61,753 nucleotides of DNA. Source: a virus. The notes under the pieces are model-generated. The model was not told the DNA's origin and did no database searches. It saw only the letters and a program-made list of their open reading frames with translations. The stretch is taken from positions 1 to 61,753 of IMG/VR virus record IMGVR_UViG_3300044643_000906; one strand, given 5' to 3'. Below are positions 1-61,753 of this stretch, piece after piece (the first letter of the stretch is position 1; each line of letters starts with the position of its first letter). The translations under genes and the position numbers were made by a program.

Positions 1-588
1 CCCACTTTCCCGCTCGTGCCGTCCGATTGGGAGTCGATGATCCCCAAGTGGGGCGGCAGGTTCTCTGCCTTCCTGCGTCGGGCCGACGGGCTGGACAACG
101 TCCCGCCCTCCGATGAGAGCCGGGCCTACCCATCGCAGCGGTCGTGGCACAACGCAGTCAAGTGCGTGGCCGCTGCCGATGCGGCTGGTGCTGACCTGAT
201 CAGCGATCAGTCGTTCGTCCGCAAGATGGTGGCGGGCAACGTCGGTGAGGTGGCAGCCGATCAGTTCTGCCAGTTCAACGCGGCCTTCGACTTGGTCGAT
301 CCGCTCGCGGTGGTCGATGGCACTGCGAAGTTCAAGCACAACCCGGCTCGCCCCGACCTGACGTTCTGCGTGTGTGCATCCATCGCCTCGGCCATGCTCG
401 GTCAGGGGTTCAGTGAGGATCGATGGAACGCAGCAGCTGGGTTCTTCGCCGGGCTGGCGAAGGACACGGGGCCGGAGATTCCCCTCCGCTACACCGGCCT
501 GCTGAATCAGGCGGCGGCAGCGAGGAAGTATGCCCCGCCTGCCAAGGTGCTGGCCCCGATTGTCGAGTTGGCGAAGTCGCTTCGCTAA
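1..588 (+). CDS. MoxR-type AAA+ ATPase, C-terminal part (gene begins at 61099)
   Basis: This is the 3' portion of the gene that starts at 61099. Bases 1-127 equal 61627-61753, and the reading frame continues exactly across the circle junction (176 codons lie before it), giving a protein of about 371 aa. The part encoded here (about 195 aa) holds the region after the ATPase core: an alpha-helical lid-like segment and a C-terminal tail typical of MoxR ATPases that work with VWA proteins. A GTG at 16 could look like a start but is internal. The VWA-metallopeptidase gene follows at 661, separated by a motif-plus-hairpin element. Confidence is high for the join and the family; the substrate is unknown. 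Confidence 0.88.
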   Translation, partial: PTFPLVPSDWESMIPKWGGRFSAFLRRADGLDNVPPSDESRAYPSQRSWHNAVKCVAAADAAGADLISDQSFVRKMVAGNVGEVAADQFCQFNAAFDLVDPLAVVDGTAKFKHNPARPDLTFCVCASIASAMLGQGFSEDRWNAAAGFFAGLAKDTGPEIPLRYTGLLNQAAAARKYAPPAKVLAPIVELAKSLR

Positions 589-632
589 ACGGCTGGTTGT
601 TAGTAGCCGGGCAGGTGCGTTGCCTGCCCGGC
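589..632 (+). promoter_or_regulatory. Intergenic motif plus hairpin, between AAA+ ATPase and VWA genes
   Basis: Directly after the ATPase stop codon lies ACGGCTGGTTGT, a variant of the recurring CGGCTGATTGATT motif. A perfect 10-bp stem follows (GCCGGGCAGG at 606-615 pairing with 623-632; loop TGCGTTG), then the ribosome binding site of the VWA gene. There is no clear T-tract, so a simple terminator is less likely than an RNA processing, stability or translation element. Confidence 0.6.
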
Positions 633-660
633 CAGACCACATGAGACAAGGAGACTGACG

Positions 661-2202
661 ATGGACAATGTGAACGACGAGACGCGGATGAAGGTGGCGA
701 AGTTTCGCACCAGCTGCAAGGCGGTCGTGCCCTACCTCACTCAGACAATCTACGGGCTGATCCCCGTGCGTGCCCCGGGCTGCAAGACGATGGCGGTTGA
801 TCAGTATGGTCGGCTCTACTACGACCCGTCCTACGTCAACCGCGTCACGCCTGAGACGGGGCGATGGACGATCCTGCACGAGGTGCTGCATGTGGTGCTC
901 GGCCACTGCCGCCTCGGCAAGCGTGTTCTGGGCGACAACCCCACGGCACAGATGTGCCTGCTGTGGAACATCGCCTGCGATATCGTGGTCAACCAGCTGC
1001 TCGATGCGTGGGGGCAGGATGCACCGGAAGGTGTCTACACCTACCAGCGCATGGGTTTCCCGCCCAAGCTGTCCGCGATTGAGTACTACCGCCTGCTCGT
1101 GCAGCAGGAGGAGGAGAAGCAGCAGCAGCGTGAGCAGCAGCAGGAGTCGGACGACTCGGAGTCGGACGACGAGCAGGACGAGGACGATTCCACCAGCGAG
1201 GAGGACGACGATGACGATCAGCAGCAGGGAGATGGAGATCGTGATGGGGATAGCGAGTCGGACGAACCCGGTGATGAGGAAGGCGAAGACGATGCGGAGT
1301 CCGGTGCTGGCTCCGACTCGGAGGACGGCGAGGAGGATGCATCATCCGACGGCGAAGCTGATGGCGACGAGGAAGATGGCGAGGCTGATGGTGCGGGTGG
1401 CGAGGGCGGGGATGGCGAGGAGAGCGGAGATCAGTCTGGTGATGGCGGGGATGCGGAGCCAGTAGAGGGTGCCGGTGGAAGCGGTGCCGACGGCCAGCCC
1501 CGCAGCTACGAACTCCCGCCCGACGCGGGTCACGCCGACCGCGAGTACTCGATGGTGAGTGAGCTTGAGAAAGCCATCGAGGAGCAGGAGGCTAAGGCTC
1601 CGGGCTCAGTCCCCGGGGAACTGAAGGCGGCGGTCGAGTTCAAGCTGCGACCGCAGCCCGACCCCTTCGATGTGCTGCGTGCAGCAGTGGCACGGGCAGT
1701 GGCAACACCGCTCGGGTCACCCGACTACACGTTCCGCCGCCTGTCCCGCAGGCAGGGTGATCCCAATGGGCCGCGTCTGCGTGGCATCAAGAAGGAGATG
1801 CCCAACGTGGTGGTGCTGCTCGACACGAGCGGCTCGATGGGGTGGGGCTATGACCATGACCTCACCACTCGGGCACTCGACTGCATCGCCAAGGGGGTGC
1901 GTCGGTTGCAGTCAGTGCGTGTGATCTGCGGTGACGCAGCACTGCATAACGATCAGGTCGTGCGGTCGGTCGGCCGCATGAAGATCGAGGGTGGTGGCGG
2001 CACCGACATGGGACAGCTGATCGAGCAGCTGGACAAGGAGGTGCGGCCGGATGCCATCCTCGTGGTGACAGACCTTGAGACAGCGTGGTGTGACAAGCCG
2101 CGGGCGAAGGTGGTGATCGCTGGTGTCAAGGCACCGTGCGATTACTACCCCGTCCCGGCATGGGCAAAGTTCGTAGACCTAACCAAGAAGGGAGGTGGTT
2201 GA
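661..2202 (+). CDS. Putative metallopeptidase with C-terminal VWA domain (DUF2201-like), MoxR partner
   Basis: This 513-aa protein has the two-domain layout of DUF2201/VWA-like proteins, which pair with MoxR AAA+ ATPases. Residues about 1-145 carry a zinc-peptidase-like motif HEVLH (73-77) with a further His at 82 and Asp at 107. Residues about 150-330 are an extremely acidic, low-complexity linker (runs of D, E, S, Q, G). Residues about 335-513 form a VWA domain with a complete MIDAS: DTSGS at 388-392 and the Thr at 448 in GGGGTD. The start has a good ribosome binding site (AAGGAG). It lies immediately after its ATPase. By analogy with the family it would be a metal-dependent co-chaperone or protease remodelled by the ATPase; the target is unknown. 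Confidence 0.88.
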   Translation: MDNVNDETRMKVAKFRTSCKAVVPYLTQTIYGLIPVRAPGCKTMAVDQYGRLYYDPSYVNRVTPETGRWTILHEVLHVVLGHCRLGKRVLGDNPTAQMCLLWNIACDIVVNQLLDAWGQDAPEGVYTYQRMGFPPKLSAIEYYRLLVQQEEEKQQQREQQQESDDSESDDEQDEDDSTSEEDDDDDQQQGDGDRDGDSESDEPGDEEGEDDAESGAGSDSEDGEEDASSDGEADGDEEDGEADGAGGEGGDGEESGDQSGDGGDAEPVEGAGGSGADGQPRSYELPPDAGHADREYSMVSELEKAIEEQEAKAPGSVPGELKAAVEFKLRPQPDPFDVLRAAVARAVATPLGSPDYTFRRLSRRQGDPNGPRLRGIKKEMPNVVVLLDTSGSMGWGYDHDLTTRALDCIAKGVRRLQSVRVICGDAALHNDQVVRSVGRMKIEGGGGTDMGQLIEQLDKEVRPDAILVVTDLETAWCDKPRAKVVIAGVKAPCDYYPVPAWAKFVDLTKKGGG

Positions 2203-2203
2203 G

Positions 2204-2857
2204 ATGAGCAAGCGAGTGGCCGACATGACAGCCGACGAACTGGAGGATCAGCGTCGGCGGCGGCGGGAGTACGCGAAGCGTTATCGTGCAGCCAACCCGG
2301 ATGTTCCTAAGCGGCACAACAAAGCCCATCATGCGGCCAACAGGCAGGCCAACCTTGCCCGCATGAAGAAGTACTATTCGGCCAACAGCGAGGCCATCAG
2401 GGAACGCAACAGGCAGTGGAGGATCAGCAACCTCCCCCAAATCCGGGGCAAGCAGTGCCGCTATCACGCACGCCGGATGGCTAGGGACATTAACTACCGG
2501 CTGGCCTGCCTTCTACGGGCGAGGCTTGTGGCAACGCTTCGGCGGGGCAGGGCTGGCTCTGCCGTCCGCGATCTCGGCATGACCATCGCTGAGTTCAAGG
2601 CCCACATGGAATCTCAGTTCCTGCCCGGCATGACTTGGGACAACTGGGGCAAGGTCGCGGGGACATGGCAGATCGACCACCTCTACCCGCTCGCGGCGGC
2701 AGACCTGACCGACCGGGCCCAGCTGCTGGCGGTGTGCAACTACCGCAACCTGCAACCGCTGTGGTTCGCAGACAACAACGCCAAGGGTGACAGCGTGTCG
2801 CCCGCGGCACAGGCTTTGTTCGATGAGTTGGTTTCTCTTTTCCAAGGAGGCGAGTGA
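2204..2857 (+). CDS. HNH-type endonuclease-like protein
   Basis: This 217-aa, very basic protein has an Arg-rich N-terminal half (about 1-95, many R/K and repeated AAN or HAA motifs) that probably binds DNA. Its C-terminal half has an HNH-like core: IDHLYPL around residue 150, then a CNYRNLQPLW segment and a DNNAKGD tail, a pattern seen in phage HNH nucleases. The ATG at 2204 was chosen because GGGAGG lies 8 nt upstream; an in-frame GTG at 2195 is too close to that site. It starts just after the VWA stop and overlaps the next gene by one base (TGATG). It could be a homing endonuclease inserted in the operon. Confidence 0.75.
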   Translation: MSKRVADMTADELEDQRRRRREYAKRYRAANPDVPKRHNKAHHAANRQANLARMKKYYSANSEAIRERNRQWRISNLPQIRGKQCRYHARRMARDINYRLACLLRARLVATLRRGRAGSAVRDLGMTIAEFKAHMESQFLPGMTWDNWGKVAGTWQIDHLYPLAAADLTDRAQLLAVCNYRNLQPLWFADNNAKGDSVSPAAQALFDELVSLFQGGE

Positions 2858-3495
2858 TGGCACGAGCGAAAGACGAGTGGCTGCACCAGCACATCTACAC
2901 TGACCCGAACGGGGACTGCACGCCGCACACGCGGGCAGAGTTGCTCCGGTTCATGGGCAGTAAGTGGTATCTCAAGGGCCTGCCCCTTGACCACGCCAAG
3001 CTGCTGCACCGGAAGATCACTGCGATGGGCAAGGAGCTAGATGCCCGGGTCGAGATCGGCGTGGCAGACAAGCTGAAGCGGTTCATGCACGAACCCCTCT
3101 GGCCGTACTTCGCCATCGCCCAGTTCGAAGGCGACAAGTTACGGCAGGGGTACGTCATCATCCCCTGTGCATCCAACTACTGGCTGCCGTGGAAACTGAG
3201 TACTGCTTCTGGAGTGATGAAGCTGCCGGTCTGGGACGCATGGACGCGGCTCTGTCCGGTGAAGCATGAGATCGAGGGGTCGCGGGGGCAGGTGATGCCG
3301 GTCACTGAAGACCAGCTGGCCGACCGGGATACCGTGAGGAAGGGCGATGCGTACCTGCTCAACCTCACGGCCTGCCCCCGGTTGCACTACCGCCATCGAG
3401 AGTCCCTCGGTACGGCGGTCACGTTTGGTCAGATAGATGAGGTCATAGATACCGTGCGGTGTCGCCTCGCATTCGGCATGTTGCCATCAGCATAG
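2857..3495 (+). CDS. Hypothetical protein, 212 aa
   Basis: I do not recognise this protein. It has a mixed alpha/beta composition with several Trp and aromatic residues in the middle (around residues 100-130), no signal peptide and no membrane segment. It is translationally coupled to the preceding HNH gene (the ATG shares a base with the upstream TGA) and has AAGGAGG upstream. The ATG at 2857 fits the binding site better than the in-frame GTG one codon earlier. Confidence 0.75.
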   Translation: MARAKDEWLHQHIYTDPNGDCTPHTRAELLRFMGSKWYLKGLPLDHAKLLHRKITAMGKELDARVEIGVADKLKRFMHEPLWPYFAIAQFEGDKLRQGYVIIPCASNYWLPWKLSTASGVMKLPVWDAWTRLCPVKHEIEGSRGQVMPVTEDQLADRDTVRKGDAYLLNLTACPRLHYRHRESLGTAVTFGQIDEVIDTVRCRLAFGMLPSA

Positions 3496-3504
3496 GGGTG
3501 GATA

Positions 3505-3579
3505 ATGGAACTCATACTGTCTTGTATCTTCTTCGGCGTGGTCTGGGCGGTTCTCATCGGCAACGAAAGCACTAAGTGA
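3505..3579 (+). CDS. Small membrane peptide, 24 aa
   Basis: An ATG at 3505 opens a 24-codon frame whose first 17 residues are strongly hydrophobic (one short membrane span) and whose last residues are polar. Its TGA (3577-3579) lies just before the ribosome binding site of the serine recombinase, so it fills the only gap between two genes. A GGGGTGG stretch could serve as its binding site. The GTGGATAATGG at its start resembles the end of the 36-bp promoter-like element found elsewhere in this genome, so part of this stretch may be regulatory instead. Confidence 0.4.
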   Translation: MELILSCIFFGVVWAVLIGNESTK

Positions 3580-3590
3580 AAGGACGTTAC

Positions 3591-4364
3591 ATGCAGGTCT
3601 TTATGTACGGTCGGCACTCGACCGCGAAGCAGAGTGCTACGGAGGATGTCCAGAAGGAAGCGTGCGAGCGGCACTTCAAGCTGACGCTCAAGCCCAAGGG
3701 GGCCACGCTTGCGGGCTGGTTCTATGACGCAGCCGTGTCGGGCAGCAAGGGATTCGCTGACCGACCAGCTGGCGTGCAGGTCTGGGTGTCGGCTCGGAGG
3801 GGGGACTACATCGTGGTCAGCCACCTCGACCGGGCGTTCCGCTCGCTGATCGATGGGGCCAACTGCATCGAGGGACTCAAGCATCGGGGCGTGCATTTCG
3901 TCGCACTCGATCTCGGGCTCGACACATCAACCCCGATGGGTGAGTTCGCCCTGCACATCTTCCTCGCTGCTGCCCAGATGCAGCGGAGGTACATCGCGGA
4001 GCGAACGAGGGAGGTGATCCAGCACAAGCTGGCGATGGGCAAGCCGCACGCTGGGCAGAGGACAGGGGCACCCATCGGCTGGCGTCAGTCGGGGCTGGGC
4101 TGGATCGAGGCACCCGACGAAAGGGAGCAGGTCGAGAAGCTGTGTGTCATGCGTGACTCGGGCATGAGCCCGGCCCGCATCGAGCAGATGATCAACAAGC
4201 CAGACCTGCGTAGTCAGTTCGTCCGACGGTACGCGGTGAGCAAGAGGTGGACGCCACGCTACATCCGGCTGGCGTTCAGGGCTCGTGATCTGGGGTATCC
4301 AAAGTGCTTCCTAAACTCTCGCTCACGCAAGCCGAAAGCTGATCATACGCCTGCGTCAGCCTAG
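3591..4364 (+). CDS. Serine recombinase (resolvase/invertase family)
   Basis: This 257-aa serine recombinase cuts and rejoins DNA through a covalent serine link. Its N-terminal catalytic domain shows YGRHS with the expected nucleophilic Ser close to an Arg (residues about 6-10), a YDAAVSG segment, SHLDRAFRS with the conserved Asp/Arg pair, and TPMGEF, a hallmark of the resolvase fold. The C-terminal part (about 170-257) is basic and probably DNA-binding. It is too short for a large serine integrase, so resolution, inversion or a small integrase role are the options. The ATG at 3591 follows AAAGGA; the GTG at 3576 overlaps that site. Its end overlaps the sigma gene on the other strand by 89 bp. 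Confidence 0.88.
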   Translation: MQVFMYGRHSTAKQSATEDVQKEACERHFKLTLKPKGATLAGWFYDAAVSGSKGFADRPAGVQVWVSARRGDYIVVSHLDRAFRSLIDGANCIEGLKHRGVHFVALDLGLDTSTPMGEFALHIFLAAAQMQRRYIAERTREVIQHKLAMGKPHAGQRTGAPIGWRQSGLGWIEAPDEREQVEKLCVMRDSGMSPARIEQMINKPDLRSQFVRRYAVSKRWTPRYIRLAFRARDLGYPKCFLNSRSRKPKADHTPASA

Positions 4365-4821
4365 CCTTGACTGTCTGCCACTGCACGCCATCCTCGCGTG
4401 CGATCTGTGCCATCGATCTGTGGTGGAGGACATGCCGTTGCACCACAGATCGTGAGTAGGAGGGGAGCGCCTCAAGGCAGCGGAGTGCATCCTCTCTGCC
4501 TGCCCCCTTCAGCTGGAGGCCGAGCGCCTTGGGTAGGTTAACCCTGCCGTCGTCGCCCTCGCGGCTACGCTTGGCACGCCTCACCTCTTTGAGTAGGGCG
4601 TGCTTGATGGCCGACCCAAAGTAAGTCTGCGGCTGGCTCTTAGTTGGATCGTAGGTCAGGCTCGCCTGCACCACGGCCAGCTGGGCGGTGCTGTCCAGAT
4701 CACAGTGCCGCAGCAGGCGGCGGTAGCTGGGGTGCTGGGCAATGAACGCGGCCACGCACACCGGCACATACTGGAGTGCTGATTCAGCCAACCTCTTCTG
4801 CTCGTCGGTGAGCCGTCTCAT
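4276..4821 (-). CDS. RNA polymerase sigma-70-family factor, phage encoded
   Basis: This 181-aa protein resembles a short two-domain sigma factor. A region-2-like segment (YDPTKSQPQTYFGSAIKHAL then an RRAKR tail, around residues 70-100) matches the core-binding and -10-recognition helices. The C-terminal helix-turn-helix (around 135-180: LPSYSRSVVQRHV, MAQIAREDGV, TVKARLTQAY) matches region 4. The ATG at 4821 has GAGGA 7 nt upstream and overlaps the zinc-ribbon stop as ATGA. It is the last gene of the leftward recombination operon and may switch transcription to the late virion operon or recognise the duplicated 36-bp element; that role is inference. Confidence 0.8.
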   Translation of the reverse strand: MRRLTDEQKRLAESALQYVPVCVAAFIAQHPSYRRLLRHCDLDSTAQLAVVQASLTYDPTKSQPQTYFGSAIKHALLKEVRRAKRSREGDDGRVNLPKALGLQLKGAGREDALRCLEALPSYSRSVVQRHVLHHRSMAQIAREDGVQWQTVKARLTQAYDQLSACVSESLGSTLDTPDHEP

Positions 4822-5021
4822 TGCAGCGTCCTCACCCACACCTCGCCCCGCCAGCGGCGAGCACAGAGCGTCTCGTGGCACCGCTCGCACACCGGGGTGT
4901 CCGACGGCAGGCCCGAGCTATCAACCTTCACAGACGCAGGCCGGAGGCCACAGTGGGGGCACAGGCTAGTGGGATTTACGCCAGCCTTTGAGACGCTGGA
5001 GGACGGCTTTGCTTTTGCCAC
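4818..5021 (-). CDS. Zinc-ribbon protein overlapping the upstream membrane-protein gene
   Basis: The C-terminal part has two CxxC-type pairs (CPHC and CERC) about 25 residues apart, followed by a basic tail, the pattern of a small zinc ribbon. The stop codon overlaps the sigma start as ATGA, which argues that this frame is translated. The start is uncertain: the frame stays open to 5201 inside the neighbouring gene, an ATG exists at 5144 and a GTG at 5021. I give the GTG (67 aa), with 56 bp of overlap. A +1 frameshift from the upstream membrane protein is another way to reach this frame. Confidence 0.5.
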   Translation of the reverse strand: MAKAKPSSSVSKAGVNPTSLCPHCGLRPASVKVDSSGLPSDTPVCERCHETLCARRWRGEVWVRTLQ

Positions 5022-5298
5022 CGGGCGTGCCGTCTTTGTAGCTCCCGTCCCCCGCTTTGGAGAGGGGTTCGTAGACGACTTCGCCTTTGGCCGAGTCGAG
5101 CGTTTGCTGCAACGCCCCGATGGCTTTCGCCTGCCTGACTCCATACAGAACCGACCCAAGCAGCATGACCAGCAGCACGACGCAGAGCAGTTCTGCGACA
5201 TGCTTCAGCACGATGCCGGGCAACGCCTCCTTGGTTGCCGGGCGGGCACCATCCTCGCCTGAGAATGGGTGCGCCGCCGAGTACTCTTCATAAACCAT
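4966..5298 (-). CDS. Single-pass membrane protein, 110 aa
   Basis: This hypothetical protein has one clear membrane span at about residues 32-54 (VAELLCVVLLVMLLGSVLYGV) flanked by charged residues, then a short soluble tail rich in Lys and Gly. There is no recognised domain. GGGGG precedes the ATG at 5298. Its 3' end overlaps the zinc-ribbon frame. A holin is conceivable from size and topology alone, but the location in the recombination operon does not support that. Confidence 0.65.
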   Translation of the reverse strand: MVYEEYSAAHPFSGEDGARPATKEALPGIVLKHVAELLCVVLLVMLLGSVLYGVRQAKAIGALQQTLDSAKGEVVYEPLSKAGDGSYKDGTPGGKSKAVLQRLKGWRKSH

Positions 5299-5337
5299 CG
5301 TACCCCCAATGTGAACGCCCGTACATACCCACTGATC

Positions 5338-5658
5338 TTATGGCTTCGCCCCCGGCTGCTGGATTTTCCACCCCCTCCGGGTGCCCGGCTGGCAGTGGGT
5401 CAGCAGGTCGGCCCGCATTCGATCCTCGTCCACACCCAGTGCCTCGCAGCACTCACCGAAACTGAGTGCTCCACCACCGTCCATCCAGCCGCGGGCCACC
5501 TCCCGCTGACGCTGGACTTCTCGGATGAACGGACGCATCTCACGGCTGCTGTGGTTACGCGGCCTCTCTGCCAGAGCGTAGGCCGTGCTCACTAGCAGGC
5601 TGCCGCACAGTCGGCGGTAGCCACCCTCGATCTCATCGGCGGTCAAGTTATTCAACAT
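5338..5658 (-). CDS. Hypothetical protein, 106 aa
   Basis: This small soluble protein is predicted mainly helical, with an Arg-rich centre. I do not recognise a family. It overlaps the end of the upstream diphosphohydrolase-like gene by 11 bp, which suggests translational coupling. Confidence 0.65.
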   Translation of the reverse strand: MLNNLTADEIEGGYRRLCGSLLVSTAYALAERPRNHSSREMRPFIREVQRQREVARGWMDGGGALSFGECCEALGVDEDRMRADLLTHCQPGTRRGWKIQQPGAKP

Positions 5659-6028
5659 CGCTCGGCACCTCCCCGTCCTTGGGAATCTTGCAACCGGCCT
5701 GACGCAGGTCGGTATTCAAATGGGGCCACAGTTCCTCGGAGTGCATCGAGAAGCACAGGTTCCAAGCAGCGTGACTGAGGTGATCCTCCGAGCGATCCCC
5801 CTCCAAGTAGCTATAGATGTGCGACAAGGCGTGGTTCAGGAACACCGAGATCGGCAGCCCCCTCTCCACGTTCAGAGCACCGTACTTCTCGGCACCCTCG
5901 TGGCTGGCCTGCGCCATCCGACGCAGCCCGATGGGCGACAGCAGTTCGAATCTCACGTCCTTCGCACTGCGCTTGGCACCAGAGCGGAACGTCGCCACTC
6001 CGCTCGTCACTTGCGGTTTACCCCACAT
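5648..6028 (-). CDS. dATP/dGTP diphosphohydrolase-like protein (DUF5664 type)
   Basis: This 126-aa protein matches the pattern of the phage family formerly DUF5664, related to MazG-like dNTP diphosphohydrolases: FELLSPIGLRRMAQAS near residue 30, then EGAEKYG, a PISVFLNHALSHIYSYLEGD helix and EDHLSHAAWNL with the conserved Glu/Asp/His positions. Such enzymes hydrolyse purine deoxynucleotides and shape the phage nucleotide pool. The start overlaps the end of the PD-(D/E)XK gene upstream. I assign the family from recalled motifs, so substrate preference is unknown. Confidence 0.7.
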   Translation of the reverse strand: MWGKPQVTSGVATFRSGAKRSAKDVRFELLSPIGLRRMAQASHEGAEKYGALNVERGLPISVFLNHALSHIYSYLEGDRSEDHLSHAAWNLCFSMHSEELWPHLNTDLRQAGCKIPKDGEVPSDVE

Positions 6029-6521
6029 GCTTACTCTCCTTGGTTAATGACCACTCTCTTGCATCCGACATATCAACAAATGCGTTAGCTCGGGTTGCCT
6101 TGCCACCATTGACGGTGGCCTGCGTCTCTGTCTGATCCACTCGCAGCTTGCAGCAGTACTGCCCAGAGGGGTCAGCGATCAGCTTGGTGAGGAGCAACTG
6201 CTCGTCCACGAGGTAGAGGAATCCGTAGAGGGGGACAGCCAGCAGTCGGGCTGCCTCTCTCCCCTCGTCCAGCTTCTCCATCGTGACCAGCCACTCGTCA
6301 TTCCACCCCTGACGCAGGGCATTCCTCGACAGCTTGTACCGGCACTTGGTTTCCACGACCGCGACGATCTCGCCAGACGGGCCGACAACCACGGCATCCA
6401 CCTTTGCAGGCTGATCCTTCGGCGTGCCCACATACCGGCAGCCAGTGGCCTTCTCAAAGATGGCAGCTGCTGCCTGCTCATCCCGTGCGGTCTGCTGCCC
6501 CTTGGGCGTGAGGATGTCCAT
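6018..6521 (-). CDS. PD-(D/E)XK nuclease-like protein, 167 aa
   Basis: The centre shows a PD-(D/E)XK-type core: KVDAVVVGPSGEIVAVVETKCR around residues 41-61, with the acidic residue in VDAVV and the E-x-K motif in VETKCR, followed by helices. Length suits a small restriction-like or structure-specific nuclease. The ATG at 6521 overlaps the Holliday-resolvase-like gene as ATGA, so the two adjacent nuclease-fold proteins are co-translated. The substrate is unknown. Confidence 0.7.
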   Translation of the reverse strand: MDILTPKGQQTARDEQAAAAIFEKATGCRYVGTPKDQPAKVDAVVVGPSGEIVAVVETKCRYKLSRNALRQGWNDEWLVTMEKLDEGREAARLLAVPLYGFLYLVDEQLLLTKLIADPSGQYCCKLRVDQTETQATVNGGKATRANAFVDMSDAREWSLTKESKHVG

Positions 6522-6892
6522 CACTTCACCTCATGTGCCGGGCCGGTCGAGCGCCTTGCCATGCCCCTCTGCATCCGCTCGATGAACGTGTGCAAATCCT
6601 TCATGCGTACCGTGACCAGCCACTCGCTGCCGTTCTTGCGATGGCAGATCATCGGCGTCTTCAGGTGCGGTGCCGCATCGAGCACTGCCTTTGCCATGGC
6701 CTCCTCGATGTTCAGCCGCTGCACCCTCTTGCACTCCACGAGCACGCCCGGGAGTTCCTCCACCAACAGATCGCTGGTTGCATCCGCACCGGAGTACTGC
6801 TGCGAGCGCCTCGCTGTGTACCCCATCGAGCGGAAGCACTCGGCTAGTTCGCGCTCGCCAGCTGCTCCCTTGGCTCGGCTATTGATGGTCAT
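6521..6892 (-). CDS. Holliday-junction-resolvase-like PD-(D/E)XK protein
   Basis: This 123-aa protein has the archaeal/phage Hjc-like layout: an N-terminal RAKGAAGERELAECFRSMGY with the conserved Glu in the first helix, SGADATSDLLVEE with the catalytic Asp, and VLVECKRV with the E-x-K motif. It probably resolves branched intermediates made by the ERF/exonuclease recombination system of this operon. The ATG at 6892 starts MTINSRAKG; the frame extends upstream into the HNH gene but without similarity. Confidence 0.75.
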   Translation of the reverse strand: MTINSRAKGAAGERELAECFRSMGYTARRSQQYSGADATSDLLVEELPGVLVECKRVQRLNIEEAMAKAVLDAAPHLKTPMICHRKNGSEWLVTVRMKDLHTFIERMQRGMARRSTGPAHEVK

Positions 6893-7241
6893 TGTCTTCT
6901 CGCTCCTTGATTGCCCAGCTGGGCAGGGGTTGTGGGTCACACGGGAGGGCACGACGATGTCGAAGGCCAGCCAAGTACTCGATGTCCACTTCACCGTCTT
7001 CCTCCTGCTTGGCTGTGATGATCTGGCAGATGTCTAGGTTCTTCTTGCCACCCGAATGGAACCCGTAGTGGCACTCGTTACACAGGAGGATCAGACCTCG
7101 ATGATCGTGCGGATCTTTTCCGCGGCGTCCTTGGATGTGGTGAATCTCCATCCTTCTGCCCGGCCGATACTTCCGGTAGTGACACACGGCACATCGGTCG
7201 TGGCTGAAGGCGTAGTCTTCCAGCTGCTTACTCTTCCCCAT
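6879..7241 (-). CDS. HNH endonuclease
   Basis: This 120-aa protein has a complete HNH module: CAVC (residues 18-21), MEIHHIQGRRG with the catalytic His pair, a DHRGLILLCNECHYGFH segment with the second zinc CxxC-type site, and the final His. Length and layout are typical for small phage HNH nucleases (restriction-like, homing or packaging-related). It overlaps the membrane peptidase gene upstream by 14 bp and the resolvase-like gene downstream. Confidence 0.85.
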   Translation of the reverse strand: MGKSKQLEDYAFSHDRCAVCHYRKYRPGRRMEIHHIQGRRGKDPHDHRGLILLCNECHYGFHSGGKKNLDICQIITAKQEEDGEVDIEYLAGLRHRRALPCDPQPLPSWAIKEREDNDHQ

Positions 7242-7965
7242 CTCTATCCACCTCCGCGATCTCTAGCGTGCGGCCCAGCTGGATCAGTTCCTTGGCGTGG
7301 GTCTGGTGATCAAACTCAGGGCAGATCATGCGGGCCCGGGCGATAAGCAGATCGAGGAACTCCAGTAACTCCTGCTTGGGGTAGTCCTCTGACTCCCTCT
7401 TGCAGATTTCCTGAGCGGCATACATCGAGTACACCAACAACTCCACGCCGAACCGCTCTGTCTCCTGCCGATCCTTGCGGCCGATCTCCTGCCGCACCAT
7501 CGCACCCGACCAATAGGCGATGGCCTCATCGAACAGGTAGAGGGGGATGCCTTCCCAATCCTTCTGCGAATCAATCAGGTAGGTCTTATAGACCGAGCCG
7601 CGAGAGTCCTCCGGGATGGCCGCAGCCACCATCGAGAGCTTCGTCTTCTCGGGGATGGGGAATCTGTAGACCGTGTTGTCGAGCAGGTAGAAGCCACGCT
7701 TCTGTGCGTCACTCAGTCGGCTGTTCAAGAAGTGGTGTGCCTCGTGTGCCCAAGTAATCCAATCGTCGTCGTGCCTCGCCTTCAGCACATCCTGCGGGGG
7801 CAGGTGGCGGGCAATGTCTCGGAGCGTCGGAGGGTAGTCGTCCATGCCCAGCCTCTGCTCCAGCCCCGGCCGGGCTGCTGGCGGCACGGCGACAATCTCC
7901 ATCCCCCACAGGAACATGACAGCGAGCACGGCACCGGCAAGCACAGCAGCGAAGTTGATCCACAT
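7228..7965 (-). CDS. Membrane-anchored zinc-peptidase-like protein
   Basis: Residues 1-25 form an uncleaved signal-anchor (hydrophobic run followed by a polar region). The soluble part contains WAHEAHHFLNSRLSD near residue 70, a full HExxH zinc motif, and about 75 residues later LFDEAIAYWSG, whose Glu could be the third zinc ligand, the gluzincin arrangement. The remaining 245-aa protein is helical. It sits between an HNH gene and a small membrane protein. A periplasm-facing peptidase is the best guess; the substrate, possibly a host envelope protein, is not visible. The catalytic assignment rests on motif reading only. Confidence 0.65.
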   Translation of the reverse strand: MWINFAAVLAGAVLAVMFLWGMEIVAVPPAARPGLEQRLGMDDYPPTLRDIARHLPPQDVLKARHDDDWITWAHEAHHFLNSRLSDAQKRGFYLLDNTVYRFPIPEKTKLSMVAAAIPEDSRGSVYKTYLIDSQKDWEGIPLYLFDEAIAYWSGAMVRQEIGRKDRQETERFGVELLVYSMYAAQEICKRESEDYPKQELLEFLDLLIARARMICPEFDHQTHAKELIQLGRTLEIAEVDRDGEE

Positions 7966-7979
7966 AGGTTCTCCTCGGG

Positions 7980-8084
7980 TTAGTCGTTCTCATCCATGAA
8001 AACACTGAACAGGATGACCGCGGTCGCGATCAGTAGTGCGAAGGCAAGGAAGTCGCAGGCCGCGACCCAGCAAGCAGTGAGCAT
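7980..8084 (-). CDS. Small membrane protein, 34 aa
   Basis: ATG at 8084 overlaps the stop of the upstream gene as ATGA. The peptide is one hydrophobic span (CWVAACDFLAFALLIATAVI) with an acidic C-terminus (DEND). No family is recognised. It may act with the membrane peptidase encoded just downstream. Confidence 0.6.
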   Translation of the reverse strand: MLTACWVAACDFLAFALLIATAVILFSVFMDEND

Positions 8085-8398
8085 CAGAACTCCTCCATCT
8101 CGGTGTCGGTCGCCAGCTGCATGGAGGCAGCCACCAGCCACTGAGCGAGGGCGTAGACTTGGTCGGGGTCGGTGAAGGTAAAGCCACCGTAGAGCGAGAG
8201 ACGCACGCATGGGCGGTCAGTCGGACGAGCCACGTCCAGCATCTGTGCGTCACGCTGACTGATCTCGCCACCGTCTGGCAGAAGGTCTTCAATCGCCAGA
8301 GAGTCGAACACGCTGTGCCTCTCGCCATTGCGGTAGACCGCGGTCATCACCGCTTGGCCTTCGCCCCTCACCACGCACATAGCCTCGTGATCAACCAT
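8084..8398 (-). CDS. Hypothetical protein, 104 aa
   Basis: This small acidic soluble protein has a beta-strand-rich centre and a C-terminal amphipathic helix. I do not recognise it. It overlaps the helicase end by 8 bp and the small membrane protein start by ATGA, so it is translated within the coupled block. Confidence 0.65.
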   Translation of the reverse strand: MVDHEAMCVVRGEGQAVMTAVYRNGERHSVFDSLAIEDLLPDGGEISQRDAQMLDVARPTDRPCVRLSLYGGFTFTDPDQVYALAQWLVAASMQLATDTEMEEF

Positions 8399-9944
8399 GA
8401 GACAGCCCTTTCTCTAGCTCGCGCTTGATCGCCTTCACCAGCCACTCGTTGCCCGGCGTCCTCTTCATCCCGCGGACGATGCGTTCCAGTTCCTTGCGGG
8501 GGATGAGCCGGATCGGCTCTCCCTTGAACGGGCCCCACAGCATGCGTGCCTCACGCCTCTTCGGGCTGGCCGCGGTGGGCTTGGCGAATGGGTCGGATGA
8601 GGTGGCGTCGAACGTGATCCCCACCACCAGCTGGCGGCGGCGGTGACGCTCGGCCTCCTGCTCGGCCCGGGCCCGCTCGACCTCCAGCTTCTCCTCAGCT
8701 GCTGCCATGGCGTCGATGTCCTCGACCTTGATCTCGCCTTCCTCGGCGGCAGCCAACAGCTTCTCTCTGTACTTCTTCACCTTCGGGCTCGGGGCCATGA
8801 TGTCGATGGACGAGCACAACTTGTGGAAGCGATGCGTGTCGGTGTAGTCCACGATGGTGGCGTATGGCTTGCTGCTCTTACTGATAGCCAGCTTGCGCAG
8901 GTAGTCAGTCGGCTGGCTGTCAACGGCGGCGTCAGCAGCTGGCCGCAGGATGCGACCGCAGATTTGCATATAGCGTTGGAGTGAGAATGTGGGCCGCAGG
9001 ATATGAACCTCGGCTGCCCTCTGGCTGTCCCACCCAGCCACGAGCGTGGCGACGTTAACCACCATGTCCACCTTGCCCGATTCGAAAGCCTTCATCTCCT
9101 CGGCCTTCTCGCTCAGTGGCATCTTGGAATGGACAAGGCTGGCAGTGATGCCATACCGGGCGATCATGTGCCTGAAGTCGGTGGCATGTGGGATCGAGGA
9201 ACAGAACACAGCAGCTGGCCGGGAGTGGTTCGCTGCCACCATGGCACACTGCTCGTGCAGTGGTCGTTCCTCACGCAGGATTTCACCGGCGCTCTTGCCA
9301 TCGAAGTCGGCCATGCCGTGCCGGATGTCGCCGTAGTCCACCCCCTTCAGGACAACACGCTTGCCGCGGATCGTAACCAGCCAGCCGTGGTCGATGGCCG
9401 GGGCCACGCCGTACTGGATAGGGCAGCGTCCGTAGTAGTCGAGGATGCTAGTGCCGTCGGCACGAGCGTGAGGCGTTGCTGTCAGCCCCACGACCTTCGC
9501 ACCCATGGCCGAGTAGTAATCAAGCAACTCGCGAGTCTTCTCCCCCAGACCCCAGTGGGCCTCGTCCACCATGACCAGATCGGGAGTGAACCGACGGCCA
9601 CGATCCCCGATGGTCAGGGTCTGGAGGGAGCCGACGACACAGTGCTGATCAACGTCGGCCCAGTTGTCGGACTGCTCGATGCCAACATCATGCAGCAGCC
9701 ACTTCTCCATGGAGCGTGCGATCTGGTGGACGAGGTTCACCTGCGGGTCGATGACCAACACTTTCTTGTAGCTATCGGCCAGCATCGCCATGATCAAAGA
9801 CTTGCCCAGCCCCGTCGCCGCCTCGACCACCATGCGGTCGTGAGTCCGCAGGTGATCGAGGACGGCGTTCACGATGGCCGTCTGGATCGGCCGGGGCCGT
9901 GGCCTCGGGTCGTTGAACAGATCGAGCGTGCCGTGCTGGGCCAT
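8391..9944 (-). CDS. DEAD/DEAH-box SF2 helicase
   Basis: This 517-aa protein carries the SF2 helicase motifs in order: motif I ATGLGKS (residues about 43-49), motif Ia-like LVIDPQVNLVHQ, motif II DEAH (around 127), motif III GLTATPHAR, and the second RecA domain with motif V/VI (VVNVATLVAGWDSQRA, then QICGRILRP). It resembles RadD/UvsW-type phage helicases that process recombination or replication forks. It lies between an HTH protein and unknown proteins in the recombination operon. Family assignment is very secure; the exact DNA substrate is not. Confidence 0.92.
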   Translation of the reverse strand: MAQHGTLDLFNDPRPRPRPIQTAIVNAVLDHLRTHDRMVVEAATGLGKSLIMAMLADSYKKVLVIDPQVNLVHQIARSMEKWLLHDVGIEQSDNWADVDQHCVVGSLQTLTIGDRGRRFTPDLVMVDEAHWGLGEKTRELLDYYSAMGAKVVGLTATPHARADGTSILDYYGRCPIQYGVAPAIDHGWLVTIRGKRVVLKGVDYGDIRHGMADFDGKSAGEILREERPLHEQCAMVAANHSRPAAVFCSSIPHATDFRHMIARYGITASLVHSKMPLSEKAEEMKAFESGKVDMVVNVATLVAGWDSQRAAEVHILRPTFSLQRYMQICGRILRPAADAAVDSQPTDYLRKLAISKSSKPYATIVDYTDTHRFHKLCSSIDIMAPSPKVKKYREKLLAAAEEGEIKVEDIDAMAAAEEKLEVERARAEQEAERHRRRQLVVGITFDATSSDPFAKPTAASPKRREARMLWGPFKGEPIRLIPRKELERIVRGMKRTPGNEWLVKAIKRELEKGLSHG

Positions 9945-10249
9945 CAGGCAACCCTCCCCGGCACCAACACCTTGGTCGGGCAGCGACGAATGCCGATCCT
10001 ACCCACCCACCTGCGGCTCGTTTCCTCCACGCTCCACCCCGCCTGAATCTCCGCGCACCTTGCGGCGATTTCCTCTGGGGTTGGATCGACGTTGCCCTTG
10101 ACGACCCTTACTGTTCGCAGCAGGTTTGCGAACCGGAGGTGCTTGTACACGAGGCTGTAGTGCAGGCCCGCCCTCATCGCCGTGTTCTTCAGCGTCTCGC
10201 CCTTCTGGTAGATCGCCACTGCCTTCTTCAACTTGTCGCTCGTGCTCAT
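9944..10249 (-). CDS. Helix-turn-helix DNA-binding protein
   Basis: This 101-aa protein has an HTH at residues about 10-42 (KAVAIYQKGETLKNTAMRAG then LHYSLVYKHLR), similar to recombinase or transposase HTH domains, and a second helical segment (EEIAARCAEIQAGWSVEETS) that may be another. AAGGAG lies 9 nt before the ATG. It is a candidate regulator of the recombination operon. The upstream gene overlaps it in another frame over most of its length. Confidence 0.7.
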   Translation of the reverse strand: MSTSDKLKKAVAIYQKGETLKNTAMRAGLHYSLVYKHLRFANLLRTVRVVKGNVDPTPEEIAARCAEIQAGWSVEETSRRWVGRIGIRRCPTKVLVPGRVA

Positions 10250-10415
10250 CTGCTGGTACTCCTTGCAGAAACTTGGTTACGAAACACATTGCTTGCAGGG
10301 CCCTGACCTCCTCCAAGAGGGCAGGAACATCGACGTTTACGATCTGAGGCATGTTCTCCAGAAACAGGTTGCTGGCCCGCTCCTCGATATCTGCCAGCTG
10401 ACGATCACTCAGCAC
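9999..10415 (-). CDS. Hypothetical protein; C-terminal half overlaps the HTH gene
   Basis: The N-terminal 55 residues (LSDRQLADIEERASNLFLE..., helical) look like an ordinary phage protein. After about residue 55, where the HTH gene begins in another frame, the composition becomes charged and low-complexity, which suggests a shadow. Either the true protein ends by a frameshift near 10240, or a 138-aa protein really overlaps the HTH gene by 250 bp. Only the 10250-10415 part is well supported. Confidence 0.5.
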   Translation of the reverse strand: MLSDRQLADIEERASNLFLENMPQIVNVDVPALLEEVRALQAMCFVTKFLQGVPADEHERQVEEGSGDLPEGRDAEEHGDEGGPALQPRVQAPPVRKPAANSKGRQGQRRSNPRGNRRKVRGDSGGVERGGNEPQVGG

Positions 10416-11076
10416 GCTTCACCTCCGCTATCGGGGCCATGGCTTCCCGCTCCTCCTTCAGCGAGAGCATCTGCTCCTCACTCATCCGGCCAGCTGCAAC
10501 TGAGAGGGCAGCCTTAGCGAGCACGGTGTTGCGATCCTGCTCGGTGCGTGCGTTACGCAGTGCCTGACGTGCCATGCCCACCACCGGGTTCACGGCGGGA
10601 GGGGCGGCGCTCTTCAGGTTGGCACCGTCGAGGTCGCTCTCAGCCGCGATCCCGCAGAGGCAGGCGTAGTCGTTGCGGCGGAAGTACGTCGTCCACGCCA
10701 GCTTGTCCTGCGGCTTGGAGCGGTTGTAGTTCAGCACACTGAACGAGCGTTCGAACTGACCGCTGACGTGACGCAGAGTGGAGACGAGCCATTCCTGATC
10801 CCCGATGATGATGGTCTTCGATGAGAGGTCGAGCCCGTACTTGGGCAGCGACTCACACACCGCATCGATCACCTCGTCAAGCGTGGCGTAGGGGCCAAAG
10901 TTCCCCTTGGCGTTCTTGTGAATCTTCTTGATCTCCGGCCGGGCCTTGCACTTCGCAGCACACAGCAGGTCGGTGAACTCGCTCTCTGCTGCCGGGAGCA
11001 TGGAGGTCTGCCCCTTGAGACGCGGGTCGCGGATTGGTTGGACGGGGACGATATCGAGAACTTCTTGATCAGCCAT
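10405..11076 (-). CDS. erf: ERF-family single-strand annealing recombinase
   Basis: This 223-aa protein contains the ERF signature: AKGNFGPYATLDEVIDAV around residues 54-71, then LPKYGLDLSS and the WLVSTLRHVSG strand segment, and a YACLCGIAAE helix. ERF proteins anneal complementary single strands during recombination and usually pair with a 5'-3' exonuclease, present here two genes upstream. The ATG at 11076 (MADQEVLDI) was chosen because the longer frame is Arg/Ser-rich and overlaps the HNH-AP2 gene. The SSB gene lies in a different operon. Confidence 0.85.
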   Translation of the reverse strand: MADQEVLDIVPVQPIRDPRLKGQTSMLPAAESEFTDLLCAAKCKARPEIKKIHKNAKGNFGPYATLDEVIDAVCESLPKYGLDLSSKTIIIGDQEWLVSTLRHVSGQFERSFSVLNYNRSKPQDKLAWTTYFRRNDYACLCGIAAESDLDGANLKSAAPPAVNPVVGMARQALRNARTEQDRNTVLAKAALSVAAGRMSEEQMLSLKEEREAMAPIAEVKRAE

Positions 11077-11602
11077 TGACGCTCTCCTTCTGCTGGTGAA
11101 ACAACTCCCACGAACGTGTCTCTTCCTGTGCCATCTCGGACGCCTTCGCCTGCTGGTAGGCAGCGCCTGCCTCCTCGGCGGTCGCGAAGTACCCGAGATA
11201 CTTCCGACGGCCATGCACGTTGATGACCACCCGGTACGGCTTGTCTCGCTCGATGCTGTCGTAGAGACGCATGTCCTCGACGCCCGCGGGCAAGTGAGCA
11301 CGGTCGGCTAGACGACGCCTGCTGTTGCGATTGCGGATGTTCAACGAGCCCGTGGCCGGGCGAAGGTTGGTGAGGCGGCAGTCCCACTTCACGCCGTTGA
11401 TGTGATCCAGCTGGGCAGCTGAGTTCTCGTGGACGAGAGCCCAGATGAATCGGTGCAGCAGCACCATGCGGTCGTTGATGCGGGTCTGGAGATAGCCCTT
11501 GGCGTGTCTGCACCAGCTGTGCTTGGACACTTCCTCCGCGAACTGCTCGTCCACGAAGAACACCGGGTTGATGCGACCCTGACGATTGAGCCTTCCGATC
11601 AT
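11069..11602 (-). CDS. HNH endonuclease with C-terminal AP2 domain (homing type)
   Basis: This 177-aa protein has an HNH core (LLHRFIWALVH, then LDHINGVKWDCRLTNLRPAT, the classical DHIN/N/NLRP pattern, residues about 48-85) and a C-terminal AP2 DNA-binding domain (YRVVINVHGRRKYLGYF then ATAEEAGAAY, residues about 120-155). This is the usual architecture of free-standing phage homing endonucleases. It is inserted between exonuclease and ERF genes with ATGA coupling. A second member with the same layout is at 54310-54774. Confidence 0.9.
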   Translation of the reverse strand: MIGRLNRQGRINPVFFVDEQFAEEVSKHSWCRHAKGYLQTRINDRMVLLHRFIWALVHENSAAQLDHINGVKWDCRLTNLRPATGSLNIRNRNSRRRLADRAHLPAGVEDMRLYDSIERDKPYRVVINVHGRRKYLGYFATAEEAGAAYQQAKASEMAQEETRSWELFHQQKESVNG

Positions 11603-12531
11603 GAGTGGAACCTCCGCAGCAGGTAATCGGGCACAGCCAACTCGTGGACTTCCCCGTATCCGGCGGGGAGCCAGTTGTCTGTCTCGGTGCGGATGGCGAT
11701 CTCATCGAGGTCGCGTGTGATCATGTCGTGGCACATGTCCACGACAGGGGCCGGGAGAGTGACGGCCTGCACCTGATAGCTGGGGGTAGTCGAGAGGACG
11801 ATGAACGTCATCGGCCGGTCGGAGATGCCAGCCTCGATTGCACCGCTGCCGTAGAGGGCGGCTTGGTAGTGGTAGCCGTGCTCTATCGCTGGCCCGATCC
11901 ACGACTCCAGAGGGCGAGCCTCGCGGCTCGTCTTCCAATCGATCAGCCTGCCATCACGGGTGACAGCATCGAACCGGCAGCGGAGACGGTGGCCGTCCTC
12001 CCGCTCCCATACCACCGAGAGTTCGTGCTCCTCAATGGACTCGATGATCTCGCGGACAGCGGCGTTGTCCTGAGCCTGCTTCCACAGGCCGGTGATCACG
12101 GCGTCGTCTGCCGGGGTCAGGAGGATGGCGTCCTTGGGCTGGTCGGCCAGCCACGCCCGTGCTTCCTTACCTGAGCTAAGTGTCCCGGTGGCGGTGCAGA
12201 ACTTCTCGGGAACGAGCACTGCCCGACGGCGGAATTCAGGCTCGCCTAGTTCGAAGACTAGGTGGACAAGCGTCCCTCTTGCGAGGGAGTCCGACGCGAA
12301 CGGAGGATGGGAGCGAGCAACGAACTGCTCGTAGTACCACACCGGGCCGTGTCTGCGAAAAGCCCACAGGGGGCTCTTCGACGGCACCGGAAGACTATGG
12401 TACTGGTCGTTAGGCAACCCTCTCAGGACGAGCGGGTAACCAAAAGAAAGCGCGGCTATCTCTTCTGCGAGTGCGCTACGTCCCGAACGTAGCGCTCTAC
12501 CAGACTGAGCTACGCCCCGATCTGGGTGCAT
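11599..12531 (-). CDS. RecE/exonuclease VIII-like PD-(D/E)XK exonuclease
   Basis: The C-terminal domain carries the PD-(D/E)XK core of the DUF3799/ExoVIII-like family: RCRFDAV (catalytic Asp), RLIDWKTS (Asp-x-Lys) and an EHGYHYQAALYG helix. With the ERF gene it forms a two-part recombination system. The start is unclear. ATG at 12531 has AGGAAG upstream, but it makes the first about 20 residues (HPDRGVAQSGRALRSG) a translation of the tRNA-Pro half copy; family similarity seems to begin later, near PNDQYHSLP. With this start the protein has 310 aa. Integration would change this 5' end. Confidence 0.8.
   Translation of the reverse strand: MHPDRGVAQSGRALRSGRSALAEEIAALSFGYPLVLRGLPNDQYHSLPVPSKSPLWAFRRHGPVWYYEQFVARSHPPFASDSLARGTLVHLVFELGEPEFRRRAVLVPEKFCTATGTLSSGKEARAWLADQPKDAILLTPADDAVITGLWKQAQDNAAVREIIESIEEHELSVVWEREDGHRLRCRFDAVTRDGRLIDWKTSREARPLESWIGPAIEHGYHYQAALYGSGAIEAGISDRPMTFIVLSTTPSYQVQAVTLPAPVVDMCHDMITRDLDEIAIRTETDNWLPAGYGEVHELAVPDYLLRRFHS
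12476..12519 (-). other. attP: attP candidate: copy of the 5' half of a tRNA-Pro(CGG) gene
   Basis: Read on the minus strand from 12519 to 12476 this is the 5' acceptor strand, D arm and complete anticodon arm of a bacterial tRNA-Pro (anticodon CGG at 12485-12483), then identity stops at the end of the anticodon stem, with no T arm. The anticodon loop TTCGGGA (12487-12481) is flanked by an 8-bp inverted repeat, GCGCTACG and CGTAGCGC, the form expected of integrase core sites around a 7-bp crossover. The integrase gene lies 215 bp away. This strongly suggests the attachment site. Confidence 0.8.
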
Positions 12532-12733
12532 TATGGCTTCCTGCTCGATTTCCGCAACGTCATTCTTCGACGGCGATGATTGTGACGACATTCTGAATTC
12601 CTTGAATTCCTCAGACAGTGGAAGCGGCCCCTTGAAAGGGGGAAACCGGGGGGTTGTTGGTTCCTTCGCAGTGAGTACTCTCTCCACCACTGGCAAGGAT
12701 GTTGTGGACGGTTGTACAGTAAGGAGCGGATCG
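12532..12733 (+). promoter_or_regulatory. Divergent leader between exonuclease and integrase, possible attP arm
   Basis: About 200 bp separate the exonuclease start on the minus strand from the integrase start on the plus strand. It holds a tandem repeat (GAATTCCTT at 12595-12603, GAATTCCTC at 12604-12612) that could be an integrase arm-type or operator site, and the integrase ribosome binding site TAAGGAG at 12720-12726. The open frame for the integrase continues upstream to 12533, but this looks like leader rather than protein. I see no convincing -35/-10 pair. Confidence 0.4.
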
Positions 12734-13579
12734 ATGATAGGGGTCGCTGAAGGGTTTCTTTTGGGTCGAGACGTTAGCTCTGGTTACGCAAGCAACGTCC
12801 GACGAACGGCACGCAAGATGGCGGCGGCGGGAATCACCGCGGCGAACATCGATGGGCCTGTCGTGAACATGTGGCTCTCCTCCTTGACAACCAGTTCAAC
12901 CACCAAAGCATCCGAGCTTTGCACCGCCCTCACCCTGTGGCGCTGGGGCATCGAGGAAGGCGTGATCGTGAATCCCATCAGGCGAGTCAAGAAGATTCGC
13001 AAGACGAGGAAAGTCGTTCGTGCCTTCACTCGCAGCGATCTTACCATGGCTGTCAAGTTTTTCTCAGATGAGAGTTTCGTCCGAGAAAACCATGTGTTTC
13101 AGAAATCCCTGTGTCCAGTGTCCCTTTGGATGGAGGCGTGGACGAGGTTCTGTTATGAGACTGCGGCACGCATGGGTGACGCACACTCACTCCGTGCGGA
13201 AGCACTCGTTCCCGGCGGCGTGGCGTTCGTGGCATCGAAGACCGGGCAGCCGGTGGTCAGGCGGGTGAGCCCGCGAACCAGCGAGCTATTGCAGAAGTTG
13301 GCCGACATGTCACCCGATGGCACGGTGTTCAGCTGGGCAGTGAGTAGGCGATGGGCGTTCGCCAACATCAAGCGGTACTTCGAAATGGCTGGCCTGAAGG
13401 GTGGACGCTCACAGTGGCTGCGCCGTGCAGCCGCCACGCACGCAGAGATGATGCAGGAGGGGGCGGGCTCCAAGCTGCTCGATCACCGTGGCTCTGGTGG
13501 GCCCGAGCTAACCCGCCAGCACTACCTTGATATGAGCCAGCTAATGGAGAGATTGCCGTCTGGCCCGATGCTGGATTGA
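12734..13579 (+). CDS. int: Tyrosine recombinase / phage integrase
   Basis: This 281-aa protein has the tyrosine recombinase catalytic set: Arg in YETAARMGDAHSLR (box I), the beta-hairpin Lys in ASKTGQP, the QWLRRAAATH segment (box II Arg), His in LLDHRG and the nucleophilic Tyr in RQHYLD. The N-terminal part (about 15-85) is a SAM-like core-binding domain. ATG at 12734 is preferred because AAGGAG lies 7 nt upstream; the longer frame from 12533 adds a low-similarity 67-residue leader. Adjacent to the tRNA-Pro half, it is the likely integrase of this phage. Confidence 0.9.
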   Translation: MIGVAEGFLLGRDVSSGYASNVRRTARKMAAAGITAANIDGPVVNMWLSSLTTSSTTKASELCTALTLWRWGIEEGVIVNPIRRVKKIRKTRKVVRAFTRSDLTMAVKFFSDESFVRENHVFQKSLCPVSLWMEAWTRFCYETAARMGDAHSLRAEALVPGGVAFVASKTGQPVVRRVSPRTSELLQKLADMSPDGTVFSWAVSRRWAFANIKRYFEMAGLKGGRSQWLRRAAATHAEMMQEGAGSKLLDHRGSGGPELTRQHYLDMSQLMERLPSGPMLD

Positions 13580-13601
13580 GTTTCGGAATACTCGCTTGCG
13601 T

Positions 13602-13977
13602 GGCACCAGAAGGGCGCTACAACCGTAGGTGTCGCGGTAGGACTGATGGGCCGCGATCATCGGTGTGCGTGCCATTAGCGGAGGGCCAGCCCAATAAGCT
13701 GGCGAGACGGGAGCCTGACCCACGCATAAGCCCCAGCCCAAAGTCGAGGGGGCAAGTCAGGGTGGCGGTGCCATCGCCACACAGCAGCGACTAGTCACAG
13801 CGGATCGTCACCCGACTGTGGCCGCATGAAACGACGCGGATACCTCAAGAGGCAGCCGGGATCGAGTGCGACAGGGACTCCCTGACAGTGCCCTCAAGGG
13901 TAGGTCAGGAGAGTATCCCTGCGCACTCACTCAGCGTTTCCTAAGAGGCAACTCCGGTGCAGGGGAGACAGTGTTGC
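13602..13977 (+). ncRNA. Large structured RNA candidate downstream of integrase
   Basis: About 430 bp between the integrase end and the last virion gene hold no convincing gene but many nested helices. Examples: 13602-13607 with 13628-13633; 13685-13690 with 13698-13703; 13714-13719 with 13756-13761 enclosing 13730-13734 with 13749-13753; 13762-13767 with 13775-13780; 13794-13800 with 13816-13822; 13828-13833 with 13935-13940, which closes a domain containing 13864-13869/13923-13928, 13872-13877/13916-13921 and 13881-13886/13904-13909; and 13948-13952 with 13973-13977. G-U pairs at 13603/13632 and 13795/13821 work only on the plus strand. I cannot assign it to a known RNA class. Confidence 0.55.
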
Positions 13978-14007
13978 AGCTGATAAGAGACTGATAGCAA
14001 AGAGGGA

Positions 14008-17000
14008 CTAGAGCCCGAATCGAGCAGCCCTCTTGGCTGCGTCCTTCTTCTGCTTGGCCTCGGCTTGGTTCTTCTTCTGGAGGGCCTGCCGTAGTTCGTA
14101 GTACTGCCTCATTTCAGGCGGCAGCTGCTCGACCTCTTCCTTCGGGATGCTCGTCGTTTCGAACCCCTTCGCCCCCGGGTAGCGCTCGATCTCGGCGTTC
14201 AACTGTCGCAGTGCATCGGCCCTCTGACGCTTCTCATCGATGACCCGCAGCTTGACCGGGCTGAAGGTGTTGAACAGCAGCGTCGAGGCACGGGATGCCA
14301 TAGGTGTGCGTTGGTCGGCCAGCTGGCGACCAGCACTGAGCAGTCGGCCCTGCCCCGGGAAGAGCATGTCGGCACCAGACTGCACCATGGACGGCAGGCG
14401 GAAGTCCTCGTTGCCGGTCCATGCACCGACGATGGTGTCGATCTCGCTGGGCACCTCACCGAGCTTGCGCTTCGTGAACATGTCACGCTGCGTGGCTGCC
14501 TCGATCAGTGTCTTCGGCAGAGGCCCCAGCTGCTGTGCGTAGTTCTGGATCGTGGAGATCATGCTGGCGTTGGGATCGAACTTGCCGCCGGTCTTCGCTA
14601 TCGACACGCGGTTCAACGCGGACAGACCGGGCAGGTCGATGTTGGTGACGGCACGACGCAGGCCGGGGCCGGGCTCTGCCACGTTGCCTAGCCCGAGCGC
14701 TTCGGTCGCAGCACCGAGTTCCTTGGGGAGCAGGAAGCCCGATTGCTCACGCAACGTCTGAGGTACATAGGTGTCGTCGTCTGATTGCTGCGCCTTATCA
14801 GCAACCTTCAGCATCTGGGTGTACGCACCGCCGGGCTTCGACGCCATCTTCTCTGCGGCGTACTTCAGGATGCGGCTCTCATAGGCATAGAAGGGCATCC
14901 ACTTCCTGATCGTCTTCTCGACCTCGGAGAGATTCCCATAGTCAACGTGGGCCGCGATCATGCGGCGCGCCGCTTCCTTCGGGGCGAAACCTTTCTGAAG
15001 CAATGCCATGTAACCACCCATGCGATTGACGCTGTCAGTCCAATCGCCCAGCTTCTCGCCGGTCTTGTACAAGGGGTTCGTGGTGTCTTTGTTTCCGAGC
15101 ACGCCCTTCACGCCGAACGGATTGACGGCCTGCTTGGCAAACTGCCCGTAGGTGCGAGATGGATCGCCAGCGAATGAGCCCGCGATGGACTGCGGCTTGA
15201 ACCCGGGCAGCAGTTCCTTCACTGCTTCGGCCGTGCGGTCGGCGTTAGTGCGATCAATGATTGCACCACCCTTGAGGATGCCTGCCTCTGCGGTGTCAGC
15301 GAGGAACTTGCTAATCAGCTGATCGTCGGACAGCCCAGCCTTAGATGCTGCGGCGTATAGGGGCATCTTCTTGATGTAAGGTAGTACCTTGTCATACTGA
15401 CCATTTAGTAACTTGGCTGCGTGGTATCCGCCCTTCACCGCTTCGGGGCCAGCCTCGATTACATTAGATATAAAGCCGCTAGTAAGATCGCGTGTATACC
15501 TACTCGGCCATGTTAATACACCGGCCTTAAACATCTTCGTGTACTGTTCCACGAGATTGCCGATCTCGCTCACTGCCTTCGGAGCAGCGAACACATCGTG
15601 CATTCGCGTCAGCTGGTTGAGTGTCTCAAGCGGGATCGAGTACTGCGACAGGTCAATCTCGTCGGCGGTGATCCGGCCCTCCGCTCCCTGAAGGCCGGAG
15701 TCGCCCAGTACTTCTGCCATGCGGCTGCGTAGTTCGGCGGCTGCTCCACCGCGAACCTTCGTGCCGTCAGCCAGCACGGTCTTCGGAGACTTCAGTCCAG
15801 CCTTCTGTAGTGCGGAGAGGGCCGAGATGTGCTTGCCGCCTTCCACTTGACCCGGTGTCTGATTGACCAGACGAGAGGCGATGGTGTTGATGAGTTCGTC
15901 TGCGGTGCCGATGGCACGCTTACGTCCGTAGACATATCGGGTGGTGGCTTCCAGCGGGTGGTTGCCGAATACGGGCGAGATGTCTCCGGCGTCTGGCACC
16001 TCAATCTGGTTGAGGAACCGCGCTAGCTGGCGTGCCTTCGCCTTGGAGTATCCCGCCGCGGGAACCGCAGCTGCCTTCTTAGCCGCAGCCGTTGACATTG
16101 CGCCGGATGACCAAGCTGCCGACAAAGCCGCCCGATCCGCAGCCGACTGAGCAGCGGCCTTGCCGACCGGAGAGTCAGCCATCGCCGCATAGTATTTATG
16201 GCTCGGGTCGTTGATGGCTTCGTACAGCTTCTGGGCAACCTCGTCTTCCTTGAATGCATCCCCGAGCCCAACGAAGTCTCTGTCCTGAGAGAACTTCCGC
16301 AGCTGGTCGATTCCGCCGGGCAGCTGGAGAGCCTTCGACCGAGCGAGCATGTCGCCCGTGACGGTGTCGAACAGTGCAGGCTGCCGCGACTTCTTGCCCA
16401 CGACCCGGTCGAGGACGTGCTCTAGCTGGTACGGTCGGTAGCCAGCACCATAGTTGTGCTGCAACTGGTGGGCACGCAGGCCCATCGCCTCGGACTCAGT
16501 GAGAATCTTCGGGGCGAGGTGCCCCCAGCGATCAACGAATGCCCGCACCCCCGGTGTGTTCTCAACGAAGTCGATGTCGGCTGCCGTGGCGGCGTTCTTC
16601 TCAAGGTAGCGGTCGATTGCCTCGCCCGCCTTGGCTGACATAACGTCGTCAATGCCTGTCCTCGATGCGACAGCAGGGTCGATCTTCGCCACCCGCAGCA
16701 TGTCGGCCATCTCTGCCGCCTCACGCCGCCCCTTCGCCTCGCTGATGTCAGCGGTCTGGTTGATTCTGAGTGCTGCCGCCTGAGCCGCGGCGTCTGTCTG
16801 CCCGCCTGCTGCCTTGTTGAACATGGCGTGGGCGTACAGACCGGGCGTAGACCATCGGATGGACTCTCCAAAACGGTCAGCACCACGAGCGAGTGCTTCG
16901 CCAGCAGCAGCACCGAGCGGATCACCGACGATTGAAGCGGAACCGAACCCAAGACCGAACGACTTGCCCAGCGTCTGGTCTTTCACCTGATCGTAGGTCA

Positions 17001-17727
17001 GCTTGTTCTTAGTCAGGTACGCATCCAACTGCTCCTTGAGAGCCTTCTGTGCGTCAGCTGGTGCAGCCTTGAGTGCATCGTCTAGCGTGGTCGTGCGGAG
17101 AGCCTCTCGCTTCCCGACCAGCGGGCGAGTGGTGTGCTCCGCGAAGTCTCGGATGTTCGTCTTGAGTGCGGTGAGCGTCCGTTGTGCCCGGCCCGGCAGC
17201 GTTGGAGTGAGTGCCTCGACCGCGGCGTCATCGAGCCCAGCCCTGAACGGTATCTTGGTGGGGGCGGCAGCCACTGCATCTTCAAGCACCTTGCTCCGCA
17301 GACGCTGGCTGGCGGATACCGTCGCGTTGTCGAGCAGGCCAGCTGCCTTAGCCGCCTTGCCAGCCTTAGTCAGACTAGACCCACCCAGCGTCATGTAGGT
17401 CAGGGGGTCGGTGCCGAGATCGAGGGCCATGCCGGTGACCCACCGGGCAGTGCTGTCGTCCTTCCAGCCAGCTTGATCCAGCAGCTGCTCGCTGGAGACG
17501 CGCTGCTCCGCGTCGAGGGGATTGTTCCACTCGCCGTCTTGGAGATAGTCGATGCCGCTGGCGATCAGTGCTCGCGGGGTGTCGAGCCCCCAGAGAAGAT
17601 TGCTCACTCCCTGACTGCTCTGCTGGCCGAGCTTAGAAAGGAGGCTCCGCTGCACAGGCTCGGGCATAGGCGTGGACGTTCCACGCTGGCGTCGTGCGCC
17701 AAAGCTGGTGCTGGGCCCGAGAGCCAT
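14008..17727 (-). CDS. Very large internal virion protein, 1239 aa
   Basis: This is the last gene of the leftward virion operon. The protein is Ala-rich and mostly helical, with an aromatic segment near residues 940-970 (KWMPFYAYESRILKYAAEKM) of the type seen in large phage proteins packaged with DNA. No enzymatic motif is visible. With the two genes before it (833 and 1279 aa) it forms a set of three giant proteins, as in podoviruses where such proteins are ejected to form a DNA conduit. That role is inferred from size, order and the lack of a tape measure. Confidence 0.75.
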   Translation of the reverse strand: MALGPSTSFGARRQRGTSTPMPEPVQRSLLSKLGQQSSQGVSNLLWGLDTPRALIASGIDYLQDGEWNNPLDAEQRVSSEQLLDQAGWKDDSTARWVTGMALDLGTDPLTYMTLGGSSLTKAGKAAKAAGLLDNATVSASQRLRSKVLEDAVAAAPTKIPFRAGLDDAAVEALTPTLPGRAQRTLTALKTNIRDFAEHTTRPLVGKREALRTTTLDDALKAAPADAQKALKEQLDAYLTKNKLTYDQVKDQTLGKSFGLGFGSASIVGDPLGAAAGEALARGADRFGESIRWSTPGLYAHAMFNKAAGGQTDAAAQAAALRINQTADISEAKGRREAAEMADMLRVAKIDPAVASRTGIDDVMSAKAGEAIDRYLEKNAATAADIDFVENTPGVRAFVDRWGHLAPKILTESEAMGLRAHQLQHNYGAGYRPYQLEHVLDRVVGKKSRQPALFDTVTGDMLARSKALQLPGGIDQLRKFSQDRDFVGLGDAFKEDEVAQKLYEAINDPSHKYYAAMADSPVGKAAAQSAADRAALSAAWSSGAMSTAAAKKAAAVPAAGYSKAKARQLARFLNQIEVPDAGDISPVFGNHPLEATTRYVYGRKRAIGTADELINTIASRLVNQTPGQVEGGKHISALSALQKAGLKSPKTVLADGTKVRGGAAAELRSRMAEVLGDSGLQGAEGRITADEIDLSQYSIPLETLNQLTRMHDVFAAPKAVSEIGNLVEQYTKMFKAGVLTWPSRYTRDLTSGFISNVIEAGPEAVKGGYHAAKLLNGQYDKVLPYIKKMPLYAAASKAGLSDDQLISKFLADTAEAGILKGGAIIDRTNADRTAEAVKELLPGFKPQSIAGSFAGDPSRTYGQFAKQAVNPFGVKGVLGNKDTTNPLYKTGEKLGDWTDSVNRMGGYMALLQKGFAPKEAARRMIAAHVDYGNLSEVEKTIRKWMPFYAYESRILKYAAEKMASKPGGAYTQMLKVADKAQQSDDDTYVPQTLREQSGFLLPKELGAATEALGLGNVAEPGPGLRRAVTNIDLPGLSALNRVSIAKTGGKFDPNASMISTIQNYAQQLGPLPKTLIEAATQRDMFTKRKLGEVPSEIDTIVGAWTGNEDFRLPSMVQSGADMLFPGQGRLLSAGRQLADQRTPMASRASTLLFNTFSPVKLRVIDEKRQRADALRQLNAEIERYPGAKGFETTSIPKEEVEQLPPEMRQYYELRQALQKKNQAEAKQKKDAAKRAARFGL

Positions 17728-17729
17728 TA

Positions 17730-20231
17730 CTACTCCTTAGAGTACGGGTGCTTGCGGCGTCCCTTGCTGGCGTCTTCGGCAGCCTTCTTGCGATCTGCCC
17801 GTGCCTTCTCAACCTCTTCTGGAGTTGGCTGGCTCCACGCACCGCCGGATCGTCGCTGGCCTGCCGGGCGTGGCGGGCCCACTCGGCCAGCAGGTACGGG
17901 CGGTAGTTCTGCCTTGCCAGCAGATGGCGTCACGCCGTTCAGATCGTTGTACACCGCGTCGGCCTGCTCGGGGCTCATGCCAGCGTGCGTGCTGGCGTAG
18001 GCCCGGAACTCCTCCTGAGTCATCGGCGCAGACGGCCTGCCAGTTACCGGATCGACAGTCGGCTTACCGTCATCGCCCAACCTCTTCATCTCGTTGGTAA
18101 GGTGGGATCGCACGCCCGGGTGCATGCTGCCACCAGCGGCGTTCATCAGTGCCCGCCGTCGGAGAGTACTGGTTGCCAGTTCCAACGCCTGATCTTCGGA
18201 GAGGTGCGGGTGATTGCTCCGCAGCTGGGCAGCCATCTCGTTCCGAGAGTTCCCCATAGACAGTGCGGGGTTGGCGAACGCCTCGTCCGCGTAGCCGTTG
18301 GCAGTGGACTGCGGCGTGCCAGCTGCGGCCCTCTCTGCCTGCTTGACTCGCACGGCCTGATCGCCTTCGGCCGCGGTCTGCGTCAGCTGGCGCTCCGCAT
18401 CCTTAACGGCCTTTGCTTCCGCGAGTCGGGCGGCGTGGTCGGCCACCTTCTCGTTGATTACTCGCAGAGCTTCCGCCTCTTGGACGGTTAGCTCGCTAGT
18501 CTTCTCCTTCTCCTCCAGACGCAGCTTGAGGCCCTGCTCGGCAAGCGATAGAGCATAGCCATGCTGGTCTTTAGCCAGCGTCCGGTCGTGCTCCCAGCCT
18601 TCGCGGCGGATTTGCATCTCGTCACCGCGAGCGTCCTTCGCCGCGGCGGTGTCCCTATCCTTCATCTCTCCTTCGTGCAGCTGATCGTCCTCGCGAGCCT
18701 TGTCGGCCTGAGTGTTATCGATTCCACGCAGGTCAACGGTGTTCTTGTGCTTCGCTGCCTCCGCATCGGCAGCGTCCATCGCCGCCATCCGCTCTTGGTA
18801 CATCGGGTTGCCGGTGATCTGGCCCAAGCGACTCAAGCCCTCACGCACAGTGGCGGGGTCGGCTGACCGAGTCTTCTCATCGAGGTGGCCCGTGTATCCC
18901 TTGCGTTCCCAGATCGCTTCGTTGGCACGGGCGTGCTGGGCTTTGCGTGCGGCCTGTCGCTCAAGAAACTCCTTGCTGGCCTGCGGCCTGCCACCCGGAA
19001 ACATTTCCTTCTCGACCTCTTCGGGCGTCTTGCCGGTCGCTTGAGCAAGCTTTGCCACCTGACGGTCGGCGGCGAAGTTAGGGTCGCGTGCGGCCTTCTC
19101 GGCATTACGCCGCTCGATGCGTGCGTTGTACTGCTCGGGCGTGATCTTGTCGGCGGGTGTGCCGTCGCCGTACTTCGCCTGATCGTTGGTGGCGTGCTTG
19201 CGATGGACGCCCGGCATGGTCTTCAGCCACTCAGCCTCACGGCGTGCTTCCTGCGCCTGCTGGGCGTTGCTCATGCCAAGGCCCGGATTGGCTGGCGTTG
19301 CCTTGGGCTTCTCGCTGTAGGCACGGGCCGCTTCCTCTGGGGTCAGGCCGTAGCCAGCTGCACGCTCGGTGAAGTCCTGAAGAGAGATGGGTTGCCACCC
19401 TTGCGGCTTGGCTGCCGGAGCACCACGCAGACCTTCCTGCTTGGCACGCTCCTCAAGTAACTCTCGTCCGGTGAGGTGACCACCCAGCTGGCTGCGAGCG
19501 TATTCGTCCTGACGCCGCTCCATCCCTCGCACTCTTACAACATCCTCTTTCGCTTTCGCTCTCTCAGCGGGCGTGTTCCAAAGGTCGAGGAGTCGTGGGT
19601 CTAGACCTCCGGCCCGTCGGCTCTCGCTCTCGGCCAGACGGCGAGACTCCTCCTCGGTGTACCCAGCGTCGATCAGCTGCTGGGTGCGTTCGGCAAAGGT
19701 GTCGCGGTCTGTCGTGTTTCCGACGACCGTCTCGGCAGGGGGGGCGCTGACCTCCCTTTGTGGCCGCGGAGGTGCGGCAGTGCGGGGCATCGATGGCGGA
19801 ACAGCCACATGCCCGCCGTCACGACGATTCCTTCCGGCCTGTGCGTCGATGTCCGACCACTTGTCGAGCATCTCTCGGCTCGGGAGTGGCCGCTTGGAAC
19901 CGTCGGGGAGGTACATCATCTGTTGCGCGAGCGCGGACACTTGTGGCGCATCGCCCATCCCGGTCTGGCGGGCCGCACGAATCCGGTCGATCATGGCGTT
20001 GGAGTCGGCAGCCTTCGCCGTCAGCTTCGCATCACGGGCCCGCAGCTGGTTCTTGAAGGCGTTCGTGAACTGATCTTCCGACATGGCGGCGGCTTCGCCA
20101 GACAGCCTGTCCGACCGCTGCTCGGGCGTCTCGGGTGCCGCCTGCTGGGCAGGAGGACGAACGCCAGCGGAGTTTACGCCGGGCCTGACGACGTTGGCTT
20201 GCAGTCTTCGGATGCGGTCTTGGATGTCCAT
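17730..20231 (-). CDS. Large coiled-coil internal virion protein, 833 aa
   Basis: This hydrophilic protein is rich in Ala, Arg, Glu and Gln. Long heptad-like helical stretches dominate residues about 430-650 (many DRDTAAAKDA, LRLEEKEKTS, EAKAVKDAER type segments), and the N-terminus is disordered and Pro/Gln-rich. No catalytic motif is seen. It starts where the 1279-aa gene stops (one-base overlap). It is likely an internal or ejected virion protein by position and composition. Confidence 0.7.
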   Translation of the reverse strand: MDIQDRIRRLQANVVRPGVNSAGVRPPAQQAAPETPEQRSDRLSGEAAAMSEDQFTNAFKNQLRARDAKLTAKAADSNAMIDRIRAARQTGMGDAPQVSALAQQMMYLPDGSKRPLPSREMLDKWSDIDAQAGRNRRDGGHVAVPPSMPRTAAPPRPQREVSAPPAETVVGNTTDRDTFAERTQQLIDAGYTEEESRRLAESESRRAGGLDPRLLDLWNTPAERAKAKEDVVRVRGMERRQDEYARSQLGGHLTGRELLEERAKQEGLRGAPAAKPQGWQPISLQDFTERAAGYGLTPEEAARAYSEKPKATPANPGLGMSNAQQAQEARREAEWLKTMPGVHRKHATNDQAKYGDGTPADKITPEQYNARIERRNAEKAARDPNFAADRQVAKLAQATGKTPEEVEKEMFPGGRPQASKEFLERQAARKAQHARANEAIWERKGYTGHLDEKTRSADPATVREGLSRLGQITGNPMYQERMAAMDAADAEAAKHKNTVDLRGIDNTQADKAREDDQLHEGEMKDRDTAAAKDARGDEMQIRREGWEHDRTLAKDQHGYALSLAEQGLKLRLEEKEKTSELTVQEAEALRVINEKVADHAARLAEAKAVKDAERQLTQTAAEGDQAVRVKQAERAAAGTPQSTANGYADEAFANPALSMGNSRNEMAAQLRSNHPHLSEDQALELATSTLRRRALMNAAGGSMHPGVRSHLTNEMKRLGDDGKPTVDPVTGRPSAPMTQEEFRAYASTHAGMSPEQADAVYNDLNGVTPSAGKAELPPVPAGRVGPPRPAGQRRSGGAWSQPTPEEVEKARADRKKAAEDASKGRRKHPYSKE

Positions 20232-23200
20232 CAGCGTCCCAGTGCTTTCATGAGGCGGGAGAGTTTGGCCCGCGGGTCATCAGAGTTTTTGGCCCGCTCC
20301 GGCCCCATGGAAACACGGCCAGCGTTCGGATCAGGCAGGAACAGGTCACGACCGGCGTGCGGGTCTGGCAGGACAAGGTCGTCGTGGTTCGGGTTAGCGA
20401 GTACTAATTCCTCTTCCGGCGGCGCTTGGTAGCGAGCGGCCTGCGGGGCACGGTAGCCCGGGGGTAGGCGTCGGCCGGGAGGGGGAGGTGCATCTATGGA
20501 TACGTCCTCCATAAGGTCGGGGCCGTCATCGGGCAGGCCCACCTGTGTCTCGGTCGGACGGTCAGGCACCTGCTCTGGCGGCTCTGCCGGGGCAGCTGCC
20601 TTCCGCTCCTCCTCGTTGGCTGCGTAGAAGCCGCCCGCAGCGGCGAGGGCGGCAGCGGCCGTGAGCGAGTTCCTGCGGAGTCGGGCCTCATCAGCCCGCC
20701 TCGTGACGTTGCTGACGGCCCCCGGCGTAGGCATAGAGAAGCCCTCGCCCTCCATGCGGTCGATGTCGCTGTCCTCCAGAACCTGAGCGTGGTTCCTCCT
20801 GCGGTCAAGCTCCCGCACCGGGGTCGGCTGCGAGAAGCCCTCGTCGTCCATACGGGACATGCCGTCCTCATCAAACACCTGATCGGCGGCGTGCCTGCGG
20901 GCCATCTCTGCGGCCCGTCGGGCCTCGATGCGGGCGGCGACGGTGTCGGCTGGTTCGGGGCTGGAGAACCCCTCGTCGTCCATCCGGGTGAGAGCGTCTT
21001 CGTCAGCGAACTGGTCAGCGGCCTGCCTGCGAGCCATGGCCTCAAGTCGGCTGGTGTGAGCATCATCAACGGCAGACCCGGCGCTGTCCCACTGCGATGA
21101 GTACTGGGCCCTGCGGGCCTGCTCGTCGGCAACCTTCTTAGCGGCTGCGTCACTGGCAGCACGCTGACGACGAGCGAGGTCGGCCTCGTATGCCGCGTCC
21201 TCCAGCTGCGACTGCTTCTCATCCCACTCTCGCTCATAGCGCCGCGGGTTCGGGCCGACAGGCTCCATGCCGCCCTCGTCTGCCATGCGTGCCGCCTCCA
21301 TCTCGGAGGTGTCTGGCTGGGGCCGACTGCGAACTCGGGTCTGCTTGGGCTTGGCCGTCACATCGAGGTTGCCGTCACCGCCAGCAGCGTCGTCGGCAAC
21401 GCCAACCTGAGTCTCCTGCTTGGGAGCAGCCTTCGGCTTGGGCTCGGGCTTAGGTGCAGGTGCAGCTGGCTTCGGAACGTGGTTGCCGCCTCGCGCCTTG
21501 CGTGCCTTCTCCCACTCCTCAGTCACTATGCGGCGGAAGATGTCGTCGCCCCACTGCTCGGTCGTCTTTGCACCACGCAAGGGCTTCCCCTCTTCGGCGG
21601 CGGGCTTCGCAGCAGCTGGCTTCTCGGCCGGTGGCTTTGTTCCACGTTTGCCAGCAGCGGGCTTGGTTTCGACCACGGGCGGCGTTGCGGCAGTTTCAGT
21701 GGTCTTAGTTGGGATGGGGCCGAGCCTCTTCACGGCATCCTCTGCGGCACCGGCAGCTTCGAAGTGAGCAGTGCCAGCCTTCTCCCCGAGCTTAAGGATT
21801 TCAGCGTCGAGCACTGCGAGCCGTTCGTTCAACTCTCCTGCCATGCTCGGGTCGGCGTTGCGGGCATCTTCAGCGAGTGCTGCGTAACGCTCGGTCAGTG
21901 GCACGGTGCTAGCCTGACCGCGGGTCGTGGAGGTATCCCCGGCAGCCTTCCTTGCCCCCTTCACGCCACTGTCGGCATCGAGGGAGGAGGCGACCGTGTC
22001 CTTCGCGATGGCAGGGCCAGCCTTCTTGCCGCTTGGCTTGCCAGCGATTACGTCAACGACCGTGCTCTTCTTGCTCGCCATGTCAGTGCCTTCATTAAGG
22101 GCGGTGTCGCCCGGGGTGGTAGGTGTTTCCGCGACCGTCACGTCTGACGATTCGGGGAGTACTGTGTTCTGCGACTTACGGTTGACCCGGGTCTTAGCCC
22201 GTGCCGCCGCCTTCTCCCGTGCGATGCGAGTCTTCTCCGACTCTTTGAATAGCTCGCCCTGCGCTCGGCGCGTCTCAATGATGTCTTCCAGATACGCCTT
22301 CTGGTCGGGGTCGGTGATCTCGCCAGCGCGGTACGCCGCAAGCTCCTCCTCGATGTTCTTCGGCACCTTCCCCTGCGGACGCTGCTCAACGGGCAGGGTC
22401 GGCTTAGGGTCAAGATCGGGCTTGGCGTTGATGGTCGGATCGAACCGCTTGTTCGGCAGACTGCTCGGGGCGGACGCCGGGGCCACGCGAGAGGGCTGGG
22501 CAGCCGACCTCTCGCCGCGAGACTGAAAGGATGCGTCGGTGCTTCGCTTGGCGTCCCGCTGAACCTTGTTGTACCACTCCGGCATTACTGCTGGCATCTC
22601 GCGGCCAGCTGCCGCCATGAGCCCCTGCACGACGCCGTGGATGGCGTCTTGGTCTGCCACTGCGGTGGCACGCTCCGCGGTGGGGATGCGGTCGATCATC
22701 GCGTCACGAGCGGCACGGTGGGCAATCTTGAGTGCTGTTTCTTCGTCGGCCTGCCGCAGGTAGTTGAGGACTTGGTCGGAGCCGCTACGCCCAGCAGCGT
22801 CTCGCGTGTAGTTGTCGTCCATCAGGCGGCGGGCTGCATCCTGCCGGTCGAAGCCCGACTGCGTGGATCGCTGGCGAAGCCTGTTAAACTCGCTCTCGGG
22901 AACAACGTCCTCGATGGCAGCGCCGGGAGAGAATCCCTCGGGCGCGGCCGGGTCAAATCCAGCTGCGGCTACGGCGCGACTGCGCTGCCGTGCCTCCTGC
23001 GACTTGTTGGCTTCGTTCTCTGCGACGTAGCCGAGCCGTTTCTCCTTATTCCCATCGACCGGCTTCGCCTTCACCTTGGTATCGTCAACGATCTTGGTGT
23101 CGGTGACTTTGTGGCTGTAGTCTTTCGCAAACTCTTCGAACGGGTAGACGACGGTGCCGTCTGCGTCTTTGGTTAGGCCATCCTTCTCCAGCTGCTTGTA

Positions 23201-24070
23201 CCACTTCTTGAGTTGTGCGTAGGCATTCTTGAGATTCACCGACAGCGTCTTGTCTGTCGCCCCCTTGATTACCCCGCCCTCCTTGCCCATGCGGTCGATG
23301 TGCGACCGGGACTCAGGGAGCCGCTTACGGACGAGGGTAACGTCCTCCACTTCGGTGACGTTGACAGTGTTCTTCTTGACCTTACCGCCCTTGCCTTCAA
23401 CGTCGATCTTTTTCTTGCCGCCACGCTTCTTCTCGGCAGGCGTGATCTTCTTCGGATCATCCGGCGGGGAGATGTACACGCCGTCGCCTTCAGCTGCTTC
23501 CTTGGCCGCACCTTCGCCAGCACCGACGCCTTCGAACCCGGCGTCGAGCTTCGGGGCAGGGGCCTCACCAGCGAGGGCGAGATCGAAGTCATCAGCCCAC
23601 GACTGATTGCGGGCATACAGAGCAGCCCGGATGGCCTTCTGCTTCTTGTGGCCGGGGTCGTCACCGATGTGCCGCCGGAGTTCAGCCAGCCCCTCGGGCG
23701 TAGCGATGAGGTCGCGAATCTCTTCGGCCGGGTACTCGCGTCGGATGGGCGTGCGGCTGCCTTGTCCGGTCTTGGGCTTGTTGGCCTCGGCATCGGCCCG
23801 TGAAAGAGTACTGTCGATTACGTCATCGACGCGGTTCCGCTTCGCCGCCCCGGAGATCATCTTCTCCAGAGCATCGACGTTCTCGCCTTCCTTCGGCCTC
23901 TTGGGCGCTTCAGCCTTGGCGGGCGTCTTCCTCTTGACGGGCGGCTTCCTTGCCGTTGGCTGGGCCTTGAGCGACTTGTCAGCCAACGCCTTCTTGGCAC
24001 GAGCCGCACCAAGCCCGCCGCCGGGGGCGTTCTGCCGGAGAATCTCTGTGAAGCGGTCGCGGGCAGCCAT
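20231..24070 (-). CDS. Giant low-complexity virion protein with short internal repeats, 1279 aa
   Basis: This protein is strongly hydrophilic, with Lys/Pro/Ala-rich stretches. Near residues 1020-1150 it has a tandem motif RMDDEGFS followed by PxP (two exact copies and one variant, RMEGEGFSMPTP), and near the C-terminus a second repeat of the form LPDP then AGR. A hydrophobic Ala-rich segment (SLTAAAALAAAGGFYAA) separates the two, so one membrane-active helix is possible. ATG at 24070 overlaps the upstream stop as ATGA. It is probably a packaged or ejected protein. Confidence 0.7.
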   Translation of the reverse strand: MAARDRFTEILRQNAPGGGLGAARAKKALADKSLKAQPTARKPPVKRKTPAKAEAPKRPKEGENVDALEKMISGAAKRNRVDDVIDSTLSRADAEANKPKTGQGSRTPIRREYPAEEIRDLIATPEGLAELRRHIGDDPGHKKQKAIRAALYARNQSWADDFDLALAGEAPAPKLDAGFEGVGAGEGAAKEAAEGDGVYISPPDDPKKITPAEKKRGGKKKIDVEGKGGKVKKNTVNVTEVEDVTLVRKRLPESRSHIDRMGKEGGVIKGATDKTLSVNLKNAYAQLKKWYKQLEKDGLTKDADGTVVYPFEEFAKDYSHKVTDTKIVDDTKVKAKPVDGNKEKRLGYVAENEANKSQEARQRSRAVAAAGFDPAAPEGFSPGAAIEDVVPESEFNRLRQRSTQSGFDRQDAARRLMDDNYTRDAAGRSGSDQVLNYLRQADEETALKIAHRAARDAMIDRIPTAERATAVADQDAIHGVVQGLMAAAGREMPAVMPEWYNKVQRDAKRSTDASFQSRGERSAAQPSRVAPASAPSSLPNKRFDPTINAKPDLDPKPTLPVEQRPQGKVPKNIEEELAAYRAGEITDPDQKAYLEDIIETRRAQGELFKESEKTRIAREKAAARAKTRVNRKSQNTVLPESSDVTVAETPTTPGDTALNEGTDMASKKSTVVDVIAGKPSGKKAGPAIAKDTVASSLDADSGVKGARKAAGDTSTTRGQASTVPLTERYAALAEDARNADPSMAGELNERLAVLDAEILKLGEKAGTAHFEAAGAAEDAVKRLGPIPTKTTETAATPPVVETKPAAGKRGTKPPAEKPAAAKPAAEEGKPLRGAKTTEQWGDDIFRRIVTEEWEKARKARGGNHVPKPAAPAPKPEPKPKAAPKQETQVGVADDAAGGDGNLDVTAKPKQTRVRSRPQPDTSEMEAARMADEGGMEPVGPNPRRYEREWDEKQSQLEDAAYEADLARRQRAASDAAAKKVADEQARRAQYSSQWDSAGSAVDDAHTSRLEAMARRQAADQFADEDALTRMDDEGFSSPEPADTVAARIEARRAAEMARRHAADQVFDEDGMSRMDDEGFSQPTPVRELDRRRNHAQVLEDSDIDRMEGEGFSMPTPGAVSNVTRRADEARLRRNSLTAAAALAAAGGFYAANEEERKAAAPAEPPEQVPDRPTETQVGLPDDGPDLMEDVSIDAPPPPGRRLPPGYRAPQAARYQAPPEEELVLANPNHDDLVLPDPHAGRDLFLPDPNAGRVSMGPERAKNSDDPRAKLSRLMKALGR

Positions 24071-24474
24071 CACTTCCCCTTCTTGCCGAAGGGAAATCCG
24101 CCACCCTTTTTCTTTCCGAATGGTGGAGCTTTCTTGCCGCCGACCTTCTTTCCAAAGTCAGGCTTCTCGCCCTTCTTGAAGGAGGGTTTCTTGGACGGCT
24201 TGTCGTCGTCATCATCCTTGTCGTCGTCGTCATCGCCCTTGATCGCGGCTTTGATGTCCGACGAGTGGAGATCATCCTCCTCGACCTCGGGCGCGTTGCT
24301 CTTGCCCTTCGACTCATCGAGGTCAGCAAGGTCTTCACGCTCCTTGTCCTCGTCTTCGCGAGCGGCCTTCTTCTTGTCGTCGGCGTGGTCGCCCTTCTTC
24401 ATCAATGCGTTCTTGAGCATTCGCTCCAGAGCGGCACGAGTGAGATCGCGGAAGTCGAGAGATTCGTGAGACAA
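24070..24474 (-). CDS. Bipolar charged, disordered protein, 134 aa
   Basis: Residues 1-65 are acidic/Lys-rich helix; residues about 70-92 contain a run of Asp (DDDDDKDDDDDK); the last 40 residues are a basic repeat of the form PFGKK with Gly/Lys. This makes an acidic block next to a very basic tail. No domain is recognised. It lies in the virion operon and could be an internal DNA-associated or scaffold-like component. Confidence 0.65.
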   Translation of the reverse strand: MSHESLDFRDLTRAALERMLKNALMKKGDHADDKKKAAREDEDKEREDLADLDESKGKSNAPEVEEDDLHSSDIKAAIKGDDDDDKDDDDDKPSKKPSFKKGEKPDFGKKVGGKKAPPFGKKKGGGFPFGKKGK

Positions 24475-24483
24475 GGGGTCACC

Positions 24484-25062
24484 TCAAACGTAGGCGTTGT
24501 AAATTTGCAGCTGACCCGACTGCTGGGCAGCACCGATCTTGGCGGCAGCCATCTGCCTCGCCATTTCCACAGACCAATCGCTCTGACCCAACGCTTGCTG
24601 GATCATTGCCAACTTCTGCGCCTCCATTTCGGAGCCGTACTGGAAGTCGAGTCGTTGCTTTGCGTTGGTGGTGTCGGCTTGCAGCTGCGTCTGTGCGGCC
24701 TGCTGACGGGCGTCTGCCAGTGCGGTCGCACTACCGAGAGCAGCTGCCGATTGCTGGGCCTTGCCATTGCTCACGCCAGCCTTGGTGAACTGCTTCTTCT
24801 GGTTGCGCAGGTCACCAGCCGCATCGCCCATAGCGAGGCCGCTTGAGATGGAGTCAGTCGGATCAACGGCGACGGGCATCTTCCATGTGGACTGAGCAGA
24901 CAGACCACCAGCTGCTTGGGCAGGAGCAGCAGCCTTGGCGGCAGCCGCCCTTGCCGCGGCGGGCGATGCGGGCGCAGAGGAGTTCGAAATGGAAGGCGTG
25001 CGGGCCTGCCATGCGCGACCCGCCGCAGGGGACGAACCAGCCTTTGGGTCAGATGAGATCAT
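24484..25062 (-). CDS. Ala/Gln-rich virion protein, 192 aa
   Basis: The N-terminal third is Ala/Pro/Ser-rich and probably disordered; the rest is helical with many Gln and Ala (GSATALADARQQAAQTQLQA). It resembles small internal proteins of podovirus ejection systems in composition only. The start overlaps the end of the next upstream gene by 4 bp (ATGA). Confidence 0.65.
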   Translation of the reverse strand: MISSDPKAGSSPAAGRAWQARTPSISNSSAPASPAAARAAAAKAAAPAQAAGGLSAQSTWKMPVAVDPTDSISSGLAMGDAAGDLRNQKKQFTKAGVSNGKAQQSAAALGSATALADARQQAAQTQLQADTTNAKQRLDFQYGSEMEAQKLAMIQQALGQSDWSVEMARQMAAAKIGAAQQSGQLQIYNAYV

Positions 25063-25463
25063 CCGTTCCCCCGTGCTCTATTCATCCAGTGCCGGATGTT
25101 GGCGGCGGTGATGCCAGACTGAAATCCGATGTTGCTGGCCTGAACGCCAGCATTCAGATCAATCGCCTGCGCCTGACGCTGATTCAGCTGGTCGTGAATC
25201 GTGGATTGGTCATTCAATCCACTGATCGTGGCGTCAGACCTTCGTGCCTGAGAGTCAGCCATGAACTGGGCGTTAGCGCCCTGAGCAGCGAGCCCAAGCT
25301 GGGCCCGGTCGTTCTGGGCGGTCATCTTGGCGAACTGGTTCGCCCTCTGATCCGCCATAGGGGAGGGCTTGAGGAGCCCGGTCAGCGCACCCGCGTTCGT
25401 CGCCGGGCCAGCTTGAATGCCGGTCTGGTAGCCAACTTTGGGTTGCGCGTTCGCGATAGCCAT
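25059..25463 (-). CDS. Ala/Gln/Asn-rich virion protein, 134 aa
   Basis: This polar helical protein is rich in Ala, Gln and Asn, with no recognised domain, and similar in composition to the following gene, so the two may be related. ATG at 25463 was chosen over the in-frame TTG at 25475 because GGAGG lies 5 nt upstream of it. The upstream gap (25464-25513) has a short GGCC-AAAA-GGCC hairpin. Confidence 0.65.
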   Translation of the reverse strand: MAIANAQPKVGYQTGIQAGPATNAGALTGLLKPSPMADQRANQFAKMTAQNDRAQLGLAAQGANAQFMADSQARRSDATISGLNDQSTIHDQLNQRQAQAIDLNAGVQASNIGFQSGITAANIRHWMNRARGNG

Positions 25464-25513
25464 GCCTGCCTCCAATGGCCTTTTGGCCCGGAGACAGGGG
25501 TTTCAGCAGAAAG

Positions 25514-25945
25514 TCAGGGCCTTGCGTCGGGGTACTTAGAGCCCCGGTAAATGGCTAGTTTCAACAGCTTCTTCCCGGCGAACGGGACGTATGGCAGTGA
25601 GCGTTTCCCAGCCTCCTCGGCCAGCCAGCCCTTCTCCCCGGCGATTAGCTCCTCGTTCTCCCTGCACCACTGGAGGCCCTTGTCATCCATAGTTCGGGCC
25701 CGAGCGTTACATCGGCAGGTCGGACTGCTCGTGATCCCAATCAGTTTCAATAGCCCCTTCATCGCCGTGCCAGCGCCCGGGGGCGGTAGTTCCGCGTCGG
25801 GCCGCGGATGGGGGTAGTGCGGGCTCGCGGGATCGATAGTCCACAGATCGCCATCCTGATGGACGACGCTGGGCATAACGTCCTCCAGCTTGTAGCCCCT
25901 CTCAGAGCAGCGGGCGATGAGGTGTCGCTTATCGCAGGTGATCAT
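25514..25945 (-). CDS. Conserved phage-type protein with CxC-containing motif, 143 aa
   Basis: The N-terminus MITCDKRHLIARCSERGY and the central PTCRCNARARTMDDKGLQWC are reminiscent of a conserved hypothetical family I recall from environmental phages and planctomycete genomes. The paired Cys (CDK, ARC, CRC, QWC) suggest a metal-binding or disulphide-bonded fold. The ATG at 25945 overlaps the stop of the cysteine-repeat gene (ATGA); the frame extends upstream only as a shadow. Function is unknown, but coupling to the cysteine-rich tail protein suggests a joint role. Confidence 0.65.
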   Translation of the reverse strand: MITCDKRHLIARCSERGYKLEDVMPSVVHQDGDLWTIDPASPHYPHPRPDAELPPPGAGTAMKGLLKLIGITSSPTCRCNARARTMDDKGLQWCRENEELIAGEKGWLAEEAGKRSLPYVPFAGKKLLKLAIYRGSKYPDARP

Positions 25946-27933
25946 GGGAGTGGGTTCCCGTCGCGGGCCGAGCCAAACGTGATGCGGCACATTCCGGGCG
26001 TGACGCCTATGTTTCTCCAAAAACTCCGCTGCGTTTGGAGTGCCTTGGGGCCAGCTGTTGTGTTGGTTCCGAAAGTCCAACCATCCCGATACGGAGGCAG
26101 AGCCACGCCGTCGCGGTTCCGGCTCCAGAATCCGTTCACGCACTCCGAATCGCCGCTGACTGTATAAAGTCCCAAGTAGGCGTAGTCGCATCCGTTGGAA
26201 TCGAATTCGGTGCCTCGCGTGAGTTCCAGATCATGCTGCGGCCACCCAGAAGGAAGTGTCAGCGTGCCTTTCCAGACAATCGCGCTAGGGAGCAAGAAGT
26301 CCAGAAGCTGAAGTTCGACGGTCTGGTTGAAGACAGCCGCGTACCCACTCTGTGGCACACCCGTGTCCGCATCTGGTAGGCAGTCCGGCAGAGGGGAGCG
26401 GTCAACGAATCCGCACAGGGCGACTGTGACTTTAGTCGGAACCGACTCGCCGCAGCCCTGCGGCAGGCACGCACCCTCACAAAGTGCGGGCGTGTCATAT
26501 AGCGTTACGCCATCTGGGCACGGCGAATCGACAGCGAGGCAGTTCCCGCTCGCGCAGCACTTCTTGCAGGTCTGGTTCTCGCAGTAGTACTTGTACACGG
26601 GCGGATTGCAGACGGGCTCGCACTCGGAAGTCTTGCCGTATGGGCCCGACTCCTTGTTGACGTTCTCGTTCACGCAGGTGGCAGGAAGTAGCGGGCCTTC
26701 GCAAATCCGGTTGTCACAGTTCTCGGCAGGCTGATCGCGTGGGCAGTTGTAAAGAAGATACCACTCGCCGTTCGGCTGCTGAGACAGATCGGTGTCGAAC
26801 CCTGCCTCCTTGAAAGCCTGCTCCTCGGCCCTTGCCCGCTCCTCTTCTAATGGGCTGAAGATAATCATTGGCTGCCCAAGGCATGAGTACGATGCCGTGC
26901 AGCCGTCTGGCGAATCCTCCTGACAGACCTTCACCGTGCTGTACGGAGTGGTGATGTCGTTGTAAGACCAGCAGTAGATTCTGTGGCAGTCATCCTCGCA
27001 CGCCTTCTTGTCATCGTGCGGGCCAGACCGCTCAAACCCCGGATCACATTCGCCTAGCTGGCAGTACGATCCCCGCGTCGGATCGCCCTGAGAAACCCAG
27101 CAGCAGTAGTAGTTGTCGCACTCGTCATCGCAAGCAGCCTGTGAGGAATACGCCGGGGCACCGGGGGCAGGCGGCGAGGCCAGCTGCTGGCAGGGATCGC
27201 CCGGCGTAACGCAGTACCATTTCTCGGGCAGGCAGTCGGCCACGCACTCGTCATATGTGCCGTGCTCCTCGCAGAACACTCCGAACGAGCACTCCGGCGG
27301 CGGGCCGTCATAGCTGATCACGCACCGTTTATTATCAACGCACCAGATGGTACGGCGTCGTGTCGAGCAGGAAGACTCGCAGAGAGCCAGCGCGGTCGGG
27401 CCGGAGATAACCAGATGCCCCGTGGGGTCGATCACGCATGCGTAGTGCTCAGGCTGCGAACCGTCGAACCCGTTCAGCAAGACGCAGTAGTACAGCGACT
27501 CGCACTCCGCATCGCATTCGGGCTTGTCTTTGTACGGGCCGGAGCGAACAAGTCCCTCGTCGGGCCCCTTACCCTGCTGGCAGGCAGACCCCTTCGTGTA
27601 GTCGGCGCTCTTGTAGACGCAGTACCACGCATAGTCCTTCGGGCAATTCTCCTCGCACGCGGACTTCGAAGGGTAGGAAGCAATCGCGTCAGTTGGGTCG
27701 GTATCGCACTCGTAATCAACATGGCAGAAATGCTCGACCCGGTCTTCGCACAGGCGCAGGCACTCAGCCTGCGTGGCGTGCTCCGAGATGTGCCCCGGCT
27801 CGTTCTGGTCGCATGTGTAGTCGGGAAGATGGCAGTACCACTTCGCGCAACAGGCGTCCGCGCACCCGGCGACGAAAGCCTTGAGAGCACCGCCGATTGA
27901 GGCGAGCAAGCCGTCTTTAACGAGAAGTGGCAT
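25942..27933 (-). CDS. Cysteine-repeat virion protein, 663 aa
   Basis: By my count this protein has about 59 cysteines, nearly all in residues 24-480. They form about ten tandem modules: an aromatic-Cys start (WYC, YYC or IYC), one or two spaced Cys, then a C-terminal Cys-x3-Cys pair with acidic residues (CEENC, CDAEC, CDDEC, CEDDC), often after SGPY. The last about 180 residues form a different, beta-rich domain with few Cys. The modules look like disulphide-knotted domains of extracellular proteins. It lies between tail genes, so a tail appendage or host-surface adhesin is likely. I know no named family for it. Confidence 0.75.
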   Translation of the reverse strand: MPLLVKDGLLASIGGALKAFVAGCADACCAKWYCHLPDYTCDQNEPGHISEHATQAECLRLCEDRVEHFCHVDYECDTDPTDAIASYPSKSACEENCPKDYAWYCVYKSADYTKGSACQQGKGPDEGLVRSGPYKDKPECDAECESLYYCVLLNGFDGSQPEHYACVIDPTGHLVISGPTALALCESSCSTRRRTIWCVDNKRCVISYDGPPPECSFGVFCEEHGTYDECVADCLPEKWYCVTPGDPCQQLASPPAPGAPAYSSQAACDDECDNYYCCWVSQGDPTRGSYCQLGECDPGFERSGPHDDKKACEDDCHRIYCWSYNDITTPYSTVKVCQEDSPDGCTASYSCLGQPMIIFSPLEEERARAEEQAFKEAGFDTDLSQQPNGEWYLLYNCPRDQPAENCDNRICEGPLLPATCVNENVNKESGPYGKTSECEPVCNPPVYKYYCENQTCKKCCASGNCLAVDSPCPDGVTLYDTPALCEGACLPQGCGESVPTKVTVALCGFVDRSPLPDCLPDADTGVPQSGYAAVFNQTVELQLLDFLLPSAIVWKGTLTLPSGWPQHDLELTRGTEFDSNGCDYAYLGLYTVSGDSECVNGFWSRNRDGVALPPYRDGWTFGTNTTAGPKALQTQRSFWRNIGVTPGMCRITFGSARDGNPLP

Positions 27934-28745
27934 CAGCCCCCCGCTTCGCAGTCAGCTACTGGGATGGAGAAGATAATCTCGGTCGCAGCTGGAGGGGAGC
28001 CAAGGTAATAGACGATGTCGCCGCCAAAGTTTAGCTGTCCTTTAGTCAGCGTACCGCTGTTAGCGACCTCGACCCGCTCAAAAGGGATAGAGGCGTCTGA
28101 GCGGCTGTCCACCCATGCGTCTAGCCGGGCGGTAGTGATCCGCAACTCGCGGGAGTCCAGCGTTATGCCGGTCACCACTTCGATCTTCTCGGTGGGCTTG
28201 ACGCGAAGCACCCACTCCCGATCAATGAAGTCGCCCTCTTCGGTGAATCGGGCCAAGTCCCAATCGGACTTAACCTTGATGCTGCCGCCGACGATTCGAT
28301 CCGTATCGAGAATCGCCACCCCTGAGCGAGACGCGAGAACGGAGATCATGCCATTGCGAATCTCGATGTACCGTCCTGCTACATACTGCCCGTCACCATA
28401 CCCAGACACCGGCTGTTGATGAGGCTCGCTAGGACGTGGGTTCTGGGGTTCCTCCCACGGCTCGGGCTCAGGAAAAATCTCCTCTTCGGGCGTGTTGCTC
28501 TTTGGCCCACGACGCTCGCCCTCCGAACTACGGAAGTCGAAGTTAGGGAACTGATACTTGCGTAGCTCGGGCGACACTAGCCGCAGGTTAGGCGACGTGT
28601 AGTCGAGAGTGGTTGGCCCACGCCAGCGTCGAGGCGTGGCGCAGTGGAGTATGGCAGCTGTGGCGGCGTTCGCGGCAAGCGGGTTAACGCCACCCTGCAC
28701 AAGTGCCTGCTCAAATACGCCTGCCCTGCGGTCGGGTATCGACAT
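27933..28745 (-). CDS. Putative tail protein, 270 aa
   Basis: Residues about 75-115 are a Pro/Glu-rich linker; the C-terminal half (about 115-270) is beta-rich and could be a structural tail domain. No family is recognised. It is coupled by one-base overlap to the cysteine-repeat gene and follows the nozzle-like gene, which suggests a tail or appendage role. Confidence 0.65.
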   Translation of the reverse strand: MSIPDRRAGVFEQALVQGGVNPLAANAATAAILHCATPRRWRGPTTLDYTSPNLRLVSPELRKYQFPNFDFRSSEGERRGPKSNTPEEEIFPEPEPWEEPQNPRPSEPHQQPVSGYGDGQYVAGRYIEIRNGMISVLASRSGVAILDTDRIVGGSIKVKSDWDLARFTEEGDFIDREWVLRVKPTEKIEVVTGITLDSRELRITTARLDAWVDSRSDASIPFERVEVANSGTLTKGQLNFGGDIVYYLGSPPAATEIIFSIPVADCEAGG

Positions 28746-28747
28746 GC

Positions 28748-31168
28748 TTACCCCCTCGGGCTCGGGACACCGTAGATGTCCAGCTGGTGAATCGCCACCG
28801 GGCCGGAGTCCCCAGCAGCACCGGAGAGTTCCAGAGCGACGTGACGGTCGTTACCCCGGAGGTCATCGATGGTCTTACCGGCGAACAGGGCGCGGCACAC
28901 GCCAGAGGAGATGTTCTCGTGGAGCGTCCCGGCGTCCATGTCAACCCGGGTCACAGGCTCAGTGGTGTCGTGTATGAACCCCGTGCCGCGGTCGCGTTCT
29001 ACGATGTTGACCCTCGGGTGCGGGCTGTTGTTGTAGTACATCCTGAGCTTCAGGAGGCTCTCGCCCTGAGTGGGCGTGAAGAGCACAGAGATGTTTCGAG
29101 CACCTCCATCCGGCAGGCCGTCGGTTGCCATTGAGTCGCTCGGGTACTCAAGGTTCCCGGTCTTGAAGAGGTACGGTATCGGGAGAAAGTCGTCGGATAT
29201 GAAGTACTCTGCCACGGCGGGGGTGCCGTTCTCCGGTGGCTCGATCACCAGCTGCCCGCTTGAGTATCCGTAGCCGGGGATGCGGACGTAGATGCCGAGC
29301 AGCTGCCCGTCTGCGGTGATTGCACTCTCCAGCACCGCCCCACACCCACCGGGTGCAGTGACCTTGGGAGGCTTGGTGTACCCGCTGCCGTAATTCTGTA
29401 TTGCAACACTTGCTATCCCGCCGTCCGACTTGTCCACATTTCCGGTGTTCAGCTGATAAGCCTTACCGGACGACGAGCCGTAGACGACACGACGCTGTCC
29501 GTTAGGCAGTACTACGGCAGCTGCTCCCACGAGCGGGGCAGGGTATCGCTCTTCCCACCATGCCGATGTCTGGAACGAGTAGACCAGCATCCGCGTTGGG
29601 TAGTCTCCGGGGCCGTCACCGATGAATCGCACAGAGCACCGCAGGAGGTACTCGGCAGGATCGGCCACAACGCTAAACCACTTCGACTTCGTGAAGTCGA
29701 TCCGGCTCGTGAACAAGTCTGCCACCCCGTCGGTGATCGACTTGATCTGCCCGCCGTAGTCCATCGTGTAGACGCCCTGAGCGTCCATGGAATACAGCAT
29801 GCCGTCGATCTCGTCCCAGCATCTCTGGTTGAGACAGCCGCGGTAACCGCCGACCGATACGTTCACGTCGATCAAAGGCTGTGCGACATAGGTGACGCGA
29901 TAGAAGTGCCGACTCTGAAACACGCCGAGCGTGCCGCCGTAGGGGACAAGGGCGGTGATCGAGTCTGCACCCTTGACGTTCGTCTGGATCAGCAGTTCGT
30001 TGATGTCTGGCATCGACTCCGGCTCGTCTACCTCGGAGTACTGAAGCGCGTTCGGACGCATGCCGGATGGATCGACAGCACACCACAGCCGGTCTTGGAA
30101 CGTGACGGCTACGGCGAAGTCGCTGGGAGGAATGCCGAATCGGTTGGCGTTGAGTTCACCGTTCGGCAGGATCACGGGCAGTCCTAGATACCCCGGTCGG
30201 TTGTAGTCGCGAAGCTCTTCGTCAGTGAGCGTGTCTTCGTCAGTCTCCCCGCTTACTCGGTAGAGCGTGAAGGACTGATTGGAAGTTGTGCGCCACCGTT
30301 CCAGCGTCAGGCCCTTGGCCTTGGCGGCAGCGGCTGCGGCCGAGTACCCAGACCACAGCAGCTTCTCTGCTCCATCTCCAGCGTCCAGTACGCAGACAGG
30401 AGAGAGATTTGAAACGCGAGGCCCACCCCGCGACTCAGGCGTGTCGTCAACGTATCGGTAGTAGCACTCATACTGACCGCGAACGTGGCAGCGTGCGATA
30501 GCCACTGCCGTGGCCCCGCCTTGAATGGGCGTGACTGTGGGAGGAGATGCGTAGCCGCTGCCCGGCTCGACAACAGATACGGCCGTGACCTTGCCACCAG
30601 CCACTGTCGCCTTAGCGGTCATTCCAGAGCCAGTGGTCGATGATACCGACAGCTTAGGCGGCGTCAGGTACTGCACCCCGGGGTTCACGATTGTGATGCT
30701 CTTGACCGGCACGGGAACTATCGCGGCAGGGCCACGCTCCGGCGGCGTGGCTGGCTGATCCTCCAGTACCGCCTCTAGCTCTAGCCCCTTGGCGTGCGAT
30801 TCAGAGAGATGCACGGCGGGCGTCTCGGCATACCCCTTGCCGTAGTCGCTCATGCGAATCTCGTCCAGCTGACCGTCTCGCAGGAACGCACGAGCCTTGG
30901 CCGGTCGCTCGCATGCACCGACGATGTCTACCGTGGGCGGCGTGTGATAGAGGTAGCCGAACTCGACAACGTCGATGCGCGGTATGTAGTACTTCTTCGC
31001 GCCCTGAGCCGTCACGACGGGGGCAGCGGTCGGGGCGTCCAGACCAGCTGGCACGATATCGCCAGTGCGTAGGTCAATCCGGTCGGGCCTGCCTTTGCCG
31101 TGATAGACGTATGCATACCCGTGAGGGCCGAGAGCTACCGTGGCTGGTGTGTTGGCTGGAACCGGCAT
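28748..31168 (-). CDS. Tail nozzle-like protein (tail tubular protein B type), 806 aa
   Basis: Size, beta-rich composition and position right after the adaptor and a small protein match the podovirus nozzle. It contains a recurring motif of the form GxGYxxPPxV (PGSGYASPPTVTP, YGSGYTKPPKVTAP, and weaker YGKGYAETPAV, PGVQYLTPPKL, PGYGYSSGQLV), beta-hairpin repeats known in environmental phage tail proteins. A central region (YNRPGYLGLPVILP, FQDRLWCAVDPSG) resembles nozzle proteins. ATG at 31168 has GAGGGG 8 nt upstream. Assignment is from context and pattern. Confidence 0.7.
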   Translation of the reverse strand: MPVPANTPATVALGPHGYAYVYHGKGRPDRIDLRTGDIVPAGLDAPTAAPVVTAQGAKKYYIPRIDVVEFGYLYHTPPTVDIVGACERPAKARAFLRDGQLDEIRMSDYGKGYAETPAVHLSESHAKGLELEAVLEDQPATPPERGPAAIVPVPVKSITIVNPGVQYLTPPKLSVSSTTGSGMTAKATVAGGKVTAVSVVEPGSGYASPPTVTPIQGGATAVAIARCHVRGQYECYYRYVDDTPESRGGPRVSNLSPVCVLDAGDGAEKLLWSGYSAAAAAAKAKGLTLERWRTTSNQSFTLYRVSGETDEDTLTDEELRDYNRPGYLGLPVILPNGELNANRFGIPPSDFAVAVTFQDRLWCAVDPSGMRPNALQYSEVDEPESMPDINELLIQTNVKGADSITALVPYGGTLGVFQSRHFYRVTYVAQPLIDVNVSVGGYRGCLNQRCWDEIDGMLYSMDAQGVYTMDYGGQIKSITDGVADLFTSRIDFTKSKWFSVVADPAEYLLRCSVRFIGDGPGDYPTRMLVYSFQTSAWWEERYPAPLVGAAAVVLPNGQRRVVYGSSSGKAYQLNTGNVDKSDGGIASVAIQNYGSGYTKPPKVTAPGGCGAVLESAITADGQLLGIYVRIPGYGYSSGQLVIEPPENGTPAVAEYFISDDFLPIPYLFKTGNLEYPSDSMATDGLPDGGARNISVLFTPTQGESLLKLRMYYNNSPHPRVNIVERDRGTGFIHDTTEPVTRVDMDAGTLHENISSGVCRALFAGKTIDDLRGNDRHVALELSGAAGDSGPVAIHQLDIYGVPSPRG

Positions 31169-31201
31169 GAGGATCACCCCTCGGAGTAGATGGGGACGAC
31201 G

Positions 31202-31495
31202 CTAGACCTGCTCGTCGCCAGAGACAGACTGCGTCACGGTGACCTTCCCCGTCTCATCGATCATCACAAGCTTGTCGCCCTTGCCGACACCACCCGGTGC
31301 AGGGAACAGCTGCGTAACCACGCCGGTCGGAGTCCCCTTGCCCTCGTCAAAAGTGACAAGGGCCGAGCCGCCACGCGATGTCAGCTGCCCCGGGAGCGAA
31401 CAGGTGATGTTGACCTGCTGCACTGCACCGCCGGGCGGAACGGCGTAGCTGCTGGCATACGTCAGTAGACCGCCGAATCGGGCGATACGCAGCAT
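31202..31495 (-). CDS. Small virion protein, 97 aa
   Basis: This small, probably beta-rich protein (APGGVGKGDKLVMIDETGKVTVTQ) has no recognised domain. It sits between the adaptor and nozzle genes, so it may be a head-tail connector accessory. Confidence 0.65.
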   Translation of the reverse strand: MLRIARFGGLLTYASSYAVPPGGAVQQVNITCSLPGQLTSRGGSALVTFDEGKGTPTGVVTQLFPAPGGVGKGDKLVMIDETGKVTVTQSVSGDEQV

Positions 31496-31497
31496 GA

Positions 31498-32454
31498 TCA
31501 GGTGCCCCCGTCAGGCCCCATCGAATAGCCGCTGCCCGCATACGGAGCACTCGGGGTATCCGGGTTGGCGTTGTACGGAGCACGACGGCCAGACATGGGG
31601 GCGATAACGTCCTGCTCCATCGCCAGCTTGATATCCCGCTGGTACATGGTCGCAGCACCATCGACGTTCTTGCCCATCAGCCGTGCCAGCCAAAGCTCAC
31701 TGCCCGTGAGGACGGCGGTGAACATGTTTGGGGACACGTCGAGGTGATCCGAGATCACATACCGACAGTCGGTGTACACACCCGCCAGCGGAAGCTCCAG
31801 CGTCAGGGCATCGCCCTCGGTGCGAGACTCGATCTTCGACTGCTCGGCGTATGGGTACATGCCCGACAGGGGCTCGGGGTAGTTGCCCGGGGTGCCGATG
31901 CGGAAGATGGCACCGGCACATCGCAGCGGGAAGTTAGTGTTCTTGCCTGTCACCGCAGTACCGGCGACAGTGGCATAGCCGGTGCGGCACTGTGTTTCGT
32001 ACCCCATCAGCGTCAGCGGCTTCGGGCGACGGCGGTAGGTATATCGCAGCGTCGTCCCGGCCTTGGCCTGACCGGCGATGCGAATCTCCCAGCGGTCAAA
32101 CGTCTTCGGGTCTTGAGACTTCAAGACAGTCCAGTAGACGGGCTCGCCCAGAGTCAGGCTGCTCTGCTCCAGCTTCATCCACTCAGCTGGCGAGATGTAG
32201 GACGTGATCGTTGTGTTGTCGGGGCTGACGAGAGCGTCTACGTTGCTGCAATCTTCAGGCAGCAGGTAGGTGTTCTGCCCATCGACAGTGACGATGGTCG
32301 ATTCGGTGACGTACCACAGCCAATCCTTGGCGTTCGATACGTCACGATAGGAGTGATGCACGGCTGCCCGGAGAGCGCGATGCTCCTGATCCTGAGCGCC
32401 GCCGCCCGTGGACTGCATCAAATAGTCAATGGCGTCATGCGCTGTGTAGTACAA
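31498..32454 (-). CDS. Head-tail adaptor-like protein (podovirus gp11/TTPA type), 318 aa
   Basis: The N-terminus (YYTAHDAIDYLMQSTG..., HHSYRDVSNAKDWLWYV) is the helical start typical of phage adaptor proteins such as T7 gp11: a helical region followed by YTYRRRPKPL and a beta domain. Its position between fibre-type genes and the nozzle-like gene supports it. It would form the ring below the portal. Assignment is by motif and gene order. Confidence 0.7.
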   Translation of the reverse strand: MYYTAHDAIDYLMQSTGGGAQDQEHRALRAAVHHSYRDVSNAKDWLWYVTESTIVTVDGQNTYLLPEDCSNVDALVSPDNTTITSYISPAEWMKLEQSSLTLGEPVYWTVLKSQDPKTFDRWEIRIAGQAKAGTTLRYTYRRRPKPLTLMGYETQCRTGYATVAGTAVTGKNTNFPLRCAGAIFRIGTPGNYPEPLSGMYPYAEQSKIESRTEGDALTLELPLAGVYTDCRYVISDHLDVSPNMFTAVLTGSELWLARLMGKNVDGAATMYQRDIKLAMEQDVIAPMSGRRAPYNANPDTPSAPYAGSGYSMGPDGGT

Positions 32455-32511
32455 GAGAATCTCCTTGATGAGAGTATATACGGGCGTTCAGTCTCAAGCC
32501 AGTTTTGCCAC

Positions 32512-32775
32512 TTAGTTAGCGAGTGCATCCCGGTACGCATCACACTCGGCTTTGACTGCCGCCAGTGCCGCGTCCTGCTCGGCAGCGAGAGCAGCCTCAT
32601 CGACTCTGAGTTGATCCATCTCTGCCTGAACTTGCGCTTGCTTGTCCTGTGCGGCTTTGTCCTGTGCCTGCAACTCGGCCTGCATCTCGGCCTGCCGCTT
32701 GGCCTGTTCGGCTGCGGCCATGTCGATGACAGGTTCGGCTACGGTTTCGGTCACTACTTCGTTTTCAGTTGTCAT
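32512..32775 (-). CDS. Coiled-coil protein, 87 aa
   Basis: Residues about 20-80 form a long Ala/Gln/Lys/Glu helix with coiled-coil character (AEQAKRQAEMQAELQAQDKA). There is no recognised family. The start is the ATG at 32775, since the longer frame enters the upstream gene. A structural or chaperone role for the tail-fibre genes next to it is possible. Confidence 0.65.
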   Translation of the reverse strand: MTTENEVVTETVAEPVIDMAAAEQAKRQAEMQAELQAQDKAAQDKQAQVQAEMDQLRVDEAALAAEQDAALAAVKAECDAYRDALAN

Positions 32776-32783
32776 GGTTGTCC

Positions 32784-34853
32784 TTAGTTCAGCACTACCC
32801 AAGTATCAGTGCCGGTCTTTATGAGCGTTACTCTGGAGATGGGGGTGGGGAGGGTTAACGAAGCCCCAGCACCACCGGCCAACGCGGGAGTCCCGCCGGT
32901 CAACGAGGCGTTCCAGTTAAGGGTGACTCCTGCAACCGCCGAGATGACGGTTGCTGATGTTGCCGATAGATCAAGAATCTCCAAGCGACTCCCGATGGCA
33001 AAAGCCGCGCTTGCGTTCAGCGGTATGAAAATCGTGACGGTTGCCGCACCAGTTGAGACATTGGCAATGGTGGCACTGCGGGCGGCAAGAGTTAAAGTGT
33101 AAGAGCTTGTCACAGCGACGTATGGGCGATCACCGATCAGCTTGCCGCTGACAGTCAGGTCACCGCCCAACTGGGAAGGTGCTGGCCCATCCGACCGGAA
33201 TGCAAAGTCCCCAACTCTCGGAACAGACGGGTTATTGTCAGTGCCGCGAGTCCTTGCAAGCACTGCGGTGTAGCTGCCTGATGAGACTGTGGCGTTTGCC
33301 TGTATGAGGCTTTCTCCATTACCACCAAAGGCAGAAGGTGCGGTGGCAGTAAGCGCGGTTGTATTTGTGAATCCTTCAAGGAAGATGCTAGGCGTCTTGA
33401 CATGGAAGCCAGTGAGAGGGGTCACGCCCACACCCAGCTTGGCATTCACAATCAGGTCGCCGGTCATCGTGTCGCCAGTGATGTTCACGTAGCGATTGTC
33501 CGCGTCCGCTTGGGTCATGCCGCCGCCGGGAGCCGTGCCGGTCAGGTCTGAGTAGTTCAGCACTGAGTTCACAAAAGCAGTGCCGTTCCAGCGGAGGACT
33601 TGCCCTGCGGCGGGAGTGGTGACCGTAACGTCAGACAGGTCATCCGCCTTAAGGGTGGGCACTCCATTGATGGCCGAAGCCGGAATGGACTTGGCAGCAA
33701 AGTTATGGGCGGTGCCAGCACTGGTGATGTTGCCAACTACCTCTAGGGTAGACCGCAGCTTGGTTGCTCCACCGACCTCTAGCAGGACTGACGGGGTTGA
33801 CCAACCAATGCCCACGTTGGACTTGAAGTACGAATCGGCATCACCCTGAAACTGGACAGCGTATGACCCGTCAGCCTTCGGAACATCAACGTACAGACCA
33901 ATGTTGCGGGTGCCGCCTCTTACGGTTGTTGCAAAGCCGTAATTCTGCGTAGCGGTGGCGGTTACACTGGCACTGACCCCGATCCCAGTGCTGACCGTGC
34001 CCGTAACCTCACCGCGAACCCCAGTAACTCCACCGCTTGTGGCAGACGTTCCAGCCGCAGCACCGAGAAGGCTAAGCCCTGTCTTCCCGTCACCGTTGCC
34101 GTTTGAGCGAAACGTGGCCGCAGCACCGCCGGAAGCAATGGTGCCTGCGACCGGGCCAGACTGAACCGTTAGGCCAACGGCGGCAGTGACCGAACCAGAG
34201 GCATCGACGCTGAAGTTCTTTGCGGAACAAACAAATGCGTCCGCACCAATGCTGGCAGTAGTGCCGGTGGCAGCGAGGTTCGTTAGAGCAAAAAAACTGT
34301 TTGACTGCCCTGTCTTGGCACCTGCAAGCGAGAGATCCATCGACCCGTCGAAAAAACCGTCCTGTGTCTCGGCACTGAGGGCGAAGACTTGTATCTGAGC
34401 CGTAGTCCTGTCCACTGCGCCGCTTGCAGGCTTGGTCTGCCAGCGGAGAAAACCCATGCCGGAGTTGGCGTTGACAGGGGTTGGGGCGGCAATGGTGCCA
34501 GACTTGCGGCGCAGATAAAAGCCGGGCGTACCACCAACGCTGTAGGTTTCGACGAAGCAATCAAGCGTTGATTCGCGCACGACCTGAAGCATCGTGCTGG
34601 AGTCGATCGCGGTTGGAGGTGCCGGTGTAGCGGCCCCAGTGACCAGACCCAGTGCCCCCGTCATTTTGTCGCCAGCCAAGTTGACATAGATCGCATCTAG
34701 GTCTGGCTGAGAGACAAGGAGTTTCCCGTCTGTGCCTAGCTTGGCAAGGTTCTTGGCATCGGCACTGACTACGGTCGGGCCTTCTGCCCCATCGGCTCCC
34801 TGAAGGGGTAGCCACTTGGTGCCGTCGAAGATGTGTGGTTTTGGATCAGCCAT
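32784..34853 (-). CDS. Tail fibre / appendage protein with shared N-terminal module, 689 aa
   Basis: The N-terminus (HIFDGTKWLPLQGADGAEG) is a member of a short module repeated in three neighbouring genes: an FDG-x-W-x-P pattern followed by a Gly-rich or collagen-like stretch. The rest is long, Thr/Ala/Gly-rich and beta-strand-rich, with repeated MTGDLIVN-type and KLDSSTxLGG-type segments and several xxVGDxxV or LPTPIS motifs common in fibre shafts. It would form the distal receptor-binding part of the fibre array. Confidence 0.75.
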   Translation of the reverse strand: MADPKPHIFDGTKWLPLQGADGAEGPTVVSADAKNLAKLGTDGKLLVSQPDLDAIYVNLAGDKMTGALGLVTGAATPAPPTAIDSSTMLQVVRESTLDCFVETYSVGGTPGFYLRRKSGTIAAPTPVNANSGMGFLRWQTKPASGAVDRTTAQIQVFALSAETQDGFFDGSMDLSLAGAKTGQSNSFFALTNLAATGTTASIGADAFVCSAKNFSVDASGSVTAAVGLTVQSGPVAGTIASGGAAATFRSNGNGDGKTGLSLLGAAAGTSATSGGVTGVRGEVTGTVSTGIGVSASVTATATQNYGFATTVRGGTRNIGLYVDVPKADGSYAVQFQGDADSYFKSNVGIGWSTPSVLLEVGGATKLRSTLEVVGNITSAGTAHNFAAKSIPASAINGVPTLKADDLSDVTVTTPAAGQVLRWNGTAFVNSVLNYSDLTGTAPGGGMTQADADNRYVNITGDTMTGDLIVNAKLGVGVTPLTGFHVKTPSIFLEGFTNTTALTATAPSAFGGNGESLIQANATVSSGSYTAVLARTRGTDNNPSVPRVGDFAFRSDGPAPSQLGGDLTVSGKLIGDRPYVAVTSSYTLTLAARSATIANVSTGAATVTIFIPLNASAAFAIGSRLEILDLSATSATVISAVAGVTLNWNASLTGGTPALAGGAGASLTLPTPISRVTLIKTGTDTWVVLN

Positions 34854-34874
34854 TGGATTGCCCTAGTGTTCTGG

Positions 34875-34901
34875 GCCGGGAGGCGAGATTGCCATCCCGG
34901 C
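34875..34901 (-). promoter_or_regulatory. Intergenic hairpin before the 689-aa fibre gene
   Basis: In the 60-bp gap before the fibre gene lies a 7-bp stem (GCCGGGA at 34875-34881 with TCCCGGC at 34895-34901) with a further GGC/GCC inner pair. It lies just after the stop of the upstream collagen-like gene and before the fibre start, like the hairpins in the rightward operon. Confidence 0.5.
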
Positions 34902-34913
34902 AGTGACCCCTAC

Positions 34914-35519
34914 TTAGACCTGAAACCAGATAGCACCCTTCGCGGCACCCGTAGGTTCAGCGGCCTGCGGGCCATAGACTTCCTGCGACACGCCATCGGC
35001 ACCGTCCGCACCAGCCTCACCCTTCTCGCCGGGATCGCCCTTCGCACCATCGGCACCGGCAACACCGTCATCGCCGTCCGCACCAGCGGGGCCTTGCGGG
35101 CCAACCGGGCCACGCACGGGGCCGACGTTGATCCACGCCGCCGAATCCCACACGATCCCGTCGCCGGGCTGGGCAGGGCCGCTCGCGCTGGCGGGAGTGC
35201 CAACCGGAACCGGATCACCAGCAAGCCACATATCACCAACATCGGGAGCAGCATCAGGCGGGTAGGTAGTGGCAGTGCCCTTGATGGTCACGCCGCTGCC
35301 CGAGTCGCCCTTGTCACCCTTCTCACCGGCAGGGCCTTGCTCGCCCGGATCGCCCTTCGGGCCAGCCTCACCAGCGGCACCGTCCGCACCGGCAGGGCCA
35401 GCGGGGCCGACCTCGCCCTGCGCGCCGTCAGCACCGGGCTGACCATCCGCACCAGCCGTACCAGCGGGGCCACGCAGAGAAATCCACTCAACGCCATTAA
35501 AGCAAAGGACATCAGCCAT
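34914..35519 (-). CDS. Collagen-like fibre protein, 201 aa
   Basis: After a short N-terminal module (LCFNGVEWISLRGPAG) there are many Gly-x-y triplets (about 20, e.g. GADGQPGADGAQG and GEQGPAGEKGDKGDSG), then a VGDMWLAGDPVP segment and a second triplet block (GPVGPQGPAGADGDDG). The C-terminus is short. It is a bacterial-type collagen-like protein, expected to form trimeric shafts. It is one of four such genes in a row. Confidence 0.8.
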   Translation of the reverse strand: MADVLCFNGVEWISLRGPAGTAGADGQPGADGAQGEVGPAGPAGADGAAGEAGPKGDPGEQGPAGEKGDKGDSGSGVTIKGTATTYPPDAAPDVGDMWLAGDPVPVGTPASASGPAQPGDGIVWDSAAWINVGPVRGPVGPQGPAGADGDDGVAGADGAKGDPGEKGEAGADGADGVSQEVYGPQAAEPTGAAKGAIWFQV

Positions 35520-35532
35520 GTTCAGGTTCCTT

Positions 35533-35775
35533 TCAAGTTAAGTCATCAAGAGTTCGGTAGGTCTTCAGTTGGTCGAGAGTTCGATAAACCTTCTTCGCTT
35601 CTTCGTTAATCCAGTGGTCACCCACGCTGGCAGTGGTGGGCATGGTGGTCTGAACGAAGACGTTGATTGATTTGCCCGGCTCGCCCTGTGGGCCTTGAGG
35701 GCCAACACTGCCGCCGCCACCCGATGAAATCGGTTGCCAGCCCGTGCCGTCGAAGTAGTAGAGGTTGTTTGCCAT
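35533..35775 (-). CDS. Short fibre-module protein, 80 aa
   Basis: This has the module of its neighbours: YYFDGTGWQPISSGGGGS, one short collagen-like block (GPQGPQGEPG), then the VGDHWINEEAKKVY segment that also appears (as a VGDLWI or GDMW form) in the other fibre genes. It looks like a minimal or truncated fibre unit, perhaps an anchor or a product of duplication. It is coupled to the next gene by a one-base overlap. Confidence 0.7.
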   Translation of the reverse strand: MANNLYYFDGTGWQPISSGGGGSVGPQGPQGEPGKSINVFVQTTMPTTASVGDHWINEEAKKVYRTLDQLKTYRTLDDLT

Positions 35776-37466
35776 TACGCAACCTTTGCTTTGAGTTCTG
35801 CAATGTCAGCCTGCGCTTGCGTGAGTGCCGCCCGCAATGCCGTCAACTCGTCCACTAGGGTCAACTCATCAGCCACGAACTTTGGAGCGAAGTTGCCGTC
35901 AACGTAGTCCTTGCGGGTCAGGTGGCTGGCTGCCGTAGGGGCCGCAGCGGTGGACTCCACGTTCGCGGAAATAGACACAACGCCAGAGGCATTGGTTACG
36001 GTCGGGCCACCTGAGCCAAACCGAATGGCTGTACCGGTTGCCCGCACCTCAAGCAGCACCACCGCAGCGACACTGGTAGTGGTCACAAGCAGCAAGTTGG
36101 AGTTGTTGTTGCGGAAAGCAACGCCACCGCTGGAGCCAAAGATGTTGTAGGTCGTGGCCCAAGTCATCGTGTTGACTGCGGTGGGGGCCACGATGGTGCC
36201 CGTCATAGTCCCGCCGGTAGTCTTCAGGAATGCCGTGCTTCCTGAGACAGCCCCATCAACGTACTTCTTGTTTGTGAGGTCGTTGTCTACGGCTGGGGTG
36301 AAGGGTGTCTGTGGGTTCGCACCGAGGAACTGCACAACAGCCGTGTCTGGAGCAGCAACAAAAGCCTGCTTGCCACCCGGCATATACAGACGGTAATAGG
36401 AACCGTCGTAGTATGTATAAACGTCGGTCCCGTTGAACCCAGCGGGGGCGGCGTTTGGCGCATACCGCAGGGGGCCGTTCATGACATCCCCTGCCTTGTT
36501 GACATAGTTGCCAGCAAGGGAAGCCGTGCAAACTCCATTGGCATCAATTGCCAAGCCAGTGCCAATCTTGATGCCACCCAGAATTGCAGCACTGGCCTTA
36601 GGCAAAACATAGTCACTACCAGCACTTGCACTGATGGTGCCGTCAGCCGTGACCGTGATTCCACTACCAATCTTCACGCCACCAAGCACAGTGGCAGTGG
36701 CAATAGCGGTAGGGCCAGCGGGTCCGACTTCACCCTGCGGACCAGCGGGGCCAGTGACAGAATCACCCTTGGGGCCAGCAACCCCGGGCTCGCCCTGAAT
36801 GCCTTGAATGCCTTGGGGGCCAGCAACACCCTGTGGGCCTTGCACTGGGCCAGAGTCTTGCCATGCAGCCTTGGTATCATCCCAAACAAATCCCCTAGCT
36901 GGCTCGGGGGTCGAGACAACATAGAGGTCGCCCTGAGTGGCAGAAGCTGGAAGGTCGCCTTGGGTAGCGACCGTGCCTGCATACCTGATCCCAAGACCCG
37001 GTTGACCTTGAATACCTTGAGGACCCTGAATGCCTTCTGGGCCTTGAATGCCCTGCTCGCCCTGAGGGCCAGCTTCACCAGCCACGCCGGGATCACCCTG
37101 CGGACCAGCGGGACCAGCTACACCGGCTTCGCCATTCACACCGGGCAACCCTTGCGGAATCTTGAACGACAGGGACGCCTTGTTCTCGTTGCCGATATTG
37201 ATCACTTCGGCTGGCAGCCCACCTTCAATCGTGATCGTTTCGGCTACTTCGATTGTGGCAGCAAGGCCCGGTTCACCTTGGGGGCCGGGTTCACCTTCAC
37301 CCGGCGAACCCGGAGGGGCAGTGCCGTTCGGCTGAATCCACAAGTCACCCACAGCCGCCACGCCGGTCGGCTCGGTGTCGGAGACGATGTGTGCGGAGTC
37401 GGAGCCGCCGCCACCTGTGGAGATGGGGAGCCAAGCCGTGCCCGACCAGTAGTACATCGCAGCCAT
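35775..37466 (-). CDS. Collagen-like tail fibre, 563 aa
   Basis: The N-terminal module (YYWSGTAWLPISTGGGGS, then VGDLWIQPNGT) leads into two long Gly-x-y collagen blocks (about residues 57-165 and 190-245), then a beta-rich C-terminal domain of about 300 aa with a final coiled coil (ELTALRAALTQAQADIAELKAK). This is the typical plan of a trimeric receptor-binding fibre. It overlaps the 57-aa membrane protein by TAATG. Confidence 0.8.
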   Translation of the reverse strand: MAAMYYWSGTAWLPISTGGGGSDSAHIVSDTEPTGVAAVGDLWIQPNGTAPPGSPGEGEPGPQGEPGLAATIEVAETITIEGGLPAEVINIGNENKASLSFKIPQGLPGVNGEAGVAGPAGPQGDPGVAGEAGPQGEQGIQGPEGIQGPQGIQGQPGLGIRYAGTVATQGDLPASATQGDLYVVSTPEPARGFVWDDTKAAWQDSGPVQGPQGVAGPQGIQGIQGEPGVAGPKGDSVTGPAGPQGEVGPAGPTAIATATVLGGVKIGSGITVTADGTISASAGSDYVLPKASAAILGGIKIGTGLAIDANGVCTASLAGNYVNKAGDVMNGPLRYAPNAAPAGFNGTDVYTYYDGSYYRLYMPGGKQAFVAAPDTAVVQFLGANPQTPFTPAVDNDLTNKKYVDGAVSGSTAFLKTTGGTMTGTIVAPTAVNTMTWATTYNIFGSSGGVAFRNNNSNLLLVTTTSVAAVVLLEVRATGTAIRFGSGGPTVTNASGVVSISANVESTAAAPTAASHLTRKDYVDGNFAPKFVADELTLVDELTALRAALTQAQADIAELKAKVA

Positions 37467-37639
37467 TACTTCTTGTCCTTGTCGTCAGGGTGTTGCCGGG
37501 CGTGTTCGTCTAGCCATTTCTCAAGGGCGCGTTGCTCTGCCGCCATGAACCAATCGCAGGCGAGTGCGAACAGGTAGCACACCAGCACGAAGCCGAGCGT
37601 GGCTGCACCCGCACCGACGATGTGGAAGTTAAGGTGCAT
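37466..37639 (-). CDS. Small membrane protein, 57 aa (possible holin-like)
   Basis: ATG at 37639 overlaps the stop of the fibre gene upstream (ATGA), and its own stop overlaps the start of the next fibre gene (TAATG). Residues about 8-32 are one membrane span (VGAGAATLGFVLVCYLFALAC), followed by a charged tail ending in DKDKK. This size and topology suits small holins or spanin-like proteins, but there is no endolysin gene nearby, so the role is open. Confidence 0.65.
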   Translation of the reverse strand: MHLNFHIVGAGAATLGFVLVCYLFALACDWFMAAEQRALEKWLDEHARQHPDDKDKK

Positions 37640-39258
37640 CAGTAGGCGTATGCCGTAGCTCCAGTGAGGGTGGCTGCGGTCATGGTGCCGTCTGGGCAGA
37701 TGCCGATTGAGCCGTCAGTCCCCCAGCGGACAAACACGCGACGGTAGGTGCTGCCTGTCTGAATCCCGTAGACAAGGCTGTTGTATTCAGCCAGCGGCTT
37801 CGGGAAGTTCGCCGGGAGCCTGCGAACTTGCGTGAACGAGCCTGTGGCCGAGACATTGATCGTCACCTCGCCGCGAAGCTGGAGAATGCCGTTCAGGACG
37901 CGGGCCTCAACCGTCCCGGCCCCGGCGACTTGCTGGCAAACCGTCCAGTCGATGTCAGCCGGGACAGTCTTCCCGCCCGCCATCATCTTCTTGACTTCAT
38001 CCAGCACCGACTGCTTGAAGTCAGCCAGTGCGGGATTGTTGATCGAAGACGCACCAATCGGGTTGATCGCCGCCAGCCGGTCATCGACCTGCTTGCGGGA
38101 GTACAACATCAGGGCCATCTGGTTGTCGAAGTCGATCTTGCTGAACGCTTGGTCGATCCGCATGAAGCGGTCGTCGCACTGCTTCTGCGTGTAAACGTCA
38201 GACTGAAAGACGAACCTGTCAACGTCCACAAGCGTCAGGAACTTGGAGTCGGCCTGAGTCTTCGTGTAGGCATCAATCGTCGGAGCGGCCTTGCTCTCAA
38301 GTGCGTTGATGCGGTCAGCGAAGGGGTCGAAGTCCGACCGCAGTGCCACATAGTCGTTGACCAAGCCGACCGCGAACACAAGACGCGGGCCGTAGCCTTC
38401 GCCAGTGTCGGTGTAGGTCAGAGCAGCAGGAGGAAGTGCAGAGTCACCAAAGCCGACAGCCTGCGTCACGACAGTCTTGGCGAGGATGGCCTGTGCGTTG
38501 TCGCTGATCTTCGCGTAAGCGGTTAGGTCAACAGGGCCGACCTGAGAAATGATCTCCTCGATCTGGGCCTGCGTAAGCTGACCACTGATGGAGTCGCCAA
38601 TGGCCTCGTCAACTTCAGCTTTGGTGTAGGTGGTGGCCTTGTCGGCCTTCAGGTCGAGTTTGGCGGCGGTCTGGATGCCGATCTGTTCTGCAACGAAAGG
38701 GATTTGGTCGGCAACACCCTGCACTCCAAGATTGGCATCATCCACGCCTTGCTGAAGGGCAGCAACCTTTGCATCTACCTCTTGCTTGGTGTACCGCTCT
38801 ACGAACGCAACCGTACAAGCGGCCTTGATCTCGTCGGTCTTGCCATCGACGTATGCAGTCGTCGCGTAAGCCGACAGGTCAACCGTGCCAGTGGCATTCT
38901 CGGTCGTGCCGGTGGGGTCAATCCACAGGTCGCCAATCTCCACGCCCGGCGGCGGCTCAACATCAGAGACGATGTGTTGTGCGTCCGTACCATCGACGCC
39001 CGGTGCGCCATCGGCTCCCGGCTGACCGTCAACCCCATCCTTGCCATCAACGCCGTCTTTGCCCGGTGCCCCATCCGCACCGTCCTTGCCCGGCTGACCG
39101 TCCGCACCCGGAGGGCCAGCTGGGCCAGCTACAGTCCCGACGAGGTCAAGAATCTGACCAACTGTCACTCGCTGCGTGACAGCACCGTTCACGCCCGGAA
39201 GAAGCGTAGTGGCGACTGCTGTGCCAGCTGGCAGCTGCGTTATCTTGGAGTCAGCCAT
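37639..39258 (-). CDS. Collagen-like fibre protein, 539 aa
   Basis: The N-terminal about 50 residues (ITQLPAGTAVATTLLPGVNG) resemble a virion anchor used by other phage collagen-like fibres. A collagen block (GPPGADGQPGKDGADGAPG...) and a HIVSDVEPPPGVEIGDLWID segment follow, then a long helical and beta-rich C-terminal part. Unlike its downstream neighbours it lacks the FDG-x-W module, so it may be the anchor to which they attach. Confidence 0.75.
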   Translation of the reverse strand: MADSKITQLPAGTAVATTLLPGVNGAVTQRVTVGQILDLVGTVAGPAGPPGADGQPGKDGADGAPGKDGVDGKDGVDGQPGADGAPGVDGTDAQHIVSDVEPPPGVEIGDLWIDPTGTTENATGTVDLSAYATTAYVDGKTDEIKAACTVAFVERYTKQEVDAKVAALQQGVDDANLGVQGVADQIPFVAEQIGIQTAAKLDLKADKATTYTKAEVDEAIGDSISGQLTQAQIEEIISQVGPVDLTAYAKISDNAQAILAKTVVTQAVGFGDSALPPAALTYTDTGEGYGPRLVFAVGLVNDYVALRSDFDPFADRINALESKAAPTIDAYTKTQADSKFLTLVDVDRFVFQSDVYTQKQCDDRFMRIDQAFSKIDFDNQMALMLYSRKQVDDRLAAINPIGASSINNPALADFKQSVLDEVKKMMAGGKTVPADIDWTVCQQVAGAGTVEARVLNGILQLRGEVTINVSATGSFTQVRRLPANFPKPLAEYNSLVYGIQTGSTYRRVFVRWGTDGSIGICPDGTMTAATLTGATAYAY

Positions 39259-39419
39259 CAGGTGCGTTGCTCCTTACGGAGTGGTGTGCCAGACTCGGTC
39301 AGAATCTTGAAGCCATCCTCTTGCAGGATGCGGTACGTCACGGCCGGAGGTGGTGGCCCAATCGGCCCGCCGCCATCGGTCTTTTTGATGGGTCGCAGGA
39401 GTCGCTGATCTTGGGGCAT
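39258..39419 (-). CDS. Small protein, 53 aa
   Basis: This short protein has a Gly/Pro stretch (GGGPIGPPPP) followed by a likely beta segment (TYRILQEDGFKILTESGTPL) found in phage tail assembly or fibre-linked proteins. It is coupled to the genes on either side by ATGA-type overlaps. Confidence 0.6.
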   Translation of the reverse strand: MPQDQRLLRPIKKTDGGGPIGPPPPAVTYRILQEDGFKILTESGTPLRKEQRT

Positions 39420-39733
39420 CAGGAACTCACCGCGATAAAGCCCTCGATGTCGCAGCCTCCACCGACAATGAACGGGCAGCCGAACAAGCAAGCGGGCATA
39501 TCAAAGGCATTGCCTTCCGACACCGCCGTCTCGCAGGCGGCACCGTCTGCGTCGAACATCGGGAACAGGTCGCCATCAGGTGTGGCTTGGCAGTGCCAAG
39601 TGATCGTGCCGCTACCAGAGGTGACCATCAGTACGCCGCCCGCGACTGCCCCGTAGGGAATCTTCTGGGAGGTCGAGGGATCGGTCGTGATCTTTACAGC
39701 AGCACTGCTGTTGAGCCGTTCAATGCGGGCCAT
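39419..39733 (-). CDS. Small virion protein, 104 aa
   Basis: This beta-rich protein has several Cys and Gly residues (MPACLFGCPFIVGGGC), with no recognised family. The start is ATG at 39733, with GGAGG upstream. That binding site lies inside the strong hairpin described at 39735-39776, so translation may be regulated. Confidence 0.65.
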   Translation of the reverse strand: MARIERLNSSAAVKITTDPSTSQKIPYGAVAGGVLMVTSGSGTITWHCQATPDGDLFPMFDADGAACETAVSEGNAFDMPACLFGCPFIVGGGCDIEGFIAVSS

Positions 39734-39734
39734 G

Positions 39735-39776
39735 CCGGGCCTCCAGTGGGTGTGTTCCACTGGGTTTTTGGCCCGG
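39735..39776 (-). promoter_or_regulatory. Hairpin sequestering the ribosome binding site of the 104-aa gene
   Basis: On the minus strand an outer 7-bp stem (39776-39770 with 39741-39735) encloses an inner 7-bp stem (39763-39757 with 39749-39743). The GGAGG binding site lies at 39744-39740, within and between the right-hand arms, right before the ATG at 39733. This is the layout of an RNA switch, or of an RNA-processing or stability element. Confidence 0.5.
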
Positions 39777-39792
39777 AAGGGGCGATCTGGAA

Positions 39793-40338
39793 TTAGAGCT
39801 TCCGCTTCAGGGCGTGCCGCTTTTTCACGGCTTCTACAGCGTCAGCCCGCTTCATCTTGGGGTTGGCGGCTAGCTCCTTGCGGACTAGCTCGTTGACCAG
39901 CCGCGGGGCCATGTCAATCCTCTTGGGCGGCGGGGCCTCGCCCGGGCTGTAGTTGATCGTCCCCTTGATCTCCAGCCTGCGATCTTTGCAGACCTGAAGC
40001 ACGTCGTCCCGGCTGCTCACCCAAGCTTTGGGGTCACGGGCACCACGCTTGTCCGCGATGCCCGAGAAGTAGAACTTGCCAGCCGTGGATATCCCGGCCT
40101 CCTTGGCCTCGCGGATCATCCGCTGGGCCTGCTTCTTGGGCAGCTTGTCTAACCAGTTGCCGTCGAGGTGCCCCTCTTGAAACGTCCTGTCAACGCCAGA
40201 CACGCCGGGCGGCTGCTGGAGTGCGACCATCGTGGCCCAGCGTTCGCCGTAGCCAAGCGCGAGCACCTTGAGAAAGTGCTCTCGGACGGGGGCAGGGGCG
40301 GTCGCGATGTCGGGCGGGAGGGTTTCAGTTACGGGCAT
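39793..40338 (-). CDS. Hypothetical protein, 181 aa
   Basis: This soluble protein has a Lys-rich C-terminus (RADAVEAVKKRHALKRKL). There is no recognised domain. The start is ATG at 40338 (MPVTETLPPD). It lies between the endonuclease VII-like gene and a small virion gene, and overlaps the endonuclease stop. Confidence 0.65.
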   Translation of the reverse strand: MPVTETLPPDIATAPAPVREHFLKVLALGYGERWATMVALQQPPGVSGVDRTFQEGHLDGNWLDKLPKKQAQRMIREAKEAGISTAGKFYFSGIADKRGARDPKAWVSSRDDVLQVCKDRRLEIKGTINYSPGEAPPPKRIDMAPRLVNELVRKELAANPKMKRADAVEAVKKRHALKRKL

Positions 40339-40807
40339 TGGTCGTCTCCATAGCTCGTTTGTAGAAGGTAACGAGGTCGAACGCAGGCGTGCCGCCCGCC
40401 TCGATGTAGTCGGCAAGCTTTCGAAGAAGCTTCGGTGAGTCCTGCATTTTCCCGGCAGCAGTGTTGCACGGCTGACACAGCAGGCCCCTCACCTCGCCCG
40501 TCTCGTGGCTGTGATCGACGCAGAGGCGGGGCTGGATTGCGCACTGCTCCTCGCATACCGCACACACGCCCTTCTGCCCCGACAGCAAGCCTTCGTACTG
40601 CGCAGGCGTGATGGCGTAGTGACGCCACAGGTTGGCGTGTCTCCTGCGCAGACGCTGTCGAGGGGCCGCCCTCCGAAGACGCTCGTATTCAAGATATGCC
40701 GCCCACGTCTCGGGCGTGCAATCACGCTTCCGGCCGCAAAGCGGCCTCGGCTCTACGCCACGCTTACTGATCGCCGCTACCTCTGCGTCGAACTCGTCCT
40801 CGGTCAT
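40325..40807 (-). CDS. Endonuclease VII-type nuclease
   Basis: This 160-aa protein has the phage endonuclease VII motif set: CAVCEEQ (zinc CxxC), LCVDHSHETGEVRGLLC (the catalytic DHxH plus RGLLC), and CNTAAGKM (second zinc pair and Asn). Such enzymes resolve branched DNA during packaging. It lies between the portal gene and unknown genes in the virion operon, a common place for this nuclease. Confidence 0.85.
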   Translation of the reverse strand: MTEDEFDAEVAAISKRGVEPRPLCGRKRDCTPETWAAYLEYERLRRAAPRQRLRRRHANLWRHYAITPAQYEGLLSGQKGVCAVCEEQCAIQPRLCVDHSHETGEVRGLLCQPCNTAAGKMQDSPKLLRKLADYIEAGGTPAFDLVTFYKRAMETTNARN

Positions 40808-40809
40808 CG

Positions 40810-42942
40810 CTAGCCTCCTTGCTGCGGTGGTGGTGGTTGCGCGGGATTGCCAGCCGCCGCCCCGGGCGCGGGTGATGAAGGAGGAGCATCAGGCGCTGCA
40901 CCGGGGGGCGGCATGGGCTGTGGCGGGGGAGGTGGGGGTGGAGGAGGCGGGAGAAGGTAGGGGCGTACATCGAGGTCGTTGGCGTCAGCCCAATCGGAAA
41001 GAAGGGCATTGAGCGGCCCCGGATTCCCGGCTCCCGCCAGCTGCTGCAACATCGGCCCCAGCGTCTGGAGGGCCGCGTTCATGTTCTCTTGCTTGAAGGA
41101 TTTGTTGGGCTTCTTAGCGGAGCCCGCCTCGATGCGGTAAGTGAACTCGCGTGCGATCTCGCCAGCTGGGTCACCGCCGGAGGTCGTGAGATGGATCGAC
41201 CACGCCTCGGCACCAAGCGGGCCGAGCACCGGGGCAACGTCCTGCGGCTGCAACAGCCACCGGGCAGCCATTGCTTCCTTCCTCGCTATGTCGGAGAGCC
41301 AATCCTCCACGCTCGATGCCAGATCGTCTGGCCTGATCTGCATGCTGTCAGCCTTGACCTGCGCCTCGCTAGCACTTCTCAGTGCCGAGCGGGTTTGGCC
41401 GTAGACCAATTCCGTAAGCCCACAGCGCTTGTCGAACATTTGCGACACCTCGTTGATGAGGTTGGGCAAATCCGACGTGACGTTAGGGGACTGAAATACC
41501 GACATGATTTCGTTGACCGACTTGCCGAGAGCCTCGCTGATCTCAACGATCTTGAACCCGTTTTCGCTGGGCGCAAGAATCTGCTGCTTGAGGTCATAGT
41601 CAGCTGCCTTGCTCACGCCGATGATCGTCTCGCAGCTGATGGCGACTCGCTGCATGAGGAACGAGAAAGCCCATTGCATGAACCGTAGCTCACCGATTCC
41701 GGGCTTGATGTAGGAGAGCGGCCACAGCGAGTTCGGCTTAGGGTTGGGTGCCCACATCGAGAACGGCCAACCCTGAGCGTCAGCTGCCCAGAACGGTATC
41801 GGCCAGCTGGAGCGAGCACGCAGCGACTGCGGCAGGCCCTCTTCGTCGGTCGGCTCTTTCAAGCACTCGGGCGGGATGTTCAACGGGAACTCGACGCCAT
41901 CGGCCACGACTAGGTAGCAGAAGTCTCCAAGGGGATCGAAGATGCCCCTGTCTTCCTTCTTTGCACCCTTGAGACGGTCGCCAAAACCGCACTTCGACCA
42001 AATCTTCCAGTAGGTGACGAGGTCGTTGCTCTTCCCTGTGCGGTGCTTCTGCGAGCCGTTGTAGTCGTTACGCCGGTCGTCCACCTGCCGCGATGCGGAC
42101 GAGTAGCTCTCAAGGTTGGGCTTGAGGTCGTCGCGAGACAGGCCGAATTGTCGAGCCACCTGATCGATAGGCTGCACGCACCGCTTGGCACACCACTGAA
42201 TCTCCTGAATCACCTGAGCGTCTGGGTCAAGCAGTAGGTTGTCCACGCTATCCATGAACGAACCGATGAGGAGTGTCGGCTGTGCGGGCGGCACGTTCTC
42301 TACCTGCACTGCCTCAGTCCACAGCACACCGCCCCCCTTGATGATGCCCTCATCGATGGCTCGTCGGGAGTGCCCCTTCAAGTCGTTCTCGACGGGCGTG
42401 TAATTCAGGTAGGCCGACAGCAGTTCGGCTTGCAGCTTCTTCTTCTCCTCTTGCAGGATCACAGCCTGAGAGGTGTCCATGTAGGTCTGCAACGCCGGAT
42501 CGGGCATCGGCTGCCCGGTCATCGGGTCGATCTGCATGGACTCGGGACTCAGGCCCAGCATCTCCGGCGGCACGGCAGGGAACTTCCGCGGCGTGACAGT
42601 ACGCACCGGGTTCCGGGCGTACAGCACCGCGCCGATGAGCTTGACGGCTTCGAAGACACGGTTGATGGAGAGACGAAACGCAGGGGCAGGTGTCGGCCGG
42701 GACATGATGCTCTGGCCGCGAACATTGCTCTGGTTCATCGACCATGCACCGAGCCCGTCGAAGAACGCCATGCCCTCTCGGGCGTCGGCGTCGAACTGCG
42801 ACTTAGCCCGCTTGGCGGAAGCGATCTTCTGGAGCCAGCTGGCCGCAATCGGGCGAAGGGGAGACTCAGGAGGCAGCTTCGCCTGCTTGGGGTTCTCGTT
42901 GAGCGGGCCGTCGTCCTTGACCTCAAAGCCGTTGTCTTCCAT
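40810..42942 (-). CDS. Portal protein, 710 aa
   Basis: Size and location next to TerL and upstream of packaging-related genes match the large portal proteins of podoviruses. The helical N-terminal and stem regions and a Pro-rich disordered C-terminus (about 660-710, runs of P and Q) are typical. It shows the polar mixture of portal sequences (TRFRLSINRVFEAV-type, DPDAQVIQEIQWCAKR, SWPIPFWAADAQGWPFSMW). It forms the dodecameric ring through which DNA is packaged and ejected. Confidence 0.8.
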   Translation of the reverse strand: MEDNGFEVKDDGPLNENPKQAKLPPESPLRPIAASWLQKIASAKRAKSQFDADAREGMAFFDGLGAWSMNQSNVRGQSIMSRPTPAPAFRLSINRVFEAVKLIGAVLYARNPVRTVTPRKFPAVPPEMLGLSPESMQIDPMTGQPMPDPALQTYMDTSQAVILQEEKKKLQAELLSAYLNYTPVENDLKGHSRRAIDEGIIKGGGVLWTEAVQVENVPPAQPTLLIGSFMDSVDNLLLDPDAQVIQEIQWCAKRCVQPIDQVARQFGLSRDDLKPNLESYSSASRQVDDRRNDYNGSQKHRTGKSNDLVTYWKIWSKCGFGDRLKGAKKEDRGIFDPLGDFCYLVVADGVEFPLNIPPECLKEPTDEEGLPQSLRARSSWPIPFWAADAQGWPFSMWAPNPKPNSLWPLSYIKPGIGELRFMQWAFSFLMQRVAISCETIIGVSKAADYDLKQQILAPSENGFKIVEISEALGKSVNEIMSVFQSPNVTSDLPNLINEVSQMFDKRCGLTELVYGQTRSALRSASEAQVKADSMQIRPDDLASSVEDWLSDIARKEAMAARWLLQPQDVAPVLGPLGAEAWSIHLTTSGGDPAGEIAREFTYRIEAGSAKKPNKSFKQENMNAALQTLGPMLQQLAGAGNPGPLNALLSDWADANDLDVRPYLLPPPPPPPPPPQPMPPPGAAPDAPPSSPAPGAAAGNPAQPPPPQQGG

Positions 42943-42945
42943 TCG

Positions 42946-43287
42946 CTAGTCCTTCTTGTGCTTCGCCAGAACGGTCACCATCTGCGGGAGGATCGACTCC
43001 AGACGCTTCAGCAGTGCGGTCTTCGGGTGCAGCACCCACGCTCCCCACTGACGCCACTGCGGGTTCTCCTGAAGACCGGGGTCTTCCAGATGCCGCACGC
43101 TCGGCTTCTCGATGAAACCAAGGTCGGGACTGAAGATCAGGACTGAAACAGTCTTCACGCCCGGCCGACGGCATACCCAGCCGAGAACCGGCTCGGTGAG
43201 ATCGAGCGACGACGAGTAGTACAGAACCATGTCGCCAAGCTCGACTGACGGCATTTCGAAATCGCTAGACCCATTCTGAGATGTCAT
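42946..43287 (-). CDS. Hypothetical protein between TerL and portal, 113 aa
   Basis: The start is the ATG at 43287 (MTSQNGSSDFE), because the longer frame enters TerL. It overlaps the TerL end by 23 bp. The protein is soluble with a VLYYSSSLDLTEPVLGWVC strand-rich centre, and I recognise no family. Confidence 0.65.
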   Translation of the reverse strand: MTSQNGSSDFEMPSVELGDMVLYYSSSLDLTEPVLGWVCRRPGVKTVSVLIFSPDLGFIEKPSVRHLEDPGLQENPQWRQWGAWVLHPKTALLKRLESILPQMVTVLAKHKKD

Positions 43288-44968
43288 GCGCACTATCCTC
43301 CATTTCCTGAGACGAGAGGTCTGACTGTGGGCCGAGATAAGTGAACTTCGCCGGGCCCATCCGTTTACGGCGGCGCTCCATAAAGTCAATCATCCACTGA
43401 GGCATCTCGGGTTCCAAGTCAGTTTTCTTCTGTGGAACGTACTTAGGCTCGGCTGCAAATAGGTACTCCATGCACTGCACAGCATGGCACTCGCCCTTCG
43501 TGTTGGGCTCGTCAGTAACTACCGGCGTGCCGTTAACGATGACGGTCTTCTTCCGGTATCGCTTGAGTTCACGCTCAAGGTTCGGGCATGCATCACGCAG
43601 CACCCGGAGCTTGGTCTTGCCGTCCGGTCGAACGTGCAACGCGGAGCGAACAGCACTCGTTCGTGCGGCTACTTCGTCGCAGCCAGCCATGAACGCAGAC
43701 CCCGTAGAGAGCGAGCGTACCCCACGCTTCCTAAGCTCCTCTACATATTGAACGACAACCTGTCGCCCGGAGCCTATATCTCGCAGCCTTCCGCCGTGCA
43801 TGTCGATGATGAAGCTATAGAACGTCTGTCCCTTCACGACCTCTGCCAGCTTTTCCCCGAACGTCACGGCATTGCACTGCCGGATGTAGAGTTCGTCATA
43901 GATGACTGCATATGTGCTGTCAGGCGGGACGGCGAGAAACAGTACTGCGCAGACCTGATGACCCGGGTCTACCGCGAGGTATCGAGTCCACTCTTGGGGG
44001 ATCGTGCCACTGGGCAGCTGTGCCCGATCCATCCCATGCACGCTCATGTGGAAGCGTGGGTAAACCAGCACAGAGTCGGTGAGGAACTCGCCCTCGGATC
44101 GCATCCGAAGAACGTCCTCGCCCGCCGCGGCCCACCGCTCGATGGCCTTGGCTTTTTCTCCATCTTCAATGTGATCGTTATCAAGGAAGCGGAGAACGTA
44201 CTTCCTAATGTTCGGGTTCGGGTCTTCGCTCTCGGCGGCACGGTCGGCACGCTCGGACAAGCCCAGCAGCGACTCCGACCGGGAATGCGGCATGGCCGAC
44301 CACAGAAATCGGCCCTTCCTGTCAGCGAGCCTCGCCTGCAATTCAGGGATGAGGTTGTCTTGAGGGATGTCCTCGTCCACCCACACGAGGTCGGCGGAAA
44401 AGCCTTGGGGCGGCTCTGATTCGGCTGAGAAGAAGAAGATGCGTGTGCCGTTGGTTAGCTCGATGCAGTTGGCGTAGTTGGCCGACTTTTGTATCCAGCT
44501 GATCGACTTGATCATCCTCGGCGGAATCAGGGGCGGCGCAGGCTTGGACTCGCTCTTACGATCCGCATCTGTCTTGGGATCGAACGCACGCCACTGCTTC
44601 GTGGTCAGGTCGCGGATGATGCGAAACGCACCAGCCCGGAGGAGGTAAGGGACGCAGACCATACCCAAATGGGAATAGCTGCGACCGATCACCGCTATCA
44701 CCGCATCGCTCTTGGGATACTTGTTGTACGGGTCAGTGCCGGTGGCAGCCCGTGCCACCTCGATGGCGGTACACATCGTCTTGCCTGAACGATTGCCTCC
44801 GATGACCAGACGCTCGCTGACCGTGTCGGCGTGCATCCTGTCCTGCAACGGAGACGGGCGGTACAGACGCAGGGCCTCGATGCGGCGGTCGTTAAGTTCC
44901 GCCTGAAGCTCCCGCAGCTTGTCCTTCTGGTAACTAGACGTTACCGGGATCGACGGCAGCGGGTTCAC
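43265..44968 (-). CDS. terL: Terminase large subunit
   Basis: This 567-aa protein has the ATPase motor motifs Walker A GGNRSGKT (residues about 58-65) and Walker B LVWVDED (around 193), and a C-terminal nuclease domain with the conserved Asp in LAVDPG and further acidic residues (FIIDMHGG). It cuts and pumps DNA into the prohead. It overlaps the small zinc-finger protein gene upstream by 35 bp. Assignment is secure. Confidence 0.93.
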   Translation of the reverse strand: MNPLPSIPVTSSYQKDKLRELQAELNDRRIEALRLYRPSPLQDRMHADTVSERLVIGGNRSGKTMCTAIEVARAATGTDPYNKYPKSDAVIAVIGRSYSHLGMVCVPYLLRAGAFRIIRDLTTKQWRAFDPKTDADRKSESKPAPPLIPPRMIKSISWIQKSANYANCIELTNGTRIFFFSAESEPPQGFSADLVWVDEDIPQDNLIPELQARLADRKGRFLWSAMPHSRSESLLGLSERADRAAESEDPNPNIRKYVLRFLDNDHIEDGEKAKAIERWAAAGEDVLRMRSEGEFLTDSVLVYPRFHMSVHGMDRAQLPSGTIPQEWTRYLAVDPGHQVCAVLFLAVPPDSTYAVIYDELYIRQCNAVTFGEKLAEVVKGQTFYSFIIDMHGGRLRDIGSGRQVVVQYVEELRKRGVRSLSTGSAFMAGCDEVAARTSAVRSALHVRPDGKTKLRVLRDACPNLERELKRYRKKTVIVNGTPVVTDEPNTKGECHAVQCMEYLFAAEPKYVPQKKTDLEPEMPQWMIDFMERRRKRMGPAKFTYLGPQSDLSSQEMEDSAHDISEWV

Positions 44969-45470
44969 TGACCACCTCCAGAGTTAGCATCGGGGCACCA
45001 ATCGCCTGCCGAATGCGGAGGTCTAGCTCACCCTCAAGCTCCTCCTCGCTCCACAAGGCGAGAGGCTTCTTAGAGCCGCCCTGATCGGCGTTGACCGTGA
45101 CGAGCTTCGTGATCATCTCCATGATCTTGGTTCGCTGGGCTGATCCGGCCGGGGCGTCGAAGTAGTTCTTTAGCAGCAGCTGGCTGAATCCGTTCACGCC
45201 GCCGAAGCAGACCATCAGCTGCTCAAGCAACTCCGCGGAGTGCGGGATGTTCGTGCCGCCCTTGCGTGAGGCTTGGAGCAGCGTGTCTACAGCTGCTTCC
45301 TCCATCCGCCCCATCTGCCGGGAACGCTTCTCTCGCTTGGCATCAGCAGCTGCTCGCCGCAGACGAACAACGCATCCAATGCACTTCTGCACCCGCCTCT
45401 TGTAGACGGGGAAGTTGATGGTCGTGTCTTCCAGCTGCTCGCCGCAGTCTTCGCACACCCGAATAGCCAT
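44934..45470 (-). CDS. Zinc-ribbon protein, likely terminase small subunit
   Basis: The N-terminus has two CxxC pairs (CEDC, CIGC) that form a zinc ribbon, then a basic Arg/Lys helix region and a helical C-terminal half. It sits immediately upstream of TerL and overlaps its start, the usual place for TerS. Start: ATG at 45470 (MAIRVCEDCG) has a binding site; an earlier ATG at 45482 adds four residues. The TerS role is by position. Confidence 0.65.
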   Translation of the reverse strand: MAIRVCEDCGEQLEDTTINFPVYKRRVQKCIGCVVRLRRAAADAKREKRSRQMGRMEEAAVDTLLQASRKGGTNIPHSAELLEQLMVCFGGVNGFSQLLLKNYFDAPAGSAQRTKIMEMITKLVTVNADQGGSKKPLALWSEEELEGELDLRIRQAIGAPMLTLEVVSEPAAVDPGNV

Positions 45471-45549
45471 GATGAACTCCAACTAAGAACCGATCCGACG
45501 GGCGTCCCCGCCAGACCGGCCCCGAGCGTCCCGCACCAGCGGGACTATT

Positions 45550-45996
45550 TCAGGCCAACCCAGCGAGCGGCGTCCCGCCAATCCTGCGACCGCTACTACC
45601 GTAGAGGTTCACTGCGGTTTGCTGCGGAGCGCTCGTGGTGAGGCCGCTCAACAGGCCACCCCCACCCATCACCCGACCCATGGCACCTGCCTTAGCCATC
45701 TCTGCCGCATTGCGGCCAGCCACATCCTCGCCACGAATCCGCATGGCTTCGTTCTGGAGGCTCCGCTCATGGCCGACCTGCTGCATCGCACGCTCGTCGA
45801 ACAGCTGCGTTTGCCAGAGGTTCGTTTCGGCCTGCGTGTTGCCAAAATGCTCGGCGGCATTCTGGGCAGCGCCGGTGTTCATGAAGTTGTTCAGCTGCGC
45901 CGACCCGGGGTCGGAACGGGTCGCAAACGCGGCCCGCTGGAAGTGGCTGGCGTCGTTGTTGTAATCACGCTGGGTGACGTAACGTCCGCTTGGCAT
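45550..45996 (-). CDS. Virion-operon protein, 148 aa
   Basis: This Gln/Ala/Asn/Gly-rich, probably helical, soluble protein has a Gly-rich C-terminal part (GRVMGGGGLLSGL). No family is recognised. It overlaps nothing and lies between the TerS-like and 128-aa genes. Confidence 0.65.
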   Translation of the reverse strand: MPSGRYVTQRDYNNDASHFQRAAFATRSDPGSAQLNNFMNTGAAQNAAEHFGNTQAETNLWQTQLFDERAMQQVGHERSLQNEAMRIRGEDVAGRNAAEMAKAGAMGRVMGGGGLLSGLTTSAPQQTAVNLYGSSGRRIGGTPLAGLA

Positions 45997-45998
45997 GT

Positions 45999-46385
45999 TT
46001 ATTTCCCTGTTCTGTCCTGACCACGCATGTGCGGGTCAAAGTAGTCAACTGCGGTAGAGCCATCACTGTCGGTACTAGAGGACTCGCGAATGCCCTTGAC
46101 TCGCGTGCCCGGGAGAACGGCGTCGTCCCCCAGCTGCGTTCCGGTGTGGTATGCGTTTAAGTACCGCTGCAATCCTCGGATACGCTCGTTCGTGTCGAGC
46201 GTGGAGAGCGGGTCGTCAAGCAGTGCTTGATTCTTAGAGGCCCTGAGCTTTGAAAGCTCGTCGCCCTTCTTGGCGGCGAGGTCGTGCCCTGTGTGGTCAA
46301 AGTCGATGTCCGTAGACTGCGACTGCTTTGATCCAAACTTTGCCGCCCCGCCTTTGAAGTCTTGGCTTGGGTCGAGGAATGGCAT
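45999..46385 (-). CDS. Virion-operon protein, 128 aa
   Basis: This is a polar soluble protein with a helical centre (GDELSKLRASKNQALLDDPL). No family is recognised. It probably belongs to the head module, given its place between capsid and terminase genes. Confidence 0.65.
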   Translation of the reverse strand: MPFLDPSQDFKGGAAKFGSKQSQSTDIDFDHTGHDLAAKKGDELSKLRASKNQALLDDPLSTLDTNERIRGLQRYLNAYHTGTQLGDDAVLPGTRVKGIRESSSTDSDGSTAVDYFDPHMRGQDRTGK

Positions 46386-46463
46386 ATGGGCACCTAGAGA
46401 AGAGGCGGCGGGAGAGGGCTACTCGTCCCGCCGCCTGTGATCGCATCGTTCCTTGGTTACTGA

Positions 46464-46676
46464 TTACTTCGTAACCGTCTTGGCCCGCACCTTCTCGGCA
46501 CGGGATTCCAAGTTTTTGGCGACAAGCTTGCGGTGAATCGCGGCCCGCTCCTTGCGGCTCTCACGCTTCACCTCTTTCAACTGCGACTTCATGTCGAGGT
46601 AGTCGCGAGGATCGGCATCACCAGCAACCGCCAGAGACGCAGAGACAACACAGAGAAGACAGAGGACATACCGCAA
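46464..46676 (-). CDS. Small exported coiled-coil protein, 70 aa
   Basis: A signal peptide (MRYVLCLLCVVSASLAVAGD, with AVAG-D a plausible cleavage site) precedes a highly charged helical stretch (KSQLKEVKRESRKERAAIHR). It may act in the periplasm, as a spanin-like or envelope protein. No family is recognised. A signal peptide inside a head-gene block is unusual. Confidence 0.6.
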   Translation of the reverse strand: MRYVLCLLCVVSASLAVAGDADPRDYLDMKSQLKEVKRESRKERAAIHRKLVAKNLESRAEKVRAKTVTK

Positions 46677-46690
46677 GGATCACCTCCTCA

Positions 46691-47269
46691 TTACGGGGTT
46701 ACAGTGGGATCAACGGGGACAGTCTCAGCGACCGGAGCGACCACCGGCTCGGTGGTCGGAGTGGCCGTGGCATCGGGCGTGGTCGCGGCGGCATCGGCCG
46801 TCTCGCCTTCCGCCTCTTCGAACACCACGCGAACGGAAGGGTTCGTGTCGGTGTTTTCCGGCACTTCCTTACCGTCCACCACAAGCAGACGCGGAACCGG
46901 CGTTCCGTTCGTCATCAGATTGACACGGGTGCCCAGCGGCTGCTGGGTCGGGCCGTTGATGACGAGCCAGAACACCTCGCCCACAGGCACGCCCGTGGAC
47001 TTGACGTACTCGTCCACCACGCCGACATAACCCGACAGGGTCTGGTTCGTGCCCGGGAGCACGGCAGCAGCGGTGGTGTTGCGAAGAGCCACGCAGGTGA
47101 CGACCTCGTTGGAGAGGAGGACACCCGTCTTGGCGTTCACGTCAGTGAACTCTTTCTTGCGGCCGACGGTGGAGTTCCCGGTGGACGGGTCGGTCTTCTC
47201 GATGGGGTGAGCCCACAGAGCGCCGAGCACCAACCCACGACCGAAGCTGGGATCGAAAGTGTAGGACAT
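46691..47269 (-). CDS. Capsid decoration/stabilisation-like protein, 192 aa
   Basis: The central part (about 1-125) is beta-rich and Thr/Val/Gly-rich; the last 50 residues are disordered and rich in Ala, Thr and Pro. It follows the major capsid gene, where head decoration proteins often lie. Assignment is from position and composition. Confidence 0.6.
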   Translation of the reverse strand: MSYTFDPSFGRGLVLGALWAHPIEKTDPSTGNSTVGRKKEFTDVNAKTGVLLSNEVVTCVALRNTTAAAVLPGTNQTLSGYVGVVDEYVKSTGVPVGEVFWLVINGPTQQPLGTRVNLMTNGTPVPRLLVVDGKEVPENTDTNPSVRVVFEEAEGETADAAATTPDATATPTTEPVVAPVAETVPVDPTVTP

Positions 47270-47305
47270 GCGAACTGTTCCTTGGAACTGGAGTGAAGGT
47301 GTGGA

Positions 47306-48424
47306 TCAGGCGACGGCCGCGAGCTTGAAAAAATTCCTCGGACTGACAAAACGGAGGTTTGCTAAAACCGAAGCGACGTATTCGTATGCTTGGTTGTGTT
47401 GATTAAAGTAAGGGCCTTCGGCCGTGATCAGCTGCGACTCCATGCAGTGGAGGTACATGTTGTCGATGCTGAGGCCATACGCACAGCCCGTTGGCACAGC
47501 GTATTCGGTCGAGATTTCAACACCGTCCTGTTCGAACACGTCCGAGAAGCCGTAGGACTTCAGGCCGTTCGTCTTCGTGACGATGGCCCGCTCCTTGCTG
47601 TCGAGACGGTTCATGTAGTCGATGAACATCCGACGATCCATGATCACGAGGTTGACGGCGGCGTCTTTCGAATCATTTCTCTTTGTCTGATGAATCGCCT
47701 CACGAGTCGCCTCGACGCACTGATCCTTCCACGTCGCGGTCGCACCCTTGAAGAAGGTGCTCGTGTAGTTGCAGATAATCGGCGTGTAATAATCGTAGGA
47801 CTCATCGCACGCCACGTTGGGCCAGCTGCCCGTCTCCAGCTGCGAGCCCGCTTCCGCACCGAGTTCGGTGGAGAGGCCAGCGTACTCATCCTTCGCCCAA
47901 GCGAACGGATCAGCAGCGTTGGCCGCACGCTTCGCGCCGGTGGTCACGTTGACCGTGCCATCGTAGTTGAACATCGAGTCGAGGCCGCAGAAGCGATGCT
48001 CGTTGCCAGCCTTAAAACCGTCAACGTATACCTCCCTTGAGAGGTGCTGCTCCATGCTCTCCTGAAGACGCGCGCTCATCTTGCCAGCGACGTTGATCAA
48101 CGCCTGCTGACCACGGTTCTCCAGCATCTCGCGCCGCAGAATCGAATCCGTCACTTGGTAGCCGCGCCAATCGAGCTTCGCCGTCTTCCAGAGATTCTGG
48201 CGGCTGAAAACGCGAGGAGTTTCTCCATTATTGGACGACACGGGCTGGTTGCGGAATCTGACCTCCCACGAGAAGCCTCTGCCACTCTGGTTGGTGAGCA
48301 CATTGCCGCTGCCTTCAAGGGCTGCGTAGATGCGGAACTTGCGGAGGACGGCAATCTCTTCCTCACGCAAATAGTTCGTGATCGATGTGCCAATAGCCCG
48401 GGCCCAGTCAGTGGTACTCGCCAT
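47306..48424 (-). CDS. Major capsid protein, HK97-fold likely
   Basis: This 372-aa protein has the position (after a scaffold gene) and composition of an HK97-type capsid protein. The N-terminal helical arm (ITNYLREEEIAVLRKFRIYAAL) and later beta-rich segments (VFEQDGVEISTEYAVPTG) fit the N-arm and P-domain pattern. A scaffold gene directly upstream supports it. No direct homologue is named. Confidence 0.75.
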   Translation of the reverse strand: MASTTDWARAIGTSITNYLREEEIAVLRKFRIYAALEGSGNVLTNQSGRGFSWEVRFRNQPVSSNNGETPRVFSRQNLWKTAKLDWRGYQVTDSILRREMLENRGQQALINVAGKMSARLQESMEQHLSREVYVDGFKAGNEHRFCGLDSMFNYDGTVNVTTGAKRAANAADPFAWAKDEYAGLSTELGAEAGSQLETGSWPNVACDESYDYYTPIICNYTSTFFKGATATWKDQCVEATREAIHQTKRNDSKDAAVNLVIMDRRMFIDYMNRLDSKERAIVTKTNGLKSYGFSDVFEQDGVEISTEYAVPTGCAYGLSIDNMYLHCMESQLITAEGPYFNQHNQAYEYVASVLANLRFVSPRNFFKLAAVA

Positions 48425-48458
48425 AATCAGAGCAACCTTTCTTGTTCAGTTAGGCAGG

Positions 48459-49541
48459 TCAAATAAGACCTGCGTCCGATGCGTCGGCACGAAGCCGTTC
48501 TTCAAAAGACATCCCCTTGCGACCAGCTTCGGGGTTATTCGTCTGCACTCCAGCCCGGTTGGCCGTGCGCGAGGCTGCTCGTCGCAGATACTCCATGTTC
48601 GCCTCGGCCTGCGTGCGCTGCGGCGGCACTATGGTGCGAGCCGGAGCTTGGACGCGGTCAAGCTGCGATTGGAAGGACTGCTGACGGGCCTGACCTGCTT
48701 GTGCGTCAAGCACTTGATGCAGGAGGTCACGCTCAACCTTCTCCAGAGCAAACTGCCAGCGGGCTTCCGGTGAGGAGATGCCCAGCTGTGCTGCCTGCTC
48801 TATGTATCTTTTGGCAGCCTCTCCTTCTTTCGAAGAAATTTTGTTCACAGGATCGCTGTAGAGCCAATCCTTGTTCTGCTCTTCCAGCGTCTGGATGTAC
48901 TGCTGACGGCCCGCTTGCTCCAGCTGCTCGGCCACAATCTGCTGTGCCTGCTGCTGTGCCAGACGCGACACCATCGGTGCGAGAGCGTCTTCCGGGTTGG
49001 TCAGAAACTTCTCAGCGAAGTCCTGCTTGTACTGGAAGAACTCGGTGAGAGCGTGCTTCGCATCGAGCGGTGCGTCGGGATGAATCGTGTCCCTGCCGTT
49101 CTCGTCCTTGACGATGTAACGCTTGAAGGCGTCACGCATCGGCGGCGGGTTCCACCACTTCTCTTCCTGCGGCTGGGGTGCCGCCTGCACGGGAGCCTGC
49201 TGCGGGGCGGCTCCCGCCCTTTGCTCCGCAAGCCACTTGTCGAACTGAGGCCGGTGCTGAAGGTACTGCTGGGCGACCGGCATCATCTGCTGGTACTGCG
49301 AGAGGGCGTGTGTCGCCTGCTTCTCCCGCTCCAGACTCTGATACAGCCGCTGTGCAATCGCACGCTCGTCCTGACCCTGAAAGTCGGGCAGTGACTTAAA
49401 CGCATCCCACACCGTTGGTTGCGGGGCGACTTCACGTTCCTCGGGCTGCTCAACCTCTTCCGTTTCGGAGGACTCGTCTACGGAGTCCTGATCCGGGGAA
49501 TCGTCTTCAAGCTCTGCATCATCAATCATTTCGTCAGACAT
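48459..49541 (-). CDS. Scaffolding protein, 360 aa
   Basis: The protein is acidic, Gln-rich and helical. The N-terminal about 45 residues are almost all acidic (DDAELEDDSPDQDSVDES), the middle is Gln/Pro/Ala-rich, and the C-terminus is basic and helical (FEERLRADASDAGL). This bipolar charge plan and the position next to the capsid gene are typical of phage scaffolds. Confidence 0.8.
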   Translation of the reverse strand: MSDEMIDDAELEDDSPDQDSVDESSETEEVEQPEEREVAPQPTVWDAFKSLPDFQGQDERAIAQRLYQSLEREKQATHALSQYQQMMPVAQQYLQHRPQFDKWLAEQRAGAAPQQAPVQAAPQPQEEKWWNPPPMRDAFKRYIVKDENGRDTIHPDAPLDAKHALTEFFQYKQDFAEKFLTNPEDALAPMVSRLAQQQAQQIVAEQLEQAGRQQYIQTLEEQNKDWLYSDPVNKISSKEGEAAKRYIEQAAQLGISSPEARWQFALEKVERDLLHQVLDAQAGQARQQSFQSQLDRVQAPARTIVPPQRTQAEANMEYLRRAASRTANRAGVQTNNPEAGRKGMSFEERLRADASDAGLI

Positions 49542-49579
49542 ATTTCTCTCGCTCGGGGTGCTTCGGGGACGCTCGGGGA

Positions 49580-50035
49580 CTACCTAAATTGCTGCGTGAA
49601 GAACGCTTGGCCGTTACTCGCGATGACGACGCCAACGCCGATCTCGGTGTATTTGGCGTTGAGGATGTTGGCCCGATGGCCGGGTGAATTCATCCACGCA
49701 CGCATCACATCGGCCGGGTCTTTCTGGCCGTATGCCACGTTCTCACCCATGCCGGGCCAGTTGCTGTGGTACATCCGACGCTCGCTCGCCTGACGGCCAG
49801 ACCAGCTGCGTGCGGACTGCATCAGCGACAGCGTTACCTTCAGAGGACGCATGCCACGCATGCCACGCTCACTGTTAACGCGATCAGCGATCTCGTTCTC
49901 CCAGCCGGAGCCGACGTAGACGCGAGTGCAAACACCGTCTTTGCACTCAGTGCGGTAGAGACGATTGCCAGTTTCGCCATTCGCGAACTGCGAAAGGCAG
50001 GCCACCAGAAGGGCGGCAATGCATAGCCGTTTCAT
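49580..50035 (-). CDS. Secreted CAP-domain (SCP-like) protein, 151 aa
   Basis: A clear signal peptide (KRLCIAALLVACLSQFANG) precedes a complete CAP domain: MYHSNWPGMGENVAYG (conserved His and Glu), DVMRAWMNSPGHRANIL (the H-x-x-N type motif) and TEIGVGVV. CAP proteins act outside the cytoplasm in many hosts. ATG at 50035 has AGGAGAGG upstream. It is the first gene of the leftward virion operon as read. An exported CAP protein inside a phage genome is uncommon and may change the host surface. Confidence 0.85.
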   Translation of the reverse strand: MKRLCIAALLVACLSQFANGETGNRLYRTECKDGVCTRVYVGSGWENEIADRVNSERGMRGMRPLKVTLSLMQSARSWSGRQASERRMYHSNWPGMGENVAYGQKDPADVMRAWMNSPGHRANILNAKYTEIGVGVVIASNGQAFFTQQFR

Positions 50036-50117
50036 CAAAAACCTCTCCTCGGGGTAAGGGTTTCTGACTTTCTGGCCCGACAATCGAGAAATGCTCCATA
50101 AATTCTTTGGAGGCACC

Positions 50118-51428
50118 ATGTCTGAACCCGACTATTTGATCTCAGCGCGTCAGCGAATCTCCCCCCATCTCGCGAGAATGGTGCAGCGATATGCTCCTAA
50201 CATCGATCCTGATACTGCTGCTGGCATTCTTTTTGACCCTGAGCATCCTGATCGCGACAGCCTCATCGACCTCCTCGATGACGCCATCCCAAAATCAGCC
50301 TCCGGCCATACCCCCGGGATCGCAGAAAGCGAAAGAAACGGCTGGTACTCCCTCGGGCCGGGCGACCAAAAGGTCTACGCCGCACTCAGGGACTCAAACC
50401 TCCTCAACGCAGTGCTCAACAGACAGCCCGTTCAGTCCTCGCGACACCTGATCGGCGGCGGTAACTACGGAGTGGATAGATACTGGCAGCCCGCCCAGCT
50501 GCCACTGCCGCAGTCAGCGTGGGGGAAGGACACCGCTCTGTCTCCGGTAACTCAGGCGCAGCGGCTGAACGATGCCGTTGGCTACTACGAAGCCGCGGAG
50601 GCAGACCCGAGCCACCACTCCAACGCGCTCACCACCTACTACCCGGGGCAGCACTCATTCTGGAATGTGGAAACCAATGGCGACACGGCCTTCGGGCAGG
50701 TGATGTCCGAGATGGGTGCGTGGCCCACCGGGAGCATGCGGGCCAGCAGGCGTGACGAGCCGCAGCTGCTCAAGAACGACCAGCCCGATCTGCCGTTCAT
50801 GCCCAACACAGCTGTGCGAGCAGCTGGTGATCTGGTCAACCATGGGTACAAGTGGGGAAAGAATATCATCGGTGGCCTGATCGATAGCCATACGCACGAG
50901 GGTGCTAGGACTGCCGTAGATCGAGCTAGCGTCCCGGTGCCAGAAGGGCTGTCGCCGGTAAGACGAGCGGGCTACATCAACTCGCTGCGAGGGCTGATCG
51001 AGCCGTCGGGAGCACCGGAGTTGGCCGACTACGGGCACTCAAAGGGCGTGACGTACTCCGACATGGAGACATGGCTCAACGACACTGCCCATGAGTTTGT
51101 TGACCCCACGTCAGCCGCCTCGCTCGGGTTCGGGCTATTCAAGGGTGCCACGGGTGCCGGGCTCAAGGCAGTCGGTGGCGTGGTCGGCCGAGAAGGCTGG
51201 GACGAGGTCACGAGCCCAATGAATGCCATCTCGCTGATGTCGCTCCCAGAGAAGACAGCTGCGAGCTTCAAGCGGCCGGATGCGGACACGATCCCAGAGG
51301 ACGCCAAAGAGACTTACGCCCAGCAGCAGGTCGAGCGTGATCAAGCACTAAAGGACGCCGCCAAGCTCAGGGAGCAGAGGAAGGAGTCTTCGTGGCTTCC
51401 CCGCGGGGCAATGATCTTCCCGCACTAG
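50118..51428 (+). CDS. Hypothetical protein, 436 aa, isolated rightward gene
   Basis: The protein has no enzymatic motif that I recognise. The C-terminal third is Lys/Glu-rich and helical (AQQQVERDQALKDAAKLREQ), and there is a Gly/Ala hydrophobic stretch near residue 345 (GLFKGATGAGLKAVGGVVG) that could insert in membranes. It is the only plus-strand gene among leftward ones between 14 and 55 kb, so it needs its own promoter. TTTGGAGG precedes the ATG at 50118. Large virion protein or moron are both possible. Confidence 0.7.
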   Translation: MSEPDYLISARQRISPHLARMVQRYAPNIDPDTAAGILFDPEHPDRDSLIDLLDDAIPKSASGHTPGIAESERNGWYSLGPGDQKVYAALRDSNLLNAVLNRQPVQSSRHLIGGGNYGVDRYWQPAQLPLPQSAWGKDTALSPVTQAQRLNDAVGYYEAAEADPSHHSNALTTYYPGQHSFWNVETNGDTAFGQVMSEMGAWPTGSMRASRRDEPQLLKNDQPDLPFMPNTAVRAAGDLVNHGYKWGKNIIGGLIDSHTHEGARTAVDRASVPVPEGLSPVRRAGYINSLRGLIEPSGAPELADYGHSKGVTYSDMETWLNDTAHEFVDPTSAASLGFGLFKGATGAGLKAVGGVVGREGWDEVTSPMNAISLMSLPEKTAASFKRPDADTIPEDAKETYAQQQVERDQALKDAAKLREQRKESSWLPRGAMIFPH

Positions 51429-51732
51429 GCGGCTCGGGCAGAAACATCCAGTGACTTACGTCATTCGGGAGCAGCCCCTTTCGGCCGATCCACATGAACC
51501 CCTCCAGCTTGTCGGTGTAGAGTAGGCACTGACGGGTGGGGTCTGACGGCTCGACCTGAGAGCGATCCATCCACTGCGGCTCGTGCGAGTTGTGATCGTG
51601 CACGGCCTGCCAGTACCGGGCGTTCCGCCGCAGCTGCTCGATCTCCCGGGCTGCCTCATCCATGATGTCTTGGGCAGACTGAGCGTACACGTCGTGGCAC
51701 CAGCGGCGCAGGCGTTCGGTGATGTCGGTCAT
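51367..51732 (-). CDS. DUF551-type protein, 121 aa
   Basis: The C-terminal segment LEGFMWIGRKGLLPNDVSHWMFLPEPP matches the DUF551 pattern common in phages and prophages; its function is unknown. The N-terminal half is helical (DIMDEAAREIEQLRRNARYWQAV). ATG at 51732 or the in-frame GTG at 51741, which overlaps the upstream stop, may be used. Its 3' end overlaps the isolated rightward gene by 62 bp. Confidence 0.7.
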   Translation of the reverse strand: MTDITERLRRWCHDVYAQSAQDIMDEAAREIEQLRRNARYWQAVHDHNSHEPQWMDRSQVEPSDPTRQCLLYTDKLEGFMWIGRKGLLPNDVSHWMFLPEPPSAGRSLPRGEATKTPSSAP

Positions 51733-51737
51733 GTCAG

Positions 51738-51851
51738 TCACTTTCTCCGGCTAAAAATCTCAAGTAGGAGGGCGTATCCGCCCGTCACCAAGCAGGCGAT
51801 ACCCACCATGCAGGCCACAACTCCAACCACCCATGAGAGGGAGGCGCTCAT
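51738..51851 (-). CDS. Small membrane protein, 37 aa
   Basis: ATG at 51851 has GGAG 7 nt upstream. The peptide is nearly all hydrophobic (SASLSWVVGVVACMVGIACLV...), with a basic end (FSRRK), so one or two membrane spans fit. The stop overlaps the alternative GTG start of the DUF551 gene. It fills an otherwise empty 155-bp gap. Confidence 0.6.
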   Translation of the reverse strand: MSASLSWVVGVVACMVGIACLVTGGYALLLEIFSRRK

Positions 51852-51897
51852 GTCATCGCTCCACAGAAGTTCCGTAAAAGTGCAACTAACCGGGAGG

Positions 51898-52122
51898 TCA
51901 CTCCCGTTCGGCCATGATCCGGTCAGCCTCTTCCGGGGAGAACGAGTCCTCGGCGTACTTCAGGTCAACCACTGAGGGGAAGTGCCGCAGGAGACGCAGT
52001 GCTTCTTCTCGGACGGGCTTCGGGATTCGCTTGTAGCCGCCGGGCACATACGGGCTCACCAGCCGGGCGAGGAACTCCCGGGTGCGGATTACTGAGCGGG
52101 TGCGTTCGTGGGGGAGGGTCAT
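51898..52122 (-). CDS. BPSL0761-like small protein, 74 aa
   Basis: The N-terminus TLPHERTRSVIRTREFL and the segment VREEALRLLRHFPSVVDLKYA match a small family of unknown function that I recall from prophages (the BPSL0761 type). It is coupled to the upstream 184-aa gene by ATGA. The family assignment rests on recalled motifs. Confidence 0.65.
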   Translation of the reverse strand: MTLPHERTRSVIRTREFLARLVSPYVPGGYKRIPKPVREEALRLLRHFPSVVDLKYAEDSFSPEEADRIMAERE

Positions 52123-52673
52123 TTGGTTCTCTCCAGCAGGTTGCGGAGGGTGGTGCTGTATTTTTCCACCTTACTCCACCGATGGTTCGTCCATTCCGCC
52201 TTGGCAAAACATTCAATCGCCTGCCGCTCCTCGTCGGTGAGCCGCAGACGCTCGATCTCGCAAGCAGCCTGATCCATCAACGCCTGAGTCTCCGCCCTGT
52301 CCGCAAACTGCTCGCACCACCGTGTCAGACGCACCGCGATGTCGTCGCCGTGAGTGAATTGCACCGTTGTATTTCCGGCTGGCGGATCGGAGGCTCTTAC
52401 CCGATTGCCATCTGAGTGACTGCCGTCACTGCCTGCTGACGGAACAGCGTTGTTTTGCGTGGCGATCTCTGCCTCCAACGCCTTAAACGCCGCAATGGCT
52501 TCGTCGTTGTTGTATTCATCGCCGTCGGATTGAATGAAAAACGCATCTTCAAGAGCAACAAGCACGGAGAAAAGAACATCCGATGAAATGCAGTGTCTAT
52601 CGGCGTGGGCGACGATTGCACGCAGCCTTTCTGCTTGAGTCATAAACCCTTCTGGCAATTGATTGTCTGTCAT
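52119..52673 (-). CDS. Hypothetical protein, 184 aa
   Basis: This acidic helical protein (FKALEAEIATQ, QALMDQAACEIERL) ends with ...LTDEERQAIECFAKAEWTNH. The closing segment (LTDEERQAI) recurs in the 171-aa protein encoded upstream (LTDEEQEAIELL), so these two may share a C-terminal module. ATG at 52673 overlaps the upstream stop as ATGA. Confidence 0.65.
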   Translation of the reverse strand: MTDNQLPEGFMTQAERLRAIVAHADRHCISSDVLFSVLVALEDAFFIQSDGDEYNNDEAIAAFKALEAEIATQNNAVPSAGSDGSHSDGNRVRASDPPAGNTTVQFTHGDDIAVRLTRWCEQFADRAETQALMDQAACEIERLRLTDEERQAIECFAKAEWTNHRWSKVEKYSTTLRNLLERTK

Positions 52674-52915
52674 TTCGACCCTCTGCATTTCATGGACAAC
52701 CGCAGTTCCTTCCGGCGAGCGTCCAATTTTGATCGCTCCGATTGTAGCCGCGACATCCGCTTTTCGTTAGTTTGCACAAGGATGCACGCCATCGCTTGGT
52801 CTAGCCAACAAATGCCGCGATCCAATTGCGCAAGCCGCTTTCGGCAAGACTTTTCAATTGAGAGGCCGCGACTCGAACGCGGGCCTTTGGCGTTCCTGCC
52901 AATGTGCTGCACCAC
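52670..52915 (-). CDS. Small basic coiled-coil protein, 81 aa, GTG start
   Basis: The Lys/Arg-rich C-terminal half (RMSRLQSERSKLDARRKELRL) has coiled-coil character. The start would be a GTG at 52915, weak by sequence. Support comes from its ATGA overlap with the next gene. The surrounding DNA (about 52680-52990) looks less GC-rich than its neighbours, which may mark recent acquisition. Confidence 0.45.
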   Translation of the reverse strand: MVQHIGRNAKGPRSSRGLSIEKSCRKRLAQLDRGICWLDQAMACILVQTNEKRMSRLQSERSKLDARRKELRLSMKCRGSK

Positions 52916-52952
52916 CTACACCACCCCTCATAAATACATTGCTTCTGTCAGT

Positions 52953-53468
52953 TTATTTAGATTGATCGCGTGCTCTTTTGAGTAGCGACCGGAAAACCAT
53001 TTCGTCTTTTGCTCGCAGCGAAGAGTATTCCACAAGAAGCTCAATCGCCTCTTGCTCCTCGTCGGTGAGCGTGAAGTTCAAGCTGCAATGCTGCGTGACC
53101 GTGCCGCGAACGTGCGGGCAGACTTGAGTGGCAGGGGCCGAATCGAACGGCTGTCCACAGGAGTGCGCACTCCCTTGCGTGGCGACTGATTTACGATCAG
53201 CCCCCGAGTCCATCTCGGGCACACCTGCCGATACGAAGAGCGGGCCGTTCTCGCCTACGAAGCTGCCGAGCGTGTTGAACGACAGGAATTCCTCGGCGTC
53301 ATCCGGCGTCATGCCGTCGCGATCCACGAGGATTCCGACGCACTTTTCATAGGAGTAGACCGCTACATGGGCGTGGTGGTGGTTCATGGTGAACCCGATA
53401 TAGGCCGCTTCCAGACCATCCGGGGTCAGGGCCTCGGGATTCAACTCAGCCAACATCTCGATGCTCAT
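52953..53468 (-). CDS. Conserved phage-type protein, 171 aa
   Basis: The first about 75 residues (LEAAYIGFTMNHHHAHVAVYSYEKCVGIL, DDAEEFLSFNTLGSFVGENGPLFV) resemble a conserved phage family of unknown function. A less conserved linker and the LTDEEQEAIELL segment follow. TTGGAGG lies upstream of the ATG, downstream of a strong hairpin (53487-53526). Confidence 0.7.
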   Translation of the reverse strand: MSIEMLAELNPEALTPDGLEAAYIGFTMNHHHAHVAVYSYEKCVGILVDRDGMTPDDAEEFLSFNTLGSFVGENGPLFVSAGVPEMDSGADRKSVATQGSAHSCGQPFDSAPATQVCPHVRGTVTQHCSLNFTLTDEEQEAIELLVEYSSLRAKDEMVFRSLLKRARDQSK

Positions 53469-53486
53469 GGCACCTCCAAGAAGACC

Positions 53487-53526
53487 GACCCAGCTGGGCG
53501 GGCGTCATGCCTCGCCCAGCTGGGTC
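53487..53526 (-). promoter_or_regulatory. 14-bp perfect hairpin before the 171-aa gene
   Basis: GACCCAGCTGGGCG (53487-53500) and its complement (53513-53526) form a 14-bp stem with a 12-nt loop. It lies just upstream of the ribosome binding site, after AAACGG and TTTT downstream of the preceding stop, so it resembles the motif-plus-hairpin modules of the rightward operon. Confidence 0.6.
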
Positions 53527-53540
53527 GCGAAAATCCGTTT

Positions 53541-53648
53541 TCACACCGGCCATCCGGCTCTGATGAGAAGATCGCGGAGACGCTCCACTTCCTGTAGAAG
53601 CCTCCGGTTTTCCTCTCGGAGCTTTTGGAGTACTTCTTCGGGGGTCAT
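53541..53648 (-). CDS. Small coiled-coil protein, 35 aa
   Basis: ATG at 53648 overlaps the SSB stop (ATGA). The peptide (EEVLQKLREENRRLLQEVER then LRDLLIRAG) is a single leucine-rich amphipathic helix with heptad spacing. It may be a partner of SSB or a short regulator. Confidence 0.55.
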   Translation of the reverse strand: MTPEEVLQKLREENRRLLQEVERLRDLLIRAGWPV

Positions 53649-54013
53649 CAGAAGGGGTTCTTCCAATCCTCCTCGCCAGCGCTAGCGGCCTGCTGGGCAC
53701 GCTTCGGCCACTTGAGGCTCAGGCCCACGTCGTCGGCCACGAGGGTGACGCTCGTCCGCTCGACGCCGTCCTGTTCGTACTTCTCGACTTCCAGCCGCCC
53801 GGTGACCATCACCCGGTCACCGACACCGACCTTCTCGGAAACGAGTACTGCCTGCTCATCGAAGCACAGGACAGACACCCAGCTGGTCACCGGCTCACGG
53901 CCTTCGACCTTCTTGGTGCTGGCGACACTGAAGCGGCACATCTGCTTGCCGGTTTTCGTGTCCTTGAGTTCCGGCTTCTGGCCGACGTTTCCAACCACCT
54001 CTGCGCGAATCAT
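53648..54013 (-). CDS. ssb: Single-stranded DNA-binding protein (SSB)
   Basis: This 121-aa OB-fold SSB has VVGNVGQKPELKDTKTGKQMCRFSVAST, TSWVSVLCFDEQAV and GDRVMVTGRLEVEKYEQDG, the classic OB core, and a C-terminal acidic tail ending in EEDWKNPF, a form of the DDxIPF tip that binds partner proteins. It coats single strands for recombination or replication. The first gene of its operon, it follows a 36-bp promoter-like element (54057-54092). Confidence 0.92.
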   Translation of the reverse strand: MIRAEVVGNVGQKPELKDTKTGKQMCRFSVASTKKVEGREPVTSWVSVLCFDEQAVLVSEKVGVGDRVMVTGRLEVEKYEQDGVERTSVTLVADDVGLSLKWPKRAQQAASAGEEDWKNPF

Positions 54014-54056
54014 GCGAGCCTCCTTGGATAGGGTCTTGAGTAGTCACTACCTTCGA

Positions 54057-54092
54057 CCCATTATCCACGCTCGTCAAGTTTTCCAGACTTCA
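54057..54092 (-). promoter_or_regulatory. 36-bp promoter-like element, copy B, before SSB operon
   Basis: Read on the minus strand this holds TGAAGTCTGGAAAA, TTGAC and GATAATGGG in fixed spacing. It matches a second element at 59995-60030 at 30 of 36 positions. It lies 44 bp before the SSB ATG. GATAAT resembles a -10 box, but the usual -35 spacing is absent, so a non-standard promoter or a repressor site are both possible. Confidence 0.6.
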
Positions 54093-54309
54093 TGGTTTCG
54101 CGCGGAGAAACACGATGAAATCGTCCATGGCGTCCTCGTCATCGCAGTCATCGAAGTCCCACATGCAGCAGCCCTCCCCTGACGTTATGGGTGGGTGTGA
54201 CGAAACCGCGGTTGTCAGGACTGAGTGCCGAGCTTTTGTCACACTGGGGAGCCCGGCCTCCAAATTTGAGGCGTGCGCTCAACTAGTGGACGGGTGTATA
54301 CCCGTAAGG
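54093..54309. other. Short intergenic stretch, 54093-54309, no supported gene
   Basis: A plus-strand frame from 54115 (68 codons) starts with a Ser-rich run and has no convincing binding site or similarity, so I do not call it. A small inverted repeat (GTAGTCACTAC at 54041-54051), just left of this stretch between the 36-bp element and SSB, could be an operator. Otherwise I see nothing here. Confidence 0.3.
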
Positions 54310-54774
54310 CTAGGTGGCTGAAATGGCGTTAGGCACGAAGCTAGGGCCCTTAATCGCGATGCTGGCCTCGACCTCGATCAGGCGGGCTATGCAAGCCTCC
54401 CGGGCGGCTTGAGCTTCTGCCTCGGATCGGAACGTCCCGACGTGAATCTTCTTGCCACGGTAGCCGACCCTGACACGCCAGCGGGGAGTGCCGCCTCGCG
54501 TGAGGTGCTTTGGCTCGATGTACTGCTTGTTGCGTCGGACGTTGAGTGACTGAAGCGTCGGCGTGGCCGGTCGCAGGTTCTCTAGCCTGTTGTCGGACGG
54601 GTCGCGATTGATGTGATCCAGCTGGGCCGGGCACGAGCCATGAGCCAGCCACCAGACGAAGCGGTGCAGGCTCTGCGGCCCTTTGCCGCCGCTGCGCTTC
54701 CAGTAGCCCTTGCTGTCCTGTTGCCATGTGTACTGCGACACGGCCCACTTGAAGTCATGGTCGATCTTGTACAT
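54310..54774 (-). CDS. HNH endonuclease with C-terminal AP2 domain (second copy type)
   Basis: This 154-aa protein has the same architecture as the one at 11069: SLHRFVWWLAHG, then LDHINRDPSDNRLENLRPAT (HNH core), then WRVRVGYRGKKIHVGTF (AP2). ATG at 54774 has AGGAGGG upstream; the longer frame is a shadow. It stands alone, in an intergenic spot between SSB and the rightward operon, which fits a free-standing homing endonuclease. Confidence 0.88.
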   Translation of the reverse strand: MYKIDHDFKWAVSQYTWQQDSKGYWKRSGGKGPQSLHRFVWWLAHGSCPAQLDHINRDPSDNRLENLRPATPTLQSLNVRRNKQYIEPKHLTRGGTPRWRVRVGYRGKKIHVGTFRSEAEAQAAREACIARLIEVEASIAIKGPSFVPNAISAT

Positions 54775-55325
54775 AGCTTCCCTCCTGTCGCAAAACGCTA
54801 AGGCGAGAAGGGCGTCCAAAGAAGTCAATATTGTAATAGACCCTCGGAAGGGGGGGTCAGCTTTTTCTGACAGAAATTTCGGGTGACGAATGTAGATGGG
54901 ATGGGATTCACGATGGGGGCAGGGGCCTGTCCCCATCGCCCGCCGCCGCCGCCGGTGCGATGCCTGCGAATGCGGGGGAAACGCCCGTTGCAGCGTAGGT
55001 TCAGGGTGCTGCAAACCCTATAAAACAAGGCATTTTCGTCACCATTCCCCATCCGCCCCCTCTCCTTCTCTACATCGTCTGCCATTCGTCGCCGCGGCAG
55101 GCATCGCCGCAGGCTTCGCCCATCGGCACCACCGCGGCACCATCCACAGCATGCTGCGACGTGGTGCGATGCATGCCATCGGGGGGACATTCAATCGATG
55201 GGCCCAGCATTCCCGGGCTTGTGACATTCGATGCGGATGCCGCGGAGAAATAGTACTGATTCGTGATCGGCTGGTTGATTGTGTCGGGGCACTGTGACCA
55301 CGACACAACACCAGAGGATTGAACC
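54775..55325. promoter_or_regulatory. Divergent regulatory region, about 550 bp
   Basis: This gap lies between the leftward HNH-AP2 gene and the rightward operon, and probably carries their promoters. It contains a long hairpin (54911-54918 pairing with 54931-54938, with inner CAG/CTG pairs), a short GCC trinucleotide run (about 54939-54955), a possible -10 box TATAAA at 55019-55024, and the first CGGCTG-type motif with a 7-bp hairpin (55264-55307). A few plus-strand frames here have no convincing start. A replication origin is possible but I see no DnaA-box cluster. Confidence 0.45.
55264..55307 (+). promoter_or_regulatory. Motif plus hairpin before the first gene of the rightward operon
   Basis: TGATCGGCTGGTTGATTGTG (55264-55283) is a close copy of the recurring motif; TGTGTCG (55280-55286) and CGACACA (55301-55307) pair as a 7-bp stem. 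A GAGGA-type binding site and the ATG at 55326 follow. Here no gene precedes it, so the motif is not simply linked to stop codons. Confidence 0.55.
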
Positions 55326-55571
55326 ATGGCACACGGCCAACGTGAATCGTTCGTGATCATCTCCACAGACCGAGAGGATGGCAGCATCTCCCGTCGGTAT
55401 GCATCGCTCGCAGACGTGATGCAACACGCTCACGAACAATGGCCCGCCGCGATGCGGGACTACGTTCAAACGTACTTCATCCACAAGCTTCGCAGCATGG
55501 ACGTTGGCGACACGTTCGACGGCCCGAACGCACTGCGGTTTTCAGACCGCATCGTGATGGTTGGCCCGTGA
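55326..55571 (+). CDS. Hypothetical protein, 81 aa, first gene of rightward operon
   Basis: This small soluble alpha/beta protein (SFVIISTDREDGSISRRYASL, then a helix ADVMQHAHEQW) has no recognised family. It is preceded by a motif-plus-hairpin element and followed by another. Confidence 0.7.
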   Translation: MAHGQRESFVIISTDREDGSISRRYASLADVMQHAHEQWPAAMRDYVQTYFIHKLRSMDVGDTFDGPNALRFSDRIVMVGP

Positions 55572-55641
55572 TCGGCTGTTTGATTCTGTCCACCCCACAA
55601 ACCCTATGCGGCCCGCCCGGGAACGTCTCCCGCGGCGGGCC
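55569..55641 (+). promoter_or_regulatory. Motif plus hairpin between 81-aa gene and Gp88-like gene
   Basis: The stop is followed by TCGGCTGTTTGATTCTG, a motif variant. GGCCCGCC (55610-55617) pairs with GGCGGGCC (55634-55641), enclosing an inner 5-bp pair (55618-55622 with 55628-55632). The binding site of the next gene (TCAGGAGG) follows 10 bp later. Confidence 0.6.
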
Positions 55642-55664
55642 GTGTCATTTCAGGAGGTTCCACC

Positions 55665-56519
55665 ATGTCGATTCTTTCTCTCGTTCTCGATTCCGCCCCG
55701 GTCTACACCGCACCCCGTGTCATCCGCATCGCTCGCAGCGAAGCCACCGTGACGGGTGGCGTCTTGGGTGATCGTGTCGTGACGATCCGCCGGTTGACGG
55801 GTGCCGGTGATCTCAACCCCAAGACTGCGAAGAATGACGTGCAGACGCTGGGGCTGTCGCTCCTGCCGCACAAGTTCGCGGGCATCGGCAATCTGTGCCC
55901 GTTCGCGGTGAACTGCCCGAACGGCTGCCTCGCGAATCAGGGTCAAGGCCCGATGCCGTCTGTGCGGCTACCGCGGGCTGCGAAGTCGATGCTCTGGTAT
56001 CTGGCCCGCGATTGGTTCCTCGACAAGCTTTCCCGCGAGTTGACCACGTTCCGGCGGCGTGTCCCGGTCGATCAGACTGCCGGTGTACGGCTGAACATGT
56101 TCAGCGATATCGCATGGGAGGAGCACGGGATCATCGACGCCTTCCCGGGCATCACGTTCTATGACTATGCGAAGAACCCGCAGCGGCACGGCTGGCTGCG
56201 TCCAAACTACTGGGCAACGTACTCGTTCGACGGCTTGGATCGGCATCTGCCCAACGTCGATGCGGTGATTGCCGCGGGGCACAACGTGTCGGTCGTGTTC
56301 TATGACCCGGCACCGGGTGCGAAGTGCGGCAAGGCTGCCCATCGTCAGCGTCTGCCTGAGTCGTGGCGGGGCATTCCCGTGATCGACGGCGGCAAGAGCG
56401 ATTGGCGTCCCGATGATGCCCGCGGCGTGATCGTGGGCCTGCGTCTGCTCGCTCGCACCTACGCCTCTCGCAACGAGAGCATCGAGAGCGGCTTCGCGGT
56501 GCGTCTGCCCGGAGCCTGA
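55665..56519 (+). CDS. Phage Gp88-like protein with cysteine cluster, 284 aa
   Basis: The pattern GNLCPFAVNCPNGCLA (Cys-x5-Cys-x3-Cys, around residues 75-90) followed by LNMFSDIAWEEHGI, FYDYAKNPQRHGWL and AGHNVSVVFYDP matches the phage Gp88-like/DUF7227 type. It looks like a repeated beta-alpha, possibly TIM-like, fold with a metal or iron-sulphur site. Function is unknown. It lies near an ASCH protein and a TGT-like enzyme, so a shared nucleic-acid-modification role is possible but only inferred. RBS TCAGGAGG is upstream. Confidence 0.65.
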   Translation: MSILSLVLDSAPVYTAPRVIRIARSEATVTGGVLGDRVVTIRRLTGAGDLNPKTAKNDVQTLGLSLLPHKFAGIGNLCPFAVNCPNGCLANQGQGPMPSVRLPRAAKSMLWYLARDWFLDKLSRELTTFRRRVPVDQTAGVRLNMFSDIAWEEHGIIDAFPGITFYDYAKNPQRHGWLRPNYWATYSFDGLDRHLPNVDAVIAAGHNVSVVFYDPAPGAKCGKAAHRQRLPESWRGIPVIDGGKSDWRPDDARGVIVGLRLLARTYASRNESIESGFAVRLPGA

Positions 56520-56580
56520 TCGTCTGGCTGATTTCAACACACCGTCACGACCCCGGCTGGCACGTTGCCTGACCGGGGTC
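56517..56580 (+). promoter_or_regulatory. Motif plus hairpin after Gp88-like gene
   Basis: The stop is followed by TCGTCTGGCTGATTTC (a weak variant), then GACCCCGG (56549-56556) with CCGGGGTC (56573-56580) and an inner GGC/GCC pair. The next binding site (TCAGGAGGG) follows. Confidence 0.6.
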
Positions 56581-56604
56581 GTGGCATTTCAGGAGGGTTT
56601 CATC

Positions 56605-56994
56605 ATGGTTCGCGTTCGCTTTCACCTTGGGGCCGGGAAGAACTACATGAAGTGGCAGATCACGCACTGGGACGGTCGCAAGACGTACCACGATCCCGCC
56701 ACTACCACGCTCACGATCTATCAGGGGCGGCTGCGGAATGAGCGTGGCACCGCGGAGCGCATCCACGCAGGGGCATCGAAGACGGTCTGCGCTTGGATCG
56801 AAGCGGAGCACGTTGACGTTGACCGCGGCGTGTCGGCTGTCATGGGCGGCACGCAGGCGTCCTACAACCCGCGGGTCGCACCGCACTGGGTCATCAACGG
56901 CTGGAACGCAGACGGCAGACGGTTCGAACTGATGACCACTGCGGGGAGCGGCGTGTTCGTGTCGGCCAAGTCGATGCAGCCGGGGGCGTATTGA
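56605..56994 (+). CDS. Hypothetical protein, 129 aa
   Basis: This beta-rich soluble protein (VRVRFHLGAGKNYMKWQI, TTTLTIYQGRLRNE) ends with a PHWVINGWNADGRRFELM-type segment. No family is recognised. ATG at 56605 follows AGGAGGG. It is flanked on both sides by hairpin elements. Confidence 0.7.
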   Translation: MVRVRFHLGAGKNYMKWQITHWDGRKTYHDPATTTLTIYQGRLRNERGTAERIHAGASKTVCAWIEAEHVDVDRGVSAVMGGTQASYNPRVAPHWVINGWNADGRRFELMTTAGSGVFVSAKSMQPGAY

Positions 56995-57053
56995 TCGGCT
57001 GATTGATTGTGAGGGTACGCGGTCGCCAGCCCGGGCACGTTGCTCGGGCTGGC
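56992..57053 (+). promoter_or_regulatory. Motif plus hairpin before ASCH gene
   Basis: TGATCGGCTGATTGATTGTG (56992-57011) is a full motif, then GAGGGTACGCGGTCGC (57011-57026), which recurs exactly at 57534-57549. A 9-bp stem follows (57025-57033 with 57045-57053). Confidence 0.6.
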
Positions 57054-57082
57054 TGGGGTCATTCACACGCAGGAGCAATGCA

Positions 57083-57535
57083 ATGCACGGTCTGTTTGTT
57101 CAACGTCCCTTCGCCTCGTCTCTGGTGCATGGACGCAAGACGATTGAGACACGCAGCTACAAGCTGCCCGAGCACATGTTCGGCAAGCTGGTCTACATCA
57201 TCGAGACTCCGCGGCGTGAGCACCGCAGGACGGGGGATCGCGGCATGATCGTGGGCGTGGTGCGCTTCGATGGCTGGAAGCTGTACCGCACCCGCGATGA
57301 GTGGCTGCTCGACGCTGATCGGCACCTCGTCACGCCCGACGACCCGCTCTATGGGTGGCGGGATGACAAGCCCAAGTACGGGTGGACTGTGGCTGATCTC
57401 TCCAGCGGGTGGCGTGACAACTGCGAGGTGCTGGAGCCGTCGCAGTATCGGGGCACCGGGTACGGGCGTGTCTGGGTGACCGACTGTGAGCAGGTCGAGT
57501 ACCGACCCACAGTGATACGGGCGTCGAGGTCTTGA
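57083..57535 (+). CDS. ASCH/PUA-like domain protein, 150 aa
   Basis: The N-terminal FVQRPFASSLVHGRKTIETRSYKLP is the ASCH signature (a beta-barrel related to PUA domains), followed by the usual VGVVRFDGWK strand and a C-terminal part with TDCEQVEYRP. ASCH proteins bind or process RNA or modified bases, and some are nucleases. It is placed in an operon with the TGT-like enzyme. Function here is open. Confidence 0.8.
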   Translation: MHGLFVQRPFASSLVHGRKTIETRSYKLPEHMFGKLVYIIETPRREHRRTGDRGMIVGVVRFDGWKLYRTRDEWLLDADRHLVTPDDPLYGWRDDKPKYGWTVADLSSGWRDNCEVLEPSQYRGTGYGRVWVTDCEQVEYRPTVIRASRS

Positions 57536-57573
57536 GGGTACGCGGTCGCAGGCTGGGCATGGGCACAGCCTGC
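57533..57573 (+). promoter_or_regulatory. GAGGGTACGCGGTCGC repeat plus hairpin after ASCH gene
   Basis: This lacks a clear CGGCTG motif but carries GAGGGTACGCGGTCGC (57534-57549), exactly repeated from 57011-57026. An 8-bp stem (GCAGGCTG at 57548-57555 with CAGCCTGC at 57566-57573) follows. A 16-bp exact repeat next to a hairpin is unlikely by chance. Confidence 0.55.
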
Positions 57574-57625
57574 ATCCCTGCACCTTCGCAGGTTGAGTGA
57601 TGACACGAAGAGGGAGTACTGAATC

Positions 57626-58072
57626 ATGGGCAAGAGCAGCCAGTGGGTGATGGGCAGCGACGTGTGCGAGCAGAAGGCGTGGATTGAGAACGACGAGGGG
57701 CAAGGGGTTGTCAAGCTGGAGCGCATGAACTACGGGCTGGCATCGACGCCCGGCCATGCCTCGGCCACCGACGAGCAGTGGCAGTCGATCATCGACCAGA
57801 TCGCAGCGGTGCCGGAGATGATCGCCGCCCTGCGTAACGTGCAGCACGAACTGACGCACGACAGCGAGGTGCATCACTCGACACGCTGCGACATTGACTC
57901 CCTCCTCAAGCGTGTCGATCCGCCTTGCCCCGTCACGCGGACGGTGAACGTGACCATGCAGGTGGATGTTCGGGTGTTCTCCGATGCACCGGAAGACGTG
58001 GTGCGGGCGATGGCTCTCGCTCAGGTGCGGAAGGGTGATGGGTTCGTGACGGGCGGCAAGGTGATTAGCTGA
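57626..58072 (+). CDS. Hypothetical protein, 148 aa
   Basis: This soluble alpha/beta protein has a helical middle (IIDQIAAVPEMIAALRNVQ) and a strand-rich C-terminal half (TRTVNVTMQVDVRVFSDAP). No family is recognised. The ATG at 57626 has GGGAG upstream. Confidence 0.7.
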   Translation: MGKSSQWVMGSDVCEQKAWIENDEGQGVVKLERMNYGLASTPGHASATDEQWQSIIDQIAAVPEMIAALRNVQHELTHDSEVHHSTRCDIDSLLKRVDPPCPVTRTVNVTMQVDVRVFSDAPEDVVRAMALAQVRKGDGFVTGGKVIS

Positions 58073-58132
58073 ACGGCTGATTGATTTCACACACAGCAGT
58101 GACCCCGGCAGGCGAGTGACCTGACCGGGGTC
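58070..58132 (+). promoter_or_regulatory. Motif plus hairpin before the 107-aa gene
   Basis: TGAACGGCTGATTGATTTC (58070-58088) is a perfect motif. GACCCCGG (58101-58108) pairs with CCGGGGTC (58125-58132), the same 8-bp stem as at 56549-56580 with a different loop. An AGGAGGA-type binding site follows. Confidence 0.65.
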
Positions 58133-58156
58133 GCTGTGTTTCTAGGAGGACGAGCG

Positions 58157-58480
58157 ATGAGGAATCGGAACTACCAAGCGATGCGGCGGCAGCGTGCGAC
58201 CGAGCGTCGAAACTATGAGCGGACGGGCGTGCTGTTCGAACCGCAGCGGTGGTCGATGGTCAACCTGCGGGGCATCGCTCCGTACACCATCGACCGCTGC
58301 GAGGGCACCTACACGGTGGAGTTCGACCGCACTGGCCGGTCGCTGCCCATCTCGCAGCACAGGGAGGTCAAGGTCGTGGCCTATGACCTGCGTCTGCCCG
58401 ATGGCAAGAGTCGCCGGTTCTCACGGCTGATCGATGCGAAGGCGTATGTCCGCATGCTTCAGGAAGGGGGTGCTGCATGA
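58157..58480 (+). CDS. Hypothetical protein, 107 aa
   Basis: The N-terminus is Arg-rich (RNRNYQAMRRQRATERRNYERTG) and may bind nucleic acid; the rest is probably beta-rich. AGGAGGAC precedes the ATG at 58157. Coupled to the next gene by ATGA overlap. Confidence 0.65.
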   Translation: MRNRNYQAMRRQRATERRNYERTGVLFEPQRWSMVNLRGIAPYTIDRCEGTYTVEFDRTGRSLPISQHREVKVVAYDLRLPDGKSRRFSRLIDAKAYVRMLQEGGAA

Positions 58481-58779
58481 GCACGGGCAACTTCAACCTG
58501 ACATGGGTGCGGCGTGTGATCCCCAACCTCTGCAAGCGTGGAGCACGGGGACGCACGCTGCTCGTCGCCAGCGTGGGCAGGGGTGCGGTCTATCGCGTGA
58601 GGGAGGTGCCATTCCGCGGGTGGTGTGCGGAGCGGCACGAGGAGGGGTCGAACTGCGTGGTCGGATGCAAGGTGTTCGCCAAGCAGGCCGACGCACAGCA
58701 GTGGTGCAGGGAGGATGCGTTCGTCTTCCTGCTGGAGCGGTCGAACTTCTACGCCTTGATGGAAGGGGGTGACGAGTGA
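58477..58779 (+). CDS. Hypothetical Cys-containing protein, 100 aa
   Basis: The protein is basic with several Cys (VIPNLCKRGARGRTLL, GWCAERHEEGSNCVVGCKV, AQQWCRED). No clear zinc motif is visible. Coupled by ATGA overlap to the TGT-like gene, so it may be a partner of that enzyme. Confidence 0.6.
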   Translation: MSTGNFNLTWVRRVIPNLCKRGARGRTLLVASVGRGAVYRVREVPFRGWCAERHEEGSNCVVGCKVFAKQADAQQWCREDAFVFLLERSNFYALMEGGDE

Positions 58780-59609
58780 AGAAGCGGACTGTGTTCGGGT
58801 TGCCTCTCAACCCTGCCCACCTGCTCGACCAGCTGGATGGGCACTCGTTCTGCGTCAGCTACTACCACCGCTCCAAGCTGGGGCGGCAGTTGCAGCAGGC
58901 CATCAGTCTGGTTGGCGACGACCAGCTGCTCATGGTGGACAACGGAGCGTTCAGTGCGTGGCGTTCGGGCAAGGCGCTGGATGAGCAGCATTGGGATGCG
59001 TTCGCCCGATGGGGCATCCGCATCCTCGACGCCTGCCCGCAGGCAGTGCTCGTTATCCCCGACGTGATCGGCGGGTCAGTCGAGCAGAACCACCAGCTGG
59101 CGTGCGAGTTCACCGCTGGTCTGTCGGTGGTCTACGGGCGGGCTGATCTGGTGGATCGATGCATGATGGTCTGGCACATGCACGAACCCATCGATCACCT
59201 GCTTGGCATGATCGAGGGCGGCTACCAGTGGATAGCCGTGGGTAGCAGCGGTGAGTACGCCAAGGTGGGCACGCCTGCATGGCACGCCCGCATCCGCGAG
59301 GCGTTCGCTGCGATGGATGAGTTGTGCTGCGAGGGCAGCGGGTATCGGAGGCCGTGGATGCACCTCATGCGGGGGCAGTCCATGTTCCACCTCTACCCCT
59401 TCGATAGCTGCGACTCATGCAACGTGGCGGTGAACCACAACACATGGCGGCGGGTCAACCCCGGCGAGAACCATGTGGCACGCATGGCGGGTGGCATCAA
59501 GCGGCGGGCGGATGCCAGCTGCAACAGGTTGGATCGGGTCGAGAGTCCAGCTGCGTTGGCTGGGCTCGTCGGTGGGTGGTGGTCTGCACACAGAGGAGGT
59601 GCTGCATGA
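58776..59609 (+). CDS. TGT/DpdA-like guanine transglycosylase-fold protein, 277 aa
   Basis: Four motifs match tRNA-guanine transglycosylase positions in order: DNGAF (55-59; TGT DSGGF, general acid/base), IPDVIGG (Asp 96; the second Asp), an AVGSSGEYAKVG segment (substrate-binding loop) and YPFDSCDSCN (Asp 210; the nucleophile position in FDC-x-PTR). This suits the DpdA group that puts 7-deazaguanines in DNA. There is no C-terminal zinc site and no precursor-synthesis genes are visible, so it would need host precursor. I name it by motif alignment only. Confidence 0.7.
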   Translation: MKKRTVFGLPLNPAHLLDQLDGHSFCVSYYHRSKLGRQLQQAISLVGDDQLLMVDNGAFSAWRSGKALDEQHWDAFARWGIRILDACPQAVLVIPDVIGGSVEQNHQLACEFTAGLSVVYGRADLVDRCMMVWHMHEPIDHLLGMIEGGYQWIAVGSSGEYAKVGTPAWHARIREAFAAMDELCCEGSGYRRPWMHLMRGQSMFHLYPFDSCDSCNVAVNHNTWRRVNPGENHVARMAGGIKRRADASCNRLDRVESPAALAGLVGGWWSAHRGGAA

Positions 59610-59686
59610 CAGAGGCTCAGGTCTGGATCGTCGTCACGATCCTGCGGTTGGTGATCGAGTTGCTCACGCTGGGAGGTGCGACATGA
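59606..59686 (+). CDS. Small membrane peptide, 26 aa
   Basis: ATG at 59606 overlaps the upstream stop and its own stop overlaps the next ATG (ATGA both ways). The peptide (EAQVWIVVTILRLVIELLTL then GGAT) is one hydrophobic helix. No family is recognised. Confidence 0.55.
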   Translation: MTEAQVWIVVTILRLVIELLTLGGAT

Positions 59687-59997
59687 AGACGCAGTACTCC
59701 GAATCGTACCGGGTCAGCCCGCGGGTGGTGCTCACCCCGGGCACCCGGTTCCGGGCGAGAGGCGGGCCGATGATCCGCCTCTCGACCGGGGAGACAGTGG
59801 CGATGTCTGCGAAGGGGCCATTCCGTTTCGTCAGGCACTGCAAGCGCGGCACATGCGAGTGGCTCGACGCCCTCGACCGCGATGGAAACTACGCACCGCT
59901 GCATGTGGCGGGGCGACGACGCAAGGTGACGGCAGCGATGGTGCTCAGAAAGTACTCCATCACCGGAACTGTGCGTGGATCACGGGCGAAAGCCTGA
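59683..59997 (+). CDS. Hypothetical protein, 104 aa
   Basis: The protein is basic and soluble with a beta-rich centre (RLSTGETVAMSAKGPFRFV) and a Cys pair (CKRGTCEW). The ATG at 59683 is coupled to the membrane peptide; the longer frame upstream is a shadow. Its stop begins the 36-bp promoter-like element. Confidence 0.65.
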   Translation: MKTQYSESYRVSPRVVLTPGTRFRARGGPMIRLSTGETVAMSAKGPFRFVRHCKRGTCEWLDALDRDGNYAPLHVAGRRRKVTAAMVLRKYSITGTVRGSRAKA

Positions 59998-60030
59998 AGT
60001 CTGGAAAAGTTGACACGTCTAGATAATGGG
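59995..60030 (+). promoter_or_regulatory. 36-bp promoter-like element, copy A, before the MoxR block
   Basis: TGAAGTCTGGAAAA, TTGAC and GATAATGGG occur in the same spacing as in the copy before SSB (30 of 36 identical). It lies about 75 bp before the 300-aa gene start, and overlaps the end of the preceding gene by 3 bp. Probably a shared promoter or operator for two operons. Confidence 0.6.
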
Positions 60031-60050
60031 GAAACGAAGTACTCATTTAC

Positions 60051-60089
60051 GAACGGCTGATTACCTATGGGTGGCATGTCGCTGCCCAT
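60051..60089 (+). promoter_or_regulatory. Motif plus imperfect hairpin before the 300-aa gene
   Basis: CGAACGGCTGATTAC (60050-60064) is a motif variant; ATGGG (60067-60071) and CCCAT (60085-60089) can pair. The AAGGAG binding site follows, with ATG at 60105. Confidence 0.45.
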
Positions 60090-60104
60090 CACAAGGAGAT
60101 GGCG

Positions 60105-61007
60105 ATGAACATCGAGAAGATTCCCCCGTCCACAAAGGGCGGTCTGGTTTGGCTGACGGCTGGCAAGGTTCGCTGCATCGTGATGCAGCAGGTCTTCACG
60201 AAGATGGGGTGGAAGAAGCTCCTTCCCCGCAGGGAGAAGCGTGCCATCGCACTGCGTTCGGCACTGCTCGACACGCTGCGAGAGCACTACGGCAAGCGGA
60301 AGAAGCTGCGTGTCTTCCCCCTTGACCGGCGTGTCCTCGGGTTCGACGTGCGTGAGCACATCCCGGGTGCGGAGAAGTCGGAGTTGCCCTACCTGCTCAC
60401 GGCCAAGGCCGACGAGCGGCATGCGTGGATCACCCTCGATGGTCTGCCGGGTGACCCGCAGATGAGTCGTGACCTGAGCGACCGCTATCTGGAGAGGGTC
60501 AACTACTACTGCCCCACCACCACGGGTGCGCTGATCAAGAAGGCCATCGAGTCTGAGATGTATGCGTCGTCGGTCAAGGGCAACGGCGGTCTGTGGTTCC
60601 TGCCCGGTGCGTACATCGACCGCTACCGGCAGCTGGCCTCGGAGTTGGAGCGGTCTGCCACCAACCCTGACAGCGAGTGCATCTTCAGCCTCGGTCAGTT
60701 CCAGTTGTGCGACAACCCGGAGGTGGCTCGCGATGCGATGGCGTCGGTGATCGAGGATGCCAAGGCACTGTCGGCTGAGATCAATGCCGACCTGCTCGGC
60801 ACCGGGGCTACGTCAACCGACGATACCAACTCGCTCGGCATGACCAAGCAGGGCGTGCAGTCGAGGAAGGATCGGCTCGCCTCGATGATGGAGAAGGTCA
60901 AGGGCTACGCCGCCATGTTCGGCGTGGGCCTGACCGAGATCGAGCAGCTGCTGGCTGCGACCGACAGTGCCCTCGCTCTCGCGGAGTTGAACGACCTCTC
61001 TGCGTGA
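60105..61007 (+). CDS. Third member of the MoxR/VWA block, 300 aa
   Basis: I do not recognise a named family with certainty (a DUF6744-type label is possible, unverified). The N-terminal half is basic (KKLLPRREKRAIALRSALL), with a helical C-terminal part (SRKDRLASMMEKVKGYAAMF, ALALAELNDL). ATG at 60105 has AAGGAG 6 nt upstream; the ATG at 60099 is too close. It directly precedes the MoxR ATPase and VWA genes, each separated by the motif-plus-hairpin element, so it is a likely partner or substrate of the pair. Confidence 0.65.
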   Translation: MNIEKIPPSTKGGLVWLTAGKVRCIVMQQVFTKMGWKKLLPRREKRAIALRSALLDTLREHYGKRKKLRVFPLDRRVLGFDVREHIPGAEKSELPYLLTAKADERHAWITLDGLPGDPQMSRDLSDRYLERVNYYCPTTTGALIKKAIESEMYASSVKGNGGLWFLPGAYIDRYRQLASELERSATNPDSECIFSLGQFQLCDNPEVARDAMASVIEDAKALSAEINADLLGTGATSTDDTNSLGMTKQGVQSRKDRLASMMEKVKGYAAMFGVGLTEIEQLLAATDSALALAELNDLSA

Positions 61008-61064
61008 ACGGCTGATTGATTCTGTGTGCTGCGTCGGGGCAGGCCGGGTGTTCCGGCCTGCCCC
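61005..61064 (+). promoter_or_regulatory. Motif plus 12-bp hairpin before the MoxR ATPase gene
   Basis: TGAACGGCTGATTGATTCTG (61005-61024) is a full motif. GGGGCAGGCCGG (61036-61047) and its complement (61053-61064) form a perfect 12-bp stem with a 5-nt loop, followed by TGTTCTTTC, a T-rich tail that would fit a weak terminator. The AAGGAG site of the ATPase follows. Confidence 0.6.
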
Positions 61065-61098
61065 TGTTCTTTCACGGTTCTTCAAGGAGATGATTCCA

Positions 61099-61753
61099 AT
61101 GGTTGCTTTCAATGCGTTCGCCAACGTCAACGCTGCGTTCTTCATTGCCTTGCAGGCCCGCGTGCCTGCCCTCGCCCGGGGTCTGCCGGGTACTGGCAAG
61201 TCCACCATCATGGCGGCACTCGCCGCTGCGATGGGCCGTCGGTTCGTCGCACTGATCGGTAGTCAGTGTGCCCCGGAGGATTTCGGTGGCATGCCGGTGC
61301 CCGACCTGAAGGCGAAGCTCTGCCGCCTCATGCCTGCCGAGTGGGTCGAGGCGTTCCTCACCCCGGGTGGTCTGCTCTTCCTCGATGAGATCACCGCCGT
61401 GTCCCCGTCAGTGCGGGCTGCCCTGCTCACGCTCATCACTGAGCGTCACGTCGGCAGCGTTCACCTCGACCACGACACGCTGATGGCAGCGGCCTGCAAC
61501 CCAGAGGAACTGTGCCCTAATGGCACGCCGCTGGAACTGGCGATGAACAATCGGTTTTACCACCACGAGTGGAAGGTGGAGCGGGAGGAGTGGCTCGACG
61601 GCATGGCGACCGGGCAGTGGGCGGCTCCCACTTTCCCGCTCGTGCCGTCCGATTGGGAGTCGATGATCCCCAAGTGGGGCGGCAGGTTCTCTGCCTTCCT
61701 GCGTCGGGCCGACGGGCTGGACAACGTCCCGCCCTCCGATGAGAGCCGGGCCT
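61099..61753 (+). CDS. MoxR-type AAA+ ATPase, N-terminal part (continues at 1-588)
   Basis: Walker A GLPGTGKST (residues 28-36, Lys 34), Walker B LLFLDEI (Asp 96, Glu 97), a sensor-1 Asn at 134 in AACNPEE, and NNRF (a likely arginine finger area) give a complete MoxR-group AAA+ ATPase. ATG at 61099 has AAGGAG upstream; the ATG at 61090 overlaps that site. The total length with the wrapped part is about 371 aa. It remodels protein complexes together with a VWA protein, which is the next gene (661-2202). Target unknown. Confidence 0.92.
   Translation, partial: MVAFNAFANVNAAFFIALQARVPALARGLPGTGKSTIMAALAAAMGRRFVALIGSQCAPEDFGGMPVPDLKAKLCRLMPAEWVEAFLTPGGLLFLDEITAVSPSVRAALLTLITERHVGSVHLDHDTLMAAACNPEELCPNGTPLELAMNNRFYHHEWKVEREEWLDGMATGQWAAPTFPLVPSDWESMIPKWGGRFSAFLRRADGLDNVPPSDESRA

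Follow-up and report, generated by a model that had tools for sequence, protein, structure and literature searches.

The window analysed here is the stretch of 61,753 nucleotides spanning positions 1 to 61,753 of IMG/VR virus record IMGVR_UViG_3300044643_000906. An identical 127-bp repeat is present at both record ends (1–127 and 61627–61753), so the genome record is probably complete. Its minus-strand virion operon includes the genes listed here, of which the Cys-rich one is referred to below as the slot gene and its overlapping neighbor as the partner gene.

25514..25945, minus strand: 143-aa partner gene, with an ATGA overlap with the slot gene and an invariant CxC
25942..27933, minus strand: slot gene, for a modular Cys-rich protein of 663 aa and 59 Cys
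27933..28745, minus strand: 270-aa gene upstream of the slot gene, in an order kept in podovirus-type relatives
28748..31177, minus strand: 809-aa virion structural protein, probably the tail nozzle (phrog_701, 460, 3287)
31498..32454, minus strand: SU10-type adaptor protein (PF24175, 34.2 bits against a cut-off of 27)

The exact Cys count bears out the figure of about 59 given for this reading frame by the original prediction. PHROG and Pfam matches together with synteny among relatives locate the slot gene inside the tail gene block, and the virion-operon setting proposed earlier is upheld by that synteny, by the SU10-type adaptor and by the PHROG virion structural protein. The operon also holds a terminase (PF03237), a capsid gene matching a podovirus model slightly under the cut-off, and a weak SU10-type portal match; the closest isolate-phage terminases, from Arthrobacter or unnamed phages, are at most 27% identical. 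The nozzle-like protein (28748–31177, minus strand) contains GxGYxxPP repeats that match virion structural and baseplate proteins of cyanophages. Cysteine makes up 8.9% of the slot protein as against 0–1.6% in the other examined virion-operon genes, the 143-aa partner excepted (3.5%), and six neighbors of the slot gene, including those for the 1280-, 833- and 1239-aa proteins, encode none. The slot protein contains 11 C-x3-C pairs; shuffling the whole sequence at constant composition leaves 5.2 ± 2.1.

A module profile was built from seven relatives (L005, L006, L007, L016, L017, L071 and L101), with the window and L002, its closest relative, left aside. This profile matched the 663-aa protein in ten segments with 39.7 bits. 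The best of 300 full shuffles reached 6.6 bits, the best of 300 shuffles with Cys positions kept reached −6.3 bits, and the reversed protein gave no match. The segments span residues 31–63, 67–98, 102–145, 147–190, 197–235, 238–273, 274–317, 321–355, 417–443 and 448–490. In the alignment with L002, segments 321–355 and 417–443 prove to be halves of a single module, interrupted by roughly 80 inserted residues. The protein thus contains nine modules, the eighth split, instead of the roughly ten repeats counted earlier. The description of the protein as built of repeats applies to residues 31–490; residues 491–663 form a separate Cys-poor domain without repeats, exchangeable among relatives and ending in an NPLP tail. 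The parts of the protein are as follows.

27844..27933, minus strand: N-terminal segment, aa 1–30 (MPLLVKDGLLASIGGALKAFVAGCADACCA), a putative anchor; many slot proteins start in a related way (M-x-L..GKLL..GG.LA..CxCC)
27745..27843, minus strand: module 1, 4 Cys, aa 31–63 (module profile)
27640..27735, minus strand: module 2, 4 Cys, aa 67–98 (module profile)
27499..27630, minus strand: module 3, 4 Cys, aa 102–145 (module profile, i-E 1e-11)
27364..27495, minus strand: module 4, 4 Cys, aa 147–190 (module profile)
27229..27348, minus strand: module 5, 6 Cys with an additional pair within the loop, aa 196–235 (module profile)
27115..27222, minus strand: module 6, 4 Cys, aa 238–273 (module profile)
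26983..27114, minus strand: module 7, 6 Cys, YYCC type, aa 274–317 (module profile; AlphaFold model, pLDDT 84.5)
26605..26979, minus strand: module 8, aa 319–443, split by an insert at about aa 345–423 that is absent from L002 (module profile, L002 alignment)
26464..26592, minus strand: module 9, 8 Cys, aa 448–490 (module profile)
25957..26463, minus strand: exchangeable non-repeat C-terminal domain, aa 491–659, about 42% identical to aa 135–294 of the L020 slot protein
25945..25956, minus strand: C-terminal NPLP tetrapeptide, kept across slot proteins with freely varying synonymous codons

The minimal module consists of an aromatic-C pair, 5–17 residues, a Cys, a loop that often includes G-P-Y, and a closing C-x3-C, and some modules carry a CC doublet and one further Cys on top of this pattern. 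The aromatic-Cys start was thus correctly described from the outset, and the closing pair, described then as acidic, is often but not always so (CEENC, CDAEC, CDDEC and CEDDC, otherwise CLRLC, CESSC and CEGAC). DNA tandem repeats were looked for and none were found, which argues that the modules are old and rules out recent expansion as their origin.

The Cys count is even in 55 of 57 unique modules, parity being broken by L071 modules with 5 Cys. An additional internal Cys is present in every one of the 18 modules with a CC doublet and is missing from 35 of the 39 without it (Fisher p 2.4e-11, a nominal value since the modules are related to one another). Even numbers and paired gain and loss are what disulfides predict and a pattern that metal sites would not give, and this indicates that the module Cys pair up as disulfides. 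It also makes it very improbable that the slot protein is an intracellular zinc- or iron-sulfur-binding protein, such as an assembly scaffold, in which the Cys coordinate metal. Synthesis in the cytoplasm, the invariant CxC of the partner, and a partner gene in L009 (13289–13735, plus strand) in which a zinc-ribbon-like domain with a weak DUF6171 match replaces the C-terminal domain would all suit a metal-binding role, but Cys that come and go in pairs to give 4, 6 or 8 per module, with aromatic-Cys and CxxxC spacing and hardly any His, fit it poorly.

A model of module 7 obtained with AlphaFold2 from a 64-row module alignment (pLDDT 84.5) has a β-β-β-α fold with the C-x3-C on the helix. A Foldseek search with this model gave no match at E below 1, and VIA-align against 28 chains gave a best Z of 2.6; the MbtH-like, TTLL6 and three-finger toxin folds considered as relatives are weak and unrelated matches with Z of 2.6 or less, and were rejected. 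In size, Cys density and repeat arrangement the modules resemble eukaryotic knottins and Kunitz, EGF and chitin-binding domains, but they have no profile or sequence match to these and the fold matches are equally weak (Z 2.6 or less). The label cysteine-knot-like is best narrowed: the repeats are of the disulfide type, and the units are predicted β-β-β-α modules with 4 or 6 Cys, and 8 in one case. Sequence searches of Pfam, PHROG, NCBIfam and PDB with the whole protein and with single modules returned nothing usable, and so no known family with a function outside the virion was matched. Judged from these sequence comparisons, the module family is real and is absent from every library searched. 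The full-length AlphaFold model is poor (pLDDT 50, pTM 0.24), with a low-confidence helix at residues 16–29, and leaves the stalk geometry discussed below without structural support.

The ATG of the 143-aa partner starts at 25945 and the TGA of the slot gene occupies 25944–25942. The partner has 5 Cys, and both Cys of its CxC are invariant in 21 relatives, so the earlier description of the next gene as translationally coupled and equipped with paired cysteines was accurate. It comprises an N-terminal segment (MI.C..HL.ARC.ERGYT..EVMPCVV) and a C-terminal domain (GTELK...GI..SPTCxCNARA..MD..G..WC), has no homology to chaperones, and matches no family found. L103, L118 and L140 have, in the matching operon position, one gene that joins the slot body to the partner C-terminal domain; gene fusion is a classical sign that two proteins act together. 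As a fusion with a glycosyltransferase (PF04488, above the cut-off), the C-terminal CxC domain is also present in L097 (11261–12070, plus strand), which marks it as a mobile attachment domain.

Searches with three query proteins (663, 809 and 143 aa, the last being the partner) yielded approximately 140 viral loci. The slot genes of L002/L003, L005, L006 and L007 encode 71–93 Cys and all share the same gene order, which in L002/L003 reads adaptor, 97-aa, nozzle-like, 270-aa, slot, 143-aa, 138-aa, 192-aa, 134-aa and 1280-aa; L005, L006 and L007 show it over the length that their contigs cover, and L020, L071 and others have most of it. With a profile of the partner, 88 relatives were detected and 80 loci retained; across distinct contigs the gene directly upstream of the partner is usually Cys-rich, with a CxCC-like start and an ATGA overlap with the partner. 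By sequence, then, the cassette spans dozens of uncultivated phages and consists of a Cys-rich gene with a GKLL..G..LA..CxCC-like start and an NPLP end, followed by the 143-aa partner. The 61 listed slot genes have a median of 256 aa (range 47–887, the shortest a partial gene) and 8.3% Cys; this list was filtered by the last four residues, includes near-duplicate contigs and at least one false inclusion (L118), and offers no fair denominator for the frequency of NPLP. In eight loci (L034, L038, L042, L045, L050, L060, L073 and L075) two tandem Cys-rich genes lie upstream of the partner, the first starting like MTLATKNGSLIVKDGKIAENCGCCGGWYCC and the second MPCYQ...YTTEADCLQACKEGACC, and these resemble a module split over two genes.

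The tail order around the slot gene is like that of SU10/T7-type podoviruses, in that adaptor (with its SU10 domain above the cut-off) and nozzle-like genes precede it. In isolate phages, by contrast, tblastn found no counterpart of the Cys-rich gene or the partner: 50,697 phage records were queried with two partner proteins and with the Cys-rich proteins of the window and L006, without a match. A search of PLSDB with the L034 partner protein found no match, and a literature search found no description of the slot-partner cassette within the library that it covered. Scans of GTDB contigs with partner and nozzle profiles for a prophage or host detected no cellular relative; no evidence was found for the mimicry of a host surface protein that had been suggested originally. 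A second phage type (L083, L068, L038, L051 and L076) carries the slot-partner pair downstream of Cys-free ORFs, about 760–1880 aa long, that look like tape measures from their size and position; in L083 and L038, those checked, a phrog_704 exonuclease follows the pair. The cassette therefore crosses tail types. Several of these contigs and their relatives have two Cys-rich genes in tandem. One side observation may bear on the host: between the tail fiber genes of L002 (2140–2865, plus strand) lies a secreted-looking protein with a PEP-CTERM-like end (VPEIDPAS...RRQR) and no match in Pfam or NCBIfam.

Both ends of the slot proteins are conserved. Exactly NPLP ends 46 upstream genes and the window protein, and in the 46 relatives its Pro codons (CCA 16, CCG 16, CCC 9, CCT 5) and Leu codons (CTC 25, CTG 11, CTT 8, CTA 2) vary freely; NPLP is also kept in L002, which has no ATGA overlap. 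Selection on the peptide itself is thus indicated, and its origin as a by-product of the ATGA overlap is ruled out. The bodies between these ends are mosaic. L005 and L006 are 91% identical in the 270-aa gene and 94% in the partner, and their slot proteins are 94% identical over the first 300 residues and 24% over the last 150. The window C-terminal domain reappears, with approximately 42% identity (E 1.5e-29), at the end of the L020 slot protein, which is module-free and otherwise unrelated, whereas L003, a closer relative than L020, carries a different C-terminus. Residues 64–308 of L037 and 17–263 of L049 are a common body of 245 residues, 97% identical, behind different N-termini, and the slot proteins of L034, L038, L066 and L073 have blocks in common in different combinations. 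These C-terminal swaps and common bodies under different ends mark the slot as a site of domain exchange.

Such hypervariability would suit an arms race, and small disulfide-rich modules are typical of secreted proteins, as might be expected if the slot protein were a late-made non-virion factor released on lysis or placed at the host surface (for superinfection exclusion, or toxin-like or protease-inhibitor-like). A lipobox-like VAGC (residues 21–24) in the window protein and IASC in L005 point the same way. A lipoprotein signal was rejected, as the motif is not conserved among slot proteins, and the N-terminal segment of most relatives has charged residues mid-segment (MTLATKNGSLIVKDGKIAENCGCC and alike) and is no signal peptide. 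Together with the constant position among the tail genes of both phage types, this leaves a non-virion factor improbable.

On the basis of synteny alone we infer that the slot protein is located in the virion. A place in the virion operon and a disulfide signature would equally be expected of a stabilizing or decoration protein of the tail coat, neck or head, whose modules harden the particle and whose variation reflects drift instead of receptor choice. Virion disulfide networks have a precedent in Agrobacterium phage Milano, whose structural proteins contain 2.1% Cys with disulfides mapped, many of them inter-subunit bonds in the sheath and baseplate (PMC10811340). Milano resembles the present case in its many virion-protein Cys and shows that virion disulfides form and matter (PMC10811340); the slot protein differs in having 8.9% Cys in one repeat protein, with bonds that would be intra-module. 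C-terminal swaps between near-identical flanks and mosaic bodies of about 130–887 aa fit a fixed lattice badly, and we regard a decoration protein as rather unlikely.

The repeats, the covarying even Cys counts, the conserved ends, domain exchange, gene order and slot-partner fusions favor an appendage, and the slot protein is most likely a disulfide-stiffened, exchangeable virion adhesin with a dedicated partner. That it is an exchangeable phage-particle appendage, most likely contacting the host surface, has about an even chance of being correct. Constant plugs would be formed by the short segment at the N-terminus and by NPLP at the C-terminus, and the nine β-β-β-α modules, with two to four disulfides each, would form a stiff, protease-resistant stalk, in keeping with the rigid appendage suggested originally, which is plausible. 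Residues 491–659 would be the working tip that is exchanged, and the 143-aa protein, co-translated with the slot protein, would be a dedicated partner, either an adaptor or an assembly factor, attaching to the constant end of any slot body. We infer disulfide bonding, virion location, the stalk-and-tip layout and the partner role. Phage proteins fold within a reducing cytoplasm, and a scan of window ORFs with CxxC for oxidoreductase families matched none, which counts against an appendage of this kind; the module disulfides would form after lysis, in oxidizing surroundings.

The nearest parallel among known systems is provided by Alteromonas phages A5 and V22, for which two reports describe modules of a tail fiber and its cognate tail-fiber chaperone (PMC10579305, PMC7289586). 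In both kinds of cassette a small partner gene comes after a body that can be exchanged, and both are common to distantly related phages, and the fiber-chaperone cassette also crosses tail types (PMC10579305). They differ in that the slot body is made of disulfide-type modules with a conserved C-terminal NPLP and the slot partner matches no family; in the slot cassette, moreover, the partner is the conserved element and the body is not. A conserved N-terminal segment with an exchangeable C-terminal domain is a tail-fiber-type architecture, and the slot cassette probably works like a tail-fiber and partner cassette, though the slot protein matched none of the known fiber or spike families in Pfam, PHROG and NCBIfam. 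Conservation of NPLP after the variable domain is odd for a tail fiber and counts against the appendage reading. The tip of a tail fiber is normally free. Tail-fiber-like genes with collagen-type repeats are present elsewhere in the same genome, and the slot protein need not be the receptor-binding one.

More tentatively, the cassette could be an undescribed host-contact device of many uncultivated phages with at least two tail types, in which a mosaic slot protein of disulfide modules carries interchangeable tips and its NPLP tag is recognized, oxidized or installed by the CxC partner. New tips would then be acceptable without change to the rest of the particle. If the appendage reading is right, environmental phages carry a modular attachment system of disulfide mini-domains, hardly known in phage particles; the CxCC start, NPLP end and partner gene would be a searchable signature for host-recognition genes in phages without isolates, and the modules a natural set of small stable scaffolds.

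Several other genes in the window were recorded. A serine recombinase or DNA invertase-like gene is present at 3576–4364 on the plus strand (phrog_125, E 1e-34), and no obvious inverted repeats flank the Cys-rich gene. A putative DUF2201/VWA-like metallopeptidase (661–2202, plus strand) and an ATPase (61024–61753, plus strand; phrog_1297) adjoin across the terminal-repeat join and resemble an ATPase-VWA pair. A queuine tRNA-ribosyltransferase-like gene (58776–59609, plus strand; phrog_887) suggests deazaguanine modification of RNA or DNA.
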